Origin: Blastocatellia bacterium | GTDB taxonomy: Bacteria > Acidobacteriota > Blastocatellia > HR10 > J050 | Assembly: GCA_025054955.1 (NCBI GenBank) | Contig: JANWZE010000047.1 | Span: 1-54,898 of the forward strand | Length of the DNA stretch: 54,898 nucleotides | Direction: 5' to 3' | In this document: positions 1 through 54,898 of the stretch, piece by piece | Layout: every line of letters begins with the position of its first letter | Position numbering within the stretch: the first letter of the stretch is position 1 | Program-made: the position numbers and the translations under genes | Notes under the pieces: model-generated | What the model saw: only the letters and a program-made list of their open reading frames with translations | Told to the model about the DNA's origin: nothing | Databases searched by the model: none

Positions 1-63
1 AGTTGGTAGAGCATCTGGCTTTTAACCAGAGGGTCGCAGGTTCGATTCCTGCACGGCTCACCA
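1..63 (+). tRNA. tRNA-Lys (TTT), 5' end cut by window edge
   Basis: The window begins inside the D arm of a tRNA. The anticodon stem is 14-18 with 26-30, and the 7-nt loop 19-25 puts the anticodon TTT at 21-23, so it decodes lysine. The T arm has the usual GGTTCGATTCC core. The 3' acceptor strand ACGGCTC, discriminator A and an encoded CCA end at 63. The 5' acceptor strand lies outside the window. Confidence 0.95.
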
Positions 64-195
64 CCTGTTCCATAATCAGCTCCAACACGCGCCGAACGAG
101 GCGCGCCTCTGAGCAGTCCGTTGGTGTTGGCAAGCCCGACAAGCAGCCCGTCGGCGTTGCTATGATTCACTGAGTTGTCTCGGTAAAGCTGTGCT

Positions 196-1479
196 ATGTC
201 TGATTTCAGTTGCAGTCAAGCAATCGGTGCACGTCGCCAGATGTTTTATGGTTGGTGGATTGTGGTGGTCGCCGCCATCGGCATGTTCCTTGGCTATGGC
301 GCCGTGTTCAATTTCACGTTCAGCGTGTTTGCACGCGCCATCGGCCAAGAATTTCAGTGGAGTCGTTCAGCCTTGTCGGTGGCTTACTCGCTTTCGCTGA
401 TTACGTATGCCATCGCCATGCCACTGGTCGGGCGATGGGCCGATCGCTACGGTGCCCGCAAGGTGATCATTCCATCAGTCATTGGATTTGGGCTGTGTTT
501 GATCTCATTGCATGAGCTTTCAGCGCGACTCTGGCATTTCTACGTTGTTTGCCTGCTCATGGGGGCTGTGGGCGCCGGTTCGACCGTGGTGACTTATTTC
601 GGTGTGATTGCCCACTGGTTTAATCGGCGGCGCGGTCTGGCATTGGGATTGGCGATGATCGGCGTTGGCTTGAGCAACTTCACGATGCCTTCACTGGTGC
701 AGGCTCTGATTGAGCACGTCGGATGGCGGCATACGTATTTGCTTGTTGGCCTGGCTGTGTTGCTGGTTCCGCTGCCGGTAGGACTTTTGTTGAAAGAAAA
801 ACCGGCGATGATGGGCACGTGGCCCGATGGCCAACCGCCGGTTGAGGGCAACACGAATACATCTGGTCTGGCGATTGGCGGCCTGAGCGGACGGGAGTCG
901 CTCTCCACTGGCACCTTCTGGTTGATGTTCACAGCGGTTTTTCTCGTGGCCGTCAGTGTGATCGGTTGTTTGATTCATCTGGTGCCCATGCTGGTGGATC
1001 GTGGCATGACAGCCCAAGCGGCCGCATTTGCGACATCGTTGTTTGGCGGCGCGGTCATTCCCGGACGTGTCGGCAGTGGCTACTTGTTGGATCGTTATTT
1101 CGCTTCTCGTGTTGCGGTCGGTTTTTTCTCTGGCGCGGCGCTGGGTATTTTTCTGCTCTGGAGCGGCGCAAGCGGCGGGTTGGCTTATCTGGCGGCATTC
1201 CTGGTAGGCATGGGCATGGGCGCCGAAGGCGAGATCATGGCCTATCTGGTCAGCCGGTATTTTGGTCTACGCTCGTTCAGTGAGGTCTTCGGTTATATGA
1301 TGATCAGTTTCACCGCCGGAGGCATCGTCGGTCCGCCGATCATGGGTCTGGGGTTTGACGTGACCGGCTCATATCGGTTGGTCTTAGGAATTTTCCTGAT
1401 CGCCGTCGTGGTCGGCACATTCTTGATGACCCGGCTTGGACCATATCGCAATTGGGAATCGCCGAGCGAGGACGGATGA
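196..1479 (+). CDS. MFS transporter, OFA (oxalate/formate antiporter-like) family
   Basis: A 427-residue integral membrane transporter with about 12 hydrophobic segments, so it acts in the inner membrane. The first segment, FYGWWIVVVAAIGMF, is the typical opening of OFA-type monocarboxylate carriers. The cytoplasmic loop motif GRWADRYGARKV (around residues 75-87) is the MFS signature between helices 2 and 3. Family members carry small mono- or dicarboxylates such as oxalate, formate or pyruvate; the substrate here cannot be read from sequence. It lies 166 bp before the gamma-glutamyltranspeptidase gene and upstream of the glycine-reductase-type operon, so it may import that pathway's substrate, which is an inference. 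No clear ribosome-binding site supports the ATG at 196; the ATG at 241, just before FYGWW, is a plausible shorter start. Confidence 0.85.
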   Translation: MSDFSCSQAIGARRQMFYGWWIVVVAAIGMFLGYGAVFNFTFSVFARAIGQEFQWSRSALSVAYSLSLITYAIAMPLVGRWADRYGARKVIIPSVIGFGLCLISLHELSARLWHFYVVCLLMGAVGAGSTVVTYFGVIAHWFNRRRGLALGLAMIGVGLSNFTMPSLVQALIEHVGWRHTYLLVGLAVLLVPLPVGLLLKEKPAMMGTWPDGQPPVEGNTNTSGLAIGGLSGRESLSTGTFWLMFTAVFLVAVSVIGCLIHLVPMLVDRGMTAQAAAFATSLFGGAVIPGRVGSGYLLDRYFASRVAVGFFSGAALGIFLLWSGASGGLAYLAAFLVGMGMGAEGEIMAYLVSRYFGLRSFSEVFGYMMISFTAGGIVGPPIMGLGFDVTGSYRLVLGIFLIAVVVGTFLMTRLGPYRNWESPSEDG

Positions 1480-1645
1480 TCAAACGAAGAGAATGCGTGA
1501 TTGTGAGTGTAGCCTGTTACCGATCATCTATGAGTTCACGAGCATGTTGTCGTGAACGCGCTGGGATGAGAATATCACGGCGATGAGGACATCACGGGAT
1601 GAGGACGTTGAATCACTTCAGCCGATCTGAAACGAACGCGCGTTT

Positions 1646-3274
1646 ATGTTGACACTCTCATTTGACAGAGCGAATCGGTTTGGTCCATCCCGCTCGGCGG
1701 TGATGAGCACGCATGCTATGGTTGCCACCAGTCAACCATTGGCGACGCTGGTTGGCCTGGACATTTTGCGACAGGGTGGAAACGCCGTGGATGCCGCCAT
1801 TGCCGCTGCTGCTATGCTGAGTGTGGTTGAACCCATGTCTACCGGCGTTGGCGGCGATGTGTTCGCGTTGATTTATCAAGCCAGCTCAGGCAAGGTTTTT
1901 GCTTTGAATGGAAGCGGACGTTCGCCTTCTGCGGCGACGCTCGACGAATATCAGCGGCGGCTAGGGACAGACGAGACAGGCCAGATTCCGCTCGATCATA
2001 TTCTGGCCGTCACTGTGCCGGGCACAGTTGATGGATGGGCGAGCGCGTTGCAGCGATTTGGCCGTATGACGCTGGCCGATGTACTGAAGCCAGCGATTGA
2101 GGCGGCTGAAGATGGTTTCGCTGTCGCGCCACAGACGGCGCAGACGTGGGCGCTCATGCAAGAGGTGTTAGCCCGTCATCCTGATTCAGCCAGCACGTGG
2201 TTACGAGCCGATGGCCGCGCGCCGCGCGCCGGTGAGCGTTTCCGCAATCCGCGTTTGGCGCGCACGTTGCGCATGATCGCGGAAGGTGGCCCCGATGTGT
2301 TTTATCGAGGCGAGCTTGCTGATGCCATCGTTCGATTTTCTCAGGCGCATGGCGGATTGTTGACGTTAGCCGACTTCAAAGACCATCGCTCAACGTGGGT
2401 TGAGCCGTTGGCGATCACGTATCGTGGTTATGACATCCTGCAACTGCCGCCCAACACGCAAGGACTCGTTGTACTGGAAACGCTGTGCACGTTGCAGCAG
2501 GATGATTTGGCTGCGCTGGGACACAACACGCCGGATACGGTGCATCTTCAACTGGAAGCGCTGAAGCTGGCGTTTGCCGATCGCAATCGCTACATCACCG
2601 ACCCTGAGTTTTACCATGCTCCCGTTGATAGCTTGCTGTCGCACGCGTATGCCCGGCAGCAACGCGCGCGGATTTCCATGACGCAGGCCGTCCGTCATCC
2701 AACGCCGGGCACGCCGGCTGGCGGTGATACTGTTTATCTATGCGTGGCCGATGCTGAGGGCAATGTTGTTTCGTTTATCAATAGCATCTTTCATCCGTTC
2801 GGTTCGGGGCTGACAGTAGGTGAGACGGGCATCGTGCTGCAAAATCGTGGAGCAAGTTTTTCGCTTGATCCGGCGCACGTCAACGTCATTGCGCCGCATA
2901 AGCGAACGCGCCACACGATCATTCCAGCCATGATCGTTTATCAAGGCCGCCCGCTCATCGCGTTTGGTGTGATGGGCGCGGATATGCAAGCGCAGGGGCA
3001 AGTCCAGTTTGTGTGCAACGTCATTGATTTCGGGATGAACGTGCAAGATGCGTTGGATGCGCCACGGTGGCAGTACCTGGGAGCGGGCGCGGACATCGCG
3101 TTAGAAGCTGGTATGCCGACGGCTGTCTGGCATGAGCTTGAGCGACGCGGCCACCAGCTCAAGGGCAGCGATGCGTTTTTTGGTGGTGGACAGGCTATCT
3201 TGATTCATCCCGAATATGGCACGCTCCAGGGTGGATCAGACCCGCGTCGCGATGGGTGCGCGATGGGGTATTGA
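1646..3274 (+). CDS. Gamma-glutamyltranspeptidase family protein
   Basis: A 542-residue Ntn-hydrolase of the gamma-glutamyltransferase family, which cleaves gamma-glutamyl amide bonds and self-processes into two chains. The N-terminal part carries LDILRQGGNAVDAAIAAAA and GVGGDVFALIY, both hallmark segments. Self-cleavage is expected before Thr362, in GGDTVYLCVADAEGN, which would become the nucleophile of the small subunit. The usual Thr-Thr-His after cleavage is Thr-Val-Tyr here, as in the YwrD-like branch, so classical glutathione hydrolase activity is uncertain. There is no signal peptide, unlike periplasmic Ggt, so the protein is probably cytoplasmic. It sits 242 bp before grdC in the same direction and may feed an amino compound into that pathway, which is an inference. 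Confidence 0.88.
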   Translation: MLTLSFDRANRFGPSRSAVMSTHAMVATSQPLATLVGLDILRQGGNAVDAAIAAAAMLSVVEPMSTGVGGDVFALIYQASSGKVFALNGSGRSPSAATLDEYQRRLGTDETGQIPLDHILAVTVPGTVDGWASALQRFGRMTLADVLKPAIEAAEDGFAVAPQTAQTWALMQEVLARHPDSASTWLRADGRAPRAGERFRNPRLARTLRMIAEGGPDVFYRGELADAIVRFSQAHGGLLTLADFKDHRSTWVEPLAITYRGYDILQLPPNTQGLVVLETLCTLQQDDLAALGHNTPDTVHLQLEALKLAFADRNRYITDPEFYHAPVDSLLSHAYARQQRARISMTQAVRHPTPGTPAGGDTVYLCVADAEGNVVSFINSIFHPFGSGLTVGETGIVLQNRGASFSLDPAHVNVIAPHKRTRHTIIPAMIVYQGRPLIAFGVMGADMQAQGQVQFVCNVIDFGMNVQDALDAPRWQYLGAGADIALEAGMPTAVWHELERRGHQLKGSDAFFGGGQAILIHPEYGTLQGGSDPRRDGCAMGY

Positions 3275-3305
3275 GCAAATGCCCTGAGCTCAAATTGAAG
3301 GCAGG

Positions 3306-3334
3306 TTGCGTCAGATATACGCAGGTACTATGAT
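3306..3334 (+). promoter_or_regulatory. Candidate sigma70-type promoter before the grd operon
   Basis: A -35-like TTGCGT (3306-3311) is followed after 17 bp by a -10-like TATGAT (3329-3334). It is the best promoter-like pair I see in the 242-bp gap before grdC and would give a leader of about 175 nt. The -35 box matches the consensus at only three of six positions, so this is tentative. Confidence 0.35.
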
Positions 3335-3516
3335 GCACCGGCGTTGGTCGCAAGGTTCAAGTCGGTTGATGGTATGAAGCGCCTTTGGGAAAAATCAGAT
3401 GAGGCCTCTCTCAGTTCGATCATGTGGGCGCAGGCAGGTGTGGAGCCGGTGGCTCACCTGCTGAGCGCTGTGGCGGGTCGGTGTGCGCCGGGCCTCACGT
3501 TGTCAAACTCGTGCCT

Positions 3517-4992
3517 ATGAGATTTCCTGTGATCAAAGCTGTCTCCTACGCGTTGGCTCATACGCCGAATCTGGTGCGCTATGGCTCGAAGCCGGAGCGT
3601 GAATTGCGGAAAGAGCCGAGCATGATTGAACAGATAGATCGGCATCTTCGCACGTATGAAGAAGCGGTTGCCTATCCGCCCAATCAAGTCTTCATCGGCA
3701 ATATGCCGCCAGAGGCCCTCTGGGATACGGCGCGACCATGGTGGAAGCAAACAGGCGCCGCTCTGCGATTCGGGCCTTATGGTGAGATCATGCCTGAAGA
3801 CGAGCTCCTGGGTTTGCTTCGTCTGGCTGACGAGTTCGATCTGATTTGGCTGGAGCAGTCGTTTGTCGAGCAGGTTGCTGAAAAGTTGGCCGGCCACCCG
3901 TTGTTTCACCCGGATGAGGTCAAGCGGCTGGGAGCTGGTCATGCGCCGGAGGCGATTCAAGCTCGTGTGACGCAGGAAGGGGCTTTGCCGTTTTATCTGG
4001 ATGGGCAGATTGTGGGTTGTATTGCGCCGGGCCATGATGAAGACCCGTTTTTAACACCGACGATTTTGCTGGAGAATCTCGCCTGCAAAGCAACAGGGGT
4101 GCTAGCCATGCGCTGGTTGCTGCAAGCGTATCACTGTGATCAGATCAACCCGCTCACCATCGAGTATGTGATCAATACAGGCGAGGAAGCAGTTGGCGAC
4201 CGCTATCAACGCGGCGCCGGCAATCTGGCCAAAGCGATGGCTGAGTTAGCCGGTTGCCGCAACAGCACGGGCAGCGATCTCAAGGCGTTTTGCTGTGGCC
4301 CGATTCACGGCGTAATCGTGGCCGGCGGATTAGTTCAATCGGGGATTTTTCAGCAGGTGTTAGTTGTTGGCGGCGGTGCGTTGGGCAAACTTGGGATGAA
4401 GTTTCGCGGCCACCTTGCCCATGACATGCCGATTTTGGAAGACGTTCTGGGTAGTTTCGCGATTTTGATCGGGCCGGATGACGGTTTCAATCCCGTCATC
4501 CGCTTGGACGCAATTGGCAAGCATGATATTCGGTATGGGGGCTCGGCACAGGCTATTGCTCAGGCGCTGGTTGTCGAGCCGTTGAGCAAGCTGGGGCGAA
4601 CGATCCCTGAGGTCGAGCGGTATGCTGTCGAGCTGCACAATCCCGAAGTGACGGAACCCGCCGGCAGCGGGAATGTGCCGCAACACAATTACCGCGTCAT
4701 TGCCGGTTTGGCTGCGTTGCGCAAGGAGCTGCCGCGAGACGCTGTCAACAGTTTTGAGCGGACGCATGGGCTGCCGGGCTTTTCGCCGACGCAAGGACAT
4801 GTGCCATCGGCTGTGCCTTATCTAGGGCATGCGCGCGATGCGATGCTCAGTGGCTCGTTGCGCTCGGCGATGTTTATCGGCAAAGGCAGTTTGTTTCTCG
4901 GCAAGATGACCAATCTGGCCGATGGCATGTCGTTCATTCTGGAGGCGCAGGCGCCAGATACATCACACAGGCGGAGTGATCACGATGATTGA
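3517..4992 (+). CDS. grdC: Glycine/sarcosine/betaine reductase component C, beta subunit (GrdC-like)
   Basis: A 491-residue GrdC homologue. In clostridial glycine reductase, protein C takes the Se-carboxymethyl group from GrdA, forms an acetyl thioester on itself and passes it on to phosphate with GrdD. The N terminus MRFPVIKAVSYALAHTPNL matches the family, and the protein has the FabH/thiolase-like fold segments. Cys259 and Cys260, in DLKAFCCGPIHG, align with the conserved acyl-accepting cysteine region. I chose ATG 3517 because homology begins there; a longer open frame reaches back to 3424 but its extra 31 residues look non-family. No ribosome-binding site is evident, and GTG 3511 is another option. 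The 3' end overlaps the thioredoxin gene by 8 bp. No grdD partner follows, which is unusual. Confidence 0.9.
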   Translation: MRFPVIKAVSYALAHTPNLVRYGSKPERELRKEPSMIEQIDRHLRTYEEAVAYPPNQVFIGNMPPEALWDTARPWWKQTGAALRFGPYGEIMPEDELLGLLRLADEFDLIWLEQSFVEQVAEKLAGHPLFHPDEVKRLGAGHAPEAIQARVTQEGALPFYLDGQIVGCIAPGHDEDPFLTPTILLENLACKATGVLAMRWLLQAYHCDQINPLTIEYVINTGEEAVGDRYQRGAGNLAKAMAELAGCRNSTGSDLKAFCCGPIHGVIVAGGLVQSGIFQQVLVVGGGALGKLGMKFRGHLAHDMPILEDVLGSFAILIGPDDGFNPVIRLDAIGKHDIRYGGSAQAIAQALVVEPLSKLGRTIPEVERYAVELHNPEVTEPAGSGNVPQHNYRVIAGLAALRKELPRDAVNSFERTHGLPGFSPTQGHVPSAVPYLGHARDAMLSGSLRSAMFIGKGSLFLGKMTNLADGMSFILEAQAPDTSHRRSDHDD

Positions 4993-5314
4993 TGTGACCA
5001 GAGAGACATTTGAGCAAGAAGTCAAACAGGCATCCAAGCCGGTCTTGGTTGACTTTTGGGGTCCCCGATGTGGTCCCTGTTTAGCCTTGATGCCACTGGT
5101 TGAAGAGCTGTCTACTCGTTTCTCGGAGCAATTGAAAGTGGTGAAAGTGAACGCTCAAGAGAACCGCAAGCTGTGTGTCGAGTTGAAAGTGTTGTCGCTC
5201 CCCACATTTCTGTTTTTCAATCGTGGTCAGGAGCAAGCCCGGCTCAGCGGCGATATTCACGCTGATGCGCTGCAACCGTGGGTCGAGGCGCAACTGGGCA
5301 ATCTCATGGAGTGA
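4985..5314 (+). CDS. Thioredoxin of the glycine reductase type
   Basis: A 109-residue thioredoxin. The active site is CGPC (Cys29 and Cys32) in the context DFWGPRCGPC, where the usual Trp-Cys is replaced by a longer Trp-Gly-Pro-Arg-Cys. That variant is typical of thioredoxins encoded beside glycine reductase, which re-reduce the selenoprotein after each turnover. The cis-proline segment SLPTFLFF is present. The start at 4985 overlaps the end of grdC by 8 bp, so translation is likely coupled; a longer in-frame extension to 4922 lies wholly inside grdC and has no support. No thioredoxin reductase gene is nearby, whereas clostridial operons usually include one. Confidence 0.93.
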   Translation: MIDVTRETFEQEVKQASKPVLVDFWGPRCGPCLALMPLVEELSTRFSEQLKVVKVNAQENRKLCVELKVLSLPTFLFFNRGQEQARLSGDIHADALQPWVEAQLGNLME

Positions 5315-5335
5315 ATAACAGGAGGTCAAGGCACT

Positions 5336-5800
5336 ATGCAACTGGCTGGAAAGAAAGTGATCGTGCTCGGTGAACGCGACGGCGTGCAAGGCACGGCCTT
5401 GAGTGAATGCGTTAAGGCGGCTGGCGGCGAAGTCGTGCTGGCGATCAACCAGTGCTTCGTCTGAACGGCCGCCGGCGCTATGGACCTTGAGGATCAAGGT
5501 GCGATCAAAGCTAAAATTGAAGAGATTGGCAGCGAAGATGTGGTAGTCATTCTCGGCTCGCCCGATCCTGATGCCGCCGAGATGTATGCCGAGACGGTGA
5601 CGGTGGGTGATCCGACGTATGCTGGTCCGTTGGCCGGCGTTGCGTTGAGACTGCCCGTTTATTGCATCTTCGAGCCGGAGATCAAACAGCAGATTCCGCC
5701 AGACGTCTACAGCGAGCAGGTGGAGTTGATGGAAATGGTCTTGCCCAGTGAAGCCATCTCGGCGCGGGTCAAGGCCGTGCGCGAGCGAGCGCAACTCTGA
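5336..5800 (+). CDS. grdA: Glycine/sarcosine/betaine reductase selenoprotein A (GrdA), selenocysteine at TGA 5462-5464
   Basis: A 154-residue protein if the in-frame TGA at 5462-5464 (codon 43) is read as selenocysteine. The surrounding peptide is CFVUTAAGAMDLE, the GrdA signature, with Cys40 and Sec43 forming the redox pair. GrdA carries the Se-carboxymethyl intermediate between protein B and protein C and is reduced by thioredoxin. ATG 5336 is preceded by GGAGGT at 5321-5326, a strong ribosome-binding site 9 nt away. The total length is close to the roughly 158 residues of clostridial GrdA. Conventional gene callers would stop at codon 42 or report only the downstream part. The ACCTTGA-GGA-TCAAGGT hairpin at 5484-5500 is a plausible SECIS element. 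Gaps to neighbours are 21 bp and 15 bp. Confidence 0.96.
5462..5500 (+). promoter_or_regulatory. Selenocysteine TGA codon with putative bSECIS hairpin (grdA)
   Basis: The TGA at 5462-5464 is followed by a perfect 7-bp stem, 5484-5490 pairing with 5494-5500, closing a GGA loop at 5491-5493. The first loop G lies 27 nt after the TGA, inside the 16-37 nt window known for bacterial SECIS elements. A loop starting with GG or GU is what SelB recognises in characterised cases. It matches in form the hairpin after the grdB TGA. Confidence 0.75.
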
Positions 5801-5815
5801 TGGTTGGAGGTGAGC

Positions 5816-7144
5816 ATGTCCAAGCAAATTCGCGTTGTGCATTACCTGAATCAATTTTTCGGCGGTATCGGCGGTGAAGAGAAAGCCGATACACCGTTAC
5901 AAGTGCGCGATGGGCCGGTCGGTCCCGGACTTGGGTTGCAGAAAGCGCTGGGCGACCGCGGCCAGGTCGTTGCCACGTTCATTTGTGGCGATAATTTTTT
6001 CAGCAGTCACACGGATGCTGTGCTTGCAGAGCTTGAGCAAGTTGTCCCAGCTTATCAGCCGGATGTGCTGGTGGCCGGGCCAGCGTTCAATGCCGGGCGA
6101 TACGGATTTGCCTGCGGGCAGGTCGGCAAAGCACTGAGCGAACGATTGAACATTCGCGCAGTGACGGCGATGTATCCGGAGAATCCGGCCGTTGAGAATC
6201 ATCGCAGAGTGAGCGGCTTGTGGATTCTGCCGACGAGCGACCGCGCTGGCGACATGCCAAAGGTCTTACCCAAGCTCGCCGATTGGGCTGTTCGGCTAGG
6301 TCGCGGTGAACCGATTGGCCCGGCCAAGCTCGAAGGCTATATCCCCACAGGCCAGCGACGATTGCAGATGACCGATACGCCGGGCTACGAGCGAGCGTTT
6401 CGCATGCTCATGGCCAAGCTCAATGGAGAACCATTCGAGACGGAAATTCCTATCGAGCAATTTGAAATGGTGCCGCCGGCGCCGCCGCTGAAAAACGTGA
6501 AGACAGCGCGATTGGCTCTGATCACCACCTCCGGTCTGGTGCCCAGGGGCAATCCGGACAAATTCAGAATGTTCAACGCGACTCAGTGGCGCCAGTATCG
6601 CTTGCCCGATGCGCCGACGCTTCGCGGCCAGGATTGGGAGGTCATTCATGGAGGGTTCAATACAGCCTATGCTCAGCAGAACCCGCATCTGGTTCTTCCG
6701 CTGGATGTGTTACGCGAGAAAGCAGGAGAGGAGTTTGGTCGCTTGCATGATGAGTTCTATTCGATCACAGGCGTGGGAACTAGTTTGAAAGTGGCTCGGC
6801 AAGCTGGCCAACAGATAGCCGCCTCGCTCCGCGAAGCCGGTGTTGACGCGGCGTTGTTGGTAGCGACCTGAGGGACCTGCACGCGCTGCGGCGCAGCGCT
6901 CTCCAAAGAATTGGACAGAATTGGTATGCCAGTGGTCATCATCTCAGCGATGGATCAACTTGCCCAGCAAGTCGGGGCTGCTCGCGTGGTTGTGGGACGA
7001 AAGATTCCGCATCCGTGCGGCGATCCGAACCTGCCGCCTCCATTCGATATTCAAGTTCGACGCGAGATCATCCAGACGGCGCTTCGGGCGCTGGAGACGC
7101 CGGTCACCGCGCCAACGATTTTCCGGCCTGAGCATGCCATCTGA
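5816..7144 (+). CDS. grdB: Glycine/sarcosine/betaine reductase component B selenoprotein (GrdB/GrdF/GrdH-like), selenocysteine at TGA 6869-6871
   Basis: A 442-residue protein when the in-frame TGA at 6869-6871 (codon 352) is read as selenocysteine. The context VATUGTCTRCGAAL matches the UGTCTRCG centre of GrdB, GrdF and GrdH, and the N terminus has the family segment VRDGPVGPGLGLQKAL. In known systems the Sec attacks the substrate held as a Schiff base on the pyruvoyl partner GrdE, GrdG or GrdI, releasing ammonia or an amine and passing the carboxymethyl group to GrdA. No such partner is encoded in the window, so which amine, or other alpha-substituted acid, is cleaved is unknown. ATG 5816 has GGAGG at 5806-5810. 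The 91 residues after the TGA keep family homology, so this is not a truncated gene. Confidence 0.95.
6869..6899 (+). promoter_or_regulatory. Selenocysteine TGA codon with putative bSECIS hairpin (grdB)
   Basis: After the TGA at 6869-6871, bases 6883-6889 (GCGCTGC) pair perfectly with 6893-6899 (GCAGCGC) around a GGC loop at 6890-6892. The first loop G is 19 nt beyond the TGA. Stem length (7 bp), loop size (3 nt) and the GG loop start all repeat the grdA arrangement, although the stem sequences differ. Confidence 0.75.
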
Positions 7145-7213
7145 GCGTCAGCAACTCTGTTAATCAATGGCGCGCGCTACCTGTGAGCAGTGAGCAGCGC
7201 GCGGAGAAAAACA

Positions 7214-8023
7214 ATGAGCAAGACACCAGTGTTTACCAACAGACGCATGTATCGGTTGTTTGGCGAGGACGGCCGCAGCTTGGTGGTCGCTATGGATCAT
7301 GGCGGTGGATTGAATGTCTATCCATCGCTGTCTGACCCTGGCCAGGTCATCGCCGCCGTGGTGGCGGGCGGCGCTGATGCGGTGTTAACAACGCCGGGGA
7401 TACTCAAGCATTTCTATCACCAGTTGAAATCGGTTGGCGTCATTCTGCGTGTGGATGGCGGCAGTTCTGAGCTCGAAGGCAGCAGTGGAGACTACCGGCT
7501 GCTCTACTCAGTCGAAGATGCGCTGCGGTTGGGCGCCGATGCGGTGGCCTGCATGGGATTTCCTGGAAGCCCATTGGAAGCGCAAACATTGGGAAATATC
7601 GCAACGCTGGCGGCGCAGTGCCAGAGATGGGGCATGCCGTTGATGCCGGAGATGATCCCCGGTGGTTTCACCAACTGGAGCTTACGCACGGTGGAAGCCA
7701 CACGCTTGGCTGTCAGGATTGGGATTGAGCTGGGCGCTGATTTCATCAAGACGGAGTTTGTCGGCTCCGTTGATGAGTTTCGTTCGGTGGTTGCGCATAG
7801 TTATCGTCCTGTGTTGGTGCTGGGTGGCAGCCGCAAGGATGATGATCGCGCGTTGCTGAGCATGGTCAAGCAGGCGATGGACGCAGGCGCCAGCGGCGTG
7901 GTGATCGGGCGAAACGTGTGGGGTCATCCGCGACCGCAAGCGATGGTGACAGCTTTGCATCGAATTATTCACGGTCAGGCTTCCGTCCAGCAGGCGCTTG
8001 AAGTGTTGGAGTCAAACAGATGA
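7214..8023 (+). CDS. Class I aldolase of the DhnA/LsrF/FbaB family
   Basis: A 269-residue TIM-barrel aldolase of the DhnA family, which includes archaeal-type fructose-bisphosphate aldolase FbaB and the LsrF thiolase. Visible hallmarks are AMDHGG near residue 27, the GADAVLTTPG segment, and Lys179 in ADFIKTEF, expected to form the Schiff base. The C-terminal phosphate-binding region GASGVVIGRNVWGHP is intact, so the substrate is probably a sugar phosphate. Its direct coupling to an FGGY kinase (4-bp overlap) suggests that the kinase makes the phosphorylated substrate and this enzyme splits it. ATG 7214 follows a GGAGA at a suitable distance; a longer frame from 7190 is less likely. The gap from grdB is 69 bp, the second widest within the operon. 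Confidence 0.82.
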   Translation: MSKTPVFTNRRMYRLFGEDGRSLVVAMDHGGGLNVYPSLSDPGQVIAAVVAGGADAVLTTPGILKHFYHQLKSVGVILRVDGGSSELEGSSGDYRLLYSVEDALRLGADAVACMGFPGSPLEAQTLGNIATLAAQCQRWGMPLMPEMIPGGFTNWSLRTVEATRLAVRIGIELGADFIKTEFVGSVDEFRSVVAHSYRPVLVLGGSRKDDDRALLSMVKQAMDAGASGVVIGRNVWGHPRPQAMVTALHRIIHGQASVQQALEVLESNR

Positions 8024-9492
8024 ACCATCGGCACCTGTTGTTGGCGATTGATCTGGGCACGTCGGGCGTGAAAGCGGGCGTATTCGCCAGCGATGGCTCA
8101 CTGGTAGCGCAATCGGGCGTCGGGTACGAGACGCTGACGCCACATCCGGGCTGGGCTGAGCAGGAGCCGCAGGCATGGTGGGACGCCACGTGTCGCGCGG
8201 TCAGTCAATGCGTTGCTCAGTGCGATGCCACGCGGATCGAAGGCATTGGCCTGACGGGGTTGTCGCCTTCACTGGTCTGTGTGGATGAGCGGGGCGAGCC
8301 GGTGCGCCCGGCGCTTATATGGTCGGACCGACGAGTCGCACAGGAGATCAGCGAGCTGACGGAGGCGCTCGGCGCGCACTTATCATTCACACCGCTGCCG
8401 CGCCTGCTGTGGCTCAAGCGACACGAACCAAATTCCTATGAACGGACGCGCTGGGTCTTCGACTCATTCGATTATCTGAGTTTCAAAATGACCGGGCAGG
8501 CGGCTAGCTTTTGCCCCGTCGGGGATCAACTGGCCTGGTCGCCATCTGATGCGCTCAGCGCCGGTCTTGCGTTAGATAAATTTCCGTCTCGCGTCTGTAA
8601 GCTCGGAGAGCATGTCGGCGGCGTGCTGCCGGCAGTGGCCGCTCAGGTAGGGCTGCCCAGCGGATTGCCGGTGATCGCCGGAACGATTGATTCATTCGCC
8701 GCCTGGATTGGCACGGCCACGACCCGTCCGGGTGTCGTCTGCAACACGGTCGGCACATCTGATGGCGTGGCGCTCGTCTGGGACCAAGCGCTGGTTGATC
8801 CGCAAAACCGACTGCAATGCATGCCGCATCTGACCGGCCGCCATTGGATCGTCGGCGGCGCAATGTCAACCGGCGGAATTTTGTTGGAGTGGTTTGTTCG
8901 CCATTTCTACAATCACGAGCCGGACTCATTTGGCACGGCCATTCGTGAAGCCGAGGACGTATCGGTCGGCGCTGACGGCTTGCTCGCTTTGCCATATCTG
9001 GTGGGTGAACGCTCGCCTATCTTCGACCATCATGCTCGCGCGGTCTTCTTCGGCATCAGTGAGACACATGGGCGGGCGCATTTTGCTCGTGCTGTGTTGG
9101 AATCGGTCGCGTTGGCCGTGCGTGATGTGTGCCACGTGATTGAAGAAGTCGGCGGCGCTATTGACGAAATCCGCGTCGCCGGTGGCGGCGCCAAAAGCGA
9201 CTTGTGGAGTCAAATCAAGGCCGACGTGGTTGGCGTTCCTGTGCTCGTGCCGCAGATTGGCGATTCCGGCTTGCTGGGCGCCGCGATCATCGCCGGCTGG
9301 GGCGTTGGCCGCTTTACCGATTTGTCTGAAGCGGCTGAGGCAATGGTGAAGTTTCGCGCCGTCATGGAGCCACGTGTGTCTCACCATGAGATGTATACCA
9401 AGCTGTTTGAACTGTACCGCAGGTTGTATCAGCACTTGAAAGACGACTTTGTCACCGTGAGTCAACTGCTCAGACCAGAGGAGCGTCATTGA
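8020..9492 (+). CDS. FGGY-family carbohydrate kinase (xylulokinase/LsrK-like)
   Basis: A 490-residue two-domain sugar kinase. The N-terminal phosphate-binding loop is LLAIDLGTSGVKAGVF. GWAEQEPQAWW is the typical FGGY segment that follows. The catalytic aspartate is in GTIDSFAAWIG, followed by VGTSDGVAL and the adenosine-binding VAGGGAKSDLWSQIKAD near residue 390. Members phosphorylate xylulose, ribulose, erythritol, glycerol or autoinducer-2; the sugar used here cannot be told from motifs. The start ATG overlaps the aldolase stop by 4 bp (ATGA), and its own stop overlaps the aldehyde dehydrogenase start by 1 bp, so the three genes are translationally coupled and probably act in succession. 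Confidence 0.88.
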   Translation: MNHRHLLLAIDLGTSGVKAGVFASDGSLVAQSGVGYETLTPHPGWAEQEPQAWWDATCRAVSQCVAQCDATRIEGIGLTGLSPSLVCVDERGEPVRPALIWSDRRVAQEISELTEALGAHLSFTPLPRLLWLKRHEPNSYERTRWVFDSFDYLSFKMTGQAASFCPVGDQLAWSPSDALSAGLALDKFPSRVCKLGEHVGGVLPAVAAQVGLPSGLPVIAGTIDSFAAWIGTATTRPGVVCNTVGTSDGVALVWDQALVDPQNRLQCMPHLTGRHWIVGGAMSTGGILLEWFVRHFYNHEPDSFGTAIREAEDVSVGADGLLALPYLVGERSPIFDHHARAVFFGISETHGRAHFARAVLESVALAVRDVCHVIEEVGGAIDEIRVAGGGAKSDLWSQIKADVVGVPVLVPQIGDSGLLGAAIIAGWGVGRFTDLSEAAEAMVKFRAVMEPRVSHHEMYTKLFELYRRLYQHLKDDFVTVSQLLRPEERH

Positions 9493-10937
9493 TGGATGTG
9501 AAACGATACGATCATTTCATCAACGGAGCTTGGGTTGCGCCATCTTCAGGCGATTACTTTGCCGACATTGATCCATCCACAGGACAGGTGTGCGCGCACG
9601 TGGCGCGCGGCAGCGCCGACGATGTTGATCGGGCCGTTGAAGCTGCGCGCCGCGCGTTCCATGTGTGGCGCAAGGTTGAGCCGAGTGACCGTGGCCGCCT
9701 CCTGCATCGCGTGGCCGCTCGCCTGCGCAGCGAAGCGGATGAGCTGGCGTATCTGGAATGTATTGACACGGGATTTCCGCTGCGCGATTGTCAGATGATC
9801 GTTCACCATGTCGCGGCGCGTCGGTTCGAGTATTACGGCGGCTTAGCGGACAAACTTGGCGGAGAGACCATCCCTGTGCCTGGCAATCATCTGGATTACA
9901 CGTTACGCGAGCCGCTCGGCGTCGTTGGCATCATCATCCCGTGGAACAGCCCGTTGTGGGCAGGCAGCGCGTGTGTGGCGCCGGCCTTGGCCGCCGGCAA
10001 CACGATTGTGTTGAAACCGGCGGAAGAAGCGCAATTGAGCATGCTGCGACTGGCCGAGATACTGAAGCAGGAGGGCGCCCCCGACGGCGTGTTCAACGTG
10101 GTGACCGGATTAGGACCTGAAGCTGGCGCGGCGTTGGCTGGTCATCCCGGGCTTGACGCGATCTCGTTTACTGGCTCGATTGAAACAGGCCGCGAGGTGA
10201 TGAAACAGGCCGCGCAGCATGTCATCCCTGTCAGTTTGGAGCTGGGCGGTAAATCAGCCAACATTGTTTTTGCTGATGCCAACCTGGAGACGGCGCTGAT
10301 GTATGCCCTCATAGCGATTTTCACAGCGTCAGGCCAAGTCTGCACGGCCGGCTCACGCTTGTTGTTGCAGCGAGCGATCCATGATCAGTTCATGTCAAGG
10401 CTGATCGAGCGCACCGGTCAGCTTCGTGTGGGACGTGGATTGGATAATCCCGATATGGGGCCGGTCATTTCTGAACGCCAACTCAATCGCGTGTTGGGGT
10501 ATATTGAAGTTGGCGTGGCAGAAGGCGCGGCCGTGGCCATCGGCGGCCAACGATTGACCGATGAGGCGCTGGCCGATGGTTACTTCCTTGCGCCGACTAT
10601 TTTCGACGGCGTTACCCATCAGATGCGCATCGCTCAGGAAGAAATTTTCGGACCTGTCCTCTCTGTGCTGGTGTTTGACGATGCCGATGAAGCCTTGGCC
10701 ATCGCTAACGGCACATCGTATGGGCTGGCCGCCGCCGTGTGGACCCGCGACCTGAAAACCGCTCATTACATGGCCGCCCACCTGCAAGCCGGCAGCATCT
10801 ACGTCAACCGGTATTTCACCAGCGGCATCGAGGCGCCCACAGGCGGATACAAACGCAGCGGGTTTGGTCGCATTGACGGCGTTGAAGTCATGCGGCACTA
10901 CACGCAATTGAAAAACGTCATCGTCAATTTAGATTGA
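9492..10937 (+). CDS. NAD(P)-dependent aldehyde dehydrogenase
   Basis: A 481-residue member of the aldehyde dehydrogenase superfamily, which oxidises an aldehyde to the acid. The cofactor region contains PWNSPLW and FTGSIETGREV. Glu250 in LELGGKSAN and Cys284 in GQVCTAGSR are the general base and nucleophile. The C terminus PTGGYKRSGFGR is typical of ALDHs acting on small or betaine-type aldehydes. It would suit oxidation of an aldehyde released by the adjacent aldolase, for example glycolaldehyde or lactaldehyde, which is an inference. Start ATG 9492 overlaps the kinase TGA (TGATG). A TTG at 9489 is in frame but less likely. Confidence 0.93.
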   Translation: MDVKRYDHFINGAWVAPSSGDYFADIDPSTGQVCAHVARGSADDVDRAVEAARRAFHVWRKVEPSDRGRLLHRVAARLRSEADELAYLECIDTGFPLRDCQMIVHHVAARRFEYYGGLADKLGGETIPVPGNHLDYTLREPLGVVGIIIPWNSPLWAGSACVAPALAAGNTIVLKPAEEAQLSMLRLAEILKQEGAPDGVFNVVTGLGPEAGAALAGHPGLDAISFTGSIETGREVMKQAAQHVIPVSLELGGKSANIVFADANLETALMYALIAIFTASGQVCTAGSRLLLQRAIHDQFMSRLIERTGQLRVGRGLDNPDMGPVISERQLNRVLGYIEVGVAEGAAVAIGGQRLTDEALADGYFLAPTIFDGVTHQMRIAQEEIFGPVLSVLVFDDADEALAIANGTSYGLAAAVWTRDLKTAHYMAAHLQAGSIYVNRYFTSGIEAPTGGYKRSGFGRIDGVEVMRHYTQLKNVIVNLD

Positions 10938-10963
10938 AGTCTGAGTGACCGATCTTGATCTGT

Positions 10964-11929
10964 ATGTCGCGCTCGCCAGATGTGAAATTCGACAATGTAT
11001 TGGTGACAGGCGCAACCGGTTTCGTCGGCGGACGACTGATTGAACGTTTGGCCATGAATTCAGGAGTGCGTCTGCGAGCCTTGGTCAGGCATCTGGAGAA
11101 AGCTCGGTCTTTGATCGCTGGCAATGTTGATCTCGTTCAGGGCGACATCACCGATCGCCGTTCGCTTGACGCCGCTCTGAGCGATTGCGATCTCGTTTTT
11201 CATTGCGCCGCATTGATGCACGATGCGACAACTGACGCTCAAGTATTTCACCGCGTCAATGTGGAAGGAACGCGAAACATGCTGGAAGCTGCTCTGCAAG
11301 CCGGCGTCCGCCGGTTTGTGCATGTCAGCAGCATTGCTGTGTATGGAACCAGTCCGCGCGAAGGGGCCGATGAGACCGATGAGTATCAGTTCGGTCGCGA
11401 GGGCTATGCTAACTCAAAGATCGAATCTGAACAGCTTGCCCTGGCGTATCATCGGCAACGAGGCTTGCCTGTCGTTGTCATTCGCCCAGCCAATGTCTAC
11501 GGGCCGCGCTCTTCGTTCTGGACAGTCTGGATGATTGCGATGATCAAATCGGGGCAGTTGAGCTTGATTGACGATGGACAAGGCATGGCCAATCCGGTCT
11601 ACATTGATAATCTCGTTGACGCCATGCAACTGGCTGCGCGCCATACAGCCGCCGTCGGCGAGGTGTTCGTTGTGAGTGACGGAACGAAGGTCACGTGGAA
11701 AGAATTTCTTGGCTATTATGCGCGCATGGTGGGACGCGATTCATTACCGAGCATGTCCAGAGCAGAGGCTTTATCCAAGCTCGATCCGGTCCAGGTGGAG
11801 TACTGGACGCAGACGGGTTGGTTCGATATTACCAAAGCAAGGCGGATGCTGGGATATGAGCCGCGCGTGTCGCTGGCCGAAGGCATGAAACAGACCGAGC
11901 AGTGGCTGCGCCGTTCAGGTTATATTTGA
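10964..11929 (+). CDS. NAD-dependent epimerase/dehydratase (extended SDR)
   Basis: A 321-residue extended short-chain dehydrogenase. It has the Rossmann motif TGATGFVGG near the N terminus, the NGD-type segment VQGDITDRRSLDAAL, the active-site region HVSSIAVYGTS, and the YxxxK pair in GYANSKIESE. Members of this branch act as 3-beta-hydroxysteroid dehydrogenase-like or sugar-nucleotide epimerases. Within this operon oxidation, reduction or dehydration of a pathway sugar is possible, but the substrate is not evident. It follows the aldehyde dehydrogenase by 26 bp. ATG 10964 was taken over a TTG three codons earlier. Confidence 0.87.
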   Translation: MSRSPDVKFDNVLVTGATGFVGGRLIERLAMNSGVRLRALVRHLEKARSLIAGNVDLVQGDITDRRSLDAALSDCDLVFHCAALMHDATTDAQVFHRVNVEGTRNMLEAALQAGVRRFVHVSSIAVYGTSPREGADETDEYQFGREGYANSKIESEQLALAYHRQRGLPVVVIRPANVYGPRSSFWTVWMIAMIKSGQLSLIDDGQGMANPVYIDNLVDAMQLAARHTAAVGEVFVVSDGTKVTWKEFLGYYARMVGRDSLPSMSRAEALSKLDPVQVEYWTQTGWFDITKARRMLGYEPRVSLAEGMKQTEQWLRRSGYI

Positions 11930-11951
11930 AGTGAAAGGAGAGCAGGCAAAC

Positions 11952-12035
11952 GAACGGACGGCGAGGATGAAAAGATGAACTGCTGATCCGCCGCTCTGCC
12001 AGGCAGCGCAGATGAACGGACGGCGAGGATGAAAA
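11952..12035 (+). repeat. 22-bp perfect direct repeat spanning the AMP-ligase start
   Basis: GAACGGACGGCGAGGATGAA and its next two bases occur at 11952-11973 and again at 12014-12035, 62 bp apart. The second copy carries the ribosome-binding site and first ATG of the AMP-ligase gene. The first copy would give only a three-codon frame (ATG AAC TGC TGA). It looks like a duplicated translation start. Confidence 0.9.
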
Positions 12036-12037
12036 AG

Positions 12038-13579
12038 ATGAGCACAGTGAACCAGTCGGAAACGATTCGCGATTTGTTGGAGCGCGGCCAGCCGGCGAAG
12101 GTCGCCCTAGTCGTTGCCGGCGCTGGTGTCTCGATCACCTATGACCAGTTGCGCCGGCAGGTAGATGAGCTGAGCGCAATGTTCAATCGTCTGGGCCTTG
12201 GCCGTGATGATCGCATCGCCATGGCGCTGCCCAACGGATTGGAGGCGCTTATTGCTTTTCTGGCCGCAGCCCATGCAGCCACAGCCGCGCCGCTCAATCC
12301 TGCCTATAAGCGCGATGAGTTCGCGTTCTATCTTCAAGACACGCGGGCCAAGGCGCTGATTGTGCAGCCGCAGGGCGCTGATGAGGCGCTGGCCGCCGCC
12401 GATGAAGGCATCATCATTCTGCGTGCTCAGGTGGGCACTGAAGGGCGCCTCCAGGTCGTTTCATCGGGACGAATCGGAGTAGAACGAGAGCCGGCGCAAC
12501 CGCATCCTGAAGAGACAGCGCTCGTGCTGCATACCAGCGGGACAACCAGCCGGCCCAAGTGCGTGCCGCTGTCGCATACGAACTTGATTGCGTCGGCGCG
12601 ACAGATTGCACAGACTTACCAATTGTCGTCTGAGGATGTCTCCTTCTGTGTGATGCCGCTTTATCACGTGCACGGCCTGGTCGGTTCAACGCTCGCTGCG
12701 CTCTGGGCAGGGGGCACGGTGGTGATTGTGCCGCGATTTAATGCTTTGTCATTTTGGTCAACCGTTCGGCAGTATGGTGTGACGTGGTTCTCTGCTGTGC
12801 CGACCATTCATCAATTGCTACTATCGCGCGTCAAGCCAGGGACGCGGCCCGCCGGCGCCGAACAGTTGCGCTTCATTCGTTCATCCAGCGCGCCGTTACC
12901 GCCGGCGATGATGGCGCAGATGGAAGAGAGCTTCGGTGTGCCTGTGGTGGAGGCCTATGGGATGACCGAAGCGGCTCATCAGATGACCTCCAATCCGCTG
13001 CCGCCGGGCCGCCGCAAGCCTGGTTCCGTAGGGCCTGGAACAGGCGTCAGCATTGCTATTCTGGACGATCAAGGACATCATCTGCCGCTGGGGACCACAG
13101 GCGCTGTGGCCGTCAAAGGGCCAAATGTCTTCCGCGGCTATGAAAATAATCCAGAGGCAAATGCCGAATCATTCACCGACGGTTGGTTTCGCACAGGCGA
13201 TGAAGGTTGGTTGGACAGCGACGGGTATCTGACGTTAGTTGGGCGCACCAAAGAAATGATCAACCGTGGCGGAGAAAAGATTTCGCCCCGCGAGATTGAT
13301 GAAGTGCTCCTGATGCATCCGGCGGTCGCCGAGGCGGTGACGTTCGCCGTGCCGGATCAGGTCTACGGCGAGGAAGTGGCTGCCGCCGTCGTGCTCAAAG
13401 CGTCAGCGACGCCAGCCCAGTTGCTGGCGCATTGCCGGTCGGTGCTGGCCGATTTCAAATGTCCGAAAGTGATCCATCTGGTTGATGCCATTCCGCGCAC
13501 AGCCGCTACCGGCAAGGTGCAGCGGCGCGTGGTTGCCGCCGAGATTGCTCGACGGATGCAACAACAAGGAGGCTCATGA
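12038..13579 (+). CDS. AMP-dependent acyl-CoA synthetase, oxalyl-CoA synthetase (AAE3)-like
   Basis: A 513-residue ANL-family ligase that activates a carboxylic acid with ATP and then CoA. The P-loop is LVLHTSGTTSRPKC, and the adenylate-binding A5 region reads EAYGMTEAAHQMTSNPLPPG. The HQMTSNPLP extension is characteristic of the plant and fungal AAE3/Pcs60 oxalate-CoA ligase group. The hinge is GRTKEMINRGGEKISP and the C-terminal catalytic lysine is in TAATGKVQRR. Oxalate or a similar short diacid is therefore a reasonable substrate, which would fit the OFA-type carrier upstream. ATG 12038 lies 9 nt after GAGG (12025-12028); ATG 12029 is in frame but abuts the GAGG. It ends with a 4-bp overlap with the next gene. 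Confidence 0.88.
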   Translation: MSTVNQSETIRDLLERGQPAKVALVVAGAGVSITYDQLRRQVDELSAMFNRLGLGRDDRIAMALPNGLEALIAFLAAAHAATAAPLNPAYKRDEFAFYLQDTRAKALIVQPQGADEALAAADEGIIILRAQVGTEGRLQVVSSGRIGVEREPAQPHPEETALVLHTSGTTSRPKCVPLSHTNLIASARQIAQTYQLSSEDVSFCVMPLYHVHGLVGSTLAALWAGGTVVIVPRFNALSFWSTVRQYGVTWFSAVPTIHQLLLSRVKPGTRPAGAEQLRFIRSSSAPLPPAMMAQMEESFGVPVVEAYGMTEAAHQMTSNPLPPGRRKPGSVGPGTGVSIAILDDQGHHLPLGTTGAVAVKGPNVFRGYENNPEANAESFTDGWFRTGDEGWLDSDGYLTLVGRTKEMINRGGEKISPREIDEVLLMHPAVAEAVTFAVPDQVYGEEVAAAVVLKASATPAQLLAHCRSVLADFKCPKVIHLVDAIPRTAATGKVQRRVVAAEIARRMQQQGGS

Positions 13580-14559
13580 AATTCGCTGTTGTCGGCGCTG
13601 GCGCCATTGGCGCATTTGTTGGCGCAATGTTGTCTCGGTCTGGTGAGGAAGTGACGCTGATTGCGCGTGGCGCGCATCTGCGCGCGATGCAGGCGCATGG
13701 TGTGCGTGTGCGCGGCTCGTTAGGCGAGTTTCAGGCCCATCCGCAGGCGACCGATGATCCGGCAGCCGTTGGTCCGGTGGACGTGGTCTTGTTGACGTTG
13801 AAAGCGCCCAGCTTGACTGAGGTGGCGCCTCGGCTGCACCCGCTGTTGCAGTCGCACACCAGCGTTGTGACCATGCAGAACGGGATTCCATGGTGGTACT
13901 TCTACCGTCATGGCGGGCCGCTAGACGGGCTGGTGCTGCAAAGCGTTGATCCGGGCGGCGTGATCAGCCAGCATCTAGATGTCGAACGCATCATTGGCGC
14001 TGTCGTCTATTGTTCGACGATCCTTGTTGAACCGGGCGTCATCGAGCACGTGGAAGGGACGCGCTTCTCCATCGGCGAGCTGGATGGCACACGCAGCGAG
14101 CGGTGTCAACGGATTGCCGAGGCGTTTCATCGCGCTGGATTGCGCTGCCCAATCCGCAGCGATATTCGCCGCGAAATTTGGGTCAAGCTGCTGGGCAACC
14201 TTGTCTTCAATCCGATAAGCGCGTTGACGCGGGCGACGTTGGTCGAGATTGCCCAATTTCCCGAAACGCGCTCATTGGCCATCCAGATGATGCGAGAAGT
14301 TGAACAAGTGACTGAGCGGCTGGGCCTAGATTTGGGCATCTCCATTGAACAGCGACTGGCGGGCGCTGAGAAAGTCGGGTTTCATAAAACCTCCATGCTT
14401 CAGGACGTGGAAGCCGGACGACCCCTGGAGCTGGAAGCGATCGTTGGCGCTGTGGTTGAATTGGCAGGCAAACTGGGCGTGACCATGCCAGCGACACAGG
14501 CTGTGTATGCTTGCGCCAAACTCCTTTCAGCGATGATAGAAAAAGGCAAAAAACTATGA
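13576..14559 (+). CDS. 2-dehydropantoate 2-reductase (PanE/ApbA) family ketoacid reductase
   Basis: A 327-residue 6-phosphogluconate-dehydrogenase-like reductase. The N-terminal nucleotide-binding motif is [15 protein letters not shown], and the family segments VTMQNGI and [10 protein letters not shown], with its conserved Lys and Asn, are present. The C-terminal [17 protein letters not shown] carries the family's conserved Ser/Asp/Glu cluster. True PanE reduces ketopantoate for pantothenate synthesis; a homologue inside a catabolic operon more likely reduces another 2-keto acid with NAD(P)H, which is an inference. Its ends overlap both neighbours by 4 bp (ATGA), so it is translationally coupled to the AMP ligase and the aminotransferase. 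Confidence 0.87.
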
Positions 14560-15716
14560 CGATCAATCCAACGCCACATCGGTTATTGCTTGGGCCGGGA
14601 CCAAGCCCCGTTGAGCAGCGTGTGCTAGACGCGCTGGCTCAGCCATTGCTCGGACATTTGGACCCGGCCTTCCTGAGCATCATGGACGAGATTCAAGAGT
14701 TGTTGCGGTATGTCTTCGAAACGGGCAACCGATTGACGATCCCGATTTCGGGCACAGGCAGCGCCGGCATGGAGGCCGCGTTGGTCAACCTGCTGGAGCC
14801 CGGCGATACGGCCATTGTGTGTATCCACGGCGTATTTGGTGAACGCATGTTTGATATTGTCGGTCGCGCCGGCGCCCGACCTGTGGCGATTCGCGCCGAG
14901 TGGGGCGAACCGATTGATGTCAACCAAGTCGAAGAGGTCCTCAAGCAAACGTCAGCTCGATTGGTCGCGATTGTTCATGCTGAGACGTCCACCGGCGTGC
15001 GACAATGTTTGGACGGATTAGCTGAACTGGCTCACCGTCATGGCGCGTTGCTCGTGGTTGACGCAGTGACATCGCTTGGAGGCCTGCCCGTCGGTGTTGA
15101 CGCGCAGCAAATTGATGTGTGTTATTCGGGCACGCAAAAGTGTTTGAGCTGCCCGCCCGGCTTGGCGCCGATTACATTTTCCGAGCGCGCGCGAGAACGC
15201 ATTCGGTCGCGTCAACACAAGGTTCAGAGTTGGTATCTGGACATGACGATGGTGGAACGGTATTGGGGAGCTGAGCGAACCTATCATCACACAGCTCCGA
15301 TTTCCATGAACTATGCGCTGCGGGAGGCGCTACGCGTGGTGCGCGAAGAGGGATTACAAGCGCGATGGCGACGTCACGAGTTAAACCATCGCGCGTTTGT
15401 CGCCGGCATTGAGGCGATGGGCTTGCAGATGCTCGTTGCTGAGCAACATCGCCTGTGGAGTTTGAATACTGTGCGCGTGCCTGATGGTGTCGAGGATGAG
15501 CTGGTGCGGTCGCGATTATTGCAGCACCACAACATTGAAATTGGCGGCGGACTAGGCCCGCTTAAGGGTCGTATCTGGCGGTTTGGGTTGATGGGCGCCG
15601 GCAGCACGCGGGCGAATGTATTGCGCGCGCTGGATGCGCTTCATGAGTCGCTTCAGGCCGTTGGGTATGATTGTCCCTCCGGCGTGGCGGCAGCCGAGCG
15701 CATTTATCAGGAATGA
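14556..15716 (+). CDS. Class V aminotransferase (alanine-glyoxylate/serine-glyoxylate type)
   Basis: A 386-residue PLP enzyme of the alanine-glyoxylate/serine-pyruvate aminotransferase group. It starts with [18 protein letters not shown], has the [12 protein letters not shown] cofactor-phosphate loop, [10 protein letters not shown] with the pyridine-nitrogen aspartate, and Lys195 in [13 protein letters not shown] as the Schiff-base lysine. Family members transfer an amino group to glyoxylate, giving glycine. That would be a striking partner for a glycine-reductase-type module four to ten genes upstream, although the link is inferred. ATG 14556 overlaps the previous stop; a longer frame from 14511 lies inside the preceding gene. 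This is the last gene of the operon; the next 353 bp hold no gene. Confidence 0.92.
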
Positions 15717-16069
15717 TGGATACTCGCGCCAGCGGCTCAGGCTGTGTGAAATCATCAGTTATAGGAATTTGTGTAGCTAGCCGATTTCGGTTCTCAGAAA
15801 AACGTTGCCTTGCTCTTGTTTGTGTTTTCGCGCTCGGCAAATTTCTGCGCTCGGTCAATGAGCGCATCAGCACCTCAAAGGCATAGAAAACTTTGTCTTG
15901 CTCTGGCTTCTGTTTTTGTATTACTATAGTGGCCAGCAAATGGAGAAGTTAAGCGGGTATCAACAACAGCGATACCAGAACAGTTGCGCCGGTGGTTTGC
16001 CACGTTGCGCGTGGTTCAAGCCTATGTGGAGCCTGAACAATCCATCAACAGTTCATAAGGAGGAATAGA
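15717..16069. other. Gene-free stretch after the operon
   Basis: No coding frame with family features is visible. The stretch contains loosely repeated CT/TG-rich tracts around 15808-15835 and 15890-15915 (CTTGCTCT...GTGTTTTCG and CTTGCTCTGG...GTTTTTG) and a GCGCTCGG motif twice near 15830 and 15848. No convincing terminator was found for the upstream operon. Confidence 0.4.
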
Positions 16070-16312
16070 ATGGAACAACCGGTGATGGCCTCACTCAGAG
16101 AACATCTGCTAGCGACCGATGATGAATATCGTGAGTTAGCTCGGCAGCACCATGAATTTGAAGTGCGGCTCAGTCAACTGACCCAATTAGCCTATCCGAC
16201 TGAAGAGGAGATTCTCGAAGAAAGCCTGCTGAAAAAGAAGAAACTGCTGCTCAAAGATAAGATGGAAGCGATTTTGCATCGTTATAAGCGGCAGGCCGTC
16301 GGAGGGAAATAG
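16070..16312 (+). CDS. DUF465 (YdcH-like) small protein
   Basis: An 80-residue acidic-basic protein with the YdcH/DUF465 pattern: HHEFEVRLSQLTQ (residues about 27-39) followed by EEEILEESLLKKKKLLLKD and a basic end. It is predicted to be almost all helix and probably a coiled coil. Molecular function of the family is not established. The start is well supported by AAGGAGG about 8 nt upstream of the ATG. A terminator-like hairpin follows at 16342, so it is likely transcribed separately from psd. Confidence 0.85.
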   Translation: MEQPVMASLREHLLATDDEYRELARQHHEFEVRLSQLTQLAYPTEEEILEESLLKKKKLLLKDKMEAILHRYKRQAVGGK

Positions 16313-16341
16313 TCACGTTTCATCAGTCGTGAACCGGTTCG

Positions 16342-16380
16342 GCGGGGACGCCGCTGGCGTGGTGTCCCCGCTTCTGTTTT
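16342..16380 (+). terminator. Rho-independent terminator-like hairpin
   Basis: GCGGGGAC at 16342-16349 pairs perfectly with GTCCCCGC at 16364-16371 around a 14-nt loop, followed by TTCTGTTTT. It lies between the DUF465 gene and psd. Confidence 0.7.
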
Positions 16381-16392
16381 GTTGGAGTGAAG

Positions 16393-17010
16393 ATGGCGCG
16401 CGATGCGATTCCATACGTGGTGATTCCGCTCAGTGGAGCAGCGGTGTGCCTGGCGCTGGGATGGACGATCGCGGCGATTCTATTGCTATTGGTCGCCGGT
16501 TTCATGGCCTATTTCTTCCGTGATCCTGAGCGGCAGGTGCCATCCGGCGAGAACCTGATCATCTCGCCTGCTGATGGGAAGGTGGTCCGCGTCGCCAAGC
16601 TGGATGCGACGGACCCGACTTCGCCAACGCGTGTTTCAATCTTTCTCTCTGTCTTCGACGTGCACATCAACCGCGCGCCCATCACCGGACAGATCACGGA
16701 TGTGGCATATCATCCGGGAACCTTCAAAGCTGCATTTGCTGACGACGCGTCGGTGGTCAACGAGCAGTCGGTCATCACCATTCAAGGCGCGAAAACACGG
16801 GTCGTGTTCAAGCAGATCGCCGGATTGCTGGCTCGGCGGATTGTCTTTCGCAAGCAGGTCGGTGATTGGGTGGCTGCTGGTGAGCGAGTTGGATTGATTA
16901 AATTCGGCTCGCGCGTGGATGTGCTGTTGCCGCCGGAGGTGGAAATCAGCGTTCAGGAAGGCGATCATGTGACTGGCGGCAATTCCATCTTGGGGAGAAT
17001 TTGCCTATGA
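16393..17010 (+). CDS. psd: Phosphatidylserine decarboxylase, short (type A) form
   Basis: A 205-residue phosphatidylserine decarboxylase proenzyme that makes phosphatidylethanolamine at the membrane. Two N-terminal hydrophobic segments (residues about 8-45) are followed by FFRDPER and ISPADGKVVRV, then VSIFLSVFDVHINRAPI with the conserved His. Self-cleavage is expected between Gly172 and Ser173 in KFGSRVDVLLP, which leaves the pyruvoyl group on the alpha chain. This FGS site is the short, archaeal-like PSD-A form. ATG 16393 follows GGAG by 5 nt. It overlaps pssA by 4 bp, the classical psd-pssA pair. Confidence 0.95.
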   Translation: MARDAIPYVVIPLSGAAVCLALGWTIAAILLLLVAGFMAYFFRDPERQVPSGENLIISPADGKVVRVAKLDATDPTSPTRVSIFLSVFDVHINRAPITGQITDVAYHPGTFKAAFADDASVVNEQSVITIQGAKTRVVFKQIAGLLARRIVFRKQVGDWVAAGERVGLIKFGSRVDVLLPPEVEISVQEGDHVTGGNSILGRICL

Positions 17011-17924
17011 CGCAAGCGCCGATCACACCACCGACCGAGCCCAGTCATCGCCGCAATTTGATTGTGCCGGCGATGTTCACCACAGCCAATCTGTTTGCCG
17101 GATTCTTTTCCATTGTCGCTTCGTTGAAGGGCTATCAGACGGTTCAGGAGAATTGGGTTGAGGCAGCTCGCTGGTTTGATAATGCGGCGCGCGCCATCGG
17201 CTGGGCCGTGTTGTTTGATATGCTGGATGGCCGCATCGCGCGCATGACGAAAGGCACAAGTGAGTTCGGCATCGAGCTGGACAGTTTGGCTGATTTGGTC
17301 TCGTTTGGCGTCGCGCCAGCGGTGTTGGCGTTTGCGTGGGGCTATGGCTCAGCCCCTCCGATGTATGATGGCCGCTTCGTCGAATTGGCATGGGCTGTCT
17401 CCTTTGTTTACCTGATGTGTGCCGCCTTTCGCTTAGCGCGATTCAATGTGCAGGCTCGCCGGCCAGTGCCAGACCCCAAGAAGGATCGCAAACAGTTTGT
17501 CGGCATGCCCAGCCCAGCAGCCGCCGGATTGATCGCAGCGATTGTCCATTTTGTGCGAACTCCTATCCTGGCGTCGGATCATCAAGCCGAGTTCGCTTGG
17601 TTCGGCCATGCCGTTACAATGGATCGTTCATTGGCCAGTCTTGGATTATTGGTATTGGTGTTGCTGCTGGGATTGCTCATGATCAGCACAGTCCGATATA
17701 CCAGCTTCAAGACGCTGGGATTCGGTCGGCTCAGCCCGCGTTCCACCTTCCTGCTGTTGTCACTGCTCGTCTCAGCCATTTACTTTTACTCCCAATGGGT
17801 TCTGCTGGTGCTGGCCAGCGTGTATGCCGCGTCTGGCCCAGTCTCACGGCTGGCAACTCGCATCTTCAAGTCCCACCGCTCAGAAGAGTCATTGCACAGC
17901 GCGGCGACCAAACAGCCGCTATGA
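17007..17924 (+). CDS. pssA: CDP-diacylglycerol-serine O-phosphatidyltransferase
   Basis: A 305-residue integral membrane enzyme that joins serine to CDP-diacylglycerol, supplying the substrate of Psd. The CDP-alcohol phosphotransferase signature is clear: DMLDGRIAR then GTSEFGIELDSLAD, containing the conserved DG, AR, G, D and D positions. About seven to eight hydrophobic segments follow. The ATG at 17007 overlaps the psd stop (ATGA), so the two are coupled. The N-terminal leader is Pro/Thr-rich and probably cytoplasmic. Confidence 0.95.
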   Translation: MTQAPITPPTEPSHRRNLIVPAMFTTANLFAGFFSIVASLKGYQTVQENWVEAARWFDNAARAIGWAVLFDMLDGRIARMTKGTSEFGIELDSLADLVSFGVAPAVLAFAWGYGSAPPMYDGRFVELAWAVSFVYLMCAAFRLARFNVQARRPVPDPKKDRKQFVGMPSPAAAGLIAAIVHFVRTPILASDHQAEFAWFGHAVTMDRSLASLGLLVLVLLLGLLMISTVRYTSFKTLGFGRLSPRSTFLLLSLLVSAIYFYSQWVLLVLASVYAASGPVSRLATRIFKSHRSEESLHSAATKQPL

Positions 17925-17984
17925 CGCCGGTCGTTCATCCTGTTTCAAATTGTTTGACCGGTTCGGCGGAATCGTCCATAAGCG

Positions 17985-18058
17985 ACAGCCCGCCACGACC
18001 GATGAAAAAGAAACTCTTTCGCGTGGTTCGTATGTTTCGCGGGCTTCTTTTTCGGGGG
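17985..18058 (+). repeat. Dispersed hairpin repeat, copy 1 (GCCCGC...GCGGGC)
   Basis: Starting CAGCCCGCCACGA, this about 74-bp block is similar to 30691-30765. It folds with GCCCGC pairing to GCGGGC, and the right arm is followed by TTCTTTTTC, so on the plus strand it can act as a terminator for psd-pssA. It lies between convergent genes. Confidence 0.7.
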
Positions 18059-18127
18059 GAGACGTTACGCTCGCGTGTTCGCTGCGCTCGGACGTCGCCT
18101 TCCCGGTCAATCTCGATGCGGGTCGCT

Positions 18128-19234
18128 TCAGTTGCTGATCAAACGAGCGGCAATAATGCCTCGATCCGTTGTCATCACCAGGATCGTGTCAGTCATCACT
18201 GGCGCCGCCACTAGCTCAATGCCTTTACCTAATTCTAATGAGCCGATGAGTTGACCATCGCTCACGCGAAGCATCATGACGTTGCTGGCCCGCAAGGCCG
18301 CCACGAGCACGCTGTCGCCGTGCCGGATCGGCTCGGCTATCAATCGCCCGGAGAGTTTTGTTTTCCACTGGATTGCTCCAGATTTGCTATCCAACGCGTA
18401 GGCGAAATTATCGTAAGAACAAACAATCAGCCGATGCGCAATGAGCAACGGTTGAGCGGCGATGGCTGCGCCGGTTCGTGTGCGCCATCGTTGACGACCG
18501 CTGCCGCGCTCAAGGCAATAAAGCGAGCCATCAAAGGAGCCGACAAAAATTCTATCAGGGCTGATTTCCACACGGGCTCGCACAGGCCCGTGTGTGGAGA
18601 ACCGCCATCGCTCAGCGCCGGTTCTAGCATCCAGTGCGTAGAGGCGACCGTCGTCACTGCCGGTATAAACAATGCCCTCGTGCTCTCGCGCCGAGGCCGA
18701 GACGGCTTGCTCGGTCTTCACCTGCCATATCACTTGTTGCGATGATGGATCAATAGCAGTAAAGAATCCGCCGGCATCGCCTAGATAGAGCCGAGAAGAG
18801 ACTGAGTCGGCCGTTGCCGGCTGAACGCTCACTGCAGTGATTTGTTGAGGCCAAGACTTTTCCCAACGAATACGGCCCGTTTGCTTATCAACAGCGAGCA
18901 GGGAATAGTGCTGAGCAGAATCAGATGCCGATGAAGCTGAACCAAGATAAAGCGTCTGCTCGTCCATCGAGATGCCGGTTGTCCATTGGCGAGCATATTG
19001 GACCGCCCACGCTTGTTCACCGGCGCTCCGTTCAAAGGCCATCAATTGGCCGTCTCGAAGTGGAGCGAACACCTGTCGGCTATCGGCCACAGCGCCGTTG
19101 TACCGAAGCGTATCCGTCGTCAGATAGCTCCACGCCTTGACAAATGGAGTGGTGAGCAAACCACTCGGCGCTGGCGATTGATGGAATGCGAGCGCCAGCG
19201 TGATCCACACAGTCCAATGATCGAACCAGCTCAT
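18128..19234 (-). CDS. PQQ-repeat beta-propeller protein (BamB-like)
   Basis: A 368-residue protein with repeated propeller blades, each ending in a form of LYxLDxxTGxxxW: YSLLAVDKQTGRIRW, LYALDARTGAERWRF, LYCLERGSGRQRW and YALDSKSGAIQWKT are visible. The N-terminal 25 residues are hydrophobic and probably a signal or anchor, placing it outside the inner membrane. Such propellers serve in outer-membrane assembly (BamB) or as enzyme modules; no catalytic residues are evident, so a scaffold role is a guess. It is the last gene of the ompA-like-nnr-tsaE run and starts inside the tsaE stop (4-bp overlap). Confidence 0.82.
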   Translation of the reverse strand: MSWFDHWTVWITLALAFHQSPAPSGLLTTPFVKAWSYLTTDTLRYNGAVADSRQVFAPLRDGQLMAFERSAGEQAWAVQYARQWTTGISMDEQTLYLGSASSASDSAQHYSLLAVDKQTGRIRWEKSWPQQITAVSVQPATADSVSSRLYLGDAGGFFTAIDPSSQQVIWQVKTEQAVSASAREHEGIVYTGSDDGRLYALDARTGAERWRFSTHGPVRARVEISPDRIFVGSFDGSLYCLERGSGRQRWRTRTGAAIAAQPLLIAHRLIVCSYDNFAYALDSKSGAIQWKTKLSGRLIAEPIRHGDSVLVAALRASNVMMLRVSDGQLIGSLELGKGIELVAAPVMTDTILVMTTDRGIIAARLISN

Positions 19235-19701
19235 GAGTTTGTCTCTCCGGCAAACTGAAGAACAACCTCTGGCGCGTCACCCAGTGGTTCGATCTCGATT
19301 CGACGTGTGGAGTCGTCAATCCACTGAAAGCAGACTCGGTAGCCGGCTTCACAGGTGAACCCTGCGAGCCGCTCCGCCCATTCAATAACAATGACGGCCG
19401 TCTCCAGCATGGCTTCATCCAGACCAATGTGATCCAGCGCATGTTGAGGATCGTCGAGCCGGTACAGATCAACATGATAGAGCTTCATCCGGCCGTCATA
19501 ATCCGACATCAAGGTAAACGTCGGACTGTTGACGTCGTTTGGGTCAATGCCTAGTCCGGCGGCAATGCCTTTGGCGAAAGTGGTTTTGCCAGTTCCTAGA
19601 TCACCTTCCAGAAAAAAAACGGTTGCCGCCTCGATGGCCTCGCCCAGTTGTCGGCCCAGCTCAAATGTTTCTTCGGCGGAGTGGGTTGTGAACGTTTGCA
19701 T
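19231..19701 (-). CDS. tsaE: tRNA threonylcarbamoyladenosine biosynthesis ATPase TsaE
   Basis: A 156-residue ATPase needed, with TsaB, TsaD and TsaC, for the t6A modification of tRNAs that read ANN codons. The Walker A motif is GDLGTGKTTFAKGIA (near residue 35). VNSPTFTLMSDY and LYHVDLYRL are the family's conserved Thr and Asp segments, and VIVIEWAERL is the C-terminal signature. The size is normal for the family. It follows nnr by 3 bp, a widespread pairing (nnr-tsaE), and overlaps the propeller gene. Confidence 0.95.
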   Translation of the reverse strand: MQTFTTHSAEETFELGRQLGEAIEAATVFFLEGDLGTGKTTFAKGIAAGLGIDPNDVNSPTFTLMSDYDGRMKLYHVDLYRLDDPQHALDHIGLDEAMLETAVIVIEWAERLAGFTCEAGYRVCFQWIDDSTRRIEIEPLGDAPEVVLQFAGETNS

Positions 19702-19704
19702 CGT

Positions 19705-21297
19705 TCAGGCTTTGTTGGCTGTTTGAGAGATCGCCTGGCTCAAATAGCGGATCACATCAGAGGCCACCAGTGTGCGCATATCCAGGGCCTCAGCCGCCAG
19801 ATCAGCCGCCAACCCATGTAGGTAGACCGCTGCCTGTGTGGCTTCCAGCGGCGCGTCCGGCGTTTGCGCCAGAAAGCCGGCGATGATGCCTGTCAACACA
19901 TCGCCTGATCCGGCCGTGGCCAAGCCCGCATTGCCGGTAGGATTGACGTAGATTTGTCCATCCGGCGCGGCAATCAAACTGCGATTCCCTTTGAGCACCA
20001 GAATGAGCGAATGCTTAACAGCAAAATCGCGCGCCACGGCGACGCGGTTGTCCAACACATGCCGGGTTGACGCGTTCGCCAAACGAGCCATCTCGCCCGG
20101 ATGCGGCGTGAGGATCAAGGGAATTTCTTTCCCCGATAGATTGCTGGGCCAGGGCGATAAACAATTAAGTCCGTCGGCGTCAATGACCGTTGGACGGTTT
20201 CTCTGTCGGACGACCGCCTCGGTGAAACGGCGCGTCCCGTCACTCGTCGTGATGCCGGGGCCTATGGCTACGACCGTGCGTTCCAGCGCCAGACCTAACG
20301 CGCGATCCTGAGCTGTCTCAGCAATCGCGCCGTCCGGTGTTTCGCTCAACAACTCGGTCATGGCTTCCGCCACACGCGAGATAATGGCCGTCTGGGCGCT
20401 GGAGACAGTTGCCACCGTGACCAGCCCGGCTCCAGCACGCAAAGCAGCTTCAGCGGCCAGACAAGCAGCGCCAGGCTTGCCGCGCGACCCGGCAATCAGT
20501 AGCGCATGCCCATACGTGCCTTTGTGACTGAGTGGAGTTCGCCGCGTGCGATCAAGCCAGTGAGCAATATGACGCGGTTCCAGCAGATTCAACGCAGCGC
20601 CTGATTGGCTGATCAATGAATCAGGAGAACCGATAGGAACAACGACTAATTCGCCGCCTCGATAGCATGCTGGCGGCAGCACATTGGCAGGCTTTGGAGC
20701 TGTGAATGTCACCGTCAGGTCAGCTTGAATCGTCGGGCCGATGATTTGATCGTTGTTGGCGGCAAGCCCCGACGGGATGTCAATAGCCACGATCGGCACA
20801 GCATGTTCAGCCGAGATGCGATTCAAATGGGCAATGACGCTGGCATACAGGCCGCTGGCCGGTCGTTGTAAGCCCGTGCCGAGCAGAGCGTCAACAATGA
20901 GATCGTACGCCGGAAAGAGTTGCGCTAACTCTTGCCAGTTTTCGCTGGTGCGCAGCTCGCCGAACGTTATGCTGTCATCGTCAGCGGCCAGTTGCTTGAC
21001 GATCTGAAAATTGACGCGTGCGTCACCTGCGGTTGCATCCAGCTCGCCGAGCAACAACACATCCACCACTGCGCCGCGCATCCACAACTGGCGGGCTACG
21101 GCGGCGCCGTCACCGCCGTTGTTGCCTTTGCCGCAGGTGATAAGAATTCGCTTGCCGCGCACCGCCCCGTATTTTCGCTCGATGGCCAGCGTCGTTTGCG
21201 TTGCCGCATTTTCCATGAGCAGCAAGCTGGGAATGCCGTACAAATCGGTTGAGAGCCGGTCCACCTGCTGCATTTGTTCGGCAGTGAGTATCTTCAT
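19705..21297 (-). CDS. nnr: Bifunctional NAD(P)H-hydrate epimerase / ADP-dependent dehydratase
   Basis: A 530-residue fusion that repairs damaged NAD(P)H. The N-terminal half (about 1-215) is the epimerase, with LITCGKGNNGGDGAAVARQL and IVDALLGTGLQRPASG. The C-terminal half (about 225-515) is the dehydratase, with KGTYGHALLIAGSRGKPGAA, VIDADGLN, LTPHPGEMARL and the nucleotide-binding GNAGLATAGSGDVLTGIIAG. All the landmark motifs are intact. Gaps are 24 bp from the ompA-like gene and 3 bp to tsaE. Confidence 0.97.
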   Translation of the reverse strand: MKILTAEQMQQVDRLSTDLYGIPSLLLMENAATQTTLAIERKYGAVRGKRILITCGKGNNGGDGAAVARQLWMRGAVVDVLLLGELDATAGDARVNFQIVKQLAADDDSITFGELRTSENWQELAQLFPAYDLIVDALLGTGLQRPASGLYASVIAHLNRISAEHAVPIVAIDIPSGLAANNDQIIGPTIQADLTVTFTAPKPANVLPPACYRGGELVVVPIGSPDSLISQSGAALNLLEPRHIAHWLDRTRRTPLSHKGTYGHALLIAGSRGKPGAACLAAEAALRAGAGLVTVATVSSAQTAIISRVAEAMTELLSETPDGAIAETAQDRALGLALERTVVAIGPGITTSDGTRRFTEAVVRQRNRPTVIDADGLNCLSPWPSNLSGKEIPLILTPHPGEMARLANASTRHVLDNRVAVARDFAVKHSLILVLKGNRSLIAAPDGQIYVNPTGNAGLATAGSGDVLTGIIAGFLAQTPDAPLEATQAAVYLHGLAADLAAEALDMRTLVASDVIRYLSQAISQTANKA

Positions 21298-21321
21298 GCT
21301 GAACCTGCTTTCGAGGTGACG

Positions 21322-22899
21322 CTATGCCCGACGGATGACGATCTCGACACGCTGATTTCTTCGCTGCGCCTGAGCCGATTGGCCGGGCAATAGTGGCGCC
21401 TCAGCGCCGCGACCAACAGCCCGCAGGGCTTCGCTGGGCACGCCGCGTGCCAGCAAGTGCGCCACCACCGCCGCTGCATTGGCTTGCGAGAGCGCTTGCA
21501 AGCGTTCGGGAGCGCCTGGGCCGGCCAGATGGCCTTCCACCGAATAGGTTCCCATCGGGTAGGTCGTCAGGATGCCCGCGATGCGATCGAGCTTGGCTGC
21601 CGCTTCCGGCTTCAGTCGTGGGACGCCAGCCGTCGAGCGAGGCGACGAGACGAACAGTTGATCGTTGGGAAGCACAACGATGAATTGATCGCCGTCCTCG
21701 CGAATTTCGCCCAGTCGCGCCAGCGCCAGCTTGCCACGATGTTCGGTCAACGGGATGCTGGTTTGGCGAAGCCGATAGATTTCCGTTTCCAGCGCCTGTA
21801 TTCTGGCTTGTTCAGCCGATGTGTTCAATTGCTCGCGTAAGGCTTGTTCGGTCTCTGTCAACTGTCGAATTTGCTCGTCGCGTTGTTCAATGGCGACGTG
21901 AGCTTGGCGCAGCTCGGTGGCTAAGCGTGCGATCTGCTGGTTTGCTTCACGCAGTTCGAGGTCTTTTTGATCGAGCGCGCGGTTGAGTTGAACAATGTCG
22001 GTTCTGGCTCTGCCCAGCTCTTTTTCTGCTTGATTGGCCCTGTCTTCCAGATCAGCGATCAACGCTTCCTTGCGTCGTTGGTCTTCAGCCTCACGGCGTT
22101 CGCGGGCCAGTCGCCGCGCCACCTCAGCCATCACGACCGCGCGCCGTGCCCAGATGGCCGCGCGTTCATCAGCGCCTCTGTCAAACGCCATCTCCGCATC
22201 GGCCAGCCATGACTCCGCTTGCTTGAATTCTTTGCTGGCATAGACATCAACCTGAAAATAGCGGGCGATGTCAATGGCGCGTCGCGCCTCAAACAGCTCG
22301 ACCGGTGTTTCGCGGTCCCGCTGCGTGCTGACACGGTCTTCCTGCCAGGGCACGCTTTCCAACCCAATGTCGCCGCGAAAGTGAACTTCGACAGGTTCCG
22401 TTTCATAACCTTCTCGTTCATCAGGCGGCAGGCTGGCCAATACGACTTCGCGGCTGGGCGATTCGACCAGGAAATGCGGCTCGGCTGTCATCACAATGCA
22501 GAACGTGCGATGTCGCGTAGAGGTCTCAACCGTGCCACCCCATGTTTTGCGAATGATGCCGCGTTTTCTTGGACGCAGCTCGCCAATATTATCCACAAAC
22601 CCTTCCGGCGTCACTGCCCAGAACACGTAGGTTGTGTACTGACGTTCGCTTGGTGGGTCTACTTCTCTCACATTGAGCGTCAGGCGAGCATTGCCGTCCT
22701 TATACTCGATGATGGCTTTGCCCTCTGTCTGGCGATAACGGGTTGTGCCGCGCAATCTCAACTCGACTTTTTTGTCCACAGGAAAAGTGACGGCTGTCGC
22801 CGTGAACTTGAAATCGCTTCGTCCCTGCGCCGCCGCGGGGACGACCGTGGCAGAGAGCATGATCGAGCTGGATAGAACAATCAAAAGGAATCTTCTCAT
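21322..22899 (-). CDS. OmpA-domain outer-membrane-associated protein with central coiled coil
   Basis: A 525-residue exported protein. Signal peptide: MRRFLLIVLSSSIMLSATVV ending in AAA-Q. The middle has an AWARRAVVMAEVARRL stretch like DUF4398 lipoproteins, then about 100 residues of heptad-rich coiled coil. The last 100 residues form an OmpA-type peptidoglycan-binding domain (YSVEGHLAGPG, ALSQANAAAVVAHLLARGV, QRRNQRVEIVI). It probably anchors the envelope to peptidoglycan. ATG 22899 has GAGGAG 4 nt upstream; that site lies within the 81-bp repeat described at 22904. A longer frame to 22929 lies in the repeat and is unlikely. Confidence 0.87.
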   Translation of the reverse strand: MRRFLLIVLSSSIMLSATVVPAAAQGRSDFKFTATAVTFPVDKKVELRLRGTTRYRQTEGKAIIEYKDGNARLTLNVREVDPPSERQYTTYVFWAVTPEGFVDNIGELRPRKRGIIRKTWGGTVETSTRHRTFCIVMTAEPHFLVESPSREVVLASLPPDEREGYETEPVEVHFRGDIGLESVPWQEDRVSTQRDRETPVELFEARRAIDIARYFQVDVYASKEFKQAESWLADAEMAFDRGADERAAIWARRAVVMAEVARRLARERREAEDQRRKEALIADLEDRANQAEKELGRARTDIVQLNRALDQKDLELREANQQIARLATELRQAHVAIEQRDEQIRQLTETEQALREQLNTSAEQARIQALETEIYRLRQTSIPLTEHRGKLALARLGEIREDGDQFIVVLPNDQLFVSSPRSTAGVPRLKPEAAAKLDRIAGILTTYPMGTYSVEGHLAGPGAPERLQALSQANAAAVVAHLLARGVPSEALRAVGRGAEAPLLPGQSAQAQRRNQRVEIVIRRA

Positions 22900-22903
22900 G
22901 ATT

Positions 22904-23071
22904 CTCCTCAGAAAAAGTGGCACAGGCATTCCTGCCTGTGGCGTTTTTCATCGTTTCTGGGCGTTGTCCAGACGGCATGAACAACTCCTCAGAAAAAGTG
23001 GCACAGGCATTCCTGCCTGTGGCGTTTTTCATCGTTTCTGGGCGTCGTCCAGACGACATGAACAACTCCTC
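22904..23071. repeat. Two tandem 81-bp repeat units (family A)
   Basis: Units start at 22904 and 22985, and a third CTCCTC appears at 23066, giving a period of exactly 81 bp. Each unit contains a perfect 8-bp hairpin, CACAGGCA-TTCC-TGCCTGTG, and a second stem near its end (GTTGTC-CA-GACGGC in unit 1, GTCGTC-CA-GACGAC in unit 2). The two differences between units both fall in that second stem and keep pairing. Read on the minus strand each unit ends in CTGAGGAG. At the unit nearest the OmpA-domain gene this is that gene's ribosome-binding site. Confidence 0.95.
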
Positions 23072-23080
23072 AACGAAACA

Positions 23081-24097
23081 CTAGCGTTTCGGCGCGTAAT
23101 AACCGGCGCGATGGGACGTCGTCACGTTTGGGCGTCCTTTGACGCTGATTTGGATTTTCCGCCACGCGCCGTCTCGCGCCGTGTTGGTTGGGTAGTAAGC
23201 GACGATGTATTGACTGCTCAACTCATCAGCAATCTGTTTGAAGGCCACTCGCAATTGTTCAGCCGCTTTCGGATAGAAAGCTTGACCGCCGCTGGCCTCA
23301 GCCATTTGATCAAGTATCGTCGCATTGACATCAGCAAAGCGGAACGAATCGCTGAGACCGATTGGAAAGATCATCACGTTGGCGCGTTGAGCCTGTTCGA
23401 TCACGTCAGAAAGTTTCATCACGCTGGAGGTATCATGGCCATCAGTAATGAGAATCAGCGCGCGACGCACACGCCGATCATAGCGTTGCAAGATGCGTTG
23501 AGCGGTCGTGCCGTCCAACACTTCACGGATAGCGATATAGGCTGCATCGTAGATCGAAGAACCTTGACTGGCATAGCCTTCGTCCGTTCTGACCAGCATT
23601 CTGAGTCCTGAGGTGAGTCGTTGTTCACTGCTGGTCAGCCCACGCGCTAGCCTGACTGTGCCACGAAATGTGAGGATGGCCGCATAATCAGTGCCCCAAC
23701 GGAAAAATTCTTGGAAGAATTTCTCTGCTGCTTCGCGTTCTTTCGGCCAGTTGAATTCCTGACTACCGCTGAAATCAATGACGAGCGCCAACACCATCGG
23801 GACTTCATTGTTGCGAGCAAAGAATTCAATTGGTTGGAGGACGCCATCTTCAAACACTTCGATGGCGTCTTGCGTCAGGTCAGTAATGAATCGGTTGTTG
23901 GCATCGGTCGCTGTGAACACGATGTCCACCAAGTCGCTCTGTAATGCGATCGGTTCGTCCGGCAGTTGGACCTGAGTCTGTGGACGATCCTGATTGGCAA
24001 ACAATGGCCGGCCCGATTGTGCCGTCAGGTTTGGCAGCCCCGTTGCCATCATCAGAGCGAACGTGATCAGCGCATAAATGAATCGTTGTATCGCCAT
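23081..24097 (-). CDS. Secreted VWFA-domain protein, acidobacterial type
   Basis: A 338-residue exported protein. A signal peptide (IYALITFALMMATGLPNLTA) is followed by a short beta-rich region with VDIVFTATDANNRFITDL and then a von Willebrand A domain. The metal site is DFSGSQ, with a later ILITDGHD. The C terminus YIVAYYPTNTARDGAWRKI with YYAPKR matches the VWFA-related domain family expanded in Acidobacteria. Its role is unknown, probably in envelope protein interaction. The start at 24097 has GGGA 6 nt upstream; ATG 24103 and a much longer frame to 24178 are alternatives with poorer sites. Confidence 0.85.
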   Translation of the reverse strand: MAIQRFIYALITFALMMATGLPNLTAQSGRPLFANQDRPQTQVQLPDEPIALQSDLVDIVFTATDANNRFITDLTQDAIEVFEDGVLQPIEFFARNNEVPMVLALVIDFSGSQEFNWPKEREAAEKFFQEFFRWGTDYAAILTFRGTVRLARGLTSSEQRLTSGLRMLVRTDEGYASQGSSIYDAAYIAIREVLDGTTAQRILQRYDRRVRRALILITDGHDTSSVMKLSDVIEQAQRANVMIFPIGLSDSFRFADVNATILDQMAEASGGQAFYPKAAEQLRVAFKQIADELSSQYIVAYYPTNTARDGAWRKIQISVKGRPNVTTSHRAGYYAPKR

Positions 24098-24192
24098 TGC
24101 CATTCCCTTTTTCGCGGCTGATTTTAGCACATCTGCACGTGTCAGCGTAGAGCTTAACGCGGATGCGAAGCCGCGCAATCAGCGTGGGGAAG

Positions 24193-24269
24193 TGGTGCCC
24201 CCGGCTGGACTCGAACCAGCGGCCTACAACTTAGGAGGCTGTCGCTCTATCCACCTGAGCTACGGGAGC
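24193..24269 (-). tRNA. tRNA-Arg (CCT)
   Basis: Read on the minus strand it starts GCTCCCGTAGCTCAG and ends CGGGGGCACCA. The 7-bp acceptor stem has one G-T pair. The anticodon stem ACAGC/GTTGT closes the loop CTCCTAA, giving anticodon CCT, for AGG arginine codons. CCA is encoded. Confidence 0.96.
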
Positions 24270-24276
24270 ACATGAT

Positions 24277-24798
24277 TCACGAAGCGTATTTTAACAAGGA
24301 AACGACCTCATAACCAGCCAGTCGCTCACGCCCTTTGAGGAATTCCAGTTCAACGACGAAGCCAAATCCGACGACGTGACCGCCAAGTTGCTCAATCAAT
24401 TGAGCCGCCGCCCGCGCCGTTCCCCCCGTTGCCAGCAGATCGTCCACAACCAACACCGATTCACCCCGTTCAATGGCATCGGTGTGAATCTCGAGCGTGT
24501 CCTGACCATACTCCAGATCATAGGTGGCTCGCGTGGTATGCGCGGGCAGTTTGTTTGGCTTGCGCACAGGCACAAATCCAGCGCCCAACCGATAGGCCAG
24601 CGCCGGGGCGAAAATGAATCCACGCGCTTCGACACCAACAACTTTCTGCACCGACTTACCGGCAAACGCCTCGCCCAGCCGGTCAATGACGGCTTTGAAT
24701 CCTTGGGGGTTCTTGAGCAACGTGGTGATGTCGTAAAAGAGAATGCCCGGCTTGGGAAAGTCAGGCACTTCTCGGATCAGCTTCTTGAGGTCTTCCAT
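24277..24798 (-). CDS. apt: Adenine phosphoribosyltransferase
   Basis: A 173-residue type I phosphoribosyltransferase that salvages adenine to AMP with PRPP. The PRPP-binding motif is [34 protein letters not shown] and [11 protein letters not shown] are typical Apt segments, and [11 protein letters not shown] near the start is the adenine-specific hood region. ATG 24798 has GGGG 5 nt upstream; a GTG two codons earlier (24804) lacks that spacing. It lies just downstream of acyP. Confidence 0.96.
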
Positions 24799-24810
24799 AC
24801 TCACCCCGCA

Positions 24811-25095
24811 TTAGGGCACATCCACCGTGAATCTGAAGAAACGGCCCGTTGGCGTTAGTTCAAACTCTTCGACCTGTCGCACCCGCGCGTGCGGTGGCCC
24901 TTGTTCCAGTTCAGCTTTGAATGCCGCCATCGCCGCCGGTTCAGCTTCGGCGATCACTTCGACGCGACCGTCGGGCAGATTCCGAACCGTGCCGACAACA
25001 TCGTGTCGTTGGGCAGCTCGAATAGCGAAATAACGATAGCCAACCCCTTGAACCATCCCGCTGATGAGAAACCGACGCGCGATCATCACAAACAT
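24811..25095 (-). CDS. acyP: Acylphosphatase
   Basis: A 94-residue acylphosphatase, which hydrolyses carboxyl-phosphate bonds such as acetyl phosphate. The phosphate-binding loop is GMVQGVGYRYF, with its arginine, and the catalytic asparagine is in VRNLPDGRVEV. Length is normal for the family. ATG 25086 (MIARRF) is an alternative start. It precedes apt by 12 bp. Confidence 0.95.
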   Translation of the reverse strand: MFVMIARRFLISGMVQGVGYRYFAIRAAQRHDVVGTVRNLPDGRVEVIAEAEPAAMAAFKAELEQGPPHARVRQVEEFELTPTGRFFRFTVDVP

Positions 25096-25173
25096 CGAAA
25101 GGCAAATAACAGAAGGCTGCCTCTCTATGGCCTCCTCTGTCGCCTTCTTGGTGGTGTTGTGTGCGTTTGATCG

Positions 25174-25597
<424 letters not shown>

Positions 25598-26272
25598 TTA
25601 TTCTCGCCAACCATGCTCGCCAATGAGCTTGACAAACACGCAGGGACCGGCATCTTCGATTAGATTCTCCGTTTCTCGCTTGGTCACACGGAGCAATTCT
25701 TGTTGCTTATCATCGCCAACGGGAATGACCAATCGTCCGCCAATGACTAATTGATCGAGCAATGGATTGGGAATCTCCGGGCTGCCAGCAGCCACCAGGA
25801 TGCCGTCATAAGGGGCATATTCGGCCCAGCCGAGCGTGCCATCGGCGACCTTGATCAGGACATGATCGAACCCCAATTGCTCCATTCGCTGTTGCGCTTT
25901 TCGCGCCAGTTCAGGAATGCGCTCGATGGCATAGACAGCTTTAGCCAGATAGGCGAGGATGGCCGTTTGGTAACCTGAACCGGCGCCAATTTCCAGGACG
26001 CGATGGTGTTGCTCCACGCCCAGAAGTTGCGTCATCCAGGCGACCATGAAGGGTTGCGAGATGGTCTGACCGAATCCAATCGGCAACGGATGATCGTCAT
26101 AAGCGCGCGTCTGGAGCGCCTCTTCGACGAACAGATGTCGCGGGATGGCCATCATGGCTTCAAGGGTACGCGCATCGTTGATCCCTTTGCTGCGCAGCCG
26201 TTCTACCATCTGTTGACGGGCGCGCGTCAACGGGTCAATCCGTTGCTTGCCGTTCTGTGGTTGGGTCGCCAT
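25598..26272 (-). CDS. pcm: Protein-L-isoaspartate O-methyltransferase
   Basis: A 224-residue SAM-dependent methyltransferase that starts repair of isoaspartyl residues in aged proteins. The SAM-binding motif is VLEIGAGSGYQTAILA. RHLFVEEALQTRAYDDHPLPIG and QTISQPFMVAWM are hallmark PCMT segments. The 5' end overlaps the surE 3' end by 38 bp. That is long, so the true start may be ATG 26206 (MVERLRSKGI), but coupling with surE is a well-known arrangement. Confidence 0.95.
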   Translation of the reverse strand: MATQPQNGKQRIDPLTRARQQMVERLRSKGINDARTLEAMMAIPRHLFVEEALQTRAYDDHPLPIGFGQTISQPFMVAWMTQLLGVEQHHRVLEIGAGSGYQTAILAYLAKAVYAIERIPELARKAQQRMEQLGFDHVLIKVADGTLGWAEYAPYDGILVAAGSPEIPNPLLDQLVIGGRLVIPVGDDKQQELLRVTKRETENLIEDAGPCVFVKLIGEHGWRE

Positions 26273-27011
26273 AAGGCAGGGAGTCCCACGATTTGATCAA
26301 TGACAAAGCGTTGGCGCTCGTCAAGTCGTTTTGCAGCGGCGTGATCGAGATATAGCCGTCGAGAATGGCTTGATAGTCTGTGCCGGCCTCAGGATTCCAC
26401 GTGGATTTATCTTCGCCGATCCAATAATACTTGCGGCCACGTGGGTCGAGTCCTTCGGTAATCCGCGTCTGAATGACTTTGTTGCCTTGTCGGGTGACGC
26501 GAACGCCGCGGATAGCCTTTCGAGGTATATTCACATTCAACATGGTGCGCTCAGGCAGTCCTTGTTCTAGCACCTTTCGCACCAGGATCGTGGCGAACGC
26601 TGCAGCCGGCGTAAAATCCAGCTCGCCTCGTCCTTGTAGAGAAAATGCCACTCCGGGCAAGCCGTAGACAATCGCTTCGGCAGCGCCGGCAACCGTGCCT
26701 GAATACAGCACGTCGTCACCCAGGTTAGCGCCTTGATTGATGCCTGAAACAATCAGATCAGGCAATGAATCCAGGATCACATTGATGGCCAGTGTCACGC
26801 AATCAACCGGTGTGCCGTCAACCGCGAAGTGATGGGCGTCTATGCGGTCAATGCGCAGCGGTCGTCCGAGGGTGATTGCGCGAGACGCTGCGCTCATTTC
26901 ATGCGAGGGAGCGACCACGTAGATGTCACCGAGCGGCCTGAGCGCCTCTTCCAGCGCGCGGATGCCTTGATAATGGATACCATCGTCATTGGTGATGAGA
27001 ATTCGCGGCAT
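26235..27011 (-). CDS. surE: 5'/3'-nucleotidase SurE
   Basis: A 258-residue metal-dependent nucleoside monophosphatase linked with stationary-phase survival. The N-terminal metal site is RILITNDDGIHYQGI. VVAPSHEMSAASRAIT, GTPVDCVTLAI and SGINQGANLGDDVLYSGTVA are all family signatures. Located between tRNA-Pro (GGG) and pcm, in the order seen in many Proteobacteria and Acidobacteria. Confidence 0.97.
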   Translation of the reverse strand: MPRILITNDDGIHYQGIRALEEALRPLGDIYVVAPSHEMSAASRAITLGRPLRIDRIDAHHFAVDGTPVDCVTLAINVILDSLPDLIVSGINQGANLGDDVLYSGTVAGAAEAIVYGLPGVAFSLQGRGELDFTPAAAFATILVRKVLEQGLPERTMLNVNIPRKAIRGVRVTRQGNKVIQTRITEGLDPRGRKYYWIGEDKSTWNPEAGTDYQAILDGYISITPLQNDLTSANALSLIKSWDSLPYGDPTTERQATD

Positions 27012-27099
27012 GAGGAAAACAAAAAGCTAAGAACCCGAGGCGACGGCTTTCGTGATACTCCCGGTCGCGCTGCGGTGTCCTTAGCTCCCGATTTAACAT

Positions 27100-27178
27100 T
27101 GGTCGGGACGACTGGATTTGAACCAGCGACCTCTTGCACCCCAAGCAAGCGCGCTCAACCAGGCTGCGCCACGTCCCG
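27100..27178 (-). tRNA. tRNA-Pro (GGG)
   Basis: On the minus strand CGGGACGTGGCGCAG opens and CGTCCCGACCA closes a perfect acceptor stem. The anticodon stem CTTGC/GCAAG encloses TTGGGGT, anticodon GGG. The D loop is two bases longer than usual, giving 79 nt with CCA. It is placed between merR and surE, where many bacteria keep a tRNA-Pro. Confidence 0.96.
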
Positions 27179-27195
27179 ATAAGCTCTGAGTACAC

Positions 27196-27645
27196 TCAGG
27201 GGGTGTTTATATCACTCTGCTTGAGCATTGTCAACAAATGCTCCAGTTCGCGTCGAATCCGAGCGATAGCTTGAAGCGCCTCAGCCGAGAGCGGCGCCGT
27301 TTCAGCCGACGAGGCCTCTGCTCTGGCTGATTCGTGATCGAGCTGAGTCGTCTCATTGGTAATCACGGTCAGCCGTGTTCCTGCGCGCATTCCCTGCGAC
27401 AATTTTTTCTTAGCGCCAGCAATGGTGTAGCCTTCTTCTTTAAGGAGCCGCTTGATGTATAACACCAGCTCCACATCACGCCGGCGATAGACGCGCTGTC
27501 CGGCGCGATTCTTTTGTGGCGCTAATTGAGGAAATTCGGTTTCCCAGTACCGGAGCACATGGGGTTGCACATCGGCCAATTCGCAGACCTCACCGATCTT
27601 GAAGAACAATTTGTCAGGAATCACATTCGCGTTGACTGCCTGCAT
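27196..27645 (-). CDS. MerR-family transcriptional regulator
   Basis: A 149-residue regulator. The winged helix-turn-helix is FFKIGEVCELADVQPHVLRY followed by WETEFPQL and RVYRRRDVELVLYIKRLL. The C-terminal 70 residues are a linker and a helix (AIARIRRELEHLLTML), with no metal-binding cysteines, so the effector is unknown. ATG 27645 has GGGAGGG 3-4 nt upstream, which fixes the start against a longer frame to 27669. It lies 24 bp after the HU gene, a conserved ihfA-merR order. Confidence 0.92.
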   Translation of the reverse strand: MQAVNANVIPDKLFFKIGEVCELADVQPHVLRYWETEFPQLAPQKNRAGQRVYRRRDVELVLYIKRLLKEEGYTIAGAKKKLSQGMRAGTRLTVITNETTQLDHESARAEASSAETAPLSAEALQAIARIRRELEHLLTMLKQSDINTP

Positions 27646-27669
27646 AAGCCCTCCCGATAGCCCACACAA

Positions 27670-27942
27670 TCAGTCCGAGCGCTCCGAGCGAACCGCTCGC
27701 GTTGGGTGATACTGCAATACACGCGCTGGGACCTTGCCATTAGCCGGGGGACGACCCCGGCGCGTCGCACGTGGGACTACCTCCATCATTCCAATATCAC
27801 CAAGATACACTTGGTCTCCTGCCGCCAAACGTTGCTTGATCACCTCTAACAAAACATCAATGATTTCGCTGGCCTCGCGGGTGCTTATGCCACCGTGGCG
27901 TTCATAAACTGCGCGGGCCAAATCTGCTTTTGTCACTACCAC
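27670..27942 (-). CDS. HU/IHF-family DNA-binding protein
   Basis: A 90-residue histone-like protein. The N terminus VTKADLARAVYERHGGIS, the DVLLEVIKQRLAAGDQVYLGDIGMMEV core and a basic C-terminal arm (RATRRGRPPANGKVPAR) are as in HU/IHF. The start is a GTG at 27942, 4 nt after GGAGGT; GTG 27936 is possible. The well-placed promoter at 27965-27993 rules out the longer upstream frame to 28095. The usual RNPxTG loop is diverged to RRGRPPANGK. Confidence 0.9.
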   Translation of the reverse strand: MVVTKADLARAVYERHGGISTREASEIIDVLLEVIKQRLAAGDQVYLGDIGMMEVVPRATRRGRPPANGKVPARVLQYHPTRAVRSERSD

Positions 27943-27964
27943 ATTGACCTCCGCCACGACCCTT

Positions 27965-27993
27965 ATGGTACGGTTTTTCCAAAGGGGTGTCAA
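27965..27993 (-). promoter_or_regulatory. Sigma70-type promoter of the HU-merR unit
   Basis: On the minus strand a perfect -35 TTGACA (27988-27993) and a -10 TACCAT (27965-27970) are separated by 17 bp. Transcription would start near 27958, leaving a short leader that contains GGAGGT before the HU GTG at 27942. Confidence 0.75.
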
Positions 27994-28084
27994 CCATTGG
28001 CTTGACAAGGCGATAGGCCTGCGGCTACCCAAAACCGACTGGCCGGACGGCCATACGCGCCGCCACGCAAGCCGGCCTCTCCGC

Positions 28085-28306
28085 TCATAAGCCAATTAAC
28101 GGTTTATCCAGAAAGAAGCCGAGTAGCGCGGGGAATAAGAACGTCAACAGAGCCAGTTTCACCAACGTCCCTGGCAAAAGGCTCGATGGACCTGAAAAAA
28201 ACAGTAGAACCAGCAACACACCGGCTACACAAGGAACCGTCCAGATCAATGCAGCCAACAGCGCTGGCGTGAGCGCGACAAGCAATGCAATCAAGAGTTT
28301 TTTCAT
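28085..28306 (-). CDS. Small hydrophobic membrane protein, function unknown
   Basis: A 73-residue protein starting MKKLLIALLVALTPALLAAL, with a second (VPCVAGVLLVLLFF) and a third (LVKLALLTFLFPALLGFF) hydrophobic segment, so probably three membrane spans. I do not recognise the family. ATG 28306 has GGAGA 9 nt upstream; an upstream frame to 28453 has no coding character. It lies alone before the HU promoter region. Confidence 0.6.
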   Translation of the reverse strand: MKKLLIALLVALTPALLAALIWTVPCVAGVLLVLLFFSGPSSLLPGTLVKLALLTFLFPALLGFFLDKPLIGL

Positions 28307-28822
28307 AATTGATGTCTCCGCCCTGTTAGATGCTCGCTCACGCCTTGGTGGCAGACGCTCCCGGCCCGATTGAAGAGTATCTGAGTGACCATGCGGGAAT
28401 CCATTGACCGAGCTCGGCGTGTGTCTACCACCTCCATGTATGTTTGACGCCACTGCTGATCACTGGCAGCATCGGCCTGTTCTCCGGTAAGCGTGCTCCA
28501 CTTCGGTCTGTTTGACATTGATTAGCAGTGAAAGAATAATCGTCAGCTCGGACGAGCGCTTGTGGCAGTGCGACGGACGGCCGCAACGTTTTCCCAAGGG
28601 CAGCTACGAGCTGTAGGGAGAGCGTTCTGAGTTGAGATGAAAACGTCCGGTGCGGGTTAGCATCAGGAGCCGTCTTCCGACCAGCCAAAGAGCGTTCTGA
28701 GTTCAGATGAAGACGTTCGCTGCGGGAGACCTCCTGATCCAGGTATCTCACCGGTTGCGGCCGTAGTAACAGAACGTGCCGGCGCTGCTGCAACACCCAG
28801 CAGCTCTGTATGAGGAACCGTT
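28307..28822. other. Divergent intergenic region with 38-bp direct repeats
   Basis: No gene is supported between the small membrane protein gene (minus) and the DUF790 gene (plus). A 38-bp block, AGAGCGTTCTGAGTT(G/C)AGATGAA and on to TGCGGG, occurs at 28619-28656 and 28689-28726, period 70 bp, with a handful of mismatches. Placement in a divergent region would suit regulatory sites, but that is not shown. Confidence 0.6.
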
Positions 28823-30049
28823 ATGCTGACGGCTGATCTGGCGATGAGTTGGCGGCGTGGCCGACGGACCGGACCGCGCTACATCAATCCACGTGACCCC
28901 AATATGCTTCAGGTCGCTGATGATCTGATCACGCTCTTCCACCAACATGAGGGGCAGCGGCGTGGCCAGTTGGAACAAGCGTTGCATGAATATATCGGCG
29001 TCGCTACCGATTATCAAATTCTGCGTGGAGTGATTAAACTGCTGATGGATCAGTGCCTGTTTGATACCACGAGTCCGCTCGATCCGGTGATGGTCCGGCA
29101 ATCGGTTTTTCTCAAGGCACGCCGGTATCATCCGGTGGCTGATTCAGAGGCGCTTCGTCAACGCGTGCTGGCCGAGGTCGCTGCCGAGCTGAATCATTCA
29201 GCCGCTGCTGTCGAGCAGAGCCTCTTTGCCGATTTGCCGGAACATCAACGTCTGGTCCAGTTCAGCGCAATCACAGCGGCGGAGCTGCTCGATCAGTACA
29301 ACCTGGCGCAGGCCCAGGCGTTGCTCTATCGCTGCATCGCGATGGACATCTGGCTGGCGCCGCAGGAGCCAACTGGCTATCGCCGGTTATTTGACGCCAT
29401 CAAATGTTATCGGTTGATGCATGCCATTCGTGGCACGCCGCAATCGGGCTATGAAATTCGCCTCGATGGTCCTGTCTCGCTGTTTCATCGGTCGCAGAAG
29501 TATGGTGTGCAAATGGCTGTATTCCTGCCGGCGTTGTTGCGTTGTCGTCACTGGCGCATGAAAGCCGAAATTGAACAAAAGCGGGGCAGCGCGTTTTTTG
29601 AACTGACCAGCGATCAACACGGGTTGCGCCCACCTGAACCAGACGAACCGATCGCTCAACCAACTGTCAGCGAAAAACTGATCGCCAATTTGAACAAGTC
29701 GGGATATGGTTGGCGGGCAGAGCCAAGCTGCGCGGTGATCACCGTGGGACAGAGCGTCTTCATTCCTGATGTTGTGTTTCGGCGCGCGGAGCACCAAGAG
29801 CAGCAGGCAGGCCATCCCCAGGTGGTCTATTTGGAGATCGTAGGATTTTGGACACCACGATGGATCAAGGAGCGATTGCGACAACTGGAACGCGCAGGAC
29901 TGAGCAACTTCTTGTTGGCGGCTTCAACGGAATTTTTGGCTAGCCGCGACGCACTGCCTGCTTTGCCGCCTAACGTGATTGTTTTCCAAACATCGCTCGA
30001 CGTGCGAGCTGTCCGGGAGGCGCTGGAAGCTATCCGAGTTGGGCCTTGA
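28823..30049 (+). CDS. DUF790 (Bax1-type) nuclease-like protein
   Basis: A 408-residue protein of the DUF790 family. It starts LTADLAMSWRRGRRTGPRYI, typical of the family, and ends with a restriction-endonuclease-like region: FIPDVVFRR (PD motif), VYLEIVGFWTPRWIKERLRQL and NFLLAAS. Archaeal Bax1 is a structure-specific nuclease that partners XPB helicase in DNA repair. In bacteria DUF790 genes are usually next to an XPB-like helicase, but none is present in this window, so this copy is an orphan here. Expected to be cytoplasmic. The ATG at 28823 lacks a strong ribosome-binding site (GAGGAACCGTT upstream is weak). Confidence 0.83.
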   Translation: MLTADLAMSWRRGRRTGPRYINPRDPNMLQVADDLITLFHQHEGQRRGQLEQALHEYIGVATDYQILRGVIKLLMDQCLFDTTSPLDPVMVRQSVFLKARRYHPVADSEALRQRVLAEVAAELNHSAAAVEQSLFADLPEHQRLVQFSAITAAELLDQYNLAQAQALLYRCIAMDIWLAPQEPTGYRRLFDAIKCYRLMHAIRGTPQSGYEIRLDGPVSLFHRSQKYGVQMAVFLPALLRCRHWRMKAEIEQKRGSAFFELTSDQHGLRPPEPDEPIAQPTVSEKLIANLNKSGYGWRAEPSCAVITVGQSVFIPDVVFRRAEHQEQQAGHPQVVYLEIVGFWTPRWIKERLRQLERAGLSNFLLAASTEFLASRDALPALPPNVIVFQTSLDVRAVREALEAIRVGP

Positions 30050-30556
30050 GGAGGTCTGCTACCAAAACGTCTGATCTGATTTAATACCAGTTGCAAAGGG
30101 GAAGGCCACATCAATGGAGCCAAAAAGCGGGGCGGAACCTGAACTGGCTGAGCGGCAATCTGTGATCTTCACTCGGCATTTACTTGGGCGGCAGCAGCCG
30201 CCCACACGAGGGTGCCAGATGTGAAACGTCGGACATCACCCCCCAATTTCCAAGGCGCCTTGCAGAGGCGCCAGCAGTTCTCCCATGGGTCGTTCATGCA
30301 GGTGAACCGCTTGCTGCGAACACCCATGTCTTGACGCGCCGCAGACGTGCCACGCTGGTTCGATCGGCTGTTCCAGACGTTGCACGTCTGGCTACCTGCT
30401 GTTTGCGCCTCCGGCGCAAGCTGAGCTTGAACGTTTTCCGAGCAATCGCCCTTATGCTCCGCGCACGCCACGAAGGGAAATGGCGCACAGGGGGGAACGC
30501 CTGCGCCACTTTTTCTGAGGAGAAAGCGCCGTCGATGAAGTTAGGAGCGTATGAGG

Positions 30557-30685
30557 ATGCGTTTTGGAGTGCGGCGGCAAGCCCGCAGGGCGCGACGCCG
30601 CTTTGGCCTGGTGGGTAGTGTTGGGACAGAAAGCGCCGTCGGCGCTTGGCTCTGCCGGCGCACTCCAAAAAGTCAGGAATCGCGC
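30557..30685 (+). repeat. Family C palindromic repeat, copy 1
   Basis: About 129 bp from ATGCGTTTTGGAGTGCGG to CACTCCAAAAAGTCAGG, nearly identical to 49068-49192. The ends TTTGGAGTGCG and CGCACTCCAAA are inverted repeats, so the whole block can form a long stem. The interior includes AAGCGCCGTCGGCGCTT, another stem. Confidence 0.85.
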
Positions 30686-30690
30686 CTATG

Positions 30691-30765
30691 CAACAGCCCG
30701 CCACGAATGATGAAAAGATAATTCTTTCGTGAGGTTCGTGTGTTTTGTGGGCTATTTTCTGAGGA
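30691..30765 (+). repeat. Dispersed hairpin repeat (GCCCGC...GTGGGC), copy 2
   Basis: AACAGCCCGCCACGAATGA and onward resembles 17985-18058 with scattered changes. CCCGCCACGAA pairs with TTCGTG and GTGGG, and the right arm is followed by CTATTTTCT. Confidence 0.7.
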
Positions 30766-30837
30766 GCATGAAAATGGTTATTGTCAAGAGAGAGGACGCA
30801 AGATGTAATTGCTCTGCGTTGCAAATCGCGTTACAGT

Positions 30838-32247
30838 ATGCCGCTGATGGAGGAAACGACAAACCCGTACTGGCTTGACAAAGACAGTGTAGATGCACTT
30901 CGCGCTGCGCTGGAGACGCTGGAAGCCGGCTTCAGATCATTGCCGCCGTTGACGCCGCCGGATACGCAGGGCATGGAGCATGTGCTCTTCGAAGTCGCCG
31001 AACGCCTGCGGGACAATTATCCGTATTTCCACCCACTCTATGCTGGACAGATGTTGAAGCCGCCGCATCCGGTGGCGCGGCTTGCCTATGCGCTGGCCAT
31101 GTGGATCAATCCCAATAATCATGCGCTGGACGGTGGACGCGCCAGCTCGCAGATGGAGAAAGAAGCGGTTGCCCAATTGGCGCACATGCTTGGATGGGAC
31201 TCGCATCTTGGGCATCTGTGCGGCGGGGGCACGATGGCCAATCTGGAAGCTCTCTGGATCGCCGGACAGTTGCGTCCCGCGACCACCGTTGTCGCCTCAG
31301 CGCAAGCGCACTACACGCATCAACGCATCAGCCGTGTGCTCGGTTTGCCATTTGAATCCATCCCGTGTGATCGCCGAGGACGACTGGATGTGGAGGCGTT
31401 AAAACGGCGTCTGGATCAGGGCGGCGTCGGGACTGTCGTCGCCACCATTGGAACCACCGCCATGGGCATGGTTGATCCGTTGCCGCCGTTACTCGACCTG
31501 CGTCAGCGATATGATTTCCGGTTACACGCTGATGCAGCCTACGGCGGCTATTTCCTATTAACGGATAATCTCTCGCCGGAGACGCGACAGACGTTTGACC
31601 GATTAGGCGAGGTGGATTCCATTGTGATTGATCCGCACAAGCACGGTCTTCAGCCGTATGGTTGCGGCTGTGTCCTATTCCGCGACCCATCGGTAGGCCG
31701 ATTCTACAAACATGAGTCGCCGTACACCTACTTCACTTCGTCTGAATTACACCTGGGCGAAATCAGCCTGGAATGTTCGCGCGCTGGCGCGTCAGCCGTT
31801 GCACTGTGGGCAACGCAGAGGTTATTGCCGCTCGTTCGTGGCGGAGAGTTTGCTCGAATGTTAAACAGCACGCGCGCGGCGGCGCTGGCCTTGCATGAAA
31901 GGCTGCAAGCTGACGATCGCTTCATCACGCCCTGCGCGCCCGAATTGGATATTGTCGTGTGGTCGGTGCGTGCCCGGCGTGTGAGCGAAGCATCGGACAT
32001 CGCGCGAGCGGTTTTCGCTGAGGCCGCGCGGCGGCACTTGCATCTGGCATTGGCCCAGTTGCCGGTCGAGTTCTTTGATCTCTCTGCTGCTGGCATGAGC
32101 CGCGATCGAGAGACGCTGACATGCTTGCGCTCCGTGCTGATGAAACCGGAACATGGCCAGTGGATAGATCGCATCTGGGAGATTCTGGATCAAGCCACAC
32201 GTGCTGTCTTGTCGTCGCACTCATGCAAACCGGACACGCACTCATGA
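30838..32247 (+). CDS. Group II pyridoxal-dependent decarboxylase
   Basis: A 469-residue PLP enzyme of the aromatic-amino-acid/glutamate/tyrosine (MfnA) decarboxylase group. GHLCGGGTMANLEAL is the cofactor-phosphate region, HADAAYGGYF contains the pyridine-nitrogen aspartate, and Lys268 in DPHKHGLQPYGCG is the Schiff-base lysine. Such enzymes release an amine from an L-amino acid; which one cannot be told. The segment YFTSSELHLGEISLECSR is typical of the PLP-decarboxylase/cysteine-desulfurase-like branch in Acidobacteria. ATG 30838 and ATG 30847 both fit; the frame extends to a TTG at 30781 in repeat DNA. It ends 43 bp before the M1 peptidase gene. Confidence 0.88.
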   Translation: MPLMEETTNPYWLDKDSVDALRAALETLEAGFRSLPPLTPPDTQGMEHVLFEVAERLRDNYPYFHPLYAGQMLKPPHPVARLAYALAMWINPNNHALDGGRASSQMEKEAVAQLAHMLGWDSHLGHLCGGGTMANLEALWIAGQLRPATTVVASAQAHYTHQRISRVLGLPFESIPCDRRGRLDVEALKRRLDQGGVGTVVATIGTTAMGMVDPLPPLLDLRQRYDFRLHADAAYGGYFLLTDNLSPETRQTFDRLGEVDSIVIDPHKHGLQPYGCGCVLFRDPSVGRFYKHESPYTYFTSSELHLGEISLECSRAGASAVALWATQRLLPLVRGGEFARMLNSTRAAALALHERLQADDRFITPCAPELDIVVWSVRARRVSEASDIARAVFAEAARRHLHLALAQLPVEFFDLSAAGMSRDRETLTCLRSVLMKPEHGQWIDRIWEILDQATRAVLSSHSCKPDTHS

Positions 32248-32290
32248 GAGCCTCTGGCATGAGGTTTTCGACGAGACGAGGAAAACAGCC

Positions 32291-34183
32291 ATGAGAACAA
32301 AGACGCTCCTGCGCCAGATTCAATTGATCGCTCTGGCCGTGATATGCTTTTTCGCTGGGCAGCCGGTTCCGGCTCGGACGACTATGAACACAACACTTGA
32401 TGTCACCAAGGACCCGCATTCGTTCGCCAATACGTCGGAGGTTGTGGTCACGCATCTGGAGCTTGACCTTGAGGTAGACTTCGCCAGCAAGCGGCTTACT
32501 GGAAAGGCCTCGCTCCGCATGAACAACAAAGCCGGCGCGCGTCGGCTGTATCTGGATACGCGTGATTTGACGATCCATCGCGTGACTGTAGGAAGTAGCG
32601 AATCGCCGGCGACCTATTCATTAGGTGATCCGGTGCCTTACCTCGGACGGTCGCTGATGATCAACATCACGCCGGAAGCCGACCGGGTCAACGTCTATTA
32701 CACAACCAGCCCTGAGGCAGCCGCGTTGCAGTGGCTTGAGCCTTCACAAACCGCTGGCGGGAAACGGCCATTTTTGTTCACTCAGTCGCAGGCTATTTTG
32801 GCGCGGACTTGGATTCCGTGTCAGGATAGTCCTGGCGTGCGTATGACCTACACGGCGCGGGTGAAAGTCCCGCCCGATCTGATGGCCGTCATGAGCGCGA
32901 GCAACAGCACGAAAAAGAGTGCAGACGGTCTTTATCACTTCCAGATGACTCAGCCTGTGCCTTCATACCTGTTAGCCTTAGCGGTGGGCGATCTTGAATT
33001 CCGCGCGGTGGGAAAACGCAGCGGCGTGTATGCTGAACCCGGTGTGATCAAAAAAGCGGCATGGGAGCTGGCCGACATGGAACGGATGATCGCGGCAGCA
33101 GAATCGCTCTACGGCCCGTATCGGTGGGAACGGTATGATGTGATTGTGTTGCCGCCCAGCTTTCCCTTCGGCGGCATGGAGAATCCACGGCTGACCTTTG
33201 CGACGCCGACGATTCTGGCCGGAGACCGCTCACTGGTTGCGCTGATTGCTCATGAGCTGGCCCATTCGTGGTCGGGCAATTTGGTGACCAATGCCACCTG
33301 GAACGACTTCTGGTTGAACGAGGGGTTCACCACCTATTTTGAACGGCGCATCATGGAAGTCGTGTATGGCAAGAGCTATGCTGAGATGTTGGCACAGCTT
33401 GGTTATCAGGAACTGCAACGAGCGATTGCGGAGCTGGGCCCGACCCATCCTGATACGCGATTGCGGCTGGACCTCAGTGGACGCGATCCTGACGAAGGCC
33501 TCACGGAAATCCCGTATGAGAAGGGCGCACTCTTTTTACGCTGGCTCGAAGAGACGGTCGGTCGGGCTAAATGGGACGCCTTCTTACGCTCCTACTTTGA
33601 TCGGTTTGCTTTCCAAAGTATGACGACCGATGGATTCCTCCAGTACCTGCGCCAACACCTCCTCAGTCACGATCCGGCACTGGAAGCCAGGTTGCGGATT
33701 GATCGGTGGATTGATCAGCCGGGCTTGCCACCCGATGCGCCTCAGCCGCGATCCAGAGAATTTGATCGAGTCGAAGCCCAAGTGAAACTGTGGCAGTCGG
33801 GCAAATCGGCGCGAACACTGAAAACCGCTGGCTGGACGACGCATCACTGGCTGCACTTTCTCAGGACGCTGCCTCAGCCGCTGACGCGGCAACAGATGGC
33901 CGATCTGGACAAGGCCTTCAAGTTTACTCAATCAGGTAACTCAGAAATCTTGTTTGCTTGGCTCATGCTCGCTGTTGCCACTCAGTATGAGCCGGCTTAT
34001 CCGGCGCTGGAAAAATTCTTGACCGGCATGGGCCGTCGCAAATTCCTACGACCGCTTTATACCGAGCTCGCCAAAACGCCCAATGGCGCCCAGATGGCTC
34101 GTCGCATATATGAACGCGCCCGCCCGACCTATCACGCTATCTCGCGTCAGACGATTGATGCCATTTTGAAGTGGGGGCACTAA
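32291..34183 (+). CDS. M1-family metalloaminopeptidase, leukotriene A4 hydrolase-like
   Basis: A 630-residue zinc aminopeptidase with a signal peptide (LIALAVICFFAGQPVPA). The exopeptidase motif is GGMENPRLTF. The zinc site is HELAH (His321, His325) with the third ligand Glu344 in NEGFTTYFERR, 18 residues on, as expected for M1. The C-terminal helical domain (about 480-630) matches the LTA4-hydrolase/ARM-type end. It probably trims peptides outside the cytoplasm. ATG 32291 is chosen because the signal peptide begins there; a longer frame to 32201 overlaps the decarboxylase. Confidence 0.93.
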   Translation: MRTKTLLRQIQLIALAVICFFAGQPVPARTTMNTTLDVTKDPHSFANTSEVVVTHLELDLEVDFASKRLTGKASLRMNNKAGARRLYLDTRDLTIHRVTVGSSESPATYSLGDPVPYLGRSLMINITPEADRVNVYYTTSPEAAALQWLEPSQTAGGKRPFLFTQSQAILARTWIPCQDSPGVRMTYTARVKVPPDLMAVMSASNSTKKSADGLYHFQMTQPVPSYLLALAVGDLEFRAVGKRSGVYAEPGVIKKAAWELADMERMIAAAESLYGPYRWERYDVIVLPPSFPFGGMENPRLTFATPTILAGDRSLVALIAHELAHSWSGNLVTNATWNDFWLNEGFTTYFERRIMEVVYGKSYAEMLAQLGYQELQRAIAELGPTHPDTRLRLDLSGRDPDEGLTEIPYEKGALFLRWLEETVGRAKWDAFLRSYFDRFAFQSMTTDGFLQYLRQHLLSHDPALEARLRIDRWIDQPGLPPDAPQPRSREFDRVEAQVKLWQSGKSARTLKTAGWTTHHWLHFLRTLPQPLTRQQMADLDKAFKFTQSGNSEILFAWLMLAVATQYEPAYPALEKFLTGMGRRKFLRPLYTELAKTPNGAQMARRIYERARPTYHAISRQTIDAILKWGH

Positions 34184-34216
34184 GAACCTATCCCCAAAGG
34201 AGGAGACCACTGCGAG

Positions 34217-34346
34217 CAATGGCATTAAGGTGGTTGAATAGAACGCCGATGAGGCGGATGCGGCGGATTTTTCACGGATTGATCCGCGTTGATCAGCCCA
34301 GTCCGCGTCATCCGTGTTCCATGAGTTTTTTAACTTAATGCCATTG
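34217..34346 (+). repeat. MITE-like element with 13-bp inverted ends (family D)
   Basis: CAATGGCATTAAG at 34217-34229 is the exact reverse complement of CTTAATGCCATTG at 34334-34346. The 130-bp interior is itself palindromic (GAACGCCGATGAGGCGGAT with GTCCGCGTCATCCGTGTTC). Related copies are at 40129-40368. No transposase is present. Confidence 0.85.
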
Positions 34347-34521
34347 ACCACTGCCAGTGGCCGATGGCTCGTCATCCGGGGACTGCTCCGATGATTTTGG
34401 AACAGAGCCTAAGTCCCTGGTCGCGCGCGAAGCCCTATGCGGCCGTGTCTATGCGGCCGTGTTACTGGTCGCGCGCCGGCATGGTTGAGCCAAGAGCGCC
34501 GGGGTTGTTTTTGATCGTGTA

Positions 34522-34550
34522 TTGACCAGCCTCTATTGCGTGACTACACT
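34522..34550 (+). promoter_or_regulatory. Candidate promoter of the tlpA-like gene
   Basis: TTGACC at 34522-34527 and TACACT at 34545-34550 are 17 bp apart. The predicted start near 34557 would fall on the AGGAG site, leaving almost no leader, so this call is weak. Confidence 0.3.
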
Positions 34551-34566
34551 TGGCCAGGAGTTTGGT

Positions 34567-35499
34567 ATGAAAATGAATGCGTTTAAGCAGTCTTTCCTGT
34601 TCCTCCTATTGCTGAGTTGGCATATTCTGTTTGCGCCAGATGTGGAGGCTCATTTGGCTGAGCAGCCTCTTGTGCTCCGAGGACAGGTGGTCTGCTTCCA
34701 ATGCTGGTTTGAAGCGGATCGGAAGACCGTTCCTTACGGCACGGCTGAAGATATTGCGTGCGCCGAAGTGTGTGGCAAGCAGGGCATTCCTAAAGCGCTG
34801 GCCGTGGCTGAACAAGACAAGACAACGCTCTATTTGTTGGAGTATGGCCGACTGAAGAAGCGGCGTGATGGTTGGCAGTCTTATGTCACCAAATATGTTG
34901 AAGTGACCGGACGGATACGCAAAGATGGTGATAAGCACTGGCTGAAGGTTGATTCATTGACGGTTGTCTCTTCGCCGTCTGCTGAATCTTCGGCGGCATT
35001 ACCGACAGAAGCGCCCGAACTCACGCTCACCGACATGGGCGGCGCACAGCAACGATTGAGCGCAGCACGCGGCAAAATCATCGTCTTGAATTTTTGGGCG
35101 ACGTGGTGCTTGCCGTGCCAAAAAGAGATGCCTGTGCTCGTCAAGTTGCAAAATGCTTATGCCGCCTGGAACGTGCAGGTGATTGGCGCATCGGCTGACG
35201 AGGTGGCGCGCCGCGCGCTGGTGATTGAGTTTACCCGCAAGCATAAGATCAATTTTCCAGTGTGGCTCGGCGCAACCACCGATGACATGCAGCGATTCGG
35301 CCTCAAGCCTGAGTTGCCCGGAACGGTCGTCATTGATCGAGATGGCAAGATCGTAGATCGCATCAACGGGGTCGTCACAGAAAAGGCGCTGGAAAAGATT
35401 CTCAACGAGCTGCTTGCTCGGTCTACATCGGAAACTGATCATCCACCGCACCATCAACACAGGGCGGATGCCGGTCGAAGTTCCAGTGTTCCTTCCTGA
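34567..35499 (+). CDS. TlpA-type thioredoxin-like protein with N-terminal Cys-rich domain
   Basis: A 310-residue exported redox protein. A signal peptide (FLFLLLLSWHILFAPDVEA) is followed by a small beta-rich domain (about 35-140) with VVCFQCWF and CAEVCGKQGIP cysteine pairs and LYLLEYGRL. This is a pattern I have seen in heavy-metal-related or OB-like domains of Acidobacteria. Residues about 160-300 are an AhpC/TSA-TlpA domain with FWATWCLPCQKEMP, the CxxC active site, plus ELPGTVVIDRDGKIV. It is likely a periplasmic thiol-disulfide reductant. ATG 34567 follows AGGAG by 6 nt. The last 25 residues, rich in His and Ser, have no family match, and the next open frame lies in phase after two TGA codons. 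Confidence 0.87.
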   Translation: MKMNAFKQSFLFLLLLSWHILFAPDVEAHLAEQPLVLRGQVVCFQCWFEADRKTVPYGTAEDIACAEVCGKQGIPKALAVAEQDKTTLYLLEYGRLKKRRDGWQSYVTKYVEVTGRIRKDGDKHWLKVDSLTVVSSPSAESSAALPTEAPELTLTDMGGAQQRLSAARGKIIVLNFWATWCLPCQKEMPVLVKLQNAYAAWNVQVIGASADEVARRALVIEFTRKHKINFPVWLGATTDDMQRFGLKPELPGTVVIDRDGKIVDRINGVVTEKALEKILNELLARSTSETDHPPHHQHRADAGRSSSVPS

Positions 35500-35607
35500 C
35501 CGGTCTGACCGGGTGAAGGTCGCGCGGTCCGGGGGATCGCTTCCGCTGAGCAGCATCGTTGGACACTTGGCGCACGTTTCATCAGTGGCCAGATTCCCCG
35601 CGCCAGT

Positions 35608-36057
35608 GTGCGCACCACGCTCACCTATCGTCTTTGGCCGCAATTATCGGTCGGCGTCGAGTATAACCCACGCGCCGATGATGTAGGATTGCTGGTGAAT
35701 TGGATTGCGCTCAGTGAGACGGCGCGACGCCCTGCCTTGATATTCGGGACCAGTTCAGATCGCATCGGCACGCCGAGCGGCCGATCACTCTATCTCACCT
35801 TAAGCAAAGACCTATCTGAACAAGTGCGTTTGCCAATCGCGCCGTACGGCGGCGTCGCCTATAGTACCTATGAGGATCGCTTTTTGCCGATCGGCGGCCT
35901 CTTTGTTCGATTCCCATACAACATGTCATCACTGGTCATCTTCGATGGTGTCAAAGTTCATCCGACGTGGTCGTTCACGCTCAAGCAGCGACATATCTTT
36001 ACGTTTGTCCTGGCGCAGGGACGCAATCCCGGATTCAGCTACAGCATCTCGTTCTAA
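35608..36057 (+). CDS. Beta-barrel-like protein, 5' end unclear
   Basis: At least 149 residues of alternating beta-strand pattern: YRLWPQLSVGVEYNPRADD, GRSLYLTLSKDLSE, PYGGVAYSTYEDRFLPIGGL and a C terminus GRNPGFSYSISF that ends in Phe, as outer-membrane barrels do. Coding character extends upstream of the first usable start (GTG 35608) to at least WTLGARFISGQIPRAS, with the frame open back to 35509 but without ATG, GTG or TTG in it. It lies in phase with the tlpA-like gene, beyond TGA codons at 35497 and 35506. It may be a gene with a non-standard start, a frameshifted gene or a remnant. No signal peptide is visible. Confidence 0.6.
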   Translation: MRTTLTYRLWPQLSVGVEYNPRADDVGLLVNWIALSETARRPALIFGTSSDRIGTPSGRSLYLTLSKDLSEQVRLPIAPYGGVAYSTYEDRFLPIGGLFVRFPYNMSSLVIFDGVKVHPTWSFTLKQRHIFTFVLAQGRNPGFSYSISF

Positions 36058-36091
36058 GTAACGCGACAAAAGTTCGGAGCGTTTTTAGAGT

Positions 36092-36109
36092 GCTGCGACG
36101 TGTCGCAGC
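36092..36109. other. Perfect 8-bp hairpin between convergent genes
   Basis: GCTGCGAC (36092-36099) pairs with GTCGCAGC (36102-36109) around GT. Only three T follow, so terminator function is possible but weak. It sits in the gap between the barrel-like gene and the cysQ-like gene. Confidence 0.5.
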
Positions 36110-36214
36110 TTTGGCCGGAAAGCGGTGAGACGTCACCACACGCCAAAACGTCCCGTCCCCCATAATGTCCCAGAACGTTTGTCCACCCTTTTAGGACAAT
36201 TTGCATGTGTGAGG

Positions 36215-37012
36215 TCAGCCGCTTTGCAGGCTGCTCTGACGCGGTAGGTTCAATAATGCTTCAATCGGTTTGAGCAAGCTTTGAGGCCCGGCCACCAAAC
36301 CGGGTAGCCTGGGAGTCGCCGAGTTGAAGCGGATCACCGCATTGTTCATATCACGAACGAATCCCCCGGCCGCATGCACCAACGCGACGCCAGCAGCCAC
36401 GTCCCACTCATGCTTTGGGACGAACGTCCATGTGGCATCGGCCAGCCCGGCGGCCACCAACGCCAGCTTGTAGGCGACCGAACCAACCGGCTTGATCTGT
36501 AACCCGATTCCCTGAAACCGCTGCCATTGGCCTCGTTTCATCTCACTGCGACTGGCCAGCACCGTAGCTCCTTCGAGCGTACACCGGCTGCTCGGATGCG
36601 CCGGTTGGCCGTTATAGCTGAGGCCCGTCTCCAATGAGCCGAGGAACATTTCTCCGGTGGCTGGATTACAAATGCCTCCGGCAATGGCAACGCCATCCTC
36701 GACCAGCCCGATCGAGATGCACCATTCTGGAATCCCGCTGACGAACTCACGTGTGCCGTCAATTGGATCAACAATCCACACGCGCCGGCACTCTAGCCGA
36801 TGCAGATCATCGCTGGTTTCCTCCGAGAGCCAGCCTTCACCATTGCGCGGTAGGATTTTTCTCAAAACCTCATTGATTGCCGTGTCAGCCAACGTCACCG
36901 GGTCTTGGCCGCGTTTGTACTCGACTTTCAATACTTTAGCACATAACTGACTGACGACCGCCGACGCCGCTTCAAGCGCGCGCTTGATTCGTTCCAGGTG
37001 ATCTATTGTCAT
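36215..37012 (-). CDS. Inositol monophosphatase-family phosphatase, CysQ-like
   Basis: A 265-residue lithium-sensitive-type phosphatase. The metal-binding motifs are WLSEETSDD, WIVDPIDGTREF and HEWDVAAGVALV. The REF after DGT favours 3'(2'),5'-bisphosphate nucleotidase (CysQ), which removes 3'-phosphoadenosine phosphate from sulfate assimilation, over inositol monophosphatase. ATG 37012 is taken because MTIDHLERIKRAL begins the family homology; the 15 upstream codons to 37057 look non-coding. Confidence 0.9.
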   Translation of the reverse strand: MTIDHLERIKRALEAASAVVSQLCAKVLKVEYKRGQDPVTLADTAINEVLRKILPRNGEGWLSEETSDDLHRLECRRVWIVDPIDGTREFVSGIPEWCISIGLVEDGVAIAGGICNPATGEMFLGSLETGLSYNGQPAHPSSRCTLEGATVLASRSEMKRGQWQRFQGIGLQIKPVGSVAYKLALVAAGLADATWTFVPKHEWDVAAGVALVHAAGGFVRDMNNAVIRFNSATPRLPGLVAGPQSLLKPIEALLNLPRQSSLQSG

Positions 37013-37129
37013 GAGTCTTGTTGGCAGGTGAATTGGCGAGCAGCCACAAAGGCCCACTCCAGGAAGCGCGCGTTGGCGCCTTGCATTGGCCAGGAGGGGC
37101 CTTTGCGCTCATTCGAGTCGTTCAGTCAG

Positions 37130-39910
37130 CTACGGCTGCAACTCCGAGGTTACGATAGCGCCGCCCATTTGGGGAATCGTGGCGCGTGTTTTGACAACCT
37201 TACGGTCTTCTTTGGCGACCCACAGGAGCGTTTCACCCGGCTCGCCTTCAGCCGACGTGACTTCAACTTTGAACGTGTCGAAGCGACCAGCCGGTAGGTT
37301 CGCGCTTTCCGTGCCCACGACTCTGAGTTGCATGAGTTTGACCTTCTGCGTTTGAAGATCAAAGTTGCGGAACGTCGTGCTGTAGCCTTCCGCGAGTGGT
37401 AGCGCAGCCATCACATCGTATGCGCCCGCGCCATCAGCAAACAACGCGCCGCCCAGCTCGGCATCAATCGGTCGCGCTTGACCGCCCATGGACATCGAGC
37501 CGCTGACCTTGTTGTCTTTGACTTCCATCTCAATCGCAACCGGGCCTTGCTTCACCGAGCGACGCTTCAGCCGCAGGCTGCCTTTTTCCAGTGTTGTCTG
37601 ATCGCTGATTTCGCCCATCGGCAGCGTCGCTTTCTCGATGACGACCCAGTCGCCGTTCTCCTGTTTGATTTCTCGTGTGACGCTCATTGGAATGGACTGA
37701 CCGGCCACTTCGATCTGGCCTTTATAGCGGGCTGTGCCCGGCCGCAAGTCCATGATCGGTTTTGGCACGCCGACGGTTGCTGCTTCAATCTTTTTGGGCA
37801 AGGTGACCGTGGCCACATCCACCGTGATTTCTTTCAATCGGGCGGCGACTTCCGGCTTCATGTCGGGTTGATAGCGTCCGCCCAGATGTTTAGCAAGGAA
37901 CTTCTCAGCCAGCGCGATCCATGCCATGTTATTCACTGGACGAGCGAATCCATGCCCTTCATCTGGCGCGACCAGGTATTCAACTGGAAATCCGCGGTCG
38001 CGCAACGCCACGACGATCTGATCCGATTCCGCTTTTTTCACGCGCGGGTCATTCGCGCCTTGAACCACCAATAGCGGCGCTTTGATCTTGTGAGCAGAGT
38101 TCAACGGCGATTGTCGTTCCAGTTGCGCTTTGCCTTCAGGCGTGCTGGGATCGCCCATGCGCACATGAAAGAGTTTGCGTGCCGCTTCCCAGTAGGGCGG
38201 AATTGATTCCAGCAGTGTGATCAAATTCGATGGACCGACAATCGAAACGCCGGCAGCGTAAACATCGGGCGTGAACGCCAACCCTGCTAGTGTCGCATAA
38301 CCGCCGTAAGAGCCGCCCATGATGCCGACGCGCTTGGGATCAACGATGCCTTGCGCCACCAGGTATTTCACGCCCCAGGTCAGATCGTCCTGCATCTTCT
38401 CTCCCCATTGCTTGTTTCCGGCATTGAGGAATTTTTTCCCGTAGCCGGTTGAGCCACGAAAATTCGGCTGCAATACAGCATAGCCACGATTGGCCCAGAA
38501 TTGCGCGTCGCGATCGTATCCCCATCCGTCACGCGCCCACGGCCCGCCATGCGGGAAGACGATGAGCGGCAAATTTTTTGCTGGGACGCCCTTGGGCAAC
38601 GTTAGGAATGCAGGGATTTCCAATCCGTCGGATGAACGATACCGGATGGCTTGCATCGGCGCCAGATGCTCGCGCGGAAGTTTATCGAAGACGCGATATT
38701 GGAACGTCAACTTCTTCTTTTGACGATCGAACAGATACCGCTGGCCAGGCTCTCGGTCACTGGTCGCTGTGACCAACATGAGCCGCTCATCTTTCGTGCC
38801 GGCGCCCATGCTGAGCTCCTTACCGGGCAGCTTCTTCTGCAGCCATTTGTAGTCCGCTTCGAAGGATTTATCCTTCCAGTAAATCCGCGTCCGTTCATCT
38901 TCGTAGATGGTGGCGATCAGCTCATCGCTGACTTCTGAGAAGGCGACATTGCTCAAATCCACACGGTTCATCGGGTCTGATTCAACCACCTGTTCGCGGC
39001 CTGTTTCAGGATCAAACAACACCAGTCGGACCAAATCCACATCATCGCCCTTGTTGCTGATCATGTAGACACGCTTGTTATCTTTGTGGAAACGCACAGG
39101 ACCGCAGGATTCAAACACGCTACAGGAATAGACTTTGGTGAAGCCGTCTTGGTCAACACGCAACACCTCAGTGTCCCCATTATCAGCAATCCGCGTGGCC
39201 AGTCGTAGACGACCGTTCAGGTCGAATATCCAACCAACAATCCGTTCGGTGTTGCGCCGAAGCAGAGTGCGTTCGCCGGTGGAAATCTGCACTTTGTAAA
39301 GATCGTGCCATGAGGCATCACGGTCGTTCAGTCCAACATAGATGATGTCGGGTTGATTCTTTGGCACATCATAGATGACGGCGCGCGCGCCCTTGACGTC
39401 CGTCAGATTGCGCGCGGTAGGAACCTCTTGTCCAGCCGCCGGCGCTTCTGAGGGGTTGACGGCATAGACGTTGTAGTTTTCGTCTCCCTCTTTGTCCTGC
39501 ACGAACAGGATGTATCGGCTATCGCGACTCCAAAAGTATGCCGGAATGGGGCGCTTGGTCTCGTTGGTGATCAACTTAGCCGCGCTATACGGTTCGTTGA
39601 TGCGCTTGACCCAGATATTGCGTGTGTCTTTGTAGGGCTTGATAAACGCGATGTACTGTCCATCGGGTGAGAGCTGAGCGCCGGTGATTTCAGGATTGCC
39701 GTAGAACAGCTCACGATCAATGATGGGCGGCATGCCGCCTTTCTGTGCAAACACAGGCGTGATCAGCGGAGTCAAAAATAACGCTGCTGCAATGGCCAGT
39801 GCGACAGCAGGTAGGAGCCGCCACAACCGATTCGTCAGGTGATATGGCGTGAGCCCCTGAGCCATCCGGCATGTCCACACAAGCGCCTGGCTTTGATGAT
39901 GAGTTTTCAT
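37130..39910 (-). CDS. S9 prolyl oligopeptidase-family peptidase with C-terminal DUF3108-like domain
   Basis: A 926-residue exported serine peptidase. A signal-like segment (LLPAVALAIAAALFLTPLITPVFA) is followed by a beta-propeller (about 70-430) and an alpha/beta hydrolase domain with Ser534 in GGSYGGYA, Asp in QGANDPRVKKAES and His in DEGHGFARP. Such enzymes are dipeptidyl or acyl-aminoacyl peptidases. Beyond residue about 720 an additional 200-residue beta-rich domain with YKGQIEVAGQ, GYSTTFRNFD and LPAGRFDTFKVEVT resembles DUF3108. That is not part of the normal S9 architecture, which ends near residue 690 here. GAGGAGG lies 4 nt before the ATG. Confidence 0.92.
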   Translation of the reverse strand: MKTHHQSQALVWTCRMAQGLTPYHLTNRLWRLLPAVALAIAAALFLTPLITPVFAQKGGMPPIIDRELFYGNPEITGAQLSPDGQYIAFIKPYKDTRNIWVKRINEPYSAAKLITNETKRPIPAYFWSRDSRYILFVQDKEGDENYNVYAVNPSEAPAAGQEVPTARNLTDVKGARAVIYDVPKNQPDIIYVGLNDRDASWHDLYKVQISTGERTLLRRNTERIVGWIFDLNGRLRLATRIADNGDTEVLRVDQDGFTKVYSCSVFESCGPVRFHKDNKRVYMISNKGDDVDLVRLVLFDPETGREQVVESDPMNRVDLSNVAFSEVSDELIATIYEDERTRIYWKDKSFEADYKWLQKKLPGKELSMGAGTKDERLMLVTATSDREPGQRYLFDRQKKKLTFQYRVFDKLPREHLAPMQAIRYRSSDGLEIPAFLTLPKGVPAKNLPLIVFPHGGPWARDGWGYDRDAQFWANRGYAVLQPNFRGSTGYGKKFLNAGNKQWGEKMQDDLTWGVKYLVAQGIVDPKRVGIMGGSYGGYATLAGLAFTPDVYAAGVSIVGPSNLITLLESIPPYWEAARKLFHVRMGDPSTPEGKAQLERQSPLNSAHKIKAPLLVVQGANDPRVKKAESDQIVVALRDRGFPVEYLVAPDEGHGFARPVNNMAWIALAEKFLAKHLGGRYQPDMKPEVAARLKEITVDVATVTLPKKIEAATVGVPKPIMDLRPGTARYKGQIEVAGQSIPMSVTREIKQENGDWVVIEKATLPMGEISDQTTLEKGSLRLKRRSVKQGPVAIEMEVKDNKVSGSMSMGGQARPIDAELGGALFADGAGAYDVMAALPLAEGYSTTFRNFDLQTQKVKLMQLRVVGTESANLPAGRFDTFKVEVTSAEGEPGETLLWVAKEDRKVVKTRATIPQMGGAIVTSELQP

Positions 39911-40802
39911 AGAGCCTCCTCGTTCAGATGTTAAGCTTTGGTATCATTCGTGGTTTTGCATGGCTAAAAGTGACTTTCAGCTTACCACTCTCCTGTTGTT
40001 CTGGCAACATGCTGCTTACTCGTGCTGTGAGTGAAAGTCGGTCGCTCGTACCATCAGCCACAAAGCGACGTGATACCAATTGTGGAGAGAAAGACCTTGT
40101 TCTTTGTAAGGGCGTCGCTGTGTGCTCCATGGCATTAAGTTAGTGGAGTTGGATAGAACGCGGATGAGGCGGATGCGGCGGATTTTCGCCGATTGATCCG
40201 CGTTGATCAGCCGAATCCGCTTCATCTGTGTTCCATGAATGACATTAAGTTAGTGGTGCTGGGTAGAACGCGGATGAGGCGGATGCGGCGGATTTTCGCC
40301 GATTGATCCGTGTTGATCAGTCCAATCCGCGTCATCCGCGTTCCATGAGCTTCTTATTAATGCCATTGCCCTCTGTGGTTCGGCACGTCTCCAACGCGCC
40401 GGGACTTTCTTAAACGGTTCCAGCAAGCGGTTGCTGTGCTCACGCATTCACCGTGTTTGTCTTCAGCGCGTCGGGGCTTTCTTGGAGAGTTCCACAGTTT
40501 GCACATCTGGCTGCCTTCTCACGAGCCGCTGGCACAGCTTGGACGAAATTGTGTAACACCATCAATCAGCAACCATACGAATTCTCACAAGCAAGCGAGC
40601 GTGTTCGGTTGTTGAGCTTGAACCACTTTGGAGCGGACGAACACGACGCCAATAGAGCGGAGAGTTTGATTGCGGCCTTTGGGCTATCGCCGAACCAAAC
40701 CTTGGAGCGGATGAACGCGACCCCGACGGAGCGGAGAATGTGTTCATCTGTTGGGTTTGAGCTACCCCGATCAGCGTTCATACGACTTCCCACGCGCGGA
40801 CG
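39911..40802. other. Gene-free stretch with tandem repeats
   Basis: No gene is supported. It holds a duplicated family-D element (40129-40368) and, at 40628-40663 and 40702-40737, a 36-bp direct repeat TTGGAGCGGA(C/T)GAAC...GAGCGGAGA with period 74 bp. Confidence 0.6.
40129..40368 (+). repeat. Family D element with internal 110-bp tandem duplication
   Basis: The left end ATGGCATTAAG (40129-40139) and right end TTAATGCCATTG (40357-40368) match the inverted ends of the 34217-34346 element. The core GAACGCGGATGAGGCGGATG begins at 40156 and again at 40266, a 110-bp period, with few differences. It reads like one element whose interior has been doubled. Confidence 0.85.
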
Positions 40803-41891
40803 CTAACGGATCAACCGGAACACCGGACGAATGATCGCCACGTGCTCAGGCGGATTCGGTTCTTCATCGGGCAAAATGCTGGCCAACTCAAATGTTCTCC
40901 CACGATCAGCCGAGACATAGGTTCGCTGGCCATACACGTTTTTGGCGATACTCAACAAGACGCCGGTTGTTGCTGCATCCTCGGCAATTTCAACACCGAG
41001 ATAAACGTTACCTCCGGTGACTCGGATGGGCGGATTGAAAGTAATTCTCACTCGGCCATGAACGCTCGCGCCGACACGAGCGATTGTTTCGCGACGATCA
41101 ATGGTGAACGTGGGATTGGTCGGCGGCGCGTCAACGCCGGTCGGGTCAATGAACCCAATCAACCGAGCCTGTTTATTAACCGGACTGGGCGTGTCATGCC
41201 CTTTGAGAAATTCATACGTCACCGATTCCAACTCTGCCGGAAAGTGCGTCGGCTTGAATCGGACGATGAAAATTTTTCCCGCGTCTTCAAACCCGTCGCC
41301 GTGACAGAAGTAATCCTCCAATTGGTGTAGCTCGGTCGGACTTTTGCCTGCATTGATCGTGAGCGTGTAGGGACTGTTTGGTATGCGGGGAAATTGCGGC
41401 GCATTGACGGCTACATAGTAAGTGCCGGCTTCCAACGCGCGCGGCGTGATGGTCTCGCTTACCCCGCGCGACGTCACGGCTGAACCGGTCACCAGTTTGA
41501 CGACGGCATCGTTCGGCCCAGGATCGGCTTTATGGTAAAACAGCCAGAGATCGAAGTCAGCCGTTCGGTCGAACGTCAAACTCAGACCAACGTCCATTGC
41601 CTGCGATAACGTGAACGTGTAAAAGTCCTGCAACGGAGCTAGCTCCTTGCAATCCTCCACGATTTCCTCTATCTGTGTGCCCGGATCAGTTGTGGCAGCA
41701 GTGCCGGTGATGATCAGCGTTGTGCCGCGTTCCAACGAGCCGAGTGATTGAGCCGTTTCGGGCGCATTGTTTGGTTCGGCTTCGGTGATCGTCAAAGTGC
41801 CTTGTTGCATTTGTGCAGTGCTCGAAAAGAGCGCAGCGAAGATGGCCACGCTCGCCAAGAGTGTGAAGCGATAGACGCTCCGGTAGTTCAT
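40803..41891 (-). CDS. Exported PPC-domain protein, function unknown
   Basis: A 362-residue secreted protein. A signal peptide (FTLLASVAIFAALFSSTAQ) is followed by TITEAEPNNAPETAQSLG, the opening of the bacterial pre-peptidase C-terminal (PPC) beta-sandwich, which runs to about residue 185 (GTYYVAVNAPQ). The C-terminal half (about 190-362) is beta-rich with no enzyme motif I recognise. PPC domains usually accompany secreted peptidases, but no peptidase domain is here. GGAGGG lies just upstream of the ATG. It follows the TonB receptor gene by 12 bp in the same direction, so the two are probably one unit, with a possible shared role at the outer membrane. Confidence 0.82.
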   Translation of the reverse strand: MNYRSVYRFTLLASVAIFAALFSSTAQMQQGTLTITEAEPNNAPETAQSLGSLERGTTLIITGTAATTDPGTQIEEIVEDCKELAPLQDFYTFTLSQAMDVGLSLTFDRTADFDLWLFYHKADPGPNDAVVKLVTGSAVTSRGVSETITPRALEAGTYYVAVNAPQFPRIPNSPYTLTINAGKSPTELHQLEDYFCHGDGFEDAGKIFIVRFKPTHFPAELESVTYEFLKGHDTPSPVNKQARLIGFIDPTGVDAPPTNPTFTIDRRETIARVGASVHGRVRITFNPPIRVTGGNVYLGVEIAEDAATTGVLLSIAKNVYGQRTYVSADRGRTFELASILPDEEPNPPEHVAIIRPVFRLIR

Positions 41892-41903
41892 AGGGTCCCT
41901 CCG

Positions 41904-44333
41904 TCAGAAATGAATTTTCATCCTGCCAACATACTGGCGCGGCGGAATGACATGAGTCCCGCCAAAATGGGATAGGAAGTTGTAAAGACCTTTTTCGTTA
42001 GTCAGGTTGAGTATGTCAAATTGGAATTCGGTTCTGTAGCGCCGTTCGCCAAACAGGCGGAGACCGAACGACCAGTTCCAGACCGTGCGTGGTTTGACGC
42101 GGAATGGGTCTTTGTTGAAATCCACGAAGGCTAGACCAAAGGCCAAATCAGGATTGGTTTCGACCTCGTCAGGAGATTCGACCTCGGTGACCAGACCGCT
42201 GTCATAACGACCCATGAGACTTGTCCACCAGCCGCGCTGCCGGTCGTTGAACATGATGCCCCATTGCGCGGCGATCTCTTGATCGTGGTCAATGCGGAAC
42301 GGCCCGTCGTCCAGATGTTCGACGATGTGCGCATCCACAAACAGGCCGCCGGTGAACGGCGGGCTAACAATGGCCGACGCGCTTCCCAAACTGCAATAGC
42401 CGCTGAATCCACGATGCTCCGGCACGTCCACGCGCACGTCGAATCCTTTGATCTTGCCGCTGTCAATGGCCACGGGGAAGACAATCAGCGTTTGTGAGAA
42501 CTGAAGATTATCGTGAACGTTTCGCGCGTCTTTGGTATAGTAGGCCGCATCCACGCGAAACCAATCCTTGACCTGCTGCTGAAGGCCGACCTCATAAGCG
42601 TGCTGGCGCTCTGATGGGACAAGAATCACACCAGAGCCGAGCGCAGCGATTACATCAGGTCCGGACAACTCAGCAGCCTCCGCCGAGCTGGAGAACAAGA
42701 GGTTTTCGTTCTGTGGCGTGAAAAACAGCCGGTTGTAAGAGCCGCGCAGCACTGTGCCTGTCAGCCCGATCCGATATGACAACCCGATGCGAGGTTGCCA
42801 GGCATCTTCACGAAGCAGGAAGCGATAATTGTCATAGCGCAGGCCGGCATTGAGTGTCAGGTTGCCATAGTGAACTTCATCTTGCACGAAGAATGAATAC
42901 TGGCGACCTGTCTCTTTGCGCGAGAAATGAAAAATCTCTCCGCCGCGCGTGAGATCATAGGGACGCAATCCGACGTTGTAGAAATGAGGATCGCCGCCTT
43001 CTTTTGGCGGCACGTTAAAGTTCGGGTCGGTGATGGCGAACGAGAAATTCTCGCTCACCGGGAACCCCAGCAGTTGCACACCGGCTTTGACCCGATGGGT
43101 CTCGTTAGTGAAACTGAAGTGGACGTTGCCGCCGACATTGGTCAGATGACGCGCTTGCGAGGCCAGCAGCGGCGTGTCAAACGGGCTTTCCAGGAGCTGA
43201 CCGATGCTGGTGCGATAGTAAGGTGTGACTTCGATCGTCATCCGATTGTTCAGAATGTGCAACCAGTTGAAACTCAAACTCAGGTCGCGCGGCTTCTGAA
43301 CTTGGTTCTGACCGGCCAGATGCTGCGAGAACAAATTCGGCACCTGGTAACGCGACCGTCCTAGCGCCACATTCAGCCGCAGAAAGTCGCTCGTGTGATT
43401 AGGCGTGTAGTCCAACCGCGTGAACAGTCGTTGCGTGTTACCGCCATTGTGCAGATTCTCAAAGTTAGGCGGATCAAGAAAGCGATTGCTCTTGGAAGCA
43501 GCCAGACTCACGAAGTAGCCGAATCGGTTTGATTGCCCGCCAAACTGCGCGCCGAGTTCGCCGGTATCAAAACTGGCTGCGCCGAGTTCGACGTTACCAA
43601 ACAAGGCGCGACCCGATCCCATGCCCGACCGCATCGTTGCATTGACCACCGCCGCATTGCGATAGCCAAATTCGGCAGGCATCAAGCCGGTGAATACTTC
43701 CATTGTCTCTATGTTTCGCGCGTCCAGGCTATTGGCATAGGAAATGTGAATCAGGTCGCTGATCGGCTGACCGTCTACGATGTAGGTGATTTGTCCATGC
43801 GAGCCACGAAAATGGAATCGTCCGTTTTCATCAGCGATGAAGCCAGGAACTGTCAGGAGAATGGATTCAATACTGCGATTGGAGGTGGTCGCCGGAAACC
43901 GTTGGATGAACGATTTGTCAATATGGTAATGAGCGCCGGTGTCATCTTCCAAGATGACGCGCTCTGGGCCGGCTGTGACTTCAGCCACTTCAACCGGACC
44001 GGTGGCTTGAAGCGTGATCGGAATCTCGAGCGGCACGTTGGAGTGAACTTCGACTTCCATTGTCACTGCGAGGAAGCCCGCATGTTCGACTTTCAAAAAG
44101 TAGTGATTCTGAGGGACATTAAAGAATGTGTAGGCTCCATCTCCGTCCGTTTGTGTGCGACTCAGATAGCCGGTCAGAGGGTTGGATAGAGACACCGTCG
44201 CGCCAACAATGGCGGCCCCTTGTTGATCCAGCACGCGACCGCGCACAATCGCGCCGCCGGATGAGGCGCTGACATTGGCGACCGTCAACCAACTGACGAG
44301 GATGAGAGCCAAACCGATATGATGAGATTTCAT
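41904..44333 (-). CDS. TonB-dependent receptor with carboxypeptidase-regulatory N-terminal domain
   Basis: An 809-residue outer-membrane receptor. A signal peptide (GLALILVSWLTVANVSA) is followed by a CarboxypepD-regulatory-like domain (about 28-105: GRVLDQQGAAIVGATVSLS), a plug (about 130-220: RSIESILLTVPGF, GQITYIVDGQPI) and a beta-barrel to the end, finishing in KIHF, with a terminal Phe as usual. It would import a ligand across the outer membrane with TonB energy; the ligand is unknown. The ribosome-binding GGAGGAG just before the ATG is part of the family-A repeat at 44337. The likely two-gene unit with the PPC protein suggests the two cooperate. Confidence 0.92.
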   Translation of the reverse strand: MKSHHIGLALILVSWLTVANVSASSGGAIVRGRVLDQQGAAIVGATVSLSNPLTGYLSRTQTDGDGAYTFFNVPQNHYFLKVEHAGFLAVTMEVEVHSNVPLEIPITLQATGPVEVAEVTAGPERVILEDDTGAHYHIDKSFIQRFPATTSNRSIESILLTVPGFIADENGRFHFRGSHGQITYIVDGQPISDLIHISYANSLDARNIETMEVFTGLMPAEFGYRNAAVVNATMRSGMGSGRALFGNVELGAASFDTGELGAQFGGQSNRFGYFVSLAASKSNRFLDPPNFENLHNGGNTQRLFTRLDYTPNHTSDFLRLNVALGRSRYQVPNLFSQHLAGQNQVQKPRDLSLSFNWLHILNNRMTIEVTPYYRTSIGQLLESPFDTPLLASQARHLTNVGGNVHFSFTNETHRVKAGVQLLGFPVSENFSFAITDPNFNVPPKEGGDPHFYNVGLRPYDLTRGGEIFHFSRKETGRQYSFFVQDEVHYGNLTLNAGLRYDNYRFLLREDAWQPRIGLSYRIGLTGTVLRGSYNRLFFTPQNENLLFSSSAEAAELSGPDVIAALGSGVILVPSERQHAYEVGLQQQVKDWFRVDAAYYTKDARNVHDNLQFSQTLIVFPVAIDSGKIKGFDVRVDVPEHRGFSGYCSLGSASAIVSPPFTGGLFVDAHIVEHLDDGPFRIDHDQEIAAQWGIMFNDRQRGWWTSLMGRYDSGLVTEVESPDEVETNPDLAFGLAFVDFNKDPFRVKPRTVWNWSFGLRLFGERRYRTEFQFDILNLTNEKGLYNFLSHFGGTHVIPPRQYVGRMKIHF

Positions 44334-44336
44334 AAC

Positions 44337-44620
44337 TCCTCCGAAAATGCCTGGGGCACACGCCCTGCCCCTGCGGGGAAATTCGAAGCACGAAATCCCA
44401 AATCCGAAACGTTTCGGATTTCGATCTTCGGATTTCGGATTTCCTGTTGTAAGCGCGTTCCCAGATTTTCATCGTTTCTGGGCGTCGTGGCTAGCGACAT
44501 GAATAACTGCTCCGAAAAGTAGCACAGGCGTTCCCGCCTGTGGCGTTTTTCATCGTTTCTCTCGCGTCGTCTGGACGACATGAATAACTCCTCCGAAAAT
44601 TCCTGGGGCGCACGCCTCTG
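44337..44620. repeat. Family A repeat array, degenerate copies
   Basis: A complete unit runs 44507-44587 with the next CTCCTCC at 44588, again an 81-bp period. It contains CACAGGCG-TTCC-CGCCTGTG and GTCGTC-TG-GACGAC stems. A partial unit precedes it (44470-44506). The motif CTCCTCCGAAAAT(G/T)CCTGGGGC occurs at both 44337 and 44588. Confidence 0.85.
44400..44421. repeat. Perfect 22-bp palindrome
   Basis: AAATCCGAAAC (44400-44410) is the exact reverse complement of GTTTCGGATTT (44411-44421). Further CGGATTTCGGATTTC copies follow on the right. It lies 67 bp upstream of the TonB receptor start. Confidence 0.85.
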
Positions 44621-44989
44621 GCATGCTTGCTGAGCCTCTTACAACCACGTGCTCCGAAGTTCATCCTTCGTAGTAGCCCCCGACTCATGAGCAACGGCTT
44701 GGAGCTAGCGTTTGGCGACTGGCCAGGACGTTCACCTGATGGCTCATGTTAACGCCGACCGCTATAGCTCTCTGGATTCGTGCTTGGGAACGGGACTGCT
44801 GCGTCCGCCGCTTCTTTCACAAGGGGGCGGCAGGCGTCAGCCCTCACGCTTCGCAATCGTGAACGGCTGTTTGCATTCAGAACCAACCTGCAACTGCGCC
44901 GATCAAGTCGCCAGCATGGTGGACAGTGGATAGGCTGCGCCACCGACGAGACAAGAAGCGCAGTTGCTGGTCTAACCCGGAGAGATTTT

Positions 44990-45355
44990 TTAGAGGAGGA
45001 AGGGAGGAGCGCGGATTGAGCGGACAGCAGCGATGGAGTGAGAATATGCTGCTTGTTGCGCCCATTCGCTCAGCGATAGCACACTAGCGCCGATGCGCAG
45101 GTCAATGGCGCTCAGAAGAGCCACAACGTGACTGTGATGCCCTAACCCGCAGCAATGACCCGGCGTCCCACATGGTTGATGATCGTGGGAATGGGAGCTA
45201 TGGCTTGGCTCATCGAACGCGATGCTTTGTTGGCAAGTGTGTTGGTCGTGATGAATCGGCAAGCTCAACGTATGGCTGCCCATGTCCACGGCAAGCAGCA
45301 ACAACCAGCAAAGAGCCAGCGTGCGTTGGACTGTTAAGGCAACATCAATGTTGAG
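44990..45355 (-). CDS. Small exported His/Cys-rich protein, possibly metal-binding
   Basis: A 121-residue protein with an N-terminal hydrophobic segment (TLALCWLLLLAVDMGSHTL) and a histidine- and cysteine-rich stretch, SHSSHSHDHQPC followed by PGHCCGLGHHSHVV. It ends RAPPFLL, a pattern seen in small periplasmic proteins near metal transport systems. I do not recognise a defined family. Binding of Zn, Cu or Ni outside the inner membrane is a reasonable inference. It is encoded upstream of, and in the same direction as, the TonB receptor gene, but 650 bp of repeats lie between. ATG 45355 is used; ATG 45370 is five codons earlier. Confidence 0.6.
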   Translation of the reverse strand, partial: LNIDVALTVQRTLALCWLLLLAVDMGSHTLSLPIHHDQHTCQQSIAFDEPSHSSHSHDHQPCGTPGHCCGLGHHSHVVALLSAIDLRIGASVLSLSEWAQQAAYSHSIAAVRSIRAPPFLL

Positions 45356-45452
45356 CATGCGATTTAACATGGTTGAAATGGGAGGCTCATTGTAGCATGG
45401 TCATTTCCAGTTGAGAAGTACAAAAAAATAATCAGCGGGCCGGCGGACTGGC

Positions 45453-47354
45453 TCACGGCATGAGCTGCACTTCCAGGTGCGATGGGAACCGCGCCGAATG
45501 ATAGACACGGTGCGTTGCCTTCTGAAAATCGGTTTCGCGTGCGTTGTAAATGTCCACGAATCGTTGCGGGTTGCGATCCACCAAGGGGAACCAACTGCTT
45601 TGCACCTGCACCATGATACGATGTCCTTTCTTGAATGTGTGGGCGATGTCTTGCAGATTGAAGCTAACCCGAGTGATTCGACCGGGCGTGAGCGGGCGGG
45701 GTCGTTCAAAGCTGTCGCGGAATTTAGCGCGCATCACTTCTGCTCGCACCAGCATCTGGTAGCCGCTCATCTGAACCTGACACGGGTTCGGGTCATTGTT
45801 GAGGGCGTTGTCGGGGTACACGTCAATCAGTTTGACGACGAAATCGGCGTCGGTGCCAGTCGTCGAGACGAAGAGGTTGGCGCGAATTGGGCCAACCAAT
45901 GTGACATCTTCTGTCAGCACGTCGCTTTGATACACAAGCACGTCAGGGCGTCGGGCAGCGAATCGTTGGTCTTCGATCATGTATTCGGTGCCGCGACTAA
46001 TACTGATGCGATTGGTGTAGGGAACTGGATGAGCCGGATCGCTCAGGTACTCATCGTAGCTCAACCCGGAACGGGCCGCTGGCGGTTCAAATGAAAGTCG
46101 GCTGCGCCCGTGCAAGTAGAGCGTCTTGCCGACCGCCGAGCGCGGCGGCCACTCGGTGAATGATTGCCATCGGTTTGCGCCGGTGATGAAGATGTAGGCT
46201 TCGGGCAGATTCGGGTTGGCGCCGTCTTTGAGGTAATGTGCGAAGAACGGAAACTCAATCGTGTCCTGATAGAACGTGGAGGTGGCTGAGCCAAACTGGA
46301 TGTCGCCAAGCCGGTCGCCGTTGCTGCGTGCCCAGCCGCCGTGCACCCACGGCCCCATGACCAGGATGTTGTGAATGCCTGGATTCTGGCGCTCAATGCT
46401 CTGATAAATCTGCAACGGGCCGTAGAGGTCTTCGGCGTCAAACCAGCCGCCGACGGTCATCACAGCCGTTTGAATGTTTTTCAGATGGGGAAGCAAGTTG
46501 CGTGCTTTCCAGAACTCATCGTAGGTCCCATGCCGCATCAGATCGTTCCAAAAGGCGATCTCGTGTTTGAAGTACTTTTCGTTGACATTGCGCAGCGGCC
46601 CCAGTTCCAGGAAGAACCGATAGGCATCTTGCATGCCATAGTCGAATGGCGGCGGGAAGGTCTGAACCGGCCCCGGACGCGCCCGGCCGAAAACCGAGAA
46701 GAAGTGGAAAGCGTCAACCAGGAAGAAAGCGCCGTTGTGATGAAAGTCGTCCCCAATGAACCAGTCAGCAATCGGTGCTTGTGGCGACGCGGCTTTGAGC
46801 GCCGGATGCGTATTGATGATGCCGGCAGCCGTATAGAAGCCCGGATAGGAGATGCCCCACATGCCGACGCGGCCATTGTGGTTGGTGAGATTCTTGATTA
46901 GCCAGTCAATGGTATCGTAGGTGTCGGTGCTTTCATCAATGTCCTGCGGCGACCTTTTTTCGGCCCGATGCGGTCTCACGTTGACAAACTCGCCTTCTGA
47001 CATCATTCGTCCGCGCACGTCTTGCAGAACAAAGATGAATTTATCGCGGACAAACCGCATGCTTGGACCGATGGGGGCGTCGGGGAACTGATCCTCGCCG
47101 TAGGGTCGGACGCTATAGGGCGTCCGGCGCAACATGATCGGGTACGTCCGCGATGTGTCCTTTGGCGAGTAAACCGCCGTGAACAACCTGACGCCGTCGC
47201 GCATAGGAATTTGATATTCGCGTTTGGTGTAGTGCTCGCGCAGATACTGCTGGATGTCCGAGCCAGCCTGAGGGGATAGAGCGCCGGCCATCGCCCATGC
47301 GATGACCACCAAAGAGACGAGCAGAGAGCAGAGTGATTGCATAGAATTCACCAT
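45453..47354 (-). CDS. CocE/NonD-family hydrolase (X-Pro dipeptidyl-peptidase S15-like)
   Basis: A 633-residue exported alpha/beta hydrolase. A signal segment (LCSLLVSLVVIAWAMAGALS) is followed by REYQIPMRDGVRLFTAVYSP, the typical S15/CocE start, and MLRRTPYS. The nucleophile Ser169 is in WGISYPGFYT. The C-terminal jelly-roll domain (about 410-620) has VLVYQSDVLTEDV and FVKLIDVYPD-like segments. It hydrolyses esters or amides with a small acyl group (glutaryl-7-ACA, cocaine or X-Pro substrates are family examples); the actual substrate is unknown. It follows the BNR-repeat gene by 8 bp, so the two are probably co-transcribed. Confidence 0.92.
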   Translation of the reverse strand: MVNSMQSLCSLLVSLVVIAWAMAGALSPQAGSDIQQYLREHYTKREYQIPMRDGVRLFTAVYSPKDTSRTYPIMLRRTPYSVRPYGEDQFPDAPIGPSMRFVRDKFIFVLQDVRGRMMSEGEFVNVRPHRAEKRSPQDIDESTDTYDTIDWLIKNLTNHNGRVGMWGISYPGFYTAAGIINTHPALKAASPQAPIADWFIGDDFHHNGAFFLVDAFHFFSVFGRARPGPVQTFPPPFDYGMQDAYRFFLELGPLRNVNEKYFKHEIAFWNDLMRHGTYDEFWKARNLLPHLKNIQTAVMTVGGWFDAEDLYGPLQIYQSIERQNPGIHNILVMGPWVHGGWARSNGDRLGDIQFGSATSTFYQDTIEFPFFAHYLKDGANPNLPEAYIFITGANRWQSFTEWPPRSAVGKTLYLHGRSRLSFEPPAARSGLSYDEYLSDPAHPVPYTNRISISRGTEYMIEDQRFAARRPDVLVYQSDVLTEDVTLVGPIRANLFVSTTGTDADFVVKLIDVYPDNALNNDPNPCQVQMSGYQMLVRAEVMRAKFRDSFERPRPLTPGRITRVSFNLQDIAHTFKKGHRIMVQVQSSWFPLVDRNPQRFVDIYNARETDFQKATHRVYHSARFPSHLEVQLMP

Positions 47355-47362
47355 GATTCAGG

Positions 47363-48724
47363 TCAGTTTATCAGTTGCTGCGTGCCCGGTTTGAAGCGGA
47401 ACAAGGCCGCCGATAGCGTGACTTCAGTCGCGTTGACGAAGTGCATAAAAACGGGCACAACCAGTCCATTGCGCGCCGCAATGCCCGTGTAATCGCCAAA
47501 GAAGATATTGGGGCTGCACGAAAAAGCCGGCTGATTGATCGGATGATTGACAAAGGTTTGGCCGCCATCAATGCTGCGCGCAAGTGTCAAGCGTGTGAGC
47601 GTGTCTGTTGTGTCGCGTCGGTCGTAAAAGACCACGTTAATGGAGCCATCCGCTGGATCAACAGCCATCCAGGTGAAGAATTGTTCTTTGCGATTTCCGA
47701 TGGGATCATCGTTGACGCGAACAGGTTTCGACCATGTCGCGCCGCCGTCGCGGGAATACATGATGAACACATCTGGGTCGCCGTGACGTTGATCAATCCA
47801 ATTGACGTAGAGTGAACCGCGATAGGGGCCGCCGCTGTGATCCACGCCGGTCACCGGCATGCCATTATGTCGGTTGATGCCAGCTATGCTGATGTCCCAG
47901 CCGCCGGGGTGCGGGCTGATCGTGGTGTCTTTGCCGAAGGTGAGCCCACCGTCCAGCGATTTATCAAAGACCAACCCCAACGGGCCTGACCATACGACAT
48001 AAACTTCACCGTTCAGGCCAACCGCCGGCACAGCGCCCTCAACGGTATTATCGCTATCCAAGCAATCGCCGCCCGTATCGGAAATGCGGATGGGCACAGC
48101 AAATGTCTTACCGCCATCGGTTGATCGTGAGAAATAGATGTGCGATTTATGTTCCGGGTCGGCGCTGCCATACACGTCAAACCGCGTCCAGGCAATGTAG
48201 ACGTTATGTTTGTGCGGCGATGTTGGCGCATTGTCTACGACCAGGTACGGCTTATCCTCGAATGGGCTCACCGTGTTTTTGTGATCCACTACCGTCACCG
48301 GCTCTTTCCATGTCAGTCCACCGTCGGTTGATGCGCATACGAAGATGCCGTTGAGCGCCCGCGCCGGGCGTTGCACGTAGAGACCATCGAATGAGATGTA
48401 TGAGCGATAGGCGACGCCTTCACTGTTAAACGTGATGGCATCGTCGCCTTGCACACGTAGTTCGGGATTGGGGTTGGCCACCGTCTTCCATGTGTGGCCG
48501 CCGTCGGTTGTGACGTAAGCGTAGTTCGTCACCCGTGGCGTCCCTCCAGGCGGCTTAGCCATAGAGACGACCACGATGTTGTCTGGATTCGTCGGGTTGA
48601 TCGCCACCGAGGCTTCCACAGCGCCACTGAGATCGGTCAATCTGACAACACGCGGGCGTGAAGTCGTTAGCTCGCTCCCCAACACCAACACACAAGCCAG
48701 CAAAACGGTGATGCCGTTATTCAT
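47363..48724 (-). CDS. Secreted BNR/Asp-box repeat protein (sialidase-like fold)
   Basis: A 453-residue beta-propeller with a signal peptide (GITVLLACVLVLGSELTTS). Six Asp-box motifs are visible: TTDGGHTW, STDGGLTW, STDGGKTF, SLDGGLTF, SRDGGATW and SIDGGQTF. The fold matches sialidase/exo-alpha-sialidase-like proteins, but no catalytic Arg triad or Tyr-Glu pair could be assigned, so enzymatic activity is unproven. AGGAG lies about 11 nt upstream of the ATG. Gap to the CocE gene is 8 bp. Confidence 0.87.
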   Translation of the reverse strand: MNNGITVLLACVLVLGSELTTSRPRVVRLTDLSGAVEASVAINPTNPDNIVVVSMAKPPGGTPRVTNYAYVTTDGGHTWKTVANPNPELRVQGDDAITFNSEGVAYRSYISFDGLYVQRPARALNGIFVCASTDGGLTWKEPVTVVDHKNTVSPFEDKPYLVVDNAPTSPHKHNVYIAWTRFDVYGSADPEHKSHIYFSRSTDGGKTFAVPIRISDTGGDCLDSDNTVEGAVPAVGLNGEVYVVWSGPLGLVFDKSLDGGLTFGKDTTISPHPGGWDISIAGINRHNGMPVTGVDHSGGPYRGSLYVNWIDQRHGDPDVFIMYSRDGGATWSKPVRVNDDPIGNRKEQFFTWMAVDPADGSINVVFYDRRDTTDTLTRLTLARSIDGGQTFVNHPINQPAFSCSPNIFFGDYTGIAARNGLVVPVFMHFVNATEVTLSAALFRFKPGTQQLIN

Positions 48725-49348
48725 GTCTCAATCACTCCTTGGACGGCATTCAGCCAGGGAATGCGTCGTCGTAGATGTGGATAGATGTATGGTGACCGCT
48801 GTTGCATCTGTATTGATCCCAATCGAACTGGTTACGAAGGCACACTAAGCTACTGTTGATGGCCGGCTAGTGTCAATGCAGGGTTGTAGTAGGTTCTAGG
48901 CTTTGACGTTTTTTCGGAGGGAATCACCCTTATGCTCCGCGCGCCACGAAGCATGAAAGCGGTTATTTTCAGAGTAGTGAGGAGTCGGCCACAGATTGCA
49001 CCGATTGTCACTGAGAGAACTATCGGTGTGAGCCTGTAAAATCTGTGGCTATTTTCAAAGGAGGAGCATGCGTTTTGGAGTGCGGCGGCAAGCCCGCAGG
49101 CGCGACGCCGCTTTGGCCTGCTGCGGAGTGTCGGGACAGAAAGCGCCGTCGCCGCTTCGCTCTGCCGGCGCACTCCAAGATGAAGTCAGGAATCGCCCAT
49201 GAACTTACGTTCGCCACGAAGCATGAAAATGGTTATTCTCAGAGAAATCAGGAGAACGCCGGACTTGTTCGGCCCTAGCCCAAAGCTTGCGGCTGCTGAG
49301 TGTCTTGACGTCCGTTCCGGCGCAATCAGCCAGCGAGGCGTTGTCGGT
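48725..49348. other. Gene-free stretch with repeats of families B and C
   Basis: No gene is supported. GCCACGAAGCATGAAA(A/G)(T/C)GGTTATT occurs at 48948-48971 and 49212-49236 (same motif near 30768), and a family-C copy lies at 49068-49192. ORFs across the family-C block are repeat-derived and not credible genes. Confidence 0.6.
49068..49192 (+). repeat. Family C palindromic repeat, copy 2
   Basis: ATGCGTTTTGGAGTGCGGCG to CGCACTCCAAGATGAAGTCA, nearly identical to 30557-30685 with a few substitutions and small indels. Preceded by AAAGGAGGAGC, as copy 1 is preceded by TATGAGG. Confidence 0.85.
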
Positions 49349-50083
49349 TTATCGTTTGACCGAGCCGTAGAGTTCAACGTTGTTGGCAACAAGCCTGAAT
49401 TGACAGCCAAGGAACTCAGTAGCCGTGCGACACATGATGAGTCGCTGAGTGAAAATCTCAAAAAACTCCATCACACTGGCAATGGAGGTATCAACATCAA
49501 TCTCCAGCGTGATTACTTTCTGCGTCGAATCAACATTGAGGGCGCTGCGCGTGGCGGCATAATTGACTCGATCATGAATATCCCACTGAGTCGGGTCCAT
49601 CACGCGCACACGTGAGCGATGCAGGTCTGTCTTATCGGCAAGAATCACTGCTGCGCTGACTACGCTGACAGGCCCGCCATCCAACTCATCGTGATGACCA
49701 ATGGCTGACAGGACGATGGCTAATTCCTTTGGACTGATCCCCAAATCGGTGAGTATTTGCATGGCCATGAGCGCACTGGAATGGGCATGATCCGTTCGAT
49801 TGATGACATTGCCAACGTCATGAAAAAATCCGGCCAGGGCTGCCAGCTCAGGCAGCCGATCATTGAATCCCAATTCGCGTAGAATCTGACGCGCGACTTT
49901 ACCGACGCGTTTGGCGTGACGCAAGCCGTGTTCTGTATAGCCGATAACTTCCATGACTGCATCGGCCGCTTCCACATACACGACGCCACGACGATCGGCT
50001 ATCACGTCTTCCATCGTGACCGGCTTGAACATCAACTCGTCCAGCACAGCCACTTCATTCGCCTCATTTTCCTTCACTCTCAT
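49349..50083 (-). CDS. HD-domain metal-dependent phosphohydrolase
   Basis: A 244-residue protein with an HD domain: HGLRHAKRVGKVARQILREL, AGFFHDVGNVINRTDHAHSS, AIGHHDELDGGPVS and ADKTDLHRSRVR, containing the His, His-Asp, His and Asp metal ligands. It probably hydrolyses phosphoesters of nucleotides or cyclic nucleotides; the substrate is unknown. The first 30 residues and the last 70 (beta strands ITLEIDVDTSIASVMEFF) do not match a module I recognise. The GAGGAAACACG before ATG 50083 serves as ribosome-binding site. It stands alone between repeats and the PpiC gene. Confidence 0.87.
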   Translation of the reverse strand: MRVKENEANEVAVLDELMFKPVTMEDVIADRRGVVYVEAADAVMEVIGYTEHGLRHAKRVGKVARQILRELGFNDRLPELAALAGFFHDVGNVINRTDHAHSSALMAMQILTDLGISPKELAIVLSAIGHHDELDGGPVSVVSAAVILADKTDLHRSRVRVMDPTQWDIHDRVNYAATRSALNVDSTQKVITLEIDVDTSIASVMEFFEIFTQRLIMCRTATEFLGCQFRLVANNVELYGSVKR

Positions 50084-50174
50084 CGTGTTTCCTCAGGCAC
50101 GTTTTCATCCATGATTCATCAAGACCTTTATTGTAGCGGCTCCTATCGAGCCGGAACAACCCTTGGCCAAGAGA

Positions 50175-51281
50175 CTATGGAGTTGGCTGAGCTGAGCCGG
50201 CAGGCTGAGCTGAGCCAGCAGGCCGAGCCGGCGCGGGCAGCGAGATCGGTCGCAAATTGCCAAAATTCGTCGGGTTCTCCAGCATGCGTTGTGCCATCGC
50301 GTTTTTCACCACGACGTTTTCAAGAGCTATCTGCGTGACCACCGTGCGCAGCACTTCCTCACGTTGTTTCTGTAGCTCTTTCACGATCTGTGGCCGCACT
50401 TCCTCCAGTGTCAATTCTCGGTCGCGGGACACACGACTATTGAGCTTAAAAATGTACCAGCGATTGCCGGCTGCAATAGGCTCGGTAAAATCGCCTTCGC
50501 GCATACTGGCCAACCGTCGAAGAAATGCAGGAGGCAAATCCGGCGACTGTTCGGGAACGAACGTCGGCCCGCCGCCACGAGGTCCGGTGAGCGGGTCTTC
50601 CGACCGGCTCGTGGCCACAGTGGCAAAATCGGCGCCACGTCGCAGTTGCTCATAAATCTCTTGAATTTTCTGCCGAGCAGCTTCGGCGCCAATGGCATCT
50701 TGCGGCACGTTATCGTTGTCCGCGCTCACCATGATTTGGCTCAATTGAAACCCGCGTTGTTCAACAAACTGAGCTTTGTGGGCTGCGTAGAACTCTTCGA
50801 CTTCGCGGTTGGTGACGGTGACTCGTGGCGTCACCTCCTTATCGTAGAGTTTTTGCACGATCAGTTGTCGTCGGACTTCTTCACGAAACTGGGCCTGCGT
50901 TTGATTGGCGTCCTGCAACATGCGCTCGAAGGCTTCCTCGCTCAAGCCACGATCCTGTTTGATCTTTTGGATGCTCTGAGCCACTTCATCCTCAGTGACC
51001 GTCACGCCTTGCCGCACCGCCCACTGGTAAAGCGCCTCTTGCGTGATCAGCCCATCGAGCACTTGCAACCGAGCCATTGCCAATTCTGCCGGTGTTGGCG
51101 TCGGTGTTGCTGGGTCCCGAGTGCGCAATTGTTGCTCAAGCAGGCGGTCCACTTCGGATATTCGGATGACGGCATCCCCCACCTGCGCAGCCACATCCTC
51201 GGCTGTGCTGCCACGCTCGTTTTGCTTACAACCCATCACGCTGATGACGATGAACCAAACCACTAGAGCCACTTTTTTCAT
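50175..51281 (-). CDS. PpiC-type peptidyl-prolyl isomerase lipoprotein (PrsA/SurA-like)
   Basis: A 368-residue foldase. The signal peptide ends in VMGC, a lipobox, so it is likely lipid-anchored. A SurA N-terminal-like helical region (about 30-180, with ITQEALYQWAVRQGVTVTEDEV) is followed by a parvulin domain (about 190-310: GADFATVATSRSEDP, FTEPIAAGNRWYIFKL). It assists folding of exported or outer-membrane proteins. The tail has a GSAQPAGSAQP repeat encoded by DNA with a short tandem duplication near 50187-50222. ATG 51281 is used; a longer frame to 51374 runs into the rpmB promoter region. It is divergent from rpmB. Confidence 0.92.
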   Translation of the reverse strand: MKKVALVVWFIVISVMGCKQNERGSTAEDVAAQVGDAVIRISEVDRLLEQQLRTRDPATPTPTPAELAMARLQVLDGLITQEALYQWAVRQGVTVTEDEVAQSIQKIKQDRGLSEEAFERMLQDANQTQAQFREEVRRQLIVQKLYDKEVTPRVTVTNREVEEFYAAHKAQFVEQRGFQLSQIMVSADNDNVPQDAIGAEAARQKIQEIYEQLRRGADFATVATSRSEDPLTGPRGGGPTFVPEQSPDLPPAFLRRLASMREGDFTEPIAAGNRWYIFKLNSRVSRDRELTLEEVRPQIVKELQKQREEVLRTVVTQIALENVVVKNAMAQRMLENPTNFGNLRPISLPAPARPAGSAQPAGSAQPTP

Positions 51282-51302
51282 AGAACCATTCTTGACCTCA
51301 AT

Positions 51303-51332
51303 TTGACGTAGCTCACATTCGTCTGCTATAAG
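51303..51332 (+). promoter_or_regulatory. Sigma70-type promoter of rpmB
   Basis: TTGACG at 51303-51308 and TATAAG at 51327-51332 are separated by 18 bp. Transcription would start near 51339, with AGGAGA at 51358-51363 in the leader. Confidence 0.65.
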
Positions 51333-51372
51333 TGAGGATTTCAAATTGAGACTATACAGGAGAATGTTCAGC

Positions 51373-51564
51373 ATGGCAAATCGTTGTCACGTCTGCGGCA
51401 AAGGAGCACTTTCGGGTAACCGCGTCAGTCACGCGAATAACCGAACCAAGCGACGATTTCATCCGAATTTGCAACGCATCCGCGCGCTTGTGGCCGGAAC
51501 GGTTCGCTACATCCGGGTGTGCACGCAGTGTATTAAAGCCGGTAAAATCGCCAAGGCTGCCTAA
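51373..51564 (+). CDS. rpmB: 50S ribosomal protein L28, zinc-ribbon (Cys+) form
   Basis: A 63-residue L28 with [11 protein letters not shown] at the start and [11 protein letters not shown] at the end, i.e. two CxxC pairs that can bind zinc. [13 protein letters not shown] and [13 protein letters not shown] are core L28 segments. ATG 51373 follows AGGAGA by 9 nt; ATG 51364 and a frame to 51346 are less likely. It is the only ribosomal gene here and stands alone between divergent and convergent neighbours. Confidence 0.97.
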
Positions 51565-51693
51565 TGCCATGGCACTATTTCTTCTACTGACGTTGCGGAG
51601 AGCGTTGACAAAAGGGTTTCTGAAGGCAGGAGCAGAAGAGCTATTGGTTGCCAACGCATACCCTGCGTTCATCGCTCAAGGGGCGGTGATCCG

Positions 51694-52092
51694 TCATGAT
51701 TGAACTTCAGAGCCGCGTTCGCCCACAGCAACCGCCTCAATCTCCACCTTGGCTCCCAGCGGCAATCGCGATACTTGCACCGTCGCTCGCGCTGGCTTCC
51801 ATGTCGAGAAATAACGAGCATAGACCTCGTTCATTTGGGCAAATTCATCAAGGTCAGTGAGGTAAACCGTTGTCTTGACGACATGCTCCAAGGAAAGGTT
51901 GGCCGCTTGCAAAATGGCCATTAGATTGCTCAAGACTCGCTCGGTTTGAGCTTGAATATCGCCCTCAATGAGCCGTCCCGTTGCTGGATCAATAGCAACC
52001 TGGCCGGAAATGAAAAGGAATGCGCCAGCGCGAACTGCCTGAACATACGGCCCAATCGCGCTGGGGGCATGCTCTGTATGAATCGCTTGCAT
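51694..52092 (-). CDS. ridA: RidA-family reactive intermediate/imine deaminase
   Basis: A 132-residue trimeric-barrel protein. PSAIGPYVQAVRAGAFLFISG, ALSNLMAIL-type LERVLSNLMAILQAANLSL and RATVQVSRLPLGAKVEIEAVA are the Rid signature, including the conserved Arg and Glu. It hydrolyses reactive enamine/imine intermediates released by PLP enzymes. AAGGAG lies before the ATG. It follows the relA/spoT gene by 30 bp. Confidence 0.96.
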   Translation of the reverse strand: MQAIHTEHAPSAIGPYVQAVRAGAFLFISGQVAIDPATGRLIEGDIQAQTERVLSNLMAILQAANLSLEHVVKTTVYLTDLDEFAQMNEVYARYFSTWKPARATVQVSRLPLGAKVEIEAVAVGERGSEVQS

Positions 52093-52122
52093 AAGTGCTC
52101 CTTGGACACTTTCTTCGATCTT

Positions 52123-54294
52123 TCAATCAATCCGCTCAACGTCAATCACGCCGGCGATGGCTTGAATCGCCTTGATCACCCGCTGCAAATGTTTCAAATC
52201 GGTGATTTCAACCGTAAACCTCAACTCGCCGCGGCCATCGGAATTGACACCGGCATGCGCATCACGAATGTTGGTTTTGATCGCGGCGATGGCCTGTGTC
52301 ACATCCGCTAGCGCGCCCTGACGGTCGTCAATCAAGATTTTGAGCGAGACCGGATAGGCCAAGCCATTTTCACCTTTGATCCAATCCACATCAATGATGC
52401 GCTCACGGTCAACCGTCAGGCTGGGCACATTGGTACATCGCCTGGCATGCACGGCGACGCCTTTGCCACGAGTGATGTAACCAATCACAGGCTCGCCACG
52501 AATCGGGTTGCAGCATTGAGCGCGATACACCATCAGGTCATCAGCCCCTTTGACGCGAATCGGCTCGTCACCAAGACGAAGCGCTTTCTTGACCACTTGG
52601 GCAACCTGATCGAGTTTGGAAGCAGCCTTTTCCTCGGCCAGGGGCGCCATCTCTGAAGGAACAAATCGTGTGATGATAGTCCGGGCTGGCGTCTTGCCAT
52701 ATCCGACGGAGGCAAAGAGATCGTCTACTCTCCCGTAACCATGCTCGGAAGCAATTTTCTGTAACAGCTCGTTGGCCAGCAGTATTTTCTTCAAACTCAG
52801 CTTGTATCGGCTTGCTTCCTTTTCGACGATCTTCTTGCCCAGCTCAATAGCCTCCACACGCTCCTGTTCACGCAACCACTTGCGTATGCGATTAGCCGCG
52901 CGATTGGTGGTGACAAACTTGAGCCAGTCTCGGCTGGGCGTATGACCTGGTGTGGTGATAATCTCAACCACGTCTCCATTGCGTATTTGGTAGCGCAGCG
53001 GCACCAATCGCCCATTGACCTTAGCGCCGGTACAGGTATGACCGACTTCTGAGTGAATGGCATAGGCGAAGTCAACCGGCGTCGCGCCACGCGGCAATTC
53101 AATGACTTTGCCCTTGGGCGTGAAGGCGAACACCTCTTTGGGATAAAGGTCGAGCTTCAAACTATCGAGGAATTCACCGGGGTCCTTGACATCTTGCTGC
53201 CACTCGACCAACTGGCGGAGCCACTTGTAAGTCGCGTCGTCCTGATGATAGCCACGCTTGCCTTCTTTATACTTCCAATGCGCCGCGATACCCTCTTCAG
53301 CGATCTGGTGCATCTCCTCCGTGCGAATTTGCACCTCGAATGCCTGCCCTCCTTCAGCAATCACCGAGGTATGAATGGACTGATACATGTTCTCTCGCGG
53401 CGTGGCGACCCAATCCTTGAAGCGCCCCGGAACCGGCGTCCAGTGTGTATGAATCACACCCAACGCAGCATAGCAATCGCGCACAGTGGAGGTAATAATC
53501 CGGATGGCAATCAGATCATAGATCTGTTCGAGCGTGATTTTCTGGCGCTTCATCTTCAGGTAGATGCTATACAACCGTTTGACTCGGCCTTGCACATCCA
53601 CGTAGGGAACACTATTTTCCGTCAGTTGAGTGGATATCTTCTTCTTGATTGTGTCTAACGCTGACTCCAGCCCTTGACGGCGCTTGCTCAGTGCATCACG
53701 AATACGCTGATAATCTTCGGGGTGAAGATACCTGAACGCGAGGTCCTCCAACTCCCCTCGAATGCGCCCCATGCCCAGCCGGTGAGCGATGGGCGCATAT
53801 ACTTCCAGCGTCTCTTGAGCGATCCGAACCTGCTTTTCCCGTGACAAATGCGTCAGCGTCCGCATGTTGTTGAGCCGGTCAGCCAGCTTGACCAGAATGA
53901 TGCGGATGTCATCGGTCATGGCCAGTAGCATCTTGCGCATGCTCTCAGCCTGCCGCTGCTGTTTGGTTTCGTAATTCAGTTGACCGAGCTTTGTCAGTCC
54001 GTCCACCAAATGCGCAATATCCGGGCCAAAATAGCGCTCAATCTCCTCCACCGTCGTGTTCGTATCTTCGACCACATCATGCAGCAGGCCGGTTGCCACA
54101 CAGACGACGTCCAGTTTCATCTCGGCCAACATATAGGCCACTTCAAGTGGATGAACCAGGTAAGGTTCGCCGGATTTGCGGGTCTGTCCTCGATGCCGTA
54201 TCGCGGAGAAAAGATAGGCTCTTCGTAATAACTCCTCGTCGGCTGACGGGTGGTATTGCCTGACTTTCTCAACGATGTCATCGAAGCGGATCAT
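52123..54294 (-). CDS. relA: Bifunctional (p)ppGpp synthetase/hydrolase
   Basis: A 723-residue Rel protein controlling the stringent response. The HD hydrolase domain (about 25-180) has RHRGQTRKSGEPYLVHPLEV and TGLLHDVVEDT, with the HD pair intact. The synthetase (about 230-345) has RVKRLYSIYLKMKRQK, YDLIAIRII and FEVQIRTEEMHQIAEEG. TGS (about 390-450: VFAFTPKGKVIELPRGATPVD), helical, zinc-finger-like and C-terminal ACT domains follow. All active motifs are present, so both synthesis and hydrolysis are expected. It is cytoplasmic. ridA follows 30 bp downstream. Confidence 0.96.
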   Translation of the reverse strand: MIRFDDIVEKVRQYHPSADEELLRRAYLFSAIRHRGQTRKSGEPYLVHPLEVAYMLAEMKLDVVCVATGLLHDVVEDTNTTVEEIERYFGPDIAHLVDGLTKLGQLNYETKQQRQAESMRKMLLAMTDDIRIILVKLADRLNNMRTLTHLSREKQVRIAQETLEVYAPIAHRLGMGRIRGELEDLAFRYLHPEDYQRIRDALSKRRQGLESALDTIKKKISTQLTENSVPYVDVQGRVKRLYSIYLKMKRQKITLEQIYDLIAIRIITSTVRDCYAALGVIHTHWTPVPGRFKDWVATPRENMYQSIHTSVIAEGGQAFEVQIRTEEMHQIAEEGIAAHWKYKEGKRGYHQDDATYKWLRQLVEWQQDVKDPGEFLDSLKLDLYPKEVFAFTPKGKVIELPRGATPVDFAYAIHSEVGHTCTGAKVNGRLVPLRYQIRNGDVVEIITTPGHTPSRDWLKFVTTNRAANRIRKWLREQERVEAIELGKKIVEKEASRYKLSLKKILLANELLQKIASEHGYGRVDDLFASVGYGKTPARTIITRFVPSEMAPLAEEKAASKLDQVAQVVKKALRLGDEPIRVKGADDLMVYRAQCCNPIRGEPVIGYITRGKGVAVHARRCTNVPSLTVDRERIIDVDWIKGENGLAYPVSLKILIDDRQGALADVTQAIAAIKTNIRDAHAGVNSDGRGELRFTVEITDLKHLQRVIKAIQAIAGVIDVERID

Positions 54295-54898
54295 AGCCCC
54301 ACCATAGATAGCTCAAGCATCGAGCCAGCGCGGTCACCCAGGAGTTCGCCGAGCCTTCACTCAACTCACAGCGCTTCTCATCGGTCTTGACTAGCAACTG
54401 CTGCCTAACTCACGCTCATTTCAAATCGGCACGTTTGAAATCAGCCAACTCATTTGCCGCTGCAGTAACTTACTAGCCCCTTCGCTACTGCTCGGGTCTA
54501 ACCAAACCGCTGCTGTGAGAAAGTGATTCTATAAAAAAAAGCCAGAGAATGCCAGACTGTGAGCCGTGCAGACTTGATGTGCCAAAAACACGAAAGCCCT
54601 CTCGGTTGACCGAGAGCCGCCGGCCAAAGGTTTTCGTCTTCGTCTTCAGGGTATTTTCGAGAAGAAATCATCCTGATCGCGGATTGCAGACTGCCGATTG
54701 CGGATTGATAAAACACATATTGCGGGCTGCGGATTGATAAAACTCATGCCAGTGGTCTGGAGAAAGGCCATGACTGAGTCAGGAGTCGGAAGTCAGAAGT
54801 CAGGAGCCAGAAGTCAGAGTCAGGGGCATAATTCCAATAGTCTGGAGAAAGGTCGTGTTTGATGAAGCGACATGAGGAGCAGCAGCAGAACGTCCTAA
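54295..54898. other. Gene-free window end with family E repeats
   Basis: No gene is supported. An 18-bp hairpin, CTCTCGG-TTGA-CCGAGAG (54599-54616), is visible. GCGGATTGATAAAAC(A/T)CAT appears at about 54699 and 54729. GTCTGGAGAAAGG occurs at 54756 and 54841; the latter block to 54895 matches the inverted copy at 25501-25610. GTCAGAAGTC/GTCAGAGTC simple repeats lie at 54775-54822. Confidence 0.6.

Follow-up and report, generated by a model that had tools for sequence, protein, structure and literature searches.

How a glycine-reductase-type system would work when GrdD, the subunit through which the product normally leaves as acetyl phosphate, is missing is the question raised by a short gene cluster in the Blastocatellia bacterium genome GCA_025054955.1 (G000). 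The cluster lies within the 54,898 nucleotides of contig JANWZE010000047.1 analysed here (the window). The original prediction saw in it a reduced module that might act on a different substrate, or release an acyl thioester. We propose, at what we judge to be even chances, that the locus belongs to a GrdD-independent selenocysteine (Sec) reductase variant with two substrate modules, in which GrdC works without GrdD and the acyl group likely passes to CoA.

The grd locus and selenocysteine decoding

Profile matches support four genuine genes in the order grdC–trx–grdA–grdB, all on the forward strand of the window. These are grdC (3517..4992; NF040746, 641 bits, cut-off 450), encoding a KASIII-fold component C subunit beta of a GrdD-less clade; a CGPC thioredoxin gene (4985..5314; PF00085), the start of which overlaps the grdC stop; grdA, encoding selenoprotein A with CFVU (5336..5800; NF040748, 210.5 bits, cut-off 130); and grdB1, encoding selenoprotein B (5816..7144; TIGR01918, 437.5 bits, cut-off 65.45; PF07355). 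No grdE, grdD or trxB adjoins these genes in the window, as first described for the locus.

Both selenoprotein genes are read through an in-frame UGA as Sec: at 5462..5464 in grdA (CFVUTAAGAMD), with an identical codon at this position in the relative L039, and at 6869..6871 in grdB1 (VATUGTCTRCG). The Sec motifs of Grd complexes, CxxU in GrdA (CFVU) and UxxCxxC in GrdB (UGTCTRC), are present. SelB is encoded in this genome and scores above cut-off in 7/7 genomes tested. A SECIS-like hairpin of 7 base pairs (6883..6899) lies 3′ of the grdB1 UGA; the corresponding element is 100% paired in seven grdB genes and includes two pairs in which both bases have changed, a paired-base count that is informative over the seven genes even though its shuffles ignore the relatedness of the sequences. 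Free-energy z-scores calculated for individual UGA regions gave no clear signal.

Further 3′ on the same strand are a DhnA/DeoC-type aldolase gene (7214..8023), also found 3′ of the grd genes in the sister genome G371, and genes for an FGGY carbohydrate kinase (8020..9492) and an aldehyde dehydrogenase (9489..10937), both retained in the G371 cluster; all three were assigned by profile matches. Upstream, an MFS transporter gene of the oxalate/formate-antiporter type (196..1479, forward strand) has a same-type counterpart in the G371 cluster at 33% identity. Across genera of the family, the Grd proteins share 67–85% identity, and G371 and J050 keep the gene order. With its amidohydrolases, aldolase and dehydrogenases, the Blastocatellia grd cluster has a catabolic look.

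Substrate modules on a second contig

A second contig of the same genome, C1, carries two PF09338 (GrdE-type) genes scoring 414 and 331 bits, together with a second Sec-containing GrdB (GrdB2); the view that this genome has no GrdE is therefore wrong. No sequence overlap joins C1 to the window, and in this genome the genes are divided between two contigs. In G371 it forms one cluster, grdC–trx–grdA–grdB1–grdE1–grdB2–grdE2, in which the genes found on C1 directly follow the four seen in the window; in J050 a single cluster is seen as far as grdA. The idea of a reduced module without a substrate-binding subunit accordingly has to be given up. GrdB1 probably pairs with GrdE1 and GrdB2 with GrdE2, the two pairs having one GrdA in common.

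These subunits depart from characterized types. The cysteine that forms the pyruvoyl group is missing from both GrdE copies, which have SGVVGKDAV and SGNNVGQSM in place of SGNCVSACDK, and in a motif search neither GrdB fits the published glycine or sarcosine motif. The combination that marks glycine reductase proper, a GrdB glycine motif with a GrdE GNC pyruvoyl site, is thus not found, and scores fall short of the models for sarcosine reductase (GrdF, 454.7 and 504.4 of 800; GrdG, 243 and 311 of 780), betaine reductase (GrdH, 390.9 and 434.4 of 775), fluoroacetate reductase (FarE, 119.7 and 126.1 of 675) and D-proline reductase (PrdB, 86.6 of 300; PrdA, 35.3 of 700). Because both GrdEs are without the pyruvoyl cysteine and neither GrdB fits the glycine or sarcosine motif, it is plausible, judging from sequence, that the substrate differs from those of known Grd enzymes.

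Absence of GrdD and its distribution

Genome-wide, the best match to the GrdD model NF040747 reaches 20.9 bits (cut-off 350); the gene is an ordinary plsX adjacent to fabH. No GrdD scores above cut-off in G000, G371, G396, G398, G399, G401 or G413, and none is encoded in the fully read cluster of G714, where the cluster alone was covered. Beyond this genome, GrdD is likewise missing from two Blastocatellia relatives, from a Halanaerobiaceae MAG and from Bipolaricaulota. In the rest of the survey, nearly all GrdCs have an immediately adjoining or fused GrdD; in the phylum of G398, 68/72 genomes with GrdC have GrdD. Two of the remaining four, G509 and G593, were rejected as GrdD-less because grdD begins after grdC and is truncated by the contig end, which leaves G398 and G413. 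A scan of viral contigs yielded no GrdC.

The missing GrdD thus holds genome-wide and is common to relatives, and the proposed survey of other genomes recovered the same loss; the genome search proposed alongside it came out as expected for grdD and the other way for grdE. The original prediction, which staked itself on normal grdE and grdD not lying elsewhere in the genome, loses ground on the presence of grdE only, the two GrdEs being non-pyruvoyl and grdD absent. As the absence of GrdD is real and common to relatives, the suggestion of an acyl-thioester product remains open.

Acetate kinase (AckA) was found in 32/32 canonical genomes tested versus 0/5 among Blastocatellia (three) and Bipolaricaulota (two); it is present in GrdD-less G398, G401 and G413. 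Bipolaricaulota have no phosphotransacetylase (Pta) of the PF01515 type. Blastocatellia do carry Pta and could therefore still make use of acetyl phosphate. PF01515 was rejected as a discriminator because its distribution does not tell the GrdD-less genomes from the canonical ones.

GrdC without its partner

The C-terminal helix of GrdC is missing in 7/7 full-length sequences from the GrdD-less group, and every canonical GrdC has it. The window GrdC lacks it and carries clade-specific residues, including Q374H. In the tree, GrdD-less GrdCs form one clade of six with support of 100/100, plus the outlier G413, which indicates two losses of GrdD. Membership of G413 in the same clade was rejected on account of its separate position, on a long branch. 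The grdE of G413 is frame-broken.

The region around GrdC Cys259 aligns with the KASIII nucleophile, both by HHalign against FabH and in KASIII structure matches. This is where the likeness to KASIII (FabH) acyltransferases lies; overall similarity is low and the second half aligns poorly. To our knowledge, the function of GrdC is not condensation. HHalign sets the FabH catalytic histidine opposite GrdC Glu372, two residues from His374; for this reason, we do not claim His374, near but not at that place, as catalytic. An AlphaFold2 model of GrdC built with eight sequences had a mean pLDDT of 49, too low for fold search or active-site mapping.

Proposed mechanism and alternatives

From these features we infer each chemical step, the kind of substrate and CoA as acceptor. 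GrdE and GrdB would bind an α-substituted carboxylate without a pyruvoyl Schiff base, and the GrdB selenolate would attack the α carbon, with loss of the substituent. Sec of GrdA would next take up the carboxymethyl (or alkyl-carboxymethyl) group; subsequent thiol attack would leave GrdC Cys259 carrying an acyl thioester and GrdA oxidized, to be reduced by thioredoxin. Since phosphorolysis of the thioester by GrdD is not available, KASIII-fold GrdC could hand the acyl group to a diffusible thiol, likeliest CoA, yielding acyl-CoA. An acyl thioester rather than acetyl phosphate is the best-supported option for the product.

Another enzyme could replace GrdD, the product still being acetyl phosphate. 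PlsX, a GrdD homologue that makes acyl phosphate from acyl-ACP, would be the simplest candidate, as a housekeeping plsX is the sole weak GrdD-like match in G000; the acetate kinase of G398, G401 and G413 and the Pta of Blastocatellia would fit this reading. We consider it unlikely, given that plsX has its customary location next to fabH, that loss of the GrdC tail speaks against a GrdD-type partner having been kept, and that Blastocatellia and Bipolaricaulota lack acetate kinase, the latter also lacking PF01515-type Pta. Hydrolysis of the GrdC acyl thioester to the free acid, with the system serving for electron removal or substrate opening only and conserving no energy, would suit the non-pyruvoyl type of both GrdE copies and the catabolic-looking cluster, but is similarly improbable: GrdC is conserved with its KASIII-type cysteine, a free acid would need a ligase for further use, and we know of no esterase of the GrdC type.

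That GrdD is present but was missed, through incomplete assemblies or divergence beyond recognition, would be in keeping with genomes that are all drafts or MAGs, with completeness figures for G000 and G371 only and G714 checked in its cluster only. Those figures are 99.5% and 98%, however, GrdD adjoins GrdC where it is present, and the fully read G714 and G371 clusters contain no unaccounted gene of GrdD size, making an overlooked GrdD very improbable. Least credible is a decaying remnant of glycine reductase. The set is indeed split over two contigs and lacks GrdD, yet all frames are intact, the Sec codons and hairpin are retained, and both protein identity between genera and gene order in G371 and J050 are preserved.

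Significance and comparison with known systems

More tentatively, and at somewhat below even odds, GrdC of this clade may alone be an acyltransferase to CoA, opening a direct reductive path to acyl-CoA that starts from glycine or another substituted acetate, with the Blastocatellia version acting on a substrate new to Grd enzymes. If so, GrdD, held to be essential, would become an add-on for substrate-level phosphorylation. A natural clade with GrdC and without GrdD separates the two jobs in a way that is testable with purified proteins, and the activation steps by which protein C converts the GrdA selenoether to activated acetyl are still to be identified (PMC10298544). For genomes with a GrdC of the GrdD-less clade, acetyl phosphate and acetate-kinase ATP from glycine should not be assumed by default, which would change pathway predictions and matters for serpentinite and subsurface bacteria, where glycine reduction is a proposed source of energy (PMC9751293, PMC9469722).

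Compared with clostridial glycine reductase (GrdA, GrdB/E, GrdC/D, Trx, TrxB), the system described here has Sec-GrdA, Sec-GrdB, a GrdE-family protein, GrdC and thioredoxin in common. It differs in having no GrdD, a GrdE without the pyruvoyl cysteine, a GrdC without the C-terminal helix, a GrdB that departs from the glycine motif, two sets of B and E subunits and catabolic genes in the cluster. Lost City MAGs, including Bipolaricaulota, have GrdEBCA clusters with SelA, SelB and TrxA, described in a text that does not mention GrdD (PMC9469722). G399 and G714 have the same gene content; their GrdE carries the GNC pyruvoyl site and their GrdB fits the 3′ half of the glycine motif. In the betaine (GrdH/GrdI) and fluoroacetate (FarB/FarE) systems, the GrdE-type subunit lacks the cysteines for pyruvoyl formation (PMC10838667). 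The window genome falls a long way short of the FarE and GrdH models; in those systems, the B/E pair supplies a common GrdA and protein C. GrdI and FarE are thought to bind substrate without a pyruvoyl Schiff base, as we propose here.

A split, selenocysteine-dependent grd locus

The Blastocatellia genome examined here (G000; 4.69 Mb, 99.5% complete) encodes an authentic variant of the glycine-reductase type, split and independent of GrdD. In the window, which spans the whole of contig C47, all four genes lie where the original prediction placed them: grdC (3517-4992), grdA (5336-5800) and grdB (5816-7144) encode products above the curated NCBIfam cut-offs for GrdC, GrdA and GrdB, respectively, and the thioredoxin gene (4985-5314) exceeds its Pfam cut-off. 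One UGA is read through in each of grdA and grdB, at the selenocysteine (Sec) position of the family. Across seven grdB genes, the hairpin located 12-28 nt 3′ of the UGA keeps complete pairing, two of its base pairs being altered on both sides, and pairing drops to 18-31% in most directions when the partner is shifted by one or two columns; SelB is above cut-off in the genome. These genes are a genuine Sec-dependent set and not a product of chance. A gamma-glutamyltransferase gene lies directly 5′ of grdC (1646-3274), unlike in the related G371 cluster described below, and a tRNA gene at 1-60 has lost its 5′ end at the contig start (its Rfam tRNA match begins at model position 14).

GrdE had been predicted to be absent, and this part of the prediction fell: contig C1 of the same genome (15.5 kb; locus L004) carries two GrdE-family genes, grdE1 (10914-12218) and grdE2 (13948-15249), and a second Sec-containing GrdB gene, grdB2 (12623-13951), with its UGA within TSNUATCSRCG. 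Blastocatellia bacterium isolate 356-308 (G371), of the same family, has a single cluster with the core order grdC, trx, grdA, grdB1, grdE1, grdB2, grdE2. Its grdC is preceded by genes for a 3-hydroxyanthranilate-dioxygenase-like protein, a conserved 272-aa protein, an EamA transporter and an M20 amidohydrolase, and then a cyclase, an MFS transporter, an ATZ-type amidohydrolase, an alcohol dehydrogenase, and glyoxalase-type and Dabb proteins; a TonB-type receptor, an aldolase, an FGGY kinase and an aldehyde dehydrogenase follow grdE2. Because the parts of this cluster divide over the window and C1, one to each, the GrdE gap reflects a split locus, with the adjacency of the two contigs putative. 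In a third genome, that of Acidobacteria J050, gene order is identical as far as grdA, where the contig ends.

Between grdE1 and grdB2, a small stand-alone gene of the allophanate-hydrolase C-terminal (AH_C) type (L004 12220-12627), present in G000 and not in G371, possibly encodes an accessory to the B module. The genes preceding the cluster on C1 (L004:1328-3438; relatives in loci L043 and L099) encode two ferredoxins, one 2Fe-2S and one 4Fe-4S, together with a protein weakly resembling 3-hydroxyanthranilate dioxygenase and a 272-aa protein that matches no Pfam family and is 86% identical in relatives. Sec reductases of the Grd type are normally found in anaerobes; these genes may represent an oxygen-using step beside one.

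Loss of GrdD in several bacterial groups

The predicted absence of GrdD stands: a search of G000 returned only plsX, adjoining fabH, and G371 and J050 gave only a weak PlsX-like match. GrdC scores above cut-off in just two of 396 genomes of the phylum, G000 and G371. A GTDB genome scan for relatives of the G000 GrdC returned MAGs of Halanaerobiaceae (53% identity), Candidatus Acetothermia (51%) and Thermoanaerobacterales (49%, partial), in all of which a search found no GrdD, and two Bacillota MAGs, both with GrdD. The same loss recurs in several bacterial groups. Of the 72 GrdC genomes tested in the phylum to which the Halanaerobiaceae MAG belongs, 68 also encode GrdD, which as a rule adjoins or is fused to GrdC; in two it is cut off at a contig end, and it is absent from two (G398 and G413). 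Within the Acetothermia MAG's phylum, GrdC occurs in only 2 of 100 genomes, neither cluster containing GrdD; the G714 cluster, to which the search for GrdD in that genome was confined, was read whole with every gene assigned and is selB-selA-grdA-grdC-grdB-grdE-trx. In the GrdD-less G413 cluster, grdE is divided over two frames (L090:4150-5441) and a sodium-solute-symporter-like gene separates grdC from grdB. The opposite trend is seen in natural GrdC-GrdD fusions, single open frames of 828-953 codons (G479, G566, G616, G591, G641, G436 and G547). The GrdD-less arrangement has been seen before, in a Lost City MAG study naming clusters GrdEBCA with SelA, SelB and TrxA, the text of which is silent on GrdD (PMC9469722); we found no paper remarking on the absence.

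GrdC features and the fate of the acyl group

All seven full-length GrdD-less GrdCs end right after the core (476-491 residues), whereas canonical GrdCs carry about 25 extra residues with a conserved helix-like motif (35 of 35 sequences, from 36 rows with one locus twice). Six of these group in a single clade (support 100/100), with G413 falling outside it, which requires two losses of GrdD. The clade carries Tyr230, Lys256, Gly298 and His374; the canonical residues at these positions are Asn, Arg, Asp or Glu, and Gln, respectively. Acetate kinase is present in all 32 canonical genomes tested versus none of three Blastocatellia and two Bipolaricaulota, a GrdD-less versus canonical contrast to which we attach no probability because genomes are not independent samples; it is retained in GrdD-less G398, G401 and G413. 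Phosphotransacetylase does not separate the two sets.

Clostridial work assigns phosphorolysis to GrdD. Acetyl phosphate is the textbook product, ascribed to protein C (PMC10298544). GrdC is a relative of KASIII, Cys259 aligning with the KASIII nucleophile, and its lost C-terminal helix is likely the docking site for GrdD. With GrdD and the likely docking helix both gone, the simplest proposal is that the acyl group would pass from GrdC to CoA; the acyl thioester release originally suggested is a reasonable idea. Alternatively, PlsX, the sole GrdD-like match in G000, could stand in for GrdD, or the acyl group could be lost by plain hydrolysis.

Substrate side and comparison with known systems

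The amidohydrolases, cyclase, aldolase and kinase of the cluster suggest that the substrate is freed from a larger compound. The GrdBs fit neither of the motifs that PMC9751293 gives for glycine and sarcosine, and reach none of the substrate-specific models. Both GrdE copies, in G000 and G371 alike, lack the pyruvoyl-forming cysteine, with the motifs SGVVGKDAV and SGNNVGQSM versus the pyruvoyl-type SGNCVSACDK. The copies from Halanaerobiaceae and Bipolaricaulota differ in having the GNC site together with the 3′ half of the glycine motif, so that loss of GrdD and loss of the pyruvoyl group are separate matters. The fluoroacetate protein FarE and, as reported in PMC10838667, the betaine protein GrdI are likewise without the pyruvoyl-forming cysteine.

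Follow-up and report, generated by a model that had tools for sequence, protein, structure and literature searches.

GrdA is tied to acetyl-phosphate-forming anaerobic amino-acid fermentation. In the chemistry described for the Grd systems, component B takes the substrate, the selenocysteine (Sec) of GrdA becomes a carboxymethyl-selenoether, and this is followed by reduction with thioredoxin; in the established system GrdC/GrdD then release acetyl phosphate (PMC13188914, PMC10838667). In C. difficile, the GrdE peptide of aa 242–266 bears the pyruvoyl-forming Cys at its start, and the role of the pyruvoyl group is debated (PMC9908766). GrdI of the betaine reductase GrdH/GrdI is reported not to be a processed proprotein, and FarE of the fluoroacetate reductase FarB/FarE from Cloacibacillus porcorum, a component B thought to feed shared GrdA/C, is also without pyruvoyl cysteines (PMC10838667). 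A survey of 2006 counted GrdA among the few selenoproteins with no known Cys form and listed Sec-GrdA in Deltaproteobacteria, Spirochaetes and Symbiobacterium (PMC1794560), and 142 organisms with Sec-GrdA were counted in 2016 (PMC5029168). A literature search made without most subscription papers turned up no description of Grd enzymes from Acidobacteriota.

The window analysed here is a contig of 54,898 nt (C47) from the draft genome of a Blastocatellia bacterium (4.69 Mb in 152 contigs, 99.5% complete). With a probability of roughly 0.9, it encodes a genuine Sec-GrdA in an acidobacterium of the class Blastocatellia, which forms part of a variant Grd system with two B components. The genes lie in the order grdC, thioredoxin, grdA and grdB1, and the features of this region are as follows.

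3517–4992, + strand: grdC, component C subunit beta, KAS III/FabH-like, with Cys in FCCGP (NF040746)
4985–5314, + strand: Grd-associated thioredoxin, WGPRCGPC (Pfam Thioredoxin, 6.5e-27)
5320–5326, + strand: Shine-Dalgarno sequence AGGAGGT of grdA (read from the sequence)
5336–5800, + strand: grdA, selenoprotein A, 154 codons (Pfam GRDA, 1.5e-58; NF040748, 209 bits)
5462–5464, + strand: in-frame TGA, selenocysteine codon 43 of grdA, in CxxU (same column in homologues)
5484–5500, + strand: short hairpin ACCUUGA-GGA-UCAAGGU, possible SECIS (from folding; apical loop about 26 nt past the TGA)
5816–7144, + strand: grdB1, component B selenoprotein, 442 codons, stop TGA at 7142–7144 (Pfam GRDB; TIGR01918)
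6869–6871, + strand: second in-frame TGA, selenocysteine codon 352 of grdB1, in UGTCTRC (UxxCxxC)
7214–8023, + strand: DeoC/DhnA-type class I aldolase, MJ0400/LsrF-like (Pfam DeoC, 1.1e-37; 63% identical in the island of the sister genome G001)
8020–9492, + strand: FGGY carbohydrate kinase of the island (58% identical in G001)
9492–10937, + strand: aldehyde dehydrogenase of the island (71% identical in G001)

The grdA frame starts at ATG 5336, behind a strong Shine-Dalgarno sequence, and stops at TGA 5798–5800. The first-pass annotation had placed a selenocysteine TGA at codon 43 within CFVUTAAGAMDLE, with 111 more family-like codons leading to a normal end, and both statements are exact: the context of the codon reads CFV-U-TAAGAMDLE, which supplies the CxxU motif (CFVU) with a TGA-encoded Sec, and 111 codons separate it from the end of the gene. 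The Pfam GRDA match runs straight through the TGA and covers model positions 1–147 of 147 (E=1.5e-58), and with 209 bits NCBIfam NF040748 clears its cut-off of 130, indicating full-length membership of the family. Judged by these scores, the match is far beyond chance. Together with the conservation of the TGA and the decoding machinery described below, a Sec at position 43 is nearly certain. With standard decoding, the only open reading frame listed here has 106 aa and starts at 5480, so that ordinary gene calling would shorten grdA, much as the annotation had expected. Since the terminator and codon 43 are both TGA, this triplet serves as Sec and as stop inside one gene. The terminator is in frame with the grdB1 start at 5816, and no other stop lies between them (window 5798–5820). 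The AlphaFold model of GrdA is fair (pLDDT 76.6) and gave no significant Foldseek match, and no solved structures matching GrdA, GrdB or GrdE by sequence were found. A candidate from the GrdA scan (L015, a Bradyrhizobium match) proved to be a short-chain dehydrogenase and was rejected.

The partners of GrdA are readily recognized. GrdC scores 641 bits with NF040746 (cut-off 450) and is 69–70% identical to the proteins of the two relatives that carry grdA, G001 and G002; its AlphaFold model is poor (pLDDT 40). The thioredoxin gene, whose product is the presumed electron donor, occupies the same place in both relatives, and a Synergistales cluster also contains one. GrdB1 matches Pfam GRDB (3e-124) and TIGR01918 (437 bits against a cut-off of 65), and its in-frame TGA is conserved in the grdB1 of G001. 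A third in-frame TGA is found in grdB2, at L016:13673–13675 on contig C1 of this genome. The two GrdB proteins carry the UxxCxxC motif as UGTCTRC and UATCSRC, respectively. Two component-B sets (GrdB1/E1 and GrdB2/E2) accompany one GrdA, one thioredoxin and one GrdC. The system comprises three selenoprotein genes, grdA, grdB1 and grdB2, each of which is cut off by standard gene calling.

Our comparison reveals that the acidobacterial system shares with the clostridial glycine reductase (C. sticklandii, C. difficile, C. litorale grdAB) the CxxU GrdA, the UxxCxxC GrdB, thioredoxin, GrdC and the grdA–grdB adjacency with two in-frame TGA codons. Unlike its clostridial counterpart, it is without GrdD, its GrdE is without the pyruvoyl Cys, it has two B sets, and its genes sit inside an island of amidohydrolase, kinase and aldolase genes.

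This island is best seen in G001, where it forms one run of about 27.6 kb. It opens with a protein having a weak 3-hydroxyanthranilate-dioxygenase-like end, a 2Fe-2S ferredoxin, a 272-aa protein without a Pfam match and a DMT transporter, followed by an M20 hydrolase, a PF04199 cyclase/hydrolase, an MFS transporter, a TRZ/ATZ-type amidohydrolase, a zinc alcohol dehydrogenase and a VOC protein. The core then runs grdC, thioredoxin, grdA, grdB1, grdE1, grdB2 and grdE2, and the island closes with a TonB-dependent-receptor-like protein, an aldolase, an alcohol dehydrogenase, a DMT transporter, an FGGY kinase and an aldehyde dehydrogenase. In the genome of the window the same genes are divided between two contigs with complementary halves: C1 (L016) carries the first part of the island together with grdE1, an allophanate-hydrolase C-terminal-domain protein, grdB2 (with its TGA) and grdE2, and the window carries grdC, the thioredoxin gene, grdA, grdB1, the aldolase, the FGGY kinase and the aldehyde dehydrogenase. 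A search for sequence shared by the C1 end and the first positions of the window found no overlap. The window opens inside a tRNA-Lys gene (positions 1–60, Rfam tRNA, 5' end cut off), and the end of C1 resembles a dispersed repeat that is also present at the end of contig C94.

The 272-aa protein (L016 2385–3203) ranks high in conservation among the island proteins, with 86% identity to its counterparts in G001 and G002; it has no Pfam or NCBIfam match, and its two ExxxH/ExxH-like motifs (EEFKH and EETCH) are suggestive of a diiron protein. The allophanate-hydrolase C-terminal-domain protein (AH_C, 1.6e-40) stands alone at L016 12205–12630, between grdE1 and grdB2, and none was seen in the G001 island. 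Downstream of the island, window 12029–15716 encodes an acyl-CoA ligase, a 2-dehydropantoate 2-reductase-like protein and a PhnW/BhcA-type aminotransferase, which are unmatched in the G001 stretch compared. No radical-SAM gene was recognized in the island.

Two standard parts of glycine reductase are missing. The GrdD model found only PlsX-like matches of 21–30 bits, below cut-off, in the three grdA-bearing genomes of the family (94–99.5% complete); as a control it gave 559 bits in a Synergistales genome, and below-cut-off matches occurred in 7 of 14 control genomes. The match in the genome of the window is plsX, located in the usual plsX–fabH locus. All three genomes are draft assemblies, so the absence of GrdD is strong, not absolute. 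The pyruvoyl Cys of the GrdE motif NCVSAC is missing from all four acidobacterial GrdE proteins, which have VV, NN, AV and NY in place of NC, and the second cysteine of the motif is replaced as well. By comparison, the Cys is kept in 46 of 51 Synergistota GrdE. In our reading, the published Cys242 would correspond to the N–C junction of NCVSAC. A placement of the processing Cys at the downstream MNC was rejected, because the alignment of Synergistales GrdE and the published Cys242 both point to NCVSAC; under either placement the Cys is absent from the acidobacterial proteins. Maximum-likelihood analysis groups the acidobacterial GrdE in a clade by themselves on a long stem (support 100/100, length 1.41), separate from the Synergistota types including the Cys-less ones, with an exact position that is unsure owing to the long branches. 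The split between GrdE1 and GrdE2 predates the divergence of the two genera in which the island occurs.

None of the substrate-specific NCBIfam models (glycine, sarcosine, betaine, fluoroacetate, proline) scores above its cut-off for GrdB1, GrdB2, GrdE1 or GrdE2. The glycine-specific TIGR01917 gives 407 and 463 bits for the two GrdB (cut-off 602), the sarcosine models NF040794 (GrdF) and NF040793 (GrdG) give 454 and 504 bits for GrdB (cut-off 800) and 243 and 311 bits for GrdE (cut-off 780), and the fluoroacetate FarE model NF053623 gives 120 and 126 bits for GrdE (cut-off 675). Sarcosine GrdF/GrdG are thus the best-scoring subfamilies, all well under cut-off. The Cys-less GrdE resembles the betaine GrdI, which is reported to be unprocessed at the cysteines (PMC10838667), and the fluoroacetate FarE, yet the acidobacterial GrdE falls in a tree clade apart from the sarcosine and betaine reductases, and GrdB keeps the CxxC that is missing from FarB.

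These comparisons bear on what the system reduces. A betaine or N-methylglycine (sarcosine) reductase is suggested by the best equivalog-type matches, GrdF for GrdB and GrdG for GrdE, and by the unprocessed state of betaine GrdI (PMC10838667). We nevertheless consider it unlikely, as the scores lie far under the cut-offs, the GrdE clade is deep and its own, GrdD is absent, and no betaine transporter or methyltransferase was recognized in the island. An ordinary Stickland-type glycine reductase that forms acetyl phosphate, with a diverged or housekeeping PlsX-like protein acting as GrdD, would fit the above-cut-off scores of GrdA, GrdB (in the general family model) and GrdC and the adjacent thioredoxin gene. 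It is still less probable: the GrdD model reaches at most 31 bits in the three genomes, where the only candidate in the genome of the window is the plsX of the plsX–fabH locus, every GrdE is without the pyruvoyl cysteines found in glycine-specific GrdE (PMC9908766), and GrdB stands at 407 bits against the TIGR01917 cut-off of 602. In principle, the housekeeping PlsX could replace GrdD. Taken as a whole, the system departs from glycine reductase in the strict sense in GrdD, in the pyruvoyl Cys and in its subfamily scores.

All parts for the first Grd steps are present. In the mechanism that we propose, the two substrate-specific B components, B1/E1 and B2/E2, would cleave the C–X bond of small alpha-substituted carboxylates, and Sec43 of GrdA would take the carboxyalkyl group as a selenoether, to be reduced by thioredoxin together with Cys40, the CxxU partner in GrdA. 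In Grd chemistry, the reduction by thioredoxin ends with an acyl group held as a thioester on component C, and KAS III enzymes can exchange such groups with CoA. The acyl group would be handed to GrdC, a KAS III-like protein, at its active-site Cys and might leave it to CoA or another acceptor, not as acetyl phosphate. Given a KAS III-like GrdC and no GrdD, such an acceptor is the likeliest destination that we can name, a proposal with a nearly even chance of being right. The loss of the GrdE cysteine, common to betaine GrdI and fluoroacetate FarE, favours substrates that form no Schiff base, and we lean, about as hesitantly, towards betaine-like or non-amine substrates, as for GrdI and FarE, over free glycine; with the pyruvoyl role debated, this loss alone does not exclude amine substrates. 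A more novel possibility, which we rate as less likely than not, is a Grd system of new specificity: two B components free of pyruvoyl groups would receive their substrates from the amidohydrolases and possibly oxygen-dependent enzymes of the island, and GrdC would pass the acyl group to CoA or another acceptor. If this is true, the Grd pathway would serve carbon assimilation and not Stickland ATP gain. As this GrdA works alongside neither an acetyl-phosphate subunit nor pyruvoyl cysteines, Grd chemistry as a general reduction of alpha-substituted carboxylates, and not only as an ATP-yielding Stickland reaction, becomes testable here.

The first-pass annotation had further proposed that a selenoprotein GrdA in a non-clostridial, probably acidobacterial, genome would widen the known range of glycine-reductase chemistry. 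Its assignment of the host is borne out, since the nearest named GrdA records come from metagenome-assembled genomes of an 'Acidobacteria bacterium' (86% identity) and a 'Blastocatellia bacterium' (84%), followed by a Synergistales assembly at 51%. The wider range stands in part. The acidobacterial host supports it, but Sec-GrdA outside Clostridia is long known, and a strictly defined glycine-reductase chemistry is not established because GrdD is absent and the GrdE-type subunits are without pyruvoyl cysteines; the acidobacterial Grd system is a variant without two standard parts. Among 98 close relatives, GrdA is confined to a single family, of which three genomes carry it; in a sample of 396 Acidobacteriota, two of these three among them, GrdA was recovered from those two alone. 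The simplest explanation of this distribution is that the family gained GrdA by horizontal transfer. The absence of GrdA from 95 of 98 relatives could also point to a contig of an anaerobe, for instance Clostridium or Synergistota, binned into an acidobacterial genome. This is very improbable, because the island, or the part of it within contig reach, recurs in three genomes of one family and two genera, the best non-acidobacterial GrdA match is only about 51% identical, C1 and C47 carry complementary island halves, the remainder of the window consists of ordinary chromosomal genes as read from its open reading frames, and the grd region, with a G+C content of 0.57, matches the remainder of the contig (0.56) and other contigs (0.56–0.57).

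The TGA of grdA is retained in all three genomes, and neither of the alternatives that would have spoken against selenocysteine in close relatives, a Cys codon or a frameshift, is present in G001 or G002. Synonymous sites of grdA have diverged widely from both relatives (pS 0.62–0.71, i.e. 1.3–2.3 substitutions per site). By comparison, the 111 codons 3' of the TGA show a pN of 0.11–0.12 and a dN/dS of about 0.07–0.10, and their changes fall mostly at third positions (first/second/third: 13/8/58 and 15/10/51 for the two relatives). By this substitution pattern, the codons after the TGA are under strong purifying selection. A sequencing error or a decayed pseudogene with a relic downstream half, conceivable in a draft assembly and with a single base separating TGA from the Cys codons TGC and TGT, is scarcely credible given the same TGA in both genomes from another genus, whose proteins are about 85% identical, the low dN/dS of the downstream codons, the frame open to the end of the family and the in-frame TGAs also seen in grdB1, grdB2 and selD. 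The TGA also occupies the same column in 24 of 24 Synergistota grdA genes read; the search pattern demanded a stop there, so this count shows that the TGA form is usual, not that other forms are absent.

The RNA 3' of the grdA TGA folds no better than shuffled sequences (z about 0), and no SECIS consensus structure emerged across homologues, Synergistota grdA included. The predicted fold of the 45-nt stretch behind the TGA also failed to tell true Sec codons apart.

Consistent with a functional Sec codon, the decoding machinery on which the first-pass reading depended is present in the 99.5% complete genome: a tRNA-Sec with a UCA anticodon (68.7 bits, above the gathering threshold), SelA (486 bits), SelB (354 bits, cut-off 242) and SelD (380 bits). 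SelB exceeds its cut-off in 84 of 98 relatives, indicating that Sec coding is general in the class Blastocatellia. The selD gene (L037, contig C44) has its own in-frame TGA and is itself a selenoprotein gene, as it is in five of six other Blastocatellia genomes searched.

Follow-up and report, generated by a model that had tools for sequence, protein, structure and literature searches.

A TGA-coded selenocysteine in a GrdB-family protein and its GrdD-less gene cluster in Blastocatellia

Background

A gene of the GrdB family in a Blastocatellia bacterium (Acidobacteriota) carries an in-frame TGA, which raises the questions of whether this codon is read as selenocysteine (Sec) and what reaction the resulting protein might serve. 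The gene, here called grdB1, lies in contig JANWZE010000047.1 of assembly GCA_025054955.1, and "the window" refers to the whole 54,898-nucleotide stretch of that contig that was analysed. TGA-coded GrdB as such has long been known, and GrdD is the acetyl-phosphate-forming subunit of glycine reductase. Our literature search found no earlier report of a Sec-coded GrdB in this lineage. In its passages on Acidobacteria, PMC1794560 counts four selenoproteins in three families without naming them.

The protein-coding features considered here are as follows; positions are those of the window unless another locus is given.

3517..4992, + strand: grdC, component C subunit beta, thiolase-like (NF040746, 641 bits, cut-off 450), with a Cys in KAFCCGP
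4985..5314, + strand: thioredoxin of the cluster, CGPC
5336..5800, + strand: grdA, selenoprotein A, 154 amino acids, Sec43 encoded by TGA 5462-5464 in CFV-U-TAAG (NF040748, 210 bits, cut-off 130; PF04723)
5816..7144, + strand: grdB1, GrdB-family selenoprotein, 442 amino acids, Sec352, stop codon TGA 7142-7144 (TIGR01918, PF07355)
6869..6871, + strand: TGA codon for Sec352 of grdB1, motif ATUGTCTRCGA
7190..8023, + strand: DeoC/LacD-family aldolase, directly downstream of grdB1
8020..9492, + strand: FGGY-family kinase, overlapping the aldolase stop codon
9489..10937, + strand: aldehyde dehydrogenase, best NCBIfam match TIGR01804 (BADH)
L048:9624-10949 (same genome, contig C1): grdB2, another GrdB with a TGA-coded Sec (TSN-U-ATCSRCG), flanked by two GrdE-family genes

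Results and discussion

The in-frame TGA of grdB1

Within the frame at 5816-7144 the only TGA before the stop is codon 352, which sits in LLVAT-U-GTCTRCGA when translated by readthrough. In profile searches the readthrough protein scores 437.5 bits against TIGR01918 (cut-off 65.45, residues 6-437) and 415.5 bits against PF07355 (cut-off 22). The predicted Sec occupies the first position of the UxxCxxC centre (UGTCTRCG), in a column that is invariant. An AlphaFold2 model of the readthrough product has a pLDDT of 91, with the C-terminal part mostly above 90, and places Sec352 between a strand (345-350) and a helix (353-368). A sequence search of the PDB with the protein returned no match, and Foldseek matches to the model are generic and Rossmann-like, with a query TM of at most about 0.24, so the structure is silent on the substrate of GrdB1.

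Comparison with relatives indicates that the codon and the sequence that follows it are maintained. TGA stands at the Sec column in each of the 31 other GrdB sequences with coverage there (32/32 with that of the window) and in 15 of 15 other GrdA sequences (16/16 with the window's), and these independent assemblies concur. Between grdB1 and its counterpart in another Blastocatellia metagenome-assembled genome (MAG; locus L019), pN/pS is 0.28 after the TGA and 0.34 before it, and third positions dominate the substitutions past the TGA (20, 9 and 48 at the first, second and third codon positions). Judged from these substitutions, purifying selection acts alike on the codons 3' and 5' of the TGA. 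The original prediction stated that 91 codons after the TGA keep family sequence; the retention is borne out, although the number of sense codons is 90, and 91 is reached by counting the stop.

The machinery for Sec insertion is present in the genome, which is 99.5% complete in 152 contigs. It comprises selC, a tRNA-Sec with anticodon TCA (68.7 bits, contig C94), selB (354 bits, C61), selA (591 bits, C74) and selD (380 bits, C44). Absence of selB or selC had been named beforehand as grounds for abandoning the Sec interpretation; since both genes are there, that objection fails. The selD gene (L062; G000:C44:15973-16899) itself has one in-frame TGA near its start, as do the selD genes of two sister genomes, and SelD is thus probably a selenoprotein too. 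Global recoding of TGA was considered and rejected: 28 of 36 ORFs sampled in the window end in TGA, more than in any other stop, and the code is therefore standard.

A covarying hairpin downstream of the codon

Two hairpins lie 3' of the Sec codons in the window.

6883..6899, + strand: SECIS-like hairpin of grdB1, 7-bp stem 6883-6889/6893-6899, loop GGC at 6890-6892, TGA-to-loop spacing 18 nucleotides
5484..5500, + strand: candidate SECIS hairpin of grdA, 7-bp stem, loop GGA, 26 nucleotides after the TGA, from a single-sequence fold only

The grdB1 element, with its 7-bp stem, GGN loop and 18-nucleotide spacing, fits the geometry modelled for bacterial SECIS elements in PMC13188914. Over 31 distinct sequences, 95.4% of cells in the alignment are paired, and in three of the seven pairs both partners have changed (UA/CG/AU at columns 18-28, UA/AU at columns 19-27 and UA/GC/CG at columns 15-31). 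The covariation score is 0.212 versus 0.050 for shuffles, none of 500 of which reach the observed value, and slid partners give at most 0.093. The window's own hairpin has a competing fold once the UGA bases are included, and when single sequences 3' of the TGA are folded, their energies do not improve on shuffles; the case for a SECIS element rests on covariation and geometry. Rfam model SECIS_1 (RF00031) has no match in the genome or in any of 14 control genomes, which makes that search uninformative.

Standard ORF calling does close grdB1 at 6871, as would suit a true stop in a decaying pseudogene or a sequencing error, with the 3' part untranslated, but this reading is in practice already refuted and its probability is close to nil, given the identical TGA in all relatives, the equally low pN/pS past it, the covarying hairpin, the same kind of TGA in the paralogue grdB2 and in grdA, and the complete Sec machinery. 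The prediction that codon 352 encodes Sec at the redox centre of the GrdB/F/H proteins is thus upheld by conserved codon, hairpin and machinery together. So is its observation that two neighbouring genes each have a TGA exactly at the Sec site (6869-6871 in grdB1, 5462-5464 in grdA), and its judgement that sequencing error or decay is unlikely, which we would sharpen to very unlikely for grdB1.

Gene cluster and neighbours

In the window genome, grdC, the thioredoxin gene, grdA and grdB1 (3517-7144) are apart from a second group consisting of grdE1, grdB2 and grdE2 (L048:7915-12250, contig C1), and each group is internal to its contig. The two groups are joined in the Blastocatellia MAG containing L019, where grdC, the thioredoxin gene, grdA, grdB1, grdE1, grdB2 and grdE2 are contiguous, with the aldolase gene further on. 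The same gene order is seen in the Acidobacteria MAG J050 across two contigs (L129, L020), where the aldolase also lies downstream of the cluster. The gene for the GrdE partner adjoins grdB in two sister genomes, and in the window genome it is on C1. The genome has one Sec-containing GrdA and one GrdC for two pairs of Sec-containing GrdB and GrdE, an arrangement that suggests two related substrates for the two B pairs. Misbinning of the cluster was considered and is rejected as unlikely because sister genomes of the family carry it.

The aldolase, FGGY-family kinase and aldehyde dehydrogenase genes downstream of grdB1 occur in matching order in a sister genome (G001; kinase and dehydrogenase at L130). 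On contig C1 the neighbours include genes for an M20 peptidase, a cyclase-family protein, an amidohydrolase, EamA transporters and an allophanate-hydrolase C-terminal-like protein. These catabolic neighbours suggest that an amide or N-substituted compound is degraded, and they do not name the compound.

Further details of these loci were noted. On C1, grdE1 comes immediately after a glyoxalase-like gene. A stand-alone protein of 141 amino acids that resembles the allophanate-hydrolase C-terminal domain (PF21986, 138 bits) is encoded between grdE1 and grdB2 (L048:9206-9631); at L019 and L020, grdB2 comes almost directly after grdE1. Positions 1-62 of the window resemble the 3' part of a tRNA gene, apparently Lys with anticodon TTT, that would be cut by the contig edge and is not reported by ARAGORN.

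Absence of GrdD and of the pyruvoyl cysteine

GrdD was not found in the genome, although its division into 152 contigs makes a missed grdD conceivable: the best match scores 20.9 bits (cut-off 350) and, by inference, is probably PlsX, and the same search gives 603 bits in a canonical Anaerophilus genome. GrdA and GrdC occur without GrdD in seven further genomes, namely two Blastocatellia and MAGs labelled Betaproteobacteria, Dehalococcoidia, Rokuibacteriota, Nitrospinota and Gammaproteobacteria. Two additional GrdB-bearing Chloroflexota MAGs are left out of the count because no GrdA or GrdC was found in them. A betaproteobacterial MAG (L124) has one GrdA, one GrdC and two GrdB/GrdE pairs, without GrdD; in its two GrdB proteins one or both of the UxxCxxC Cys residues are missing (UGTSTRC, UGSGTRS).

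The Cys of GrdC is kept in 21 of 21 sequences that cover the position. The GrdE proteins differ at the Cys that forms the pyruvoyl group, which is Cys242 in GrdE of C. difficile (PMC9908766). At the position of this Cys in the clostridial sequence SACDKNTTY, GrdE1 has Ala and GrdE2 has Ser, and Chloroflexota proteins have a deletion. The Cys is retained at L022 and L047, so there is no strict coupling between loss of this Cys and lack of GrdD. Because FarE and the betaine-type GrdI are also reported to be without this Cys (PMC10838667), a Cys-less GrdE is not new by itself.

Substrate class

The GrdB1 system shares many features with the known GrdB, GrdF and GrdH systems (TIGR01918/PF07355): homology over the full length, TGA-coded Sec in UxxCxxC, a GrdE-family partner, common Sec-containing GrdA and GrdC, and a thioredoxin in the cluster. 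It differs in that GrdB1 falls under every substrate-specific curated cut-off, fails the published motifs and belongs to a separate clade, and in that the system is without GrdD and its GrdE partner is without the pyruvoyl Cys.

The motifs concerned are those published for glycine and sarcosine GrdB in PMC9751293. Ten canonical loci match the glycine motif and three the sarcosine motif, and neither GrdB1 nor GrdB2 matches either one; at the glycine-motif sites GrdB1 reads IHGGFN...LVLPLD...ITGVGT. Its score is 407 bits against the glycine equivalog TIGR01917 (cut-off 602) and 454.7 bits against sarcosine GrdF (NF040794, cut-off 800). On the betaine GrdH model (NF040795, cut-off 775), GrdB1 scores 390.9 bits and GrdB2 434 bits, and both score higher on the sarcosine model. 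The name grdB used in the original prediction therefore holds for a GrdB-family protein B subunit, and is unsupported in the glycine-reductase sense.

One or both GrdB/GrdE pairs might be a betaine reductase of the GrdH/GrdI type, given that GrdI is reported to be without the processing Cys (PMC10838667), as is GrdE1, and that the aldehyde dehydrogenase downstream has BADH as its best NCBIfam match. We consider this unlikely in view of the betaine-model scores, which are below both the cut-off and the scores on the sarcosine model. Moreover, the dehydrogenase scores 535 bits, below the BADH cut-off of 669, and is preceded by an aldolase and a sugar-type kinase, and there is no betaine transporter among the annotated neighbours.

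A plain glycine reductase that converts glycine to acetyl phosphate, as in Stickland fermenters, would account for GrdA and GrdC scores that exceed curated cut-offs, a thioredoxin in the operon and the retained UxxCxxC and CxxU. The missing GrdD, a GrdE that has not kept the pyruvoyl Cys shown in C. difficile, the failed glycine motif and the low TIGR01917 score together make it a decidedly unlikely explanation. Environmental GrdBE of Lithacetigenota and Dehalococcoidia (PMC9751293) similarly extend Grd beyond classical Stickland fermenters, Chloroflexota included. That study retained only sequences with the GrdB motif, which it read as glycine reductases, whereas the window proteins fail the motif; the term GrdD is absent from its main text and loss of GrdD is not discussed there.

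The fluoroacetate reductase FarB/FarE of Cloacibacillus porcorum MFA1 (PMC10838667) is similar in its Cys-less GrdE-type partner and in that an extra B-type pair feeds a common GrdA. A reductive dehalogenation enzyme of this kind might also be suggested by the MFS gene at 196-1479, which has similarity to oxalate/formate antiporters, as reported for farA. This assignment is nonetheless highly improbable, as the GrdE-type partners score just 119.7 and 126.4 bits on the FarE model (NF053623, cut-off 675), FarB is reported to be without the CxxC that GrdB1 keeps after Sec, and no radical-SAM gene is among the annotated neighbours. The host taxa and their oxidases differ as well.

Phylogeny and distribution

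GrdB1 and GrdB2 form a sister pair (98/95) in the tree, within a clade that holds sequences from Chloroflexota, Rokuibacteriota, Nitrospinota and Betaproteobacteria. A 97/97 branch parts this clade from the side containing Bacillota, Synergistota and desulfobacterial proteins, with which gammaproteobacterial L047 groups. Of the 162 genomes of the class, three encode GrdA, and all three belong to one family. PF07355 matches occur in 95 of 396 genomes sampled across the phylum and exceed 400 bits only in the family of the window genome. The remaining matches in Acidobacteriota (for example, L075 and L082) are partial and below 55 bits, align with the profile in its C-terminal half and often lie in short frames of 145-200 amino acids; we did not count them as GrdB.

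Heme-copper oxidase genes are present in the window genome and in six of six others tested. Such genes are unlike what is expected of strict anaerobes, and their presence is no proof of aerobic growth.

Proposed mechanism

We read the system as a Sec-dependent reductive cleavage of an alpha-substituted carboxylate, of which we infer both substrate and product. The chemistry, substrate, acyl acceptor and direction of electron flow given here are those that characterised members would lead one to expect. With the hairpin at 6883-6899 as the signal, SelB and tRNA-Sec would read the UGA at 6869-6871 as Sec, and GrdB1 would pair with a GrdE-type protein as protein B. By analogy, the Sec of protein B could attack the alpha carbon of a 2-substituted carboxylate, expelling the substituent, and a carboxymethyl-type group would be handed to Sec43 of GrdA. 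Reduction with electrons from thioredoxin would leave an acyl group bound as a thioester to the conserved GrdC Cys, from which it might pass to CoA, GrdC being thiolase-like, or be hydrolysed. Since GrdD is absent, the acyl product is probably released by a GrdD-independent route, and not as GrdD-made acetyl phosphate.

We have high confidence in the core of this proposal, a Sec-coded GrdB-family protein B that would be decoded by SelB and tRNA-Sec through the hairpin, has a GrdE partner and probably releases its acyl product independently of GrdD. A broader proposal is tentative and, in our estimate, falls somewhat short of an even chance: that these proteins form a separate Grd branch in oxidase-bearing Acidobacteriota (Blastocatellia), Chloroflexota, Rokuibacteriota, Nitrospinota and Pseudomonadota, one that dispenses with GrdD and in most cases also with the pyruvoyl Cys. 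This branch might convert a non-glycine substrate to an acyl thioester or acyl-CoA, for carbon assimilation or detoxification and not for Stickland-type substrate-level phosphorylation.

Conclusions

The Sec codon adds well-supported selenoproteins to this lineage, which standard annotation would truncate. A Sec codon in GrdB is known biology; what is new here is the GrdD-less, Cys-less Grd arrangement with two B pairs. If this reading of the system is right, Grd machinery would not be only a fermentation device of strict anaerobes, and its GrdD-less, mostly pyruvoyl-less form may handle other 2-substituted carboxylates in oxidase-bearing environmental bacteria. With these natural variants one could then test what becomes of the acyl thioester on GrdC and what purpose the GrdE pyruvoyl group serves.
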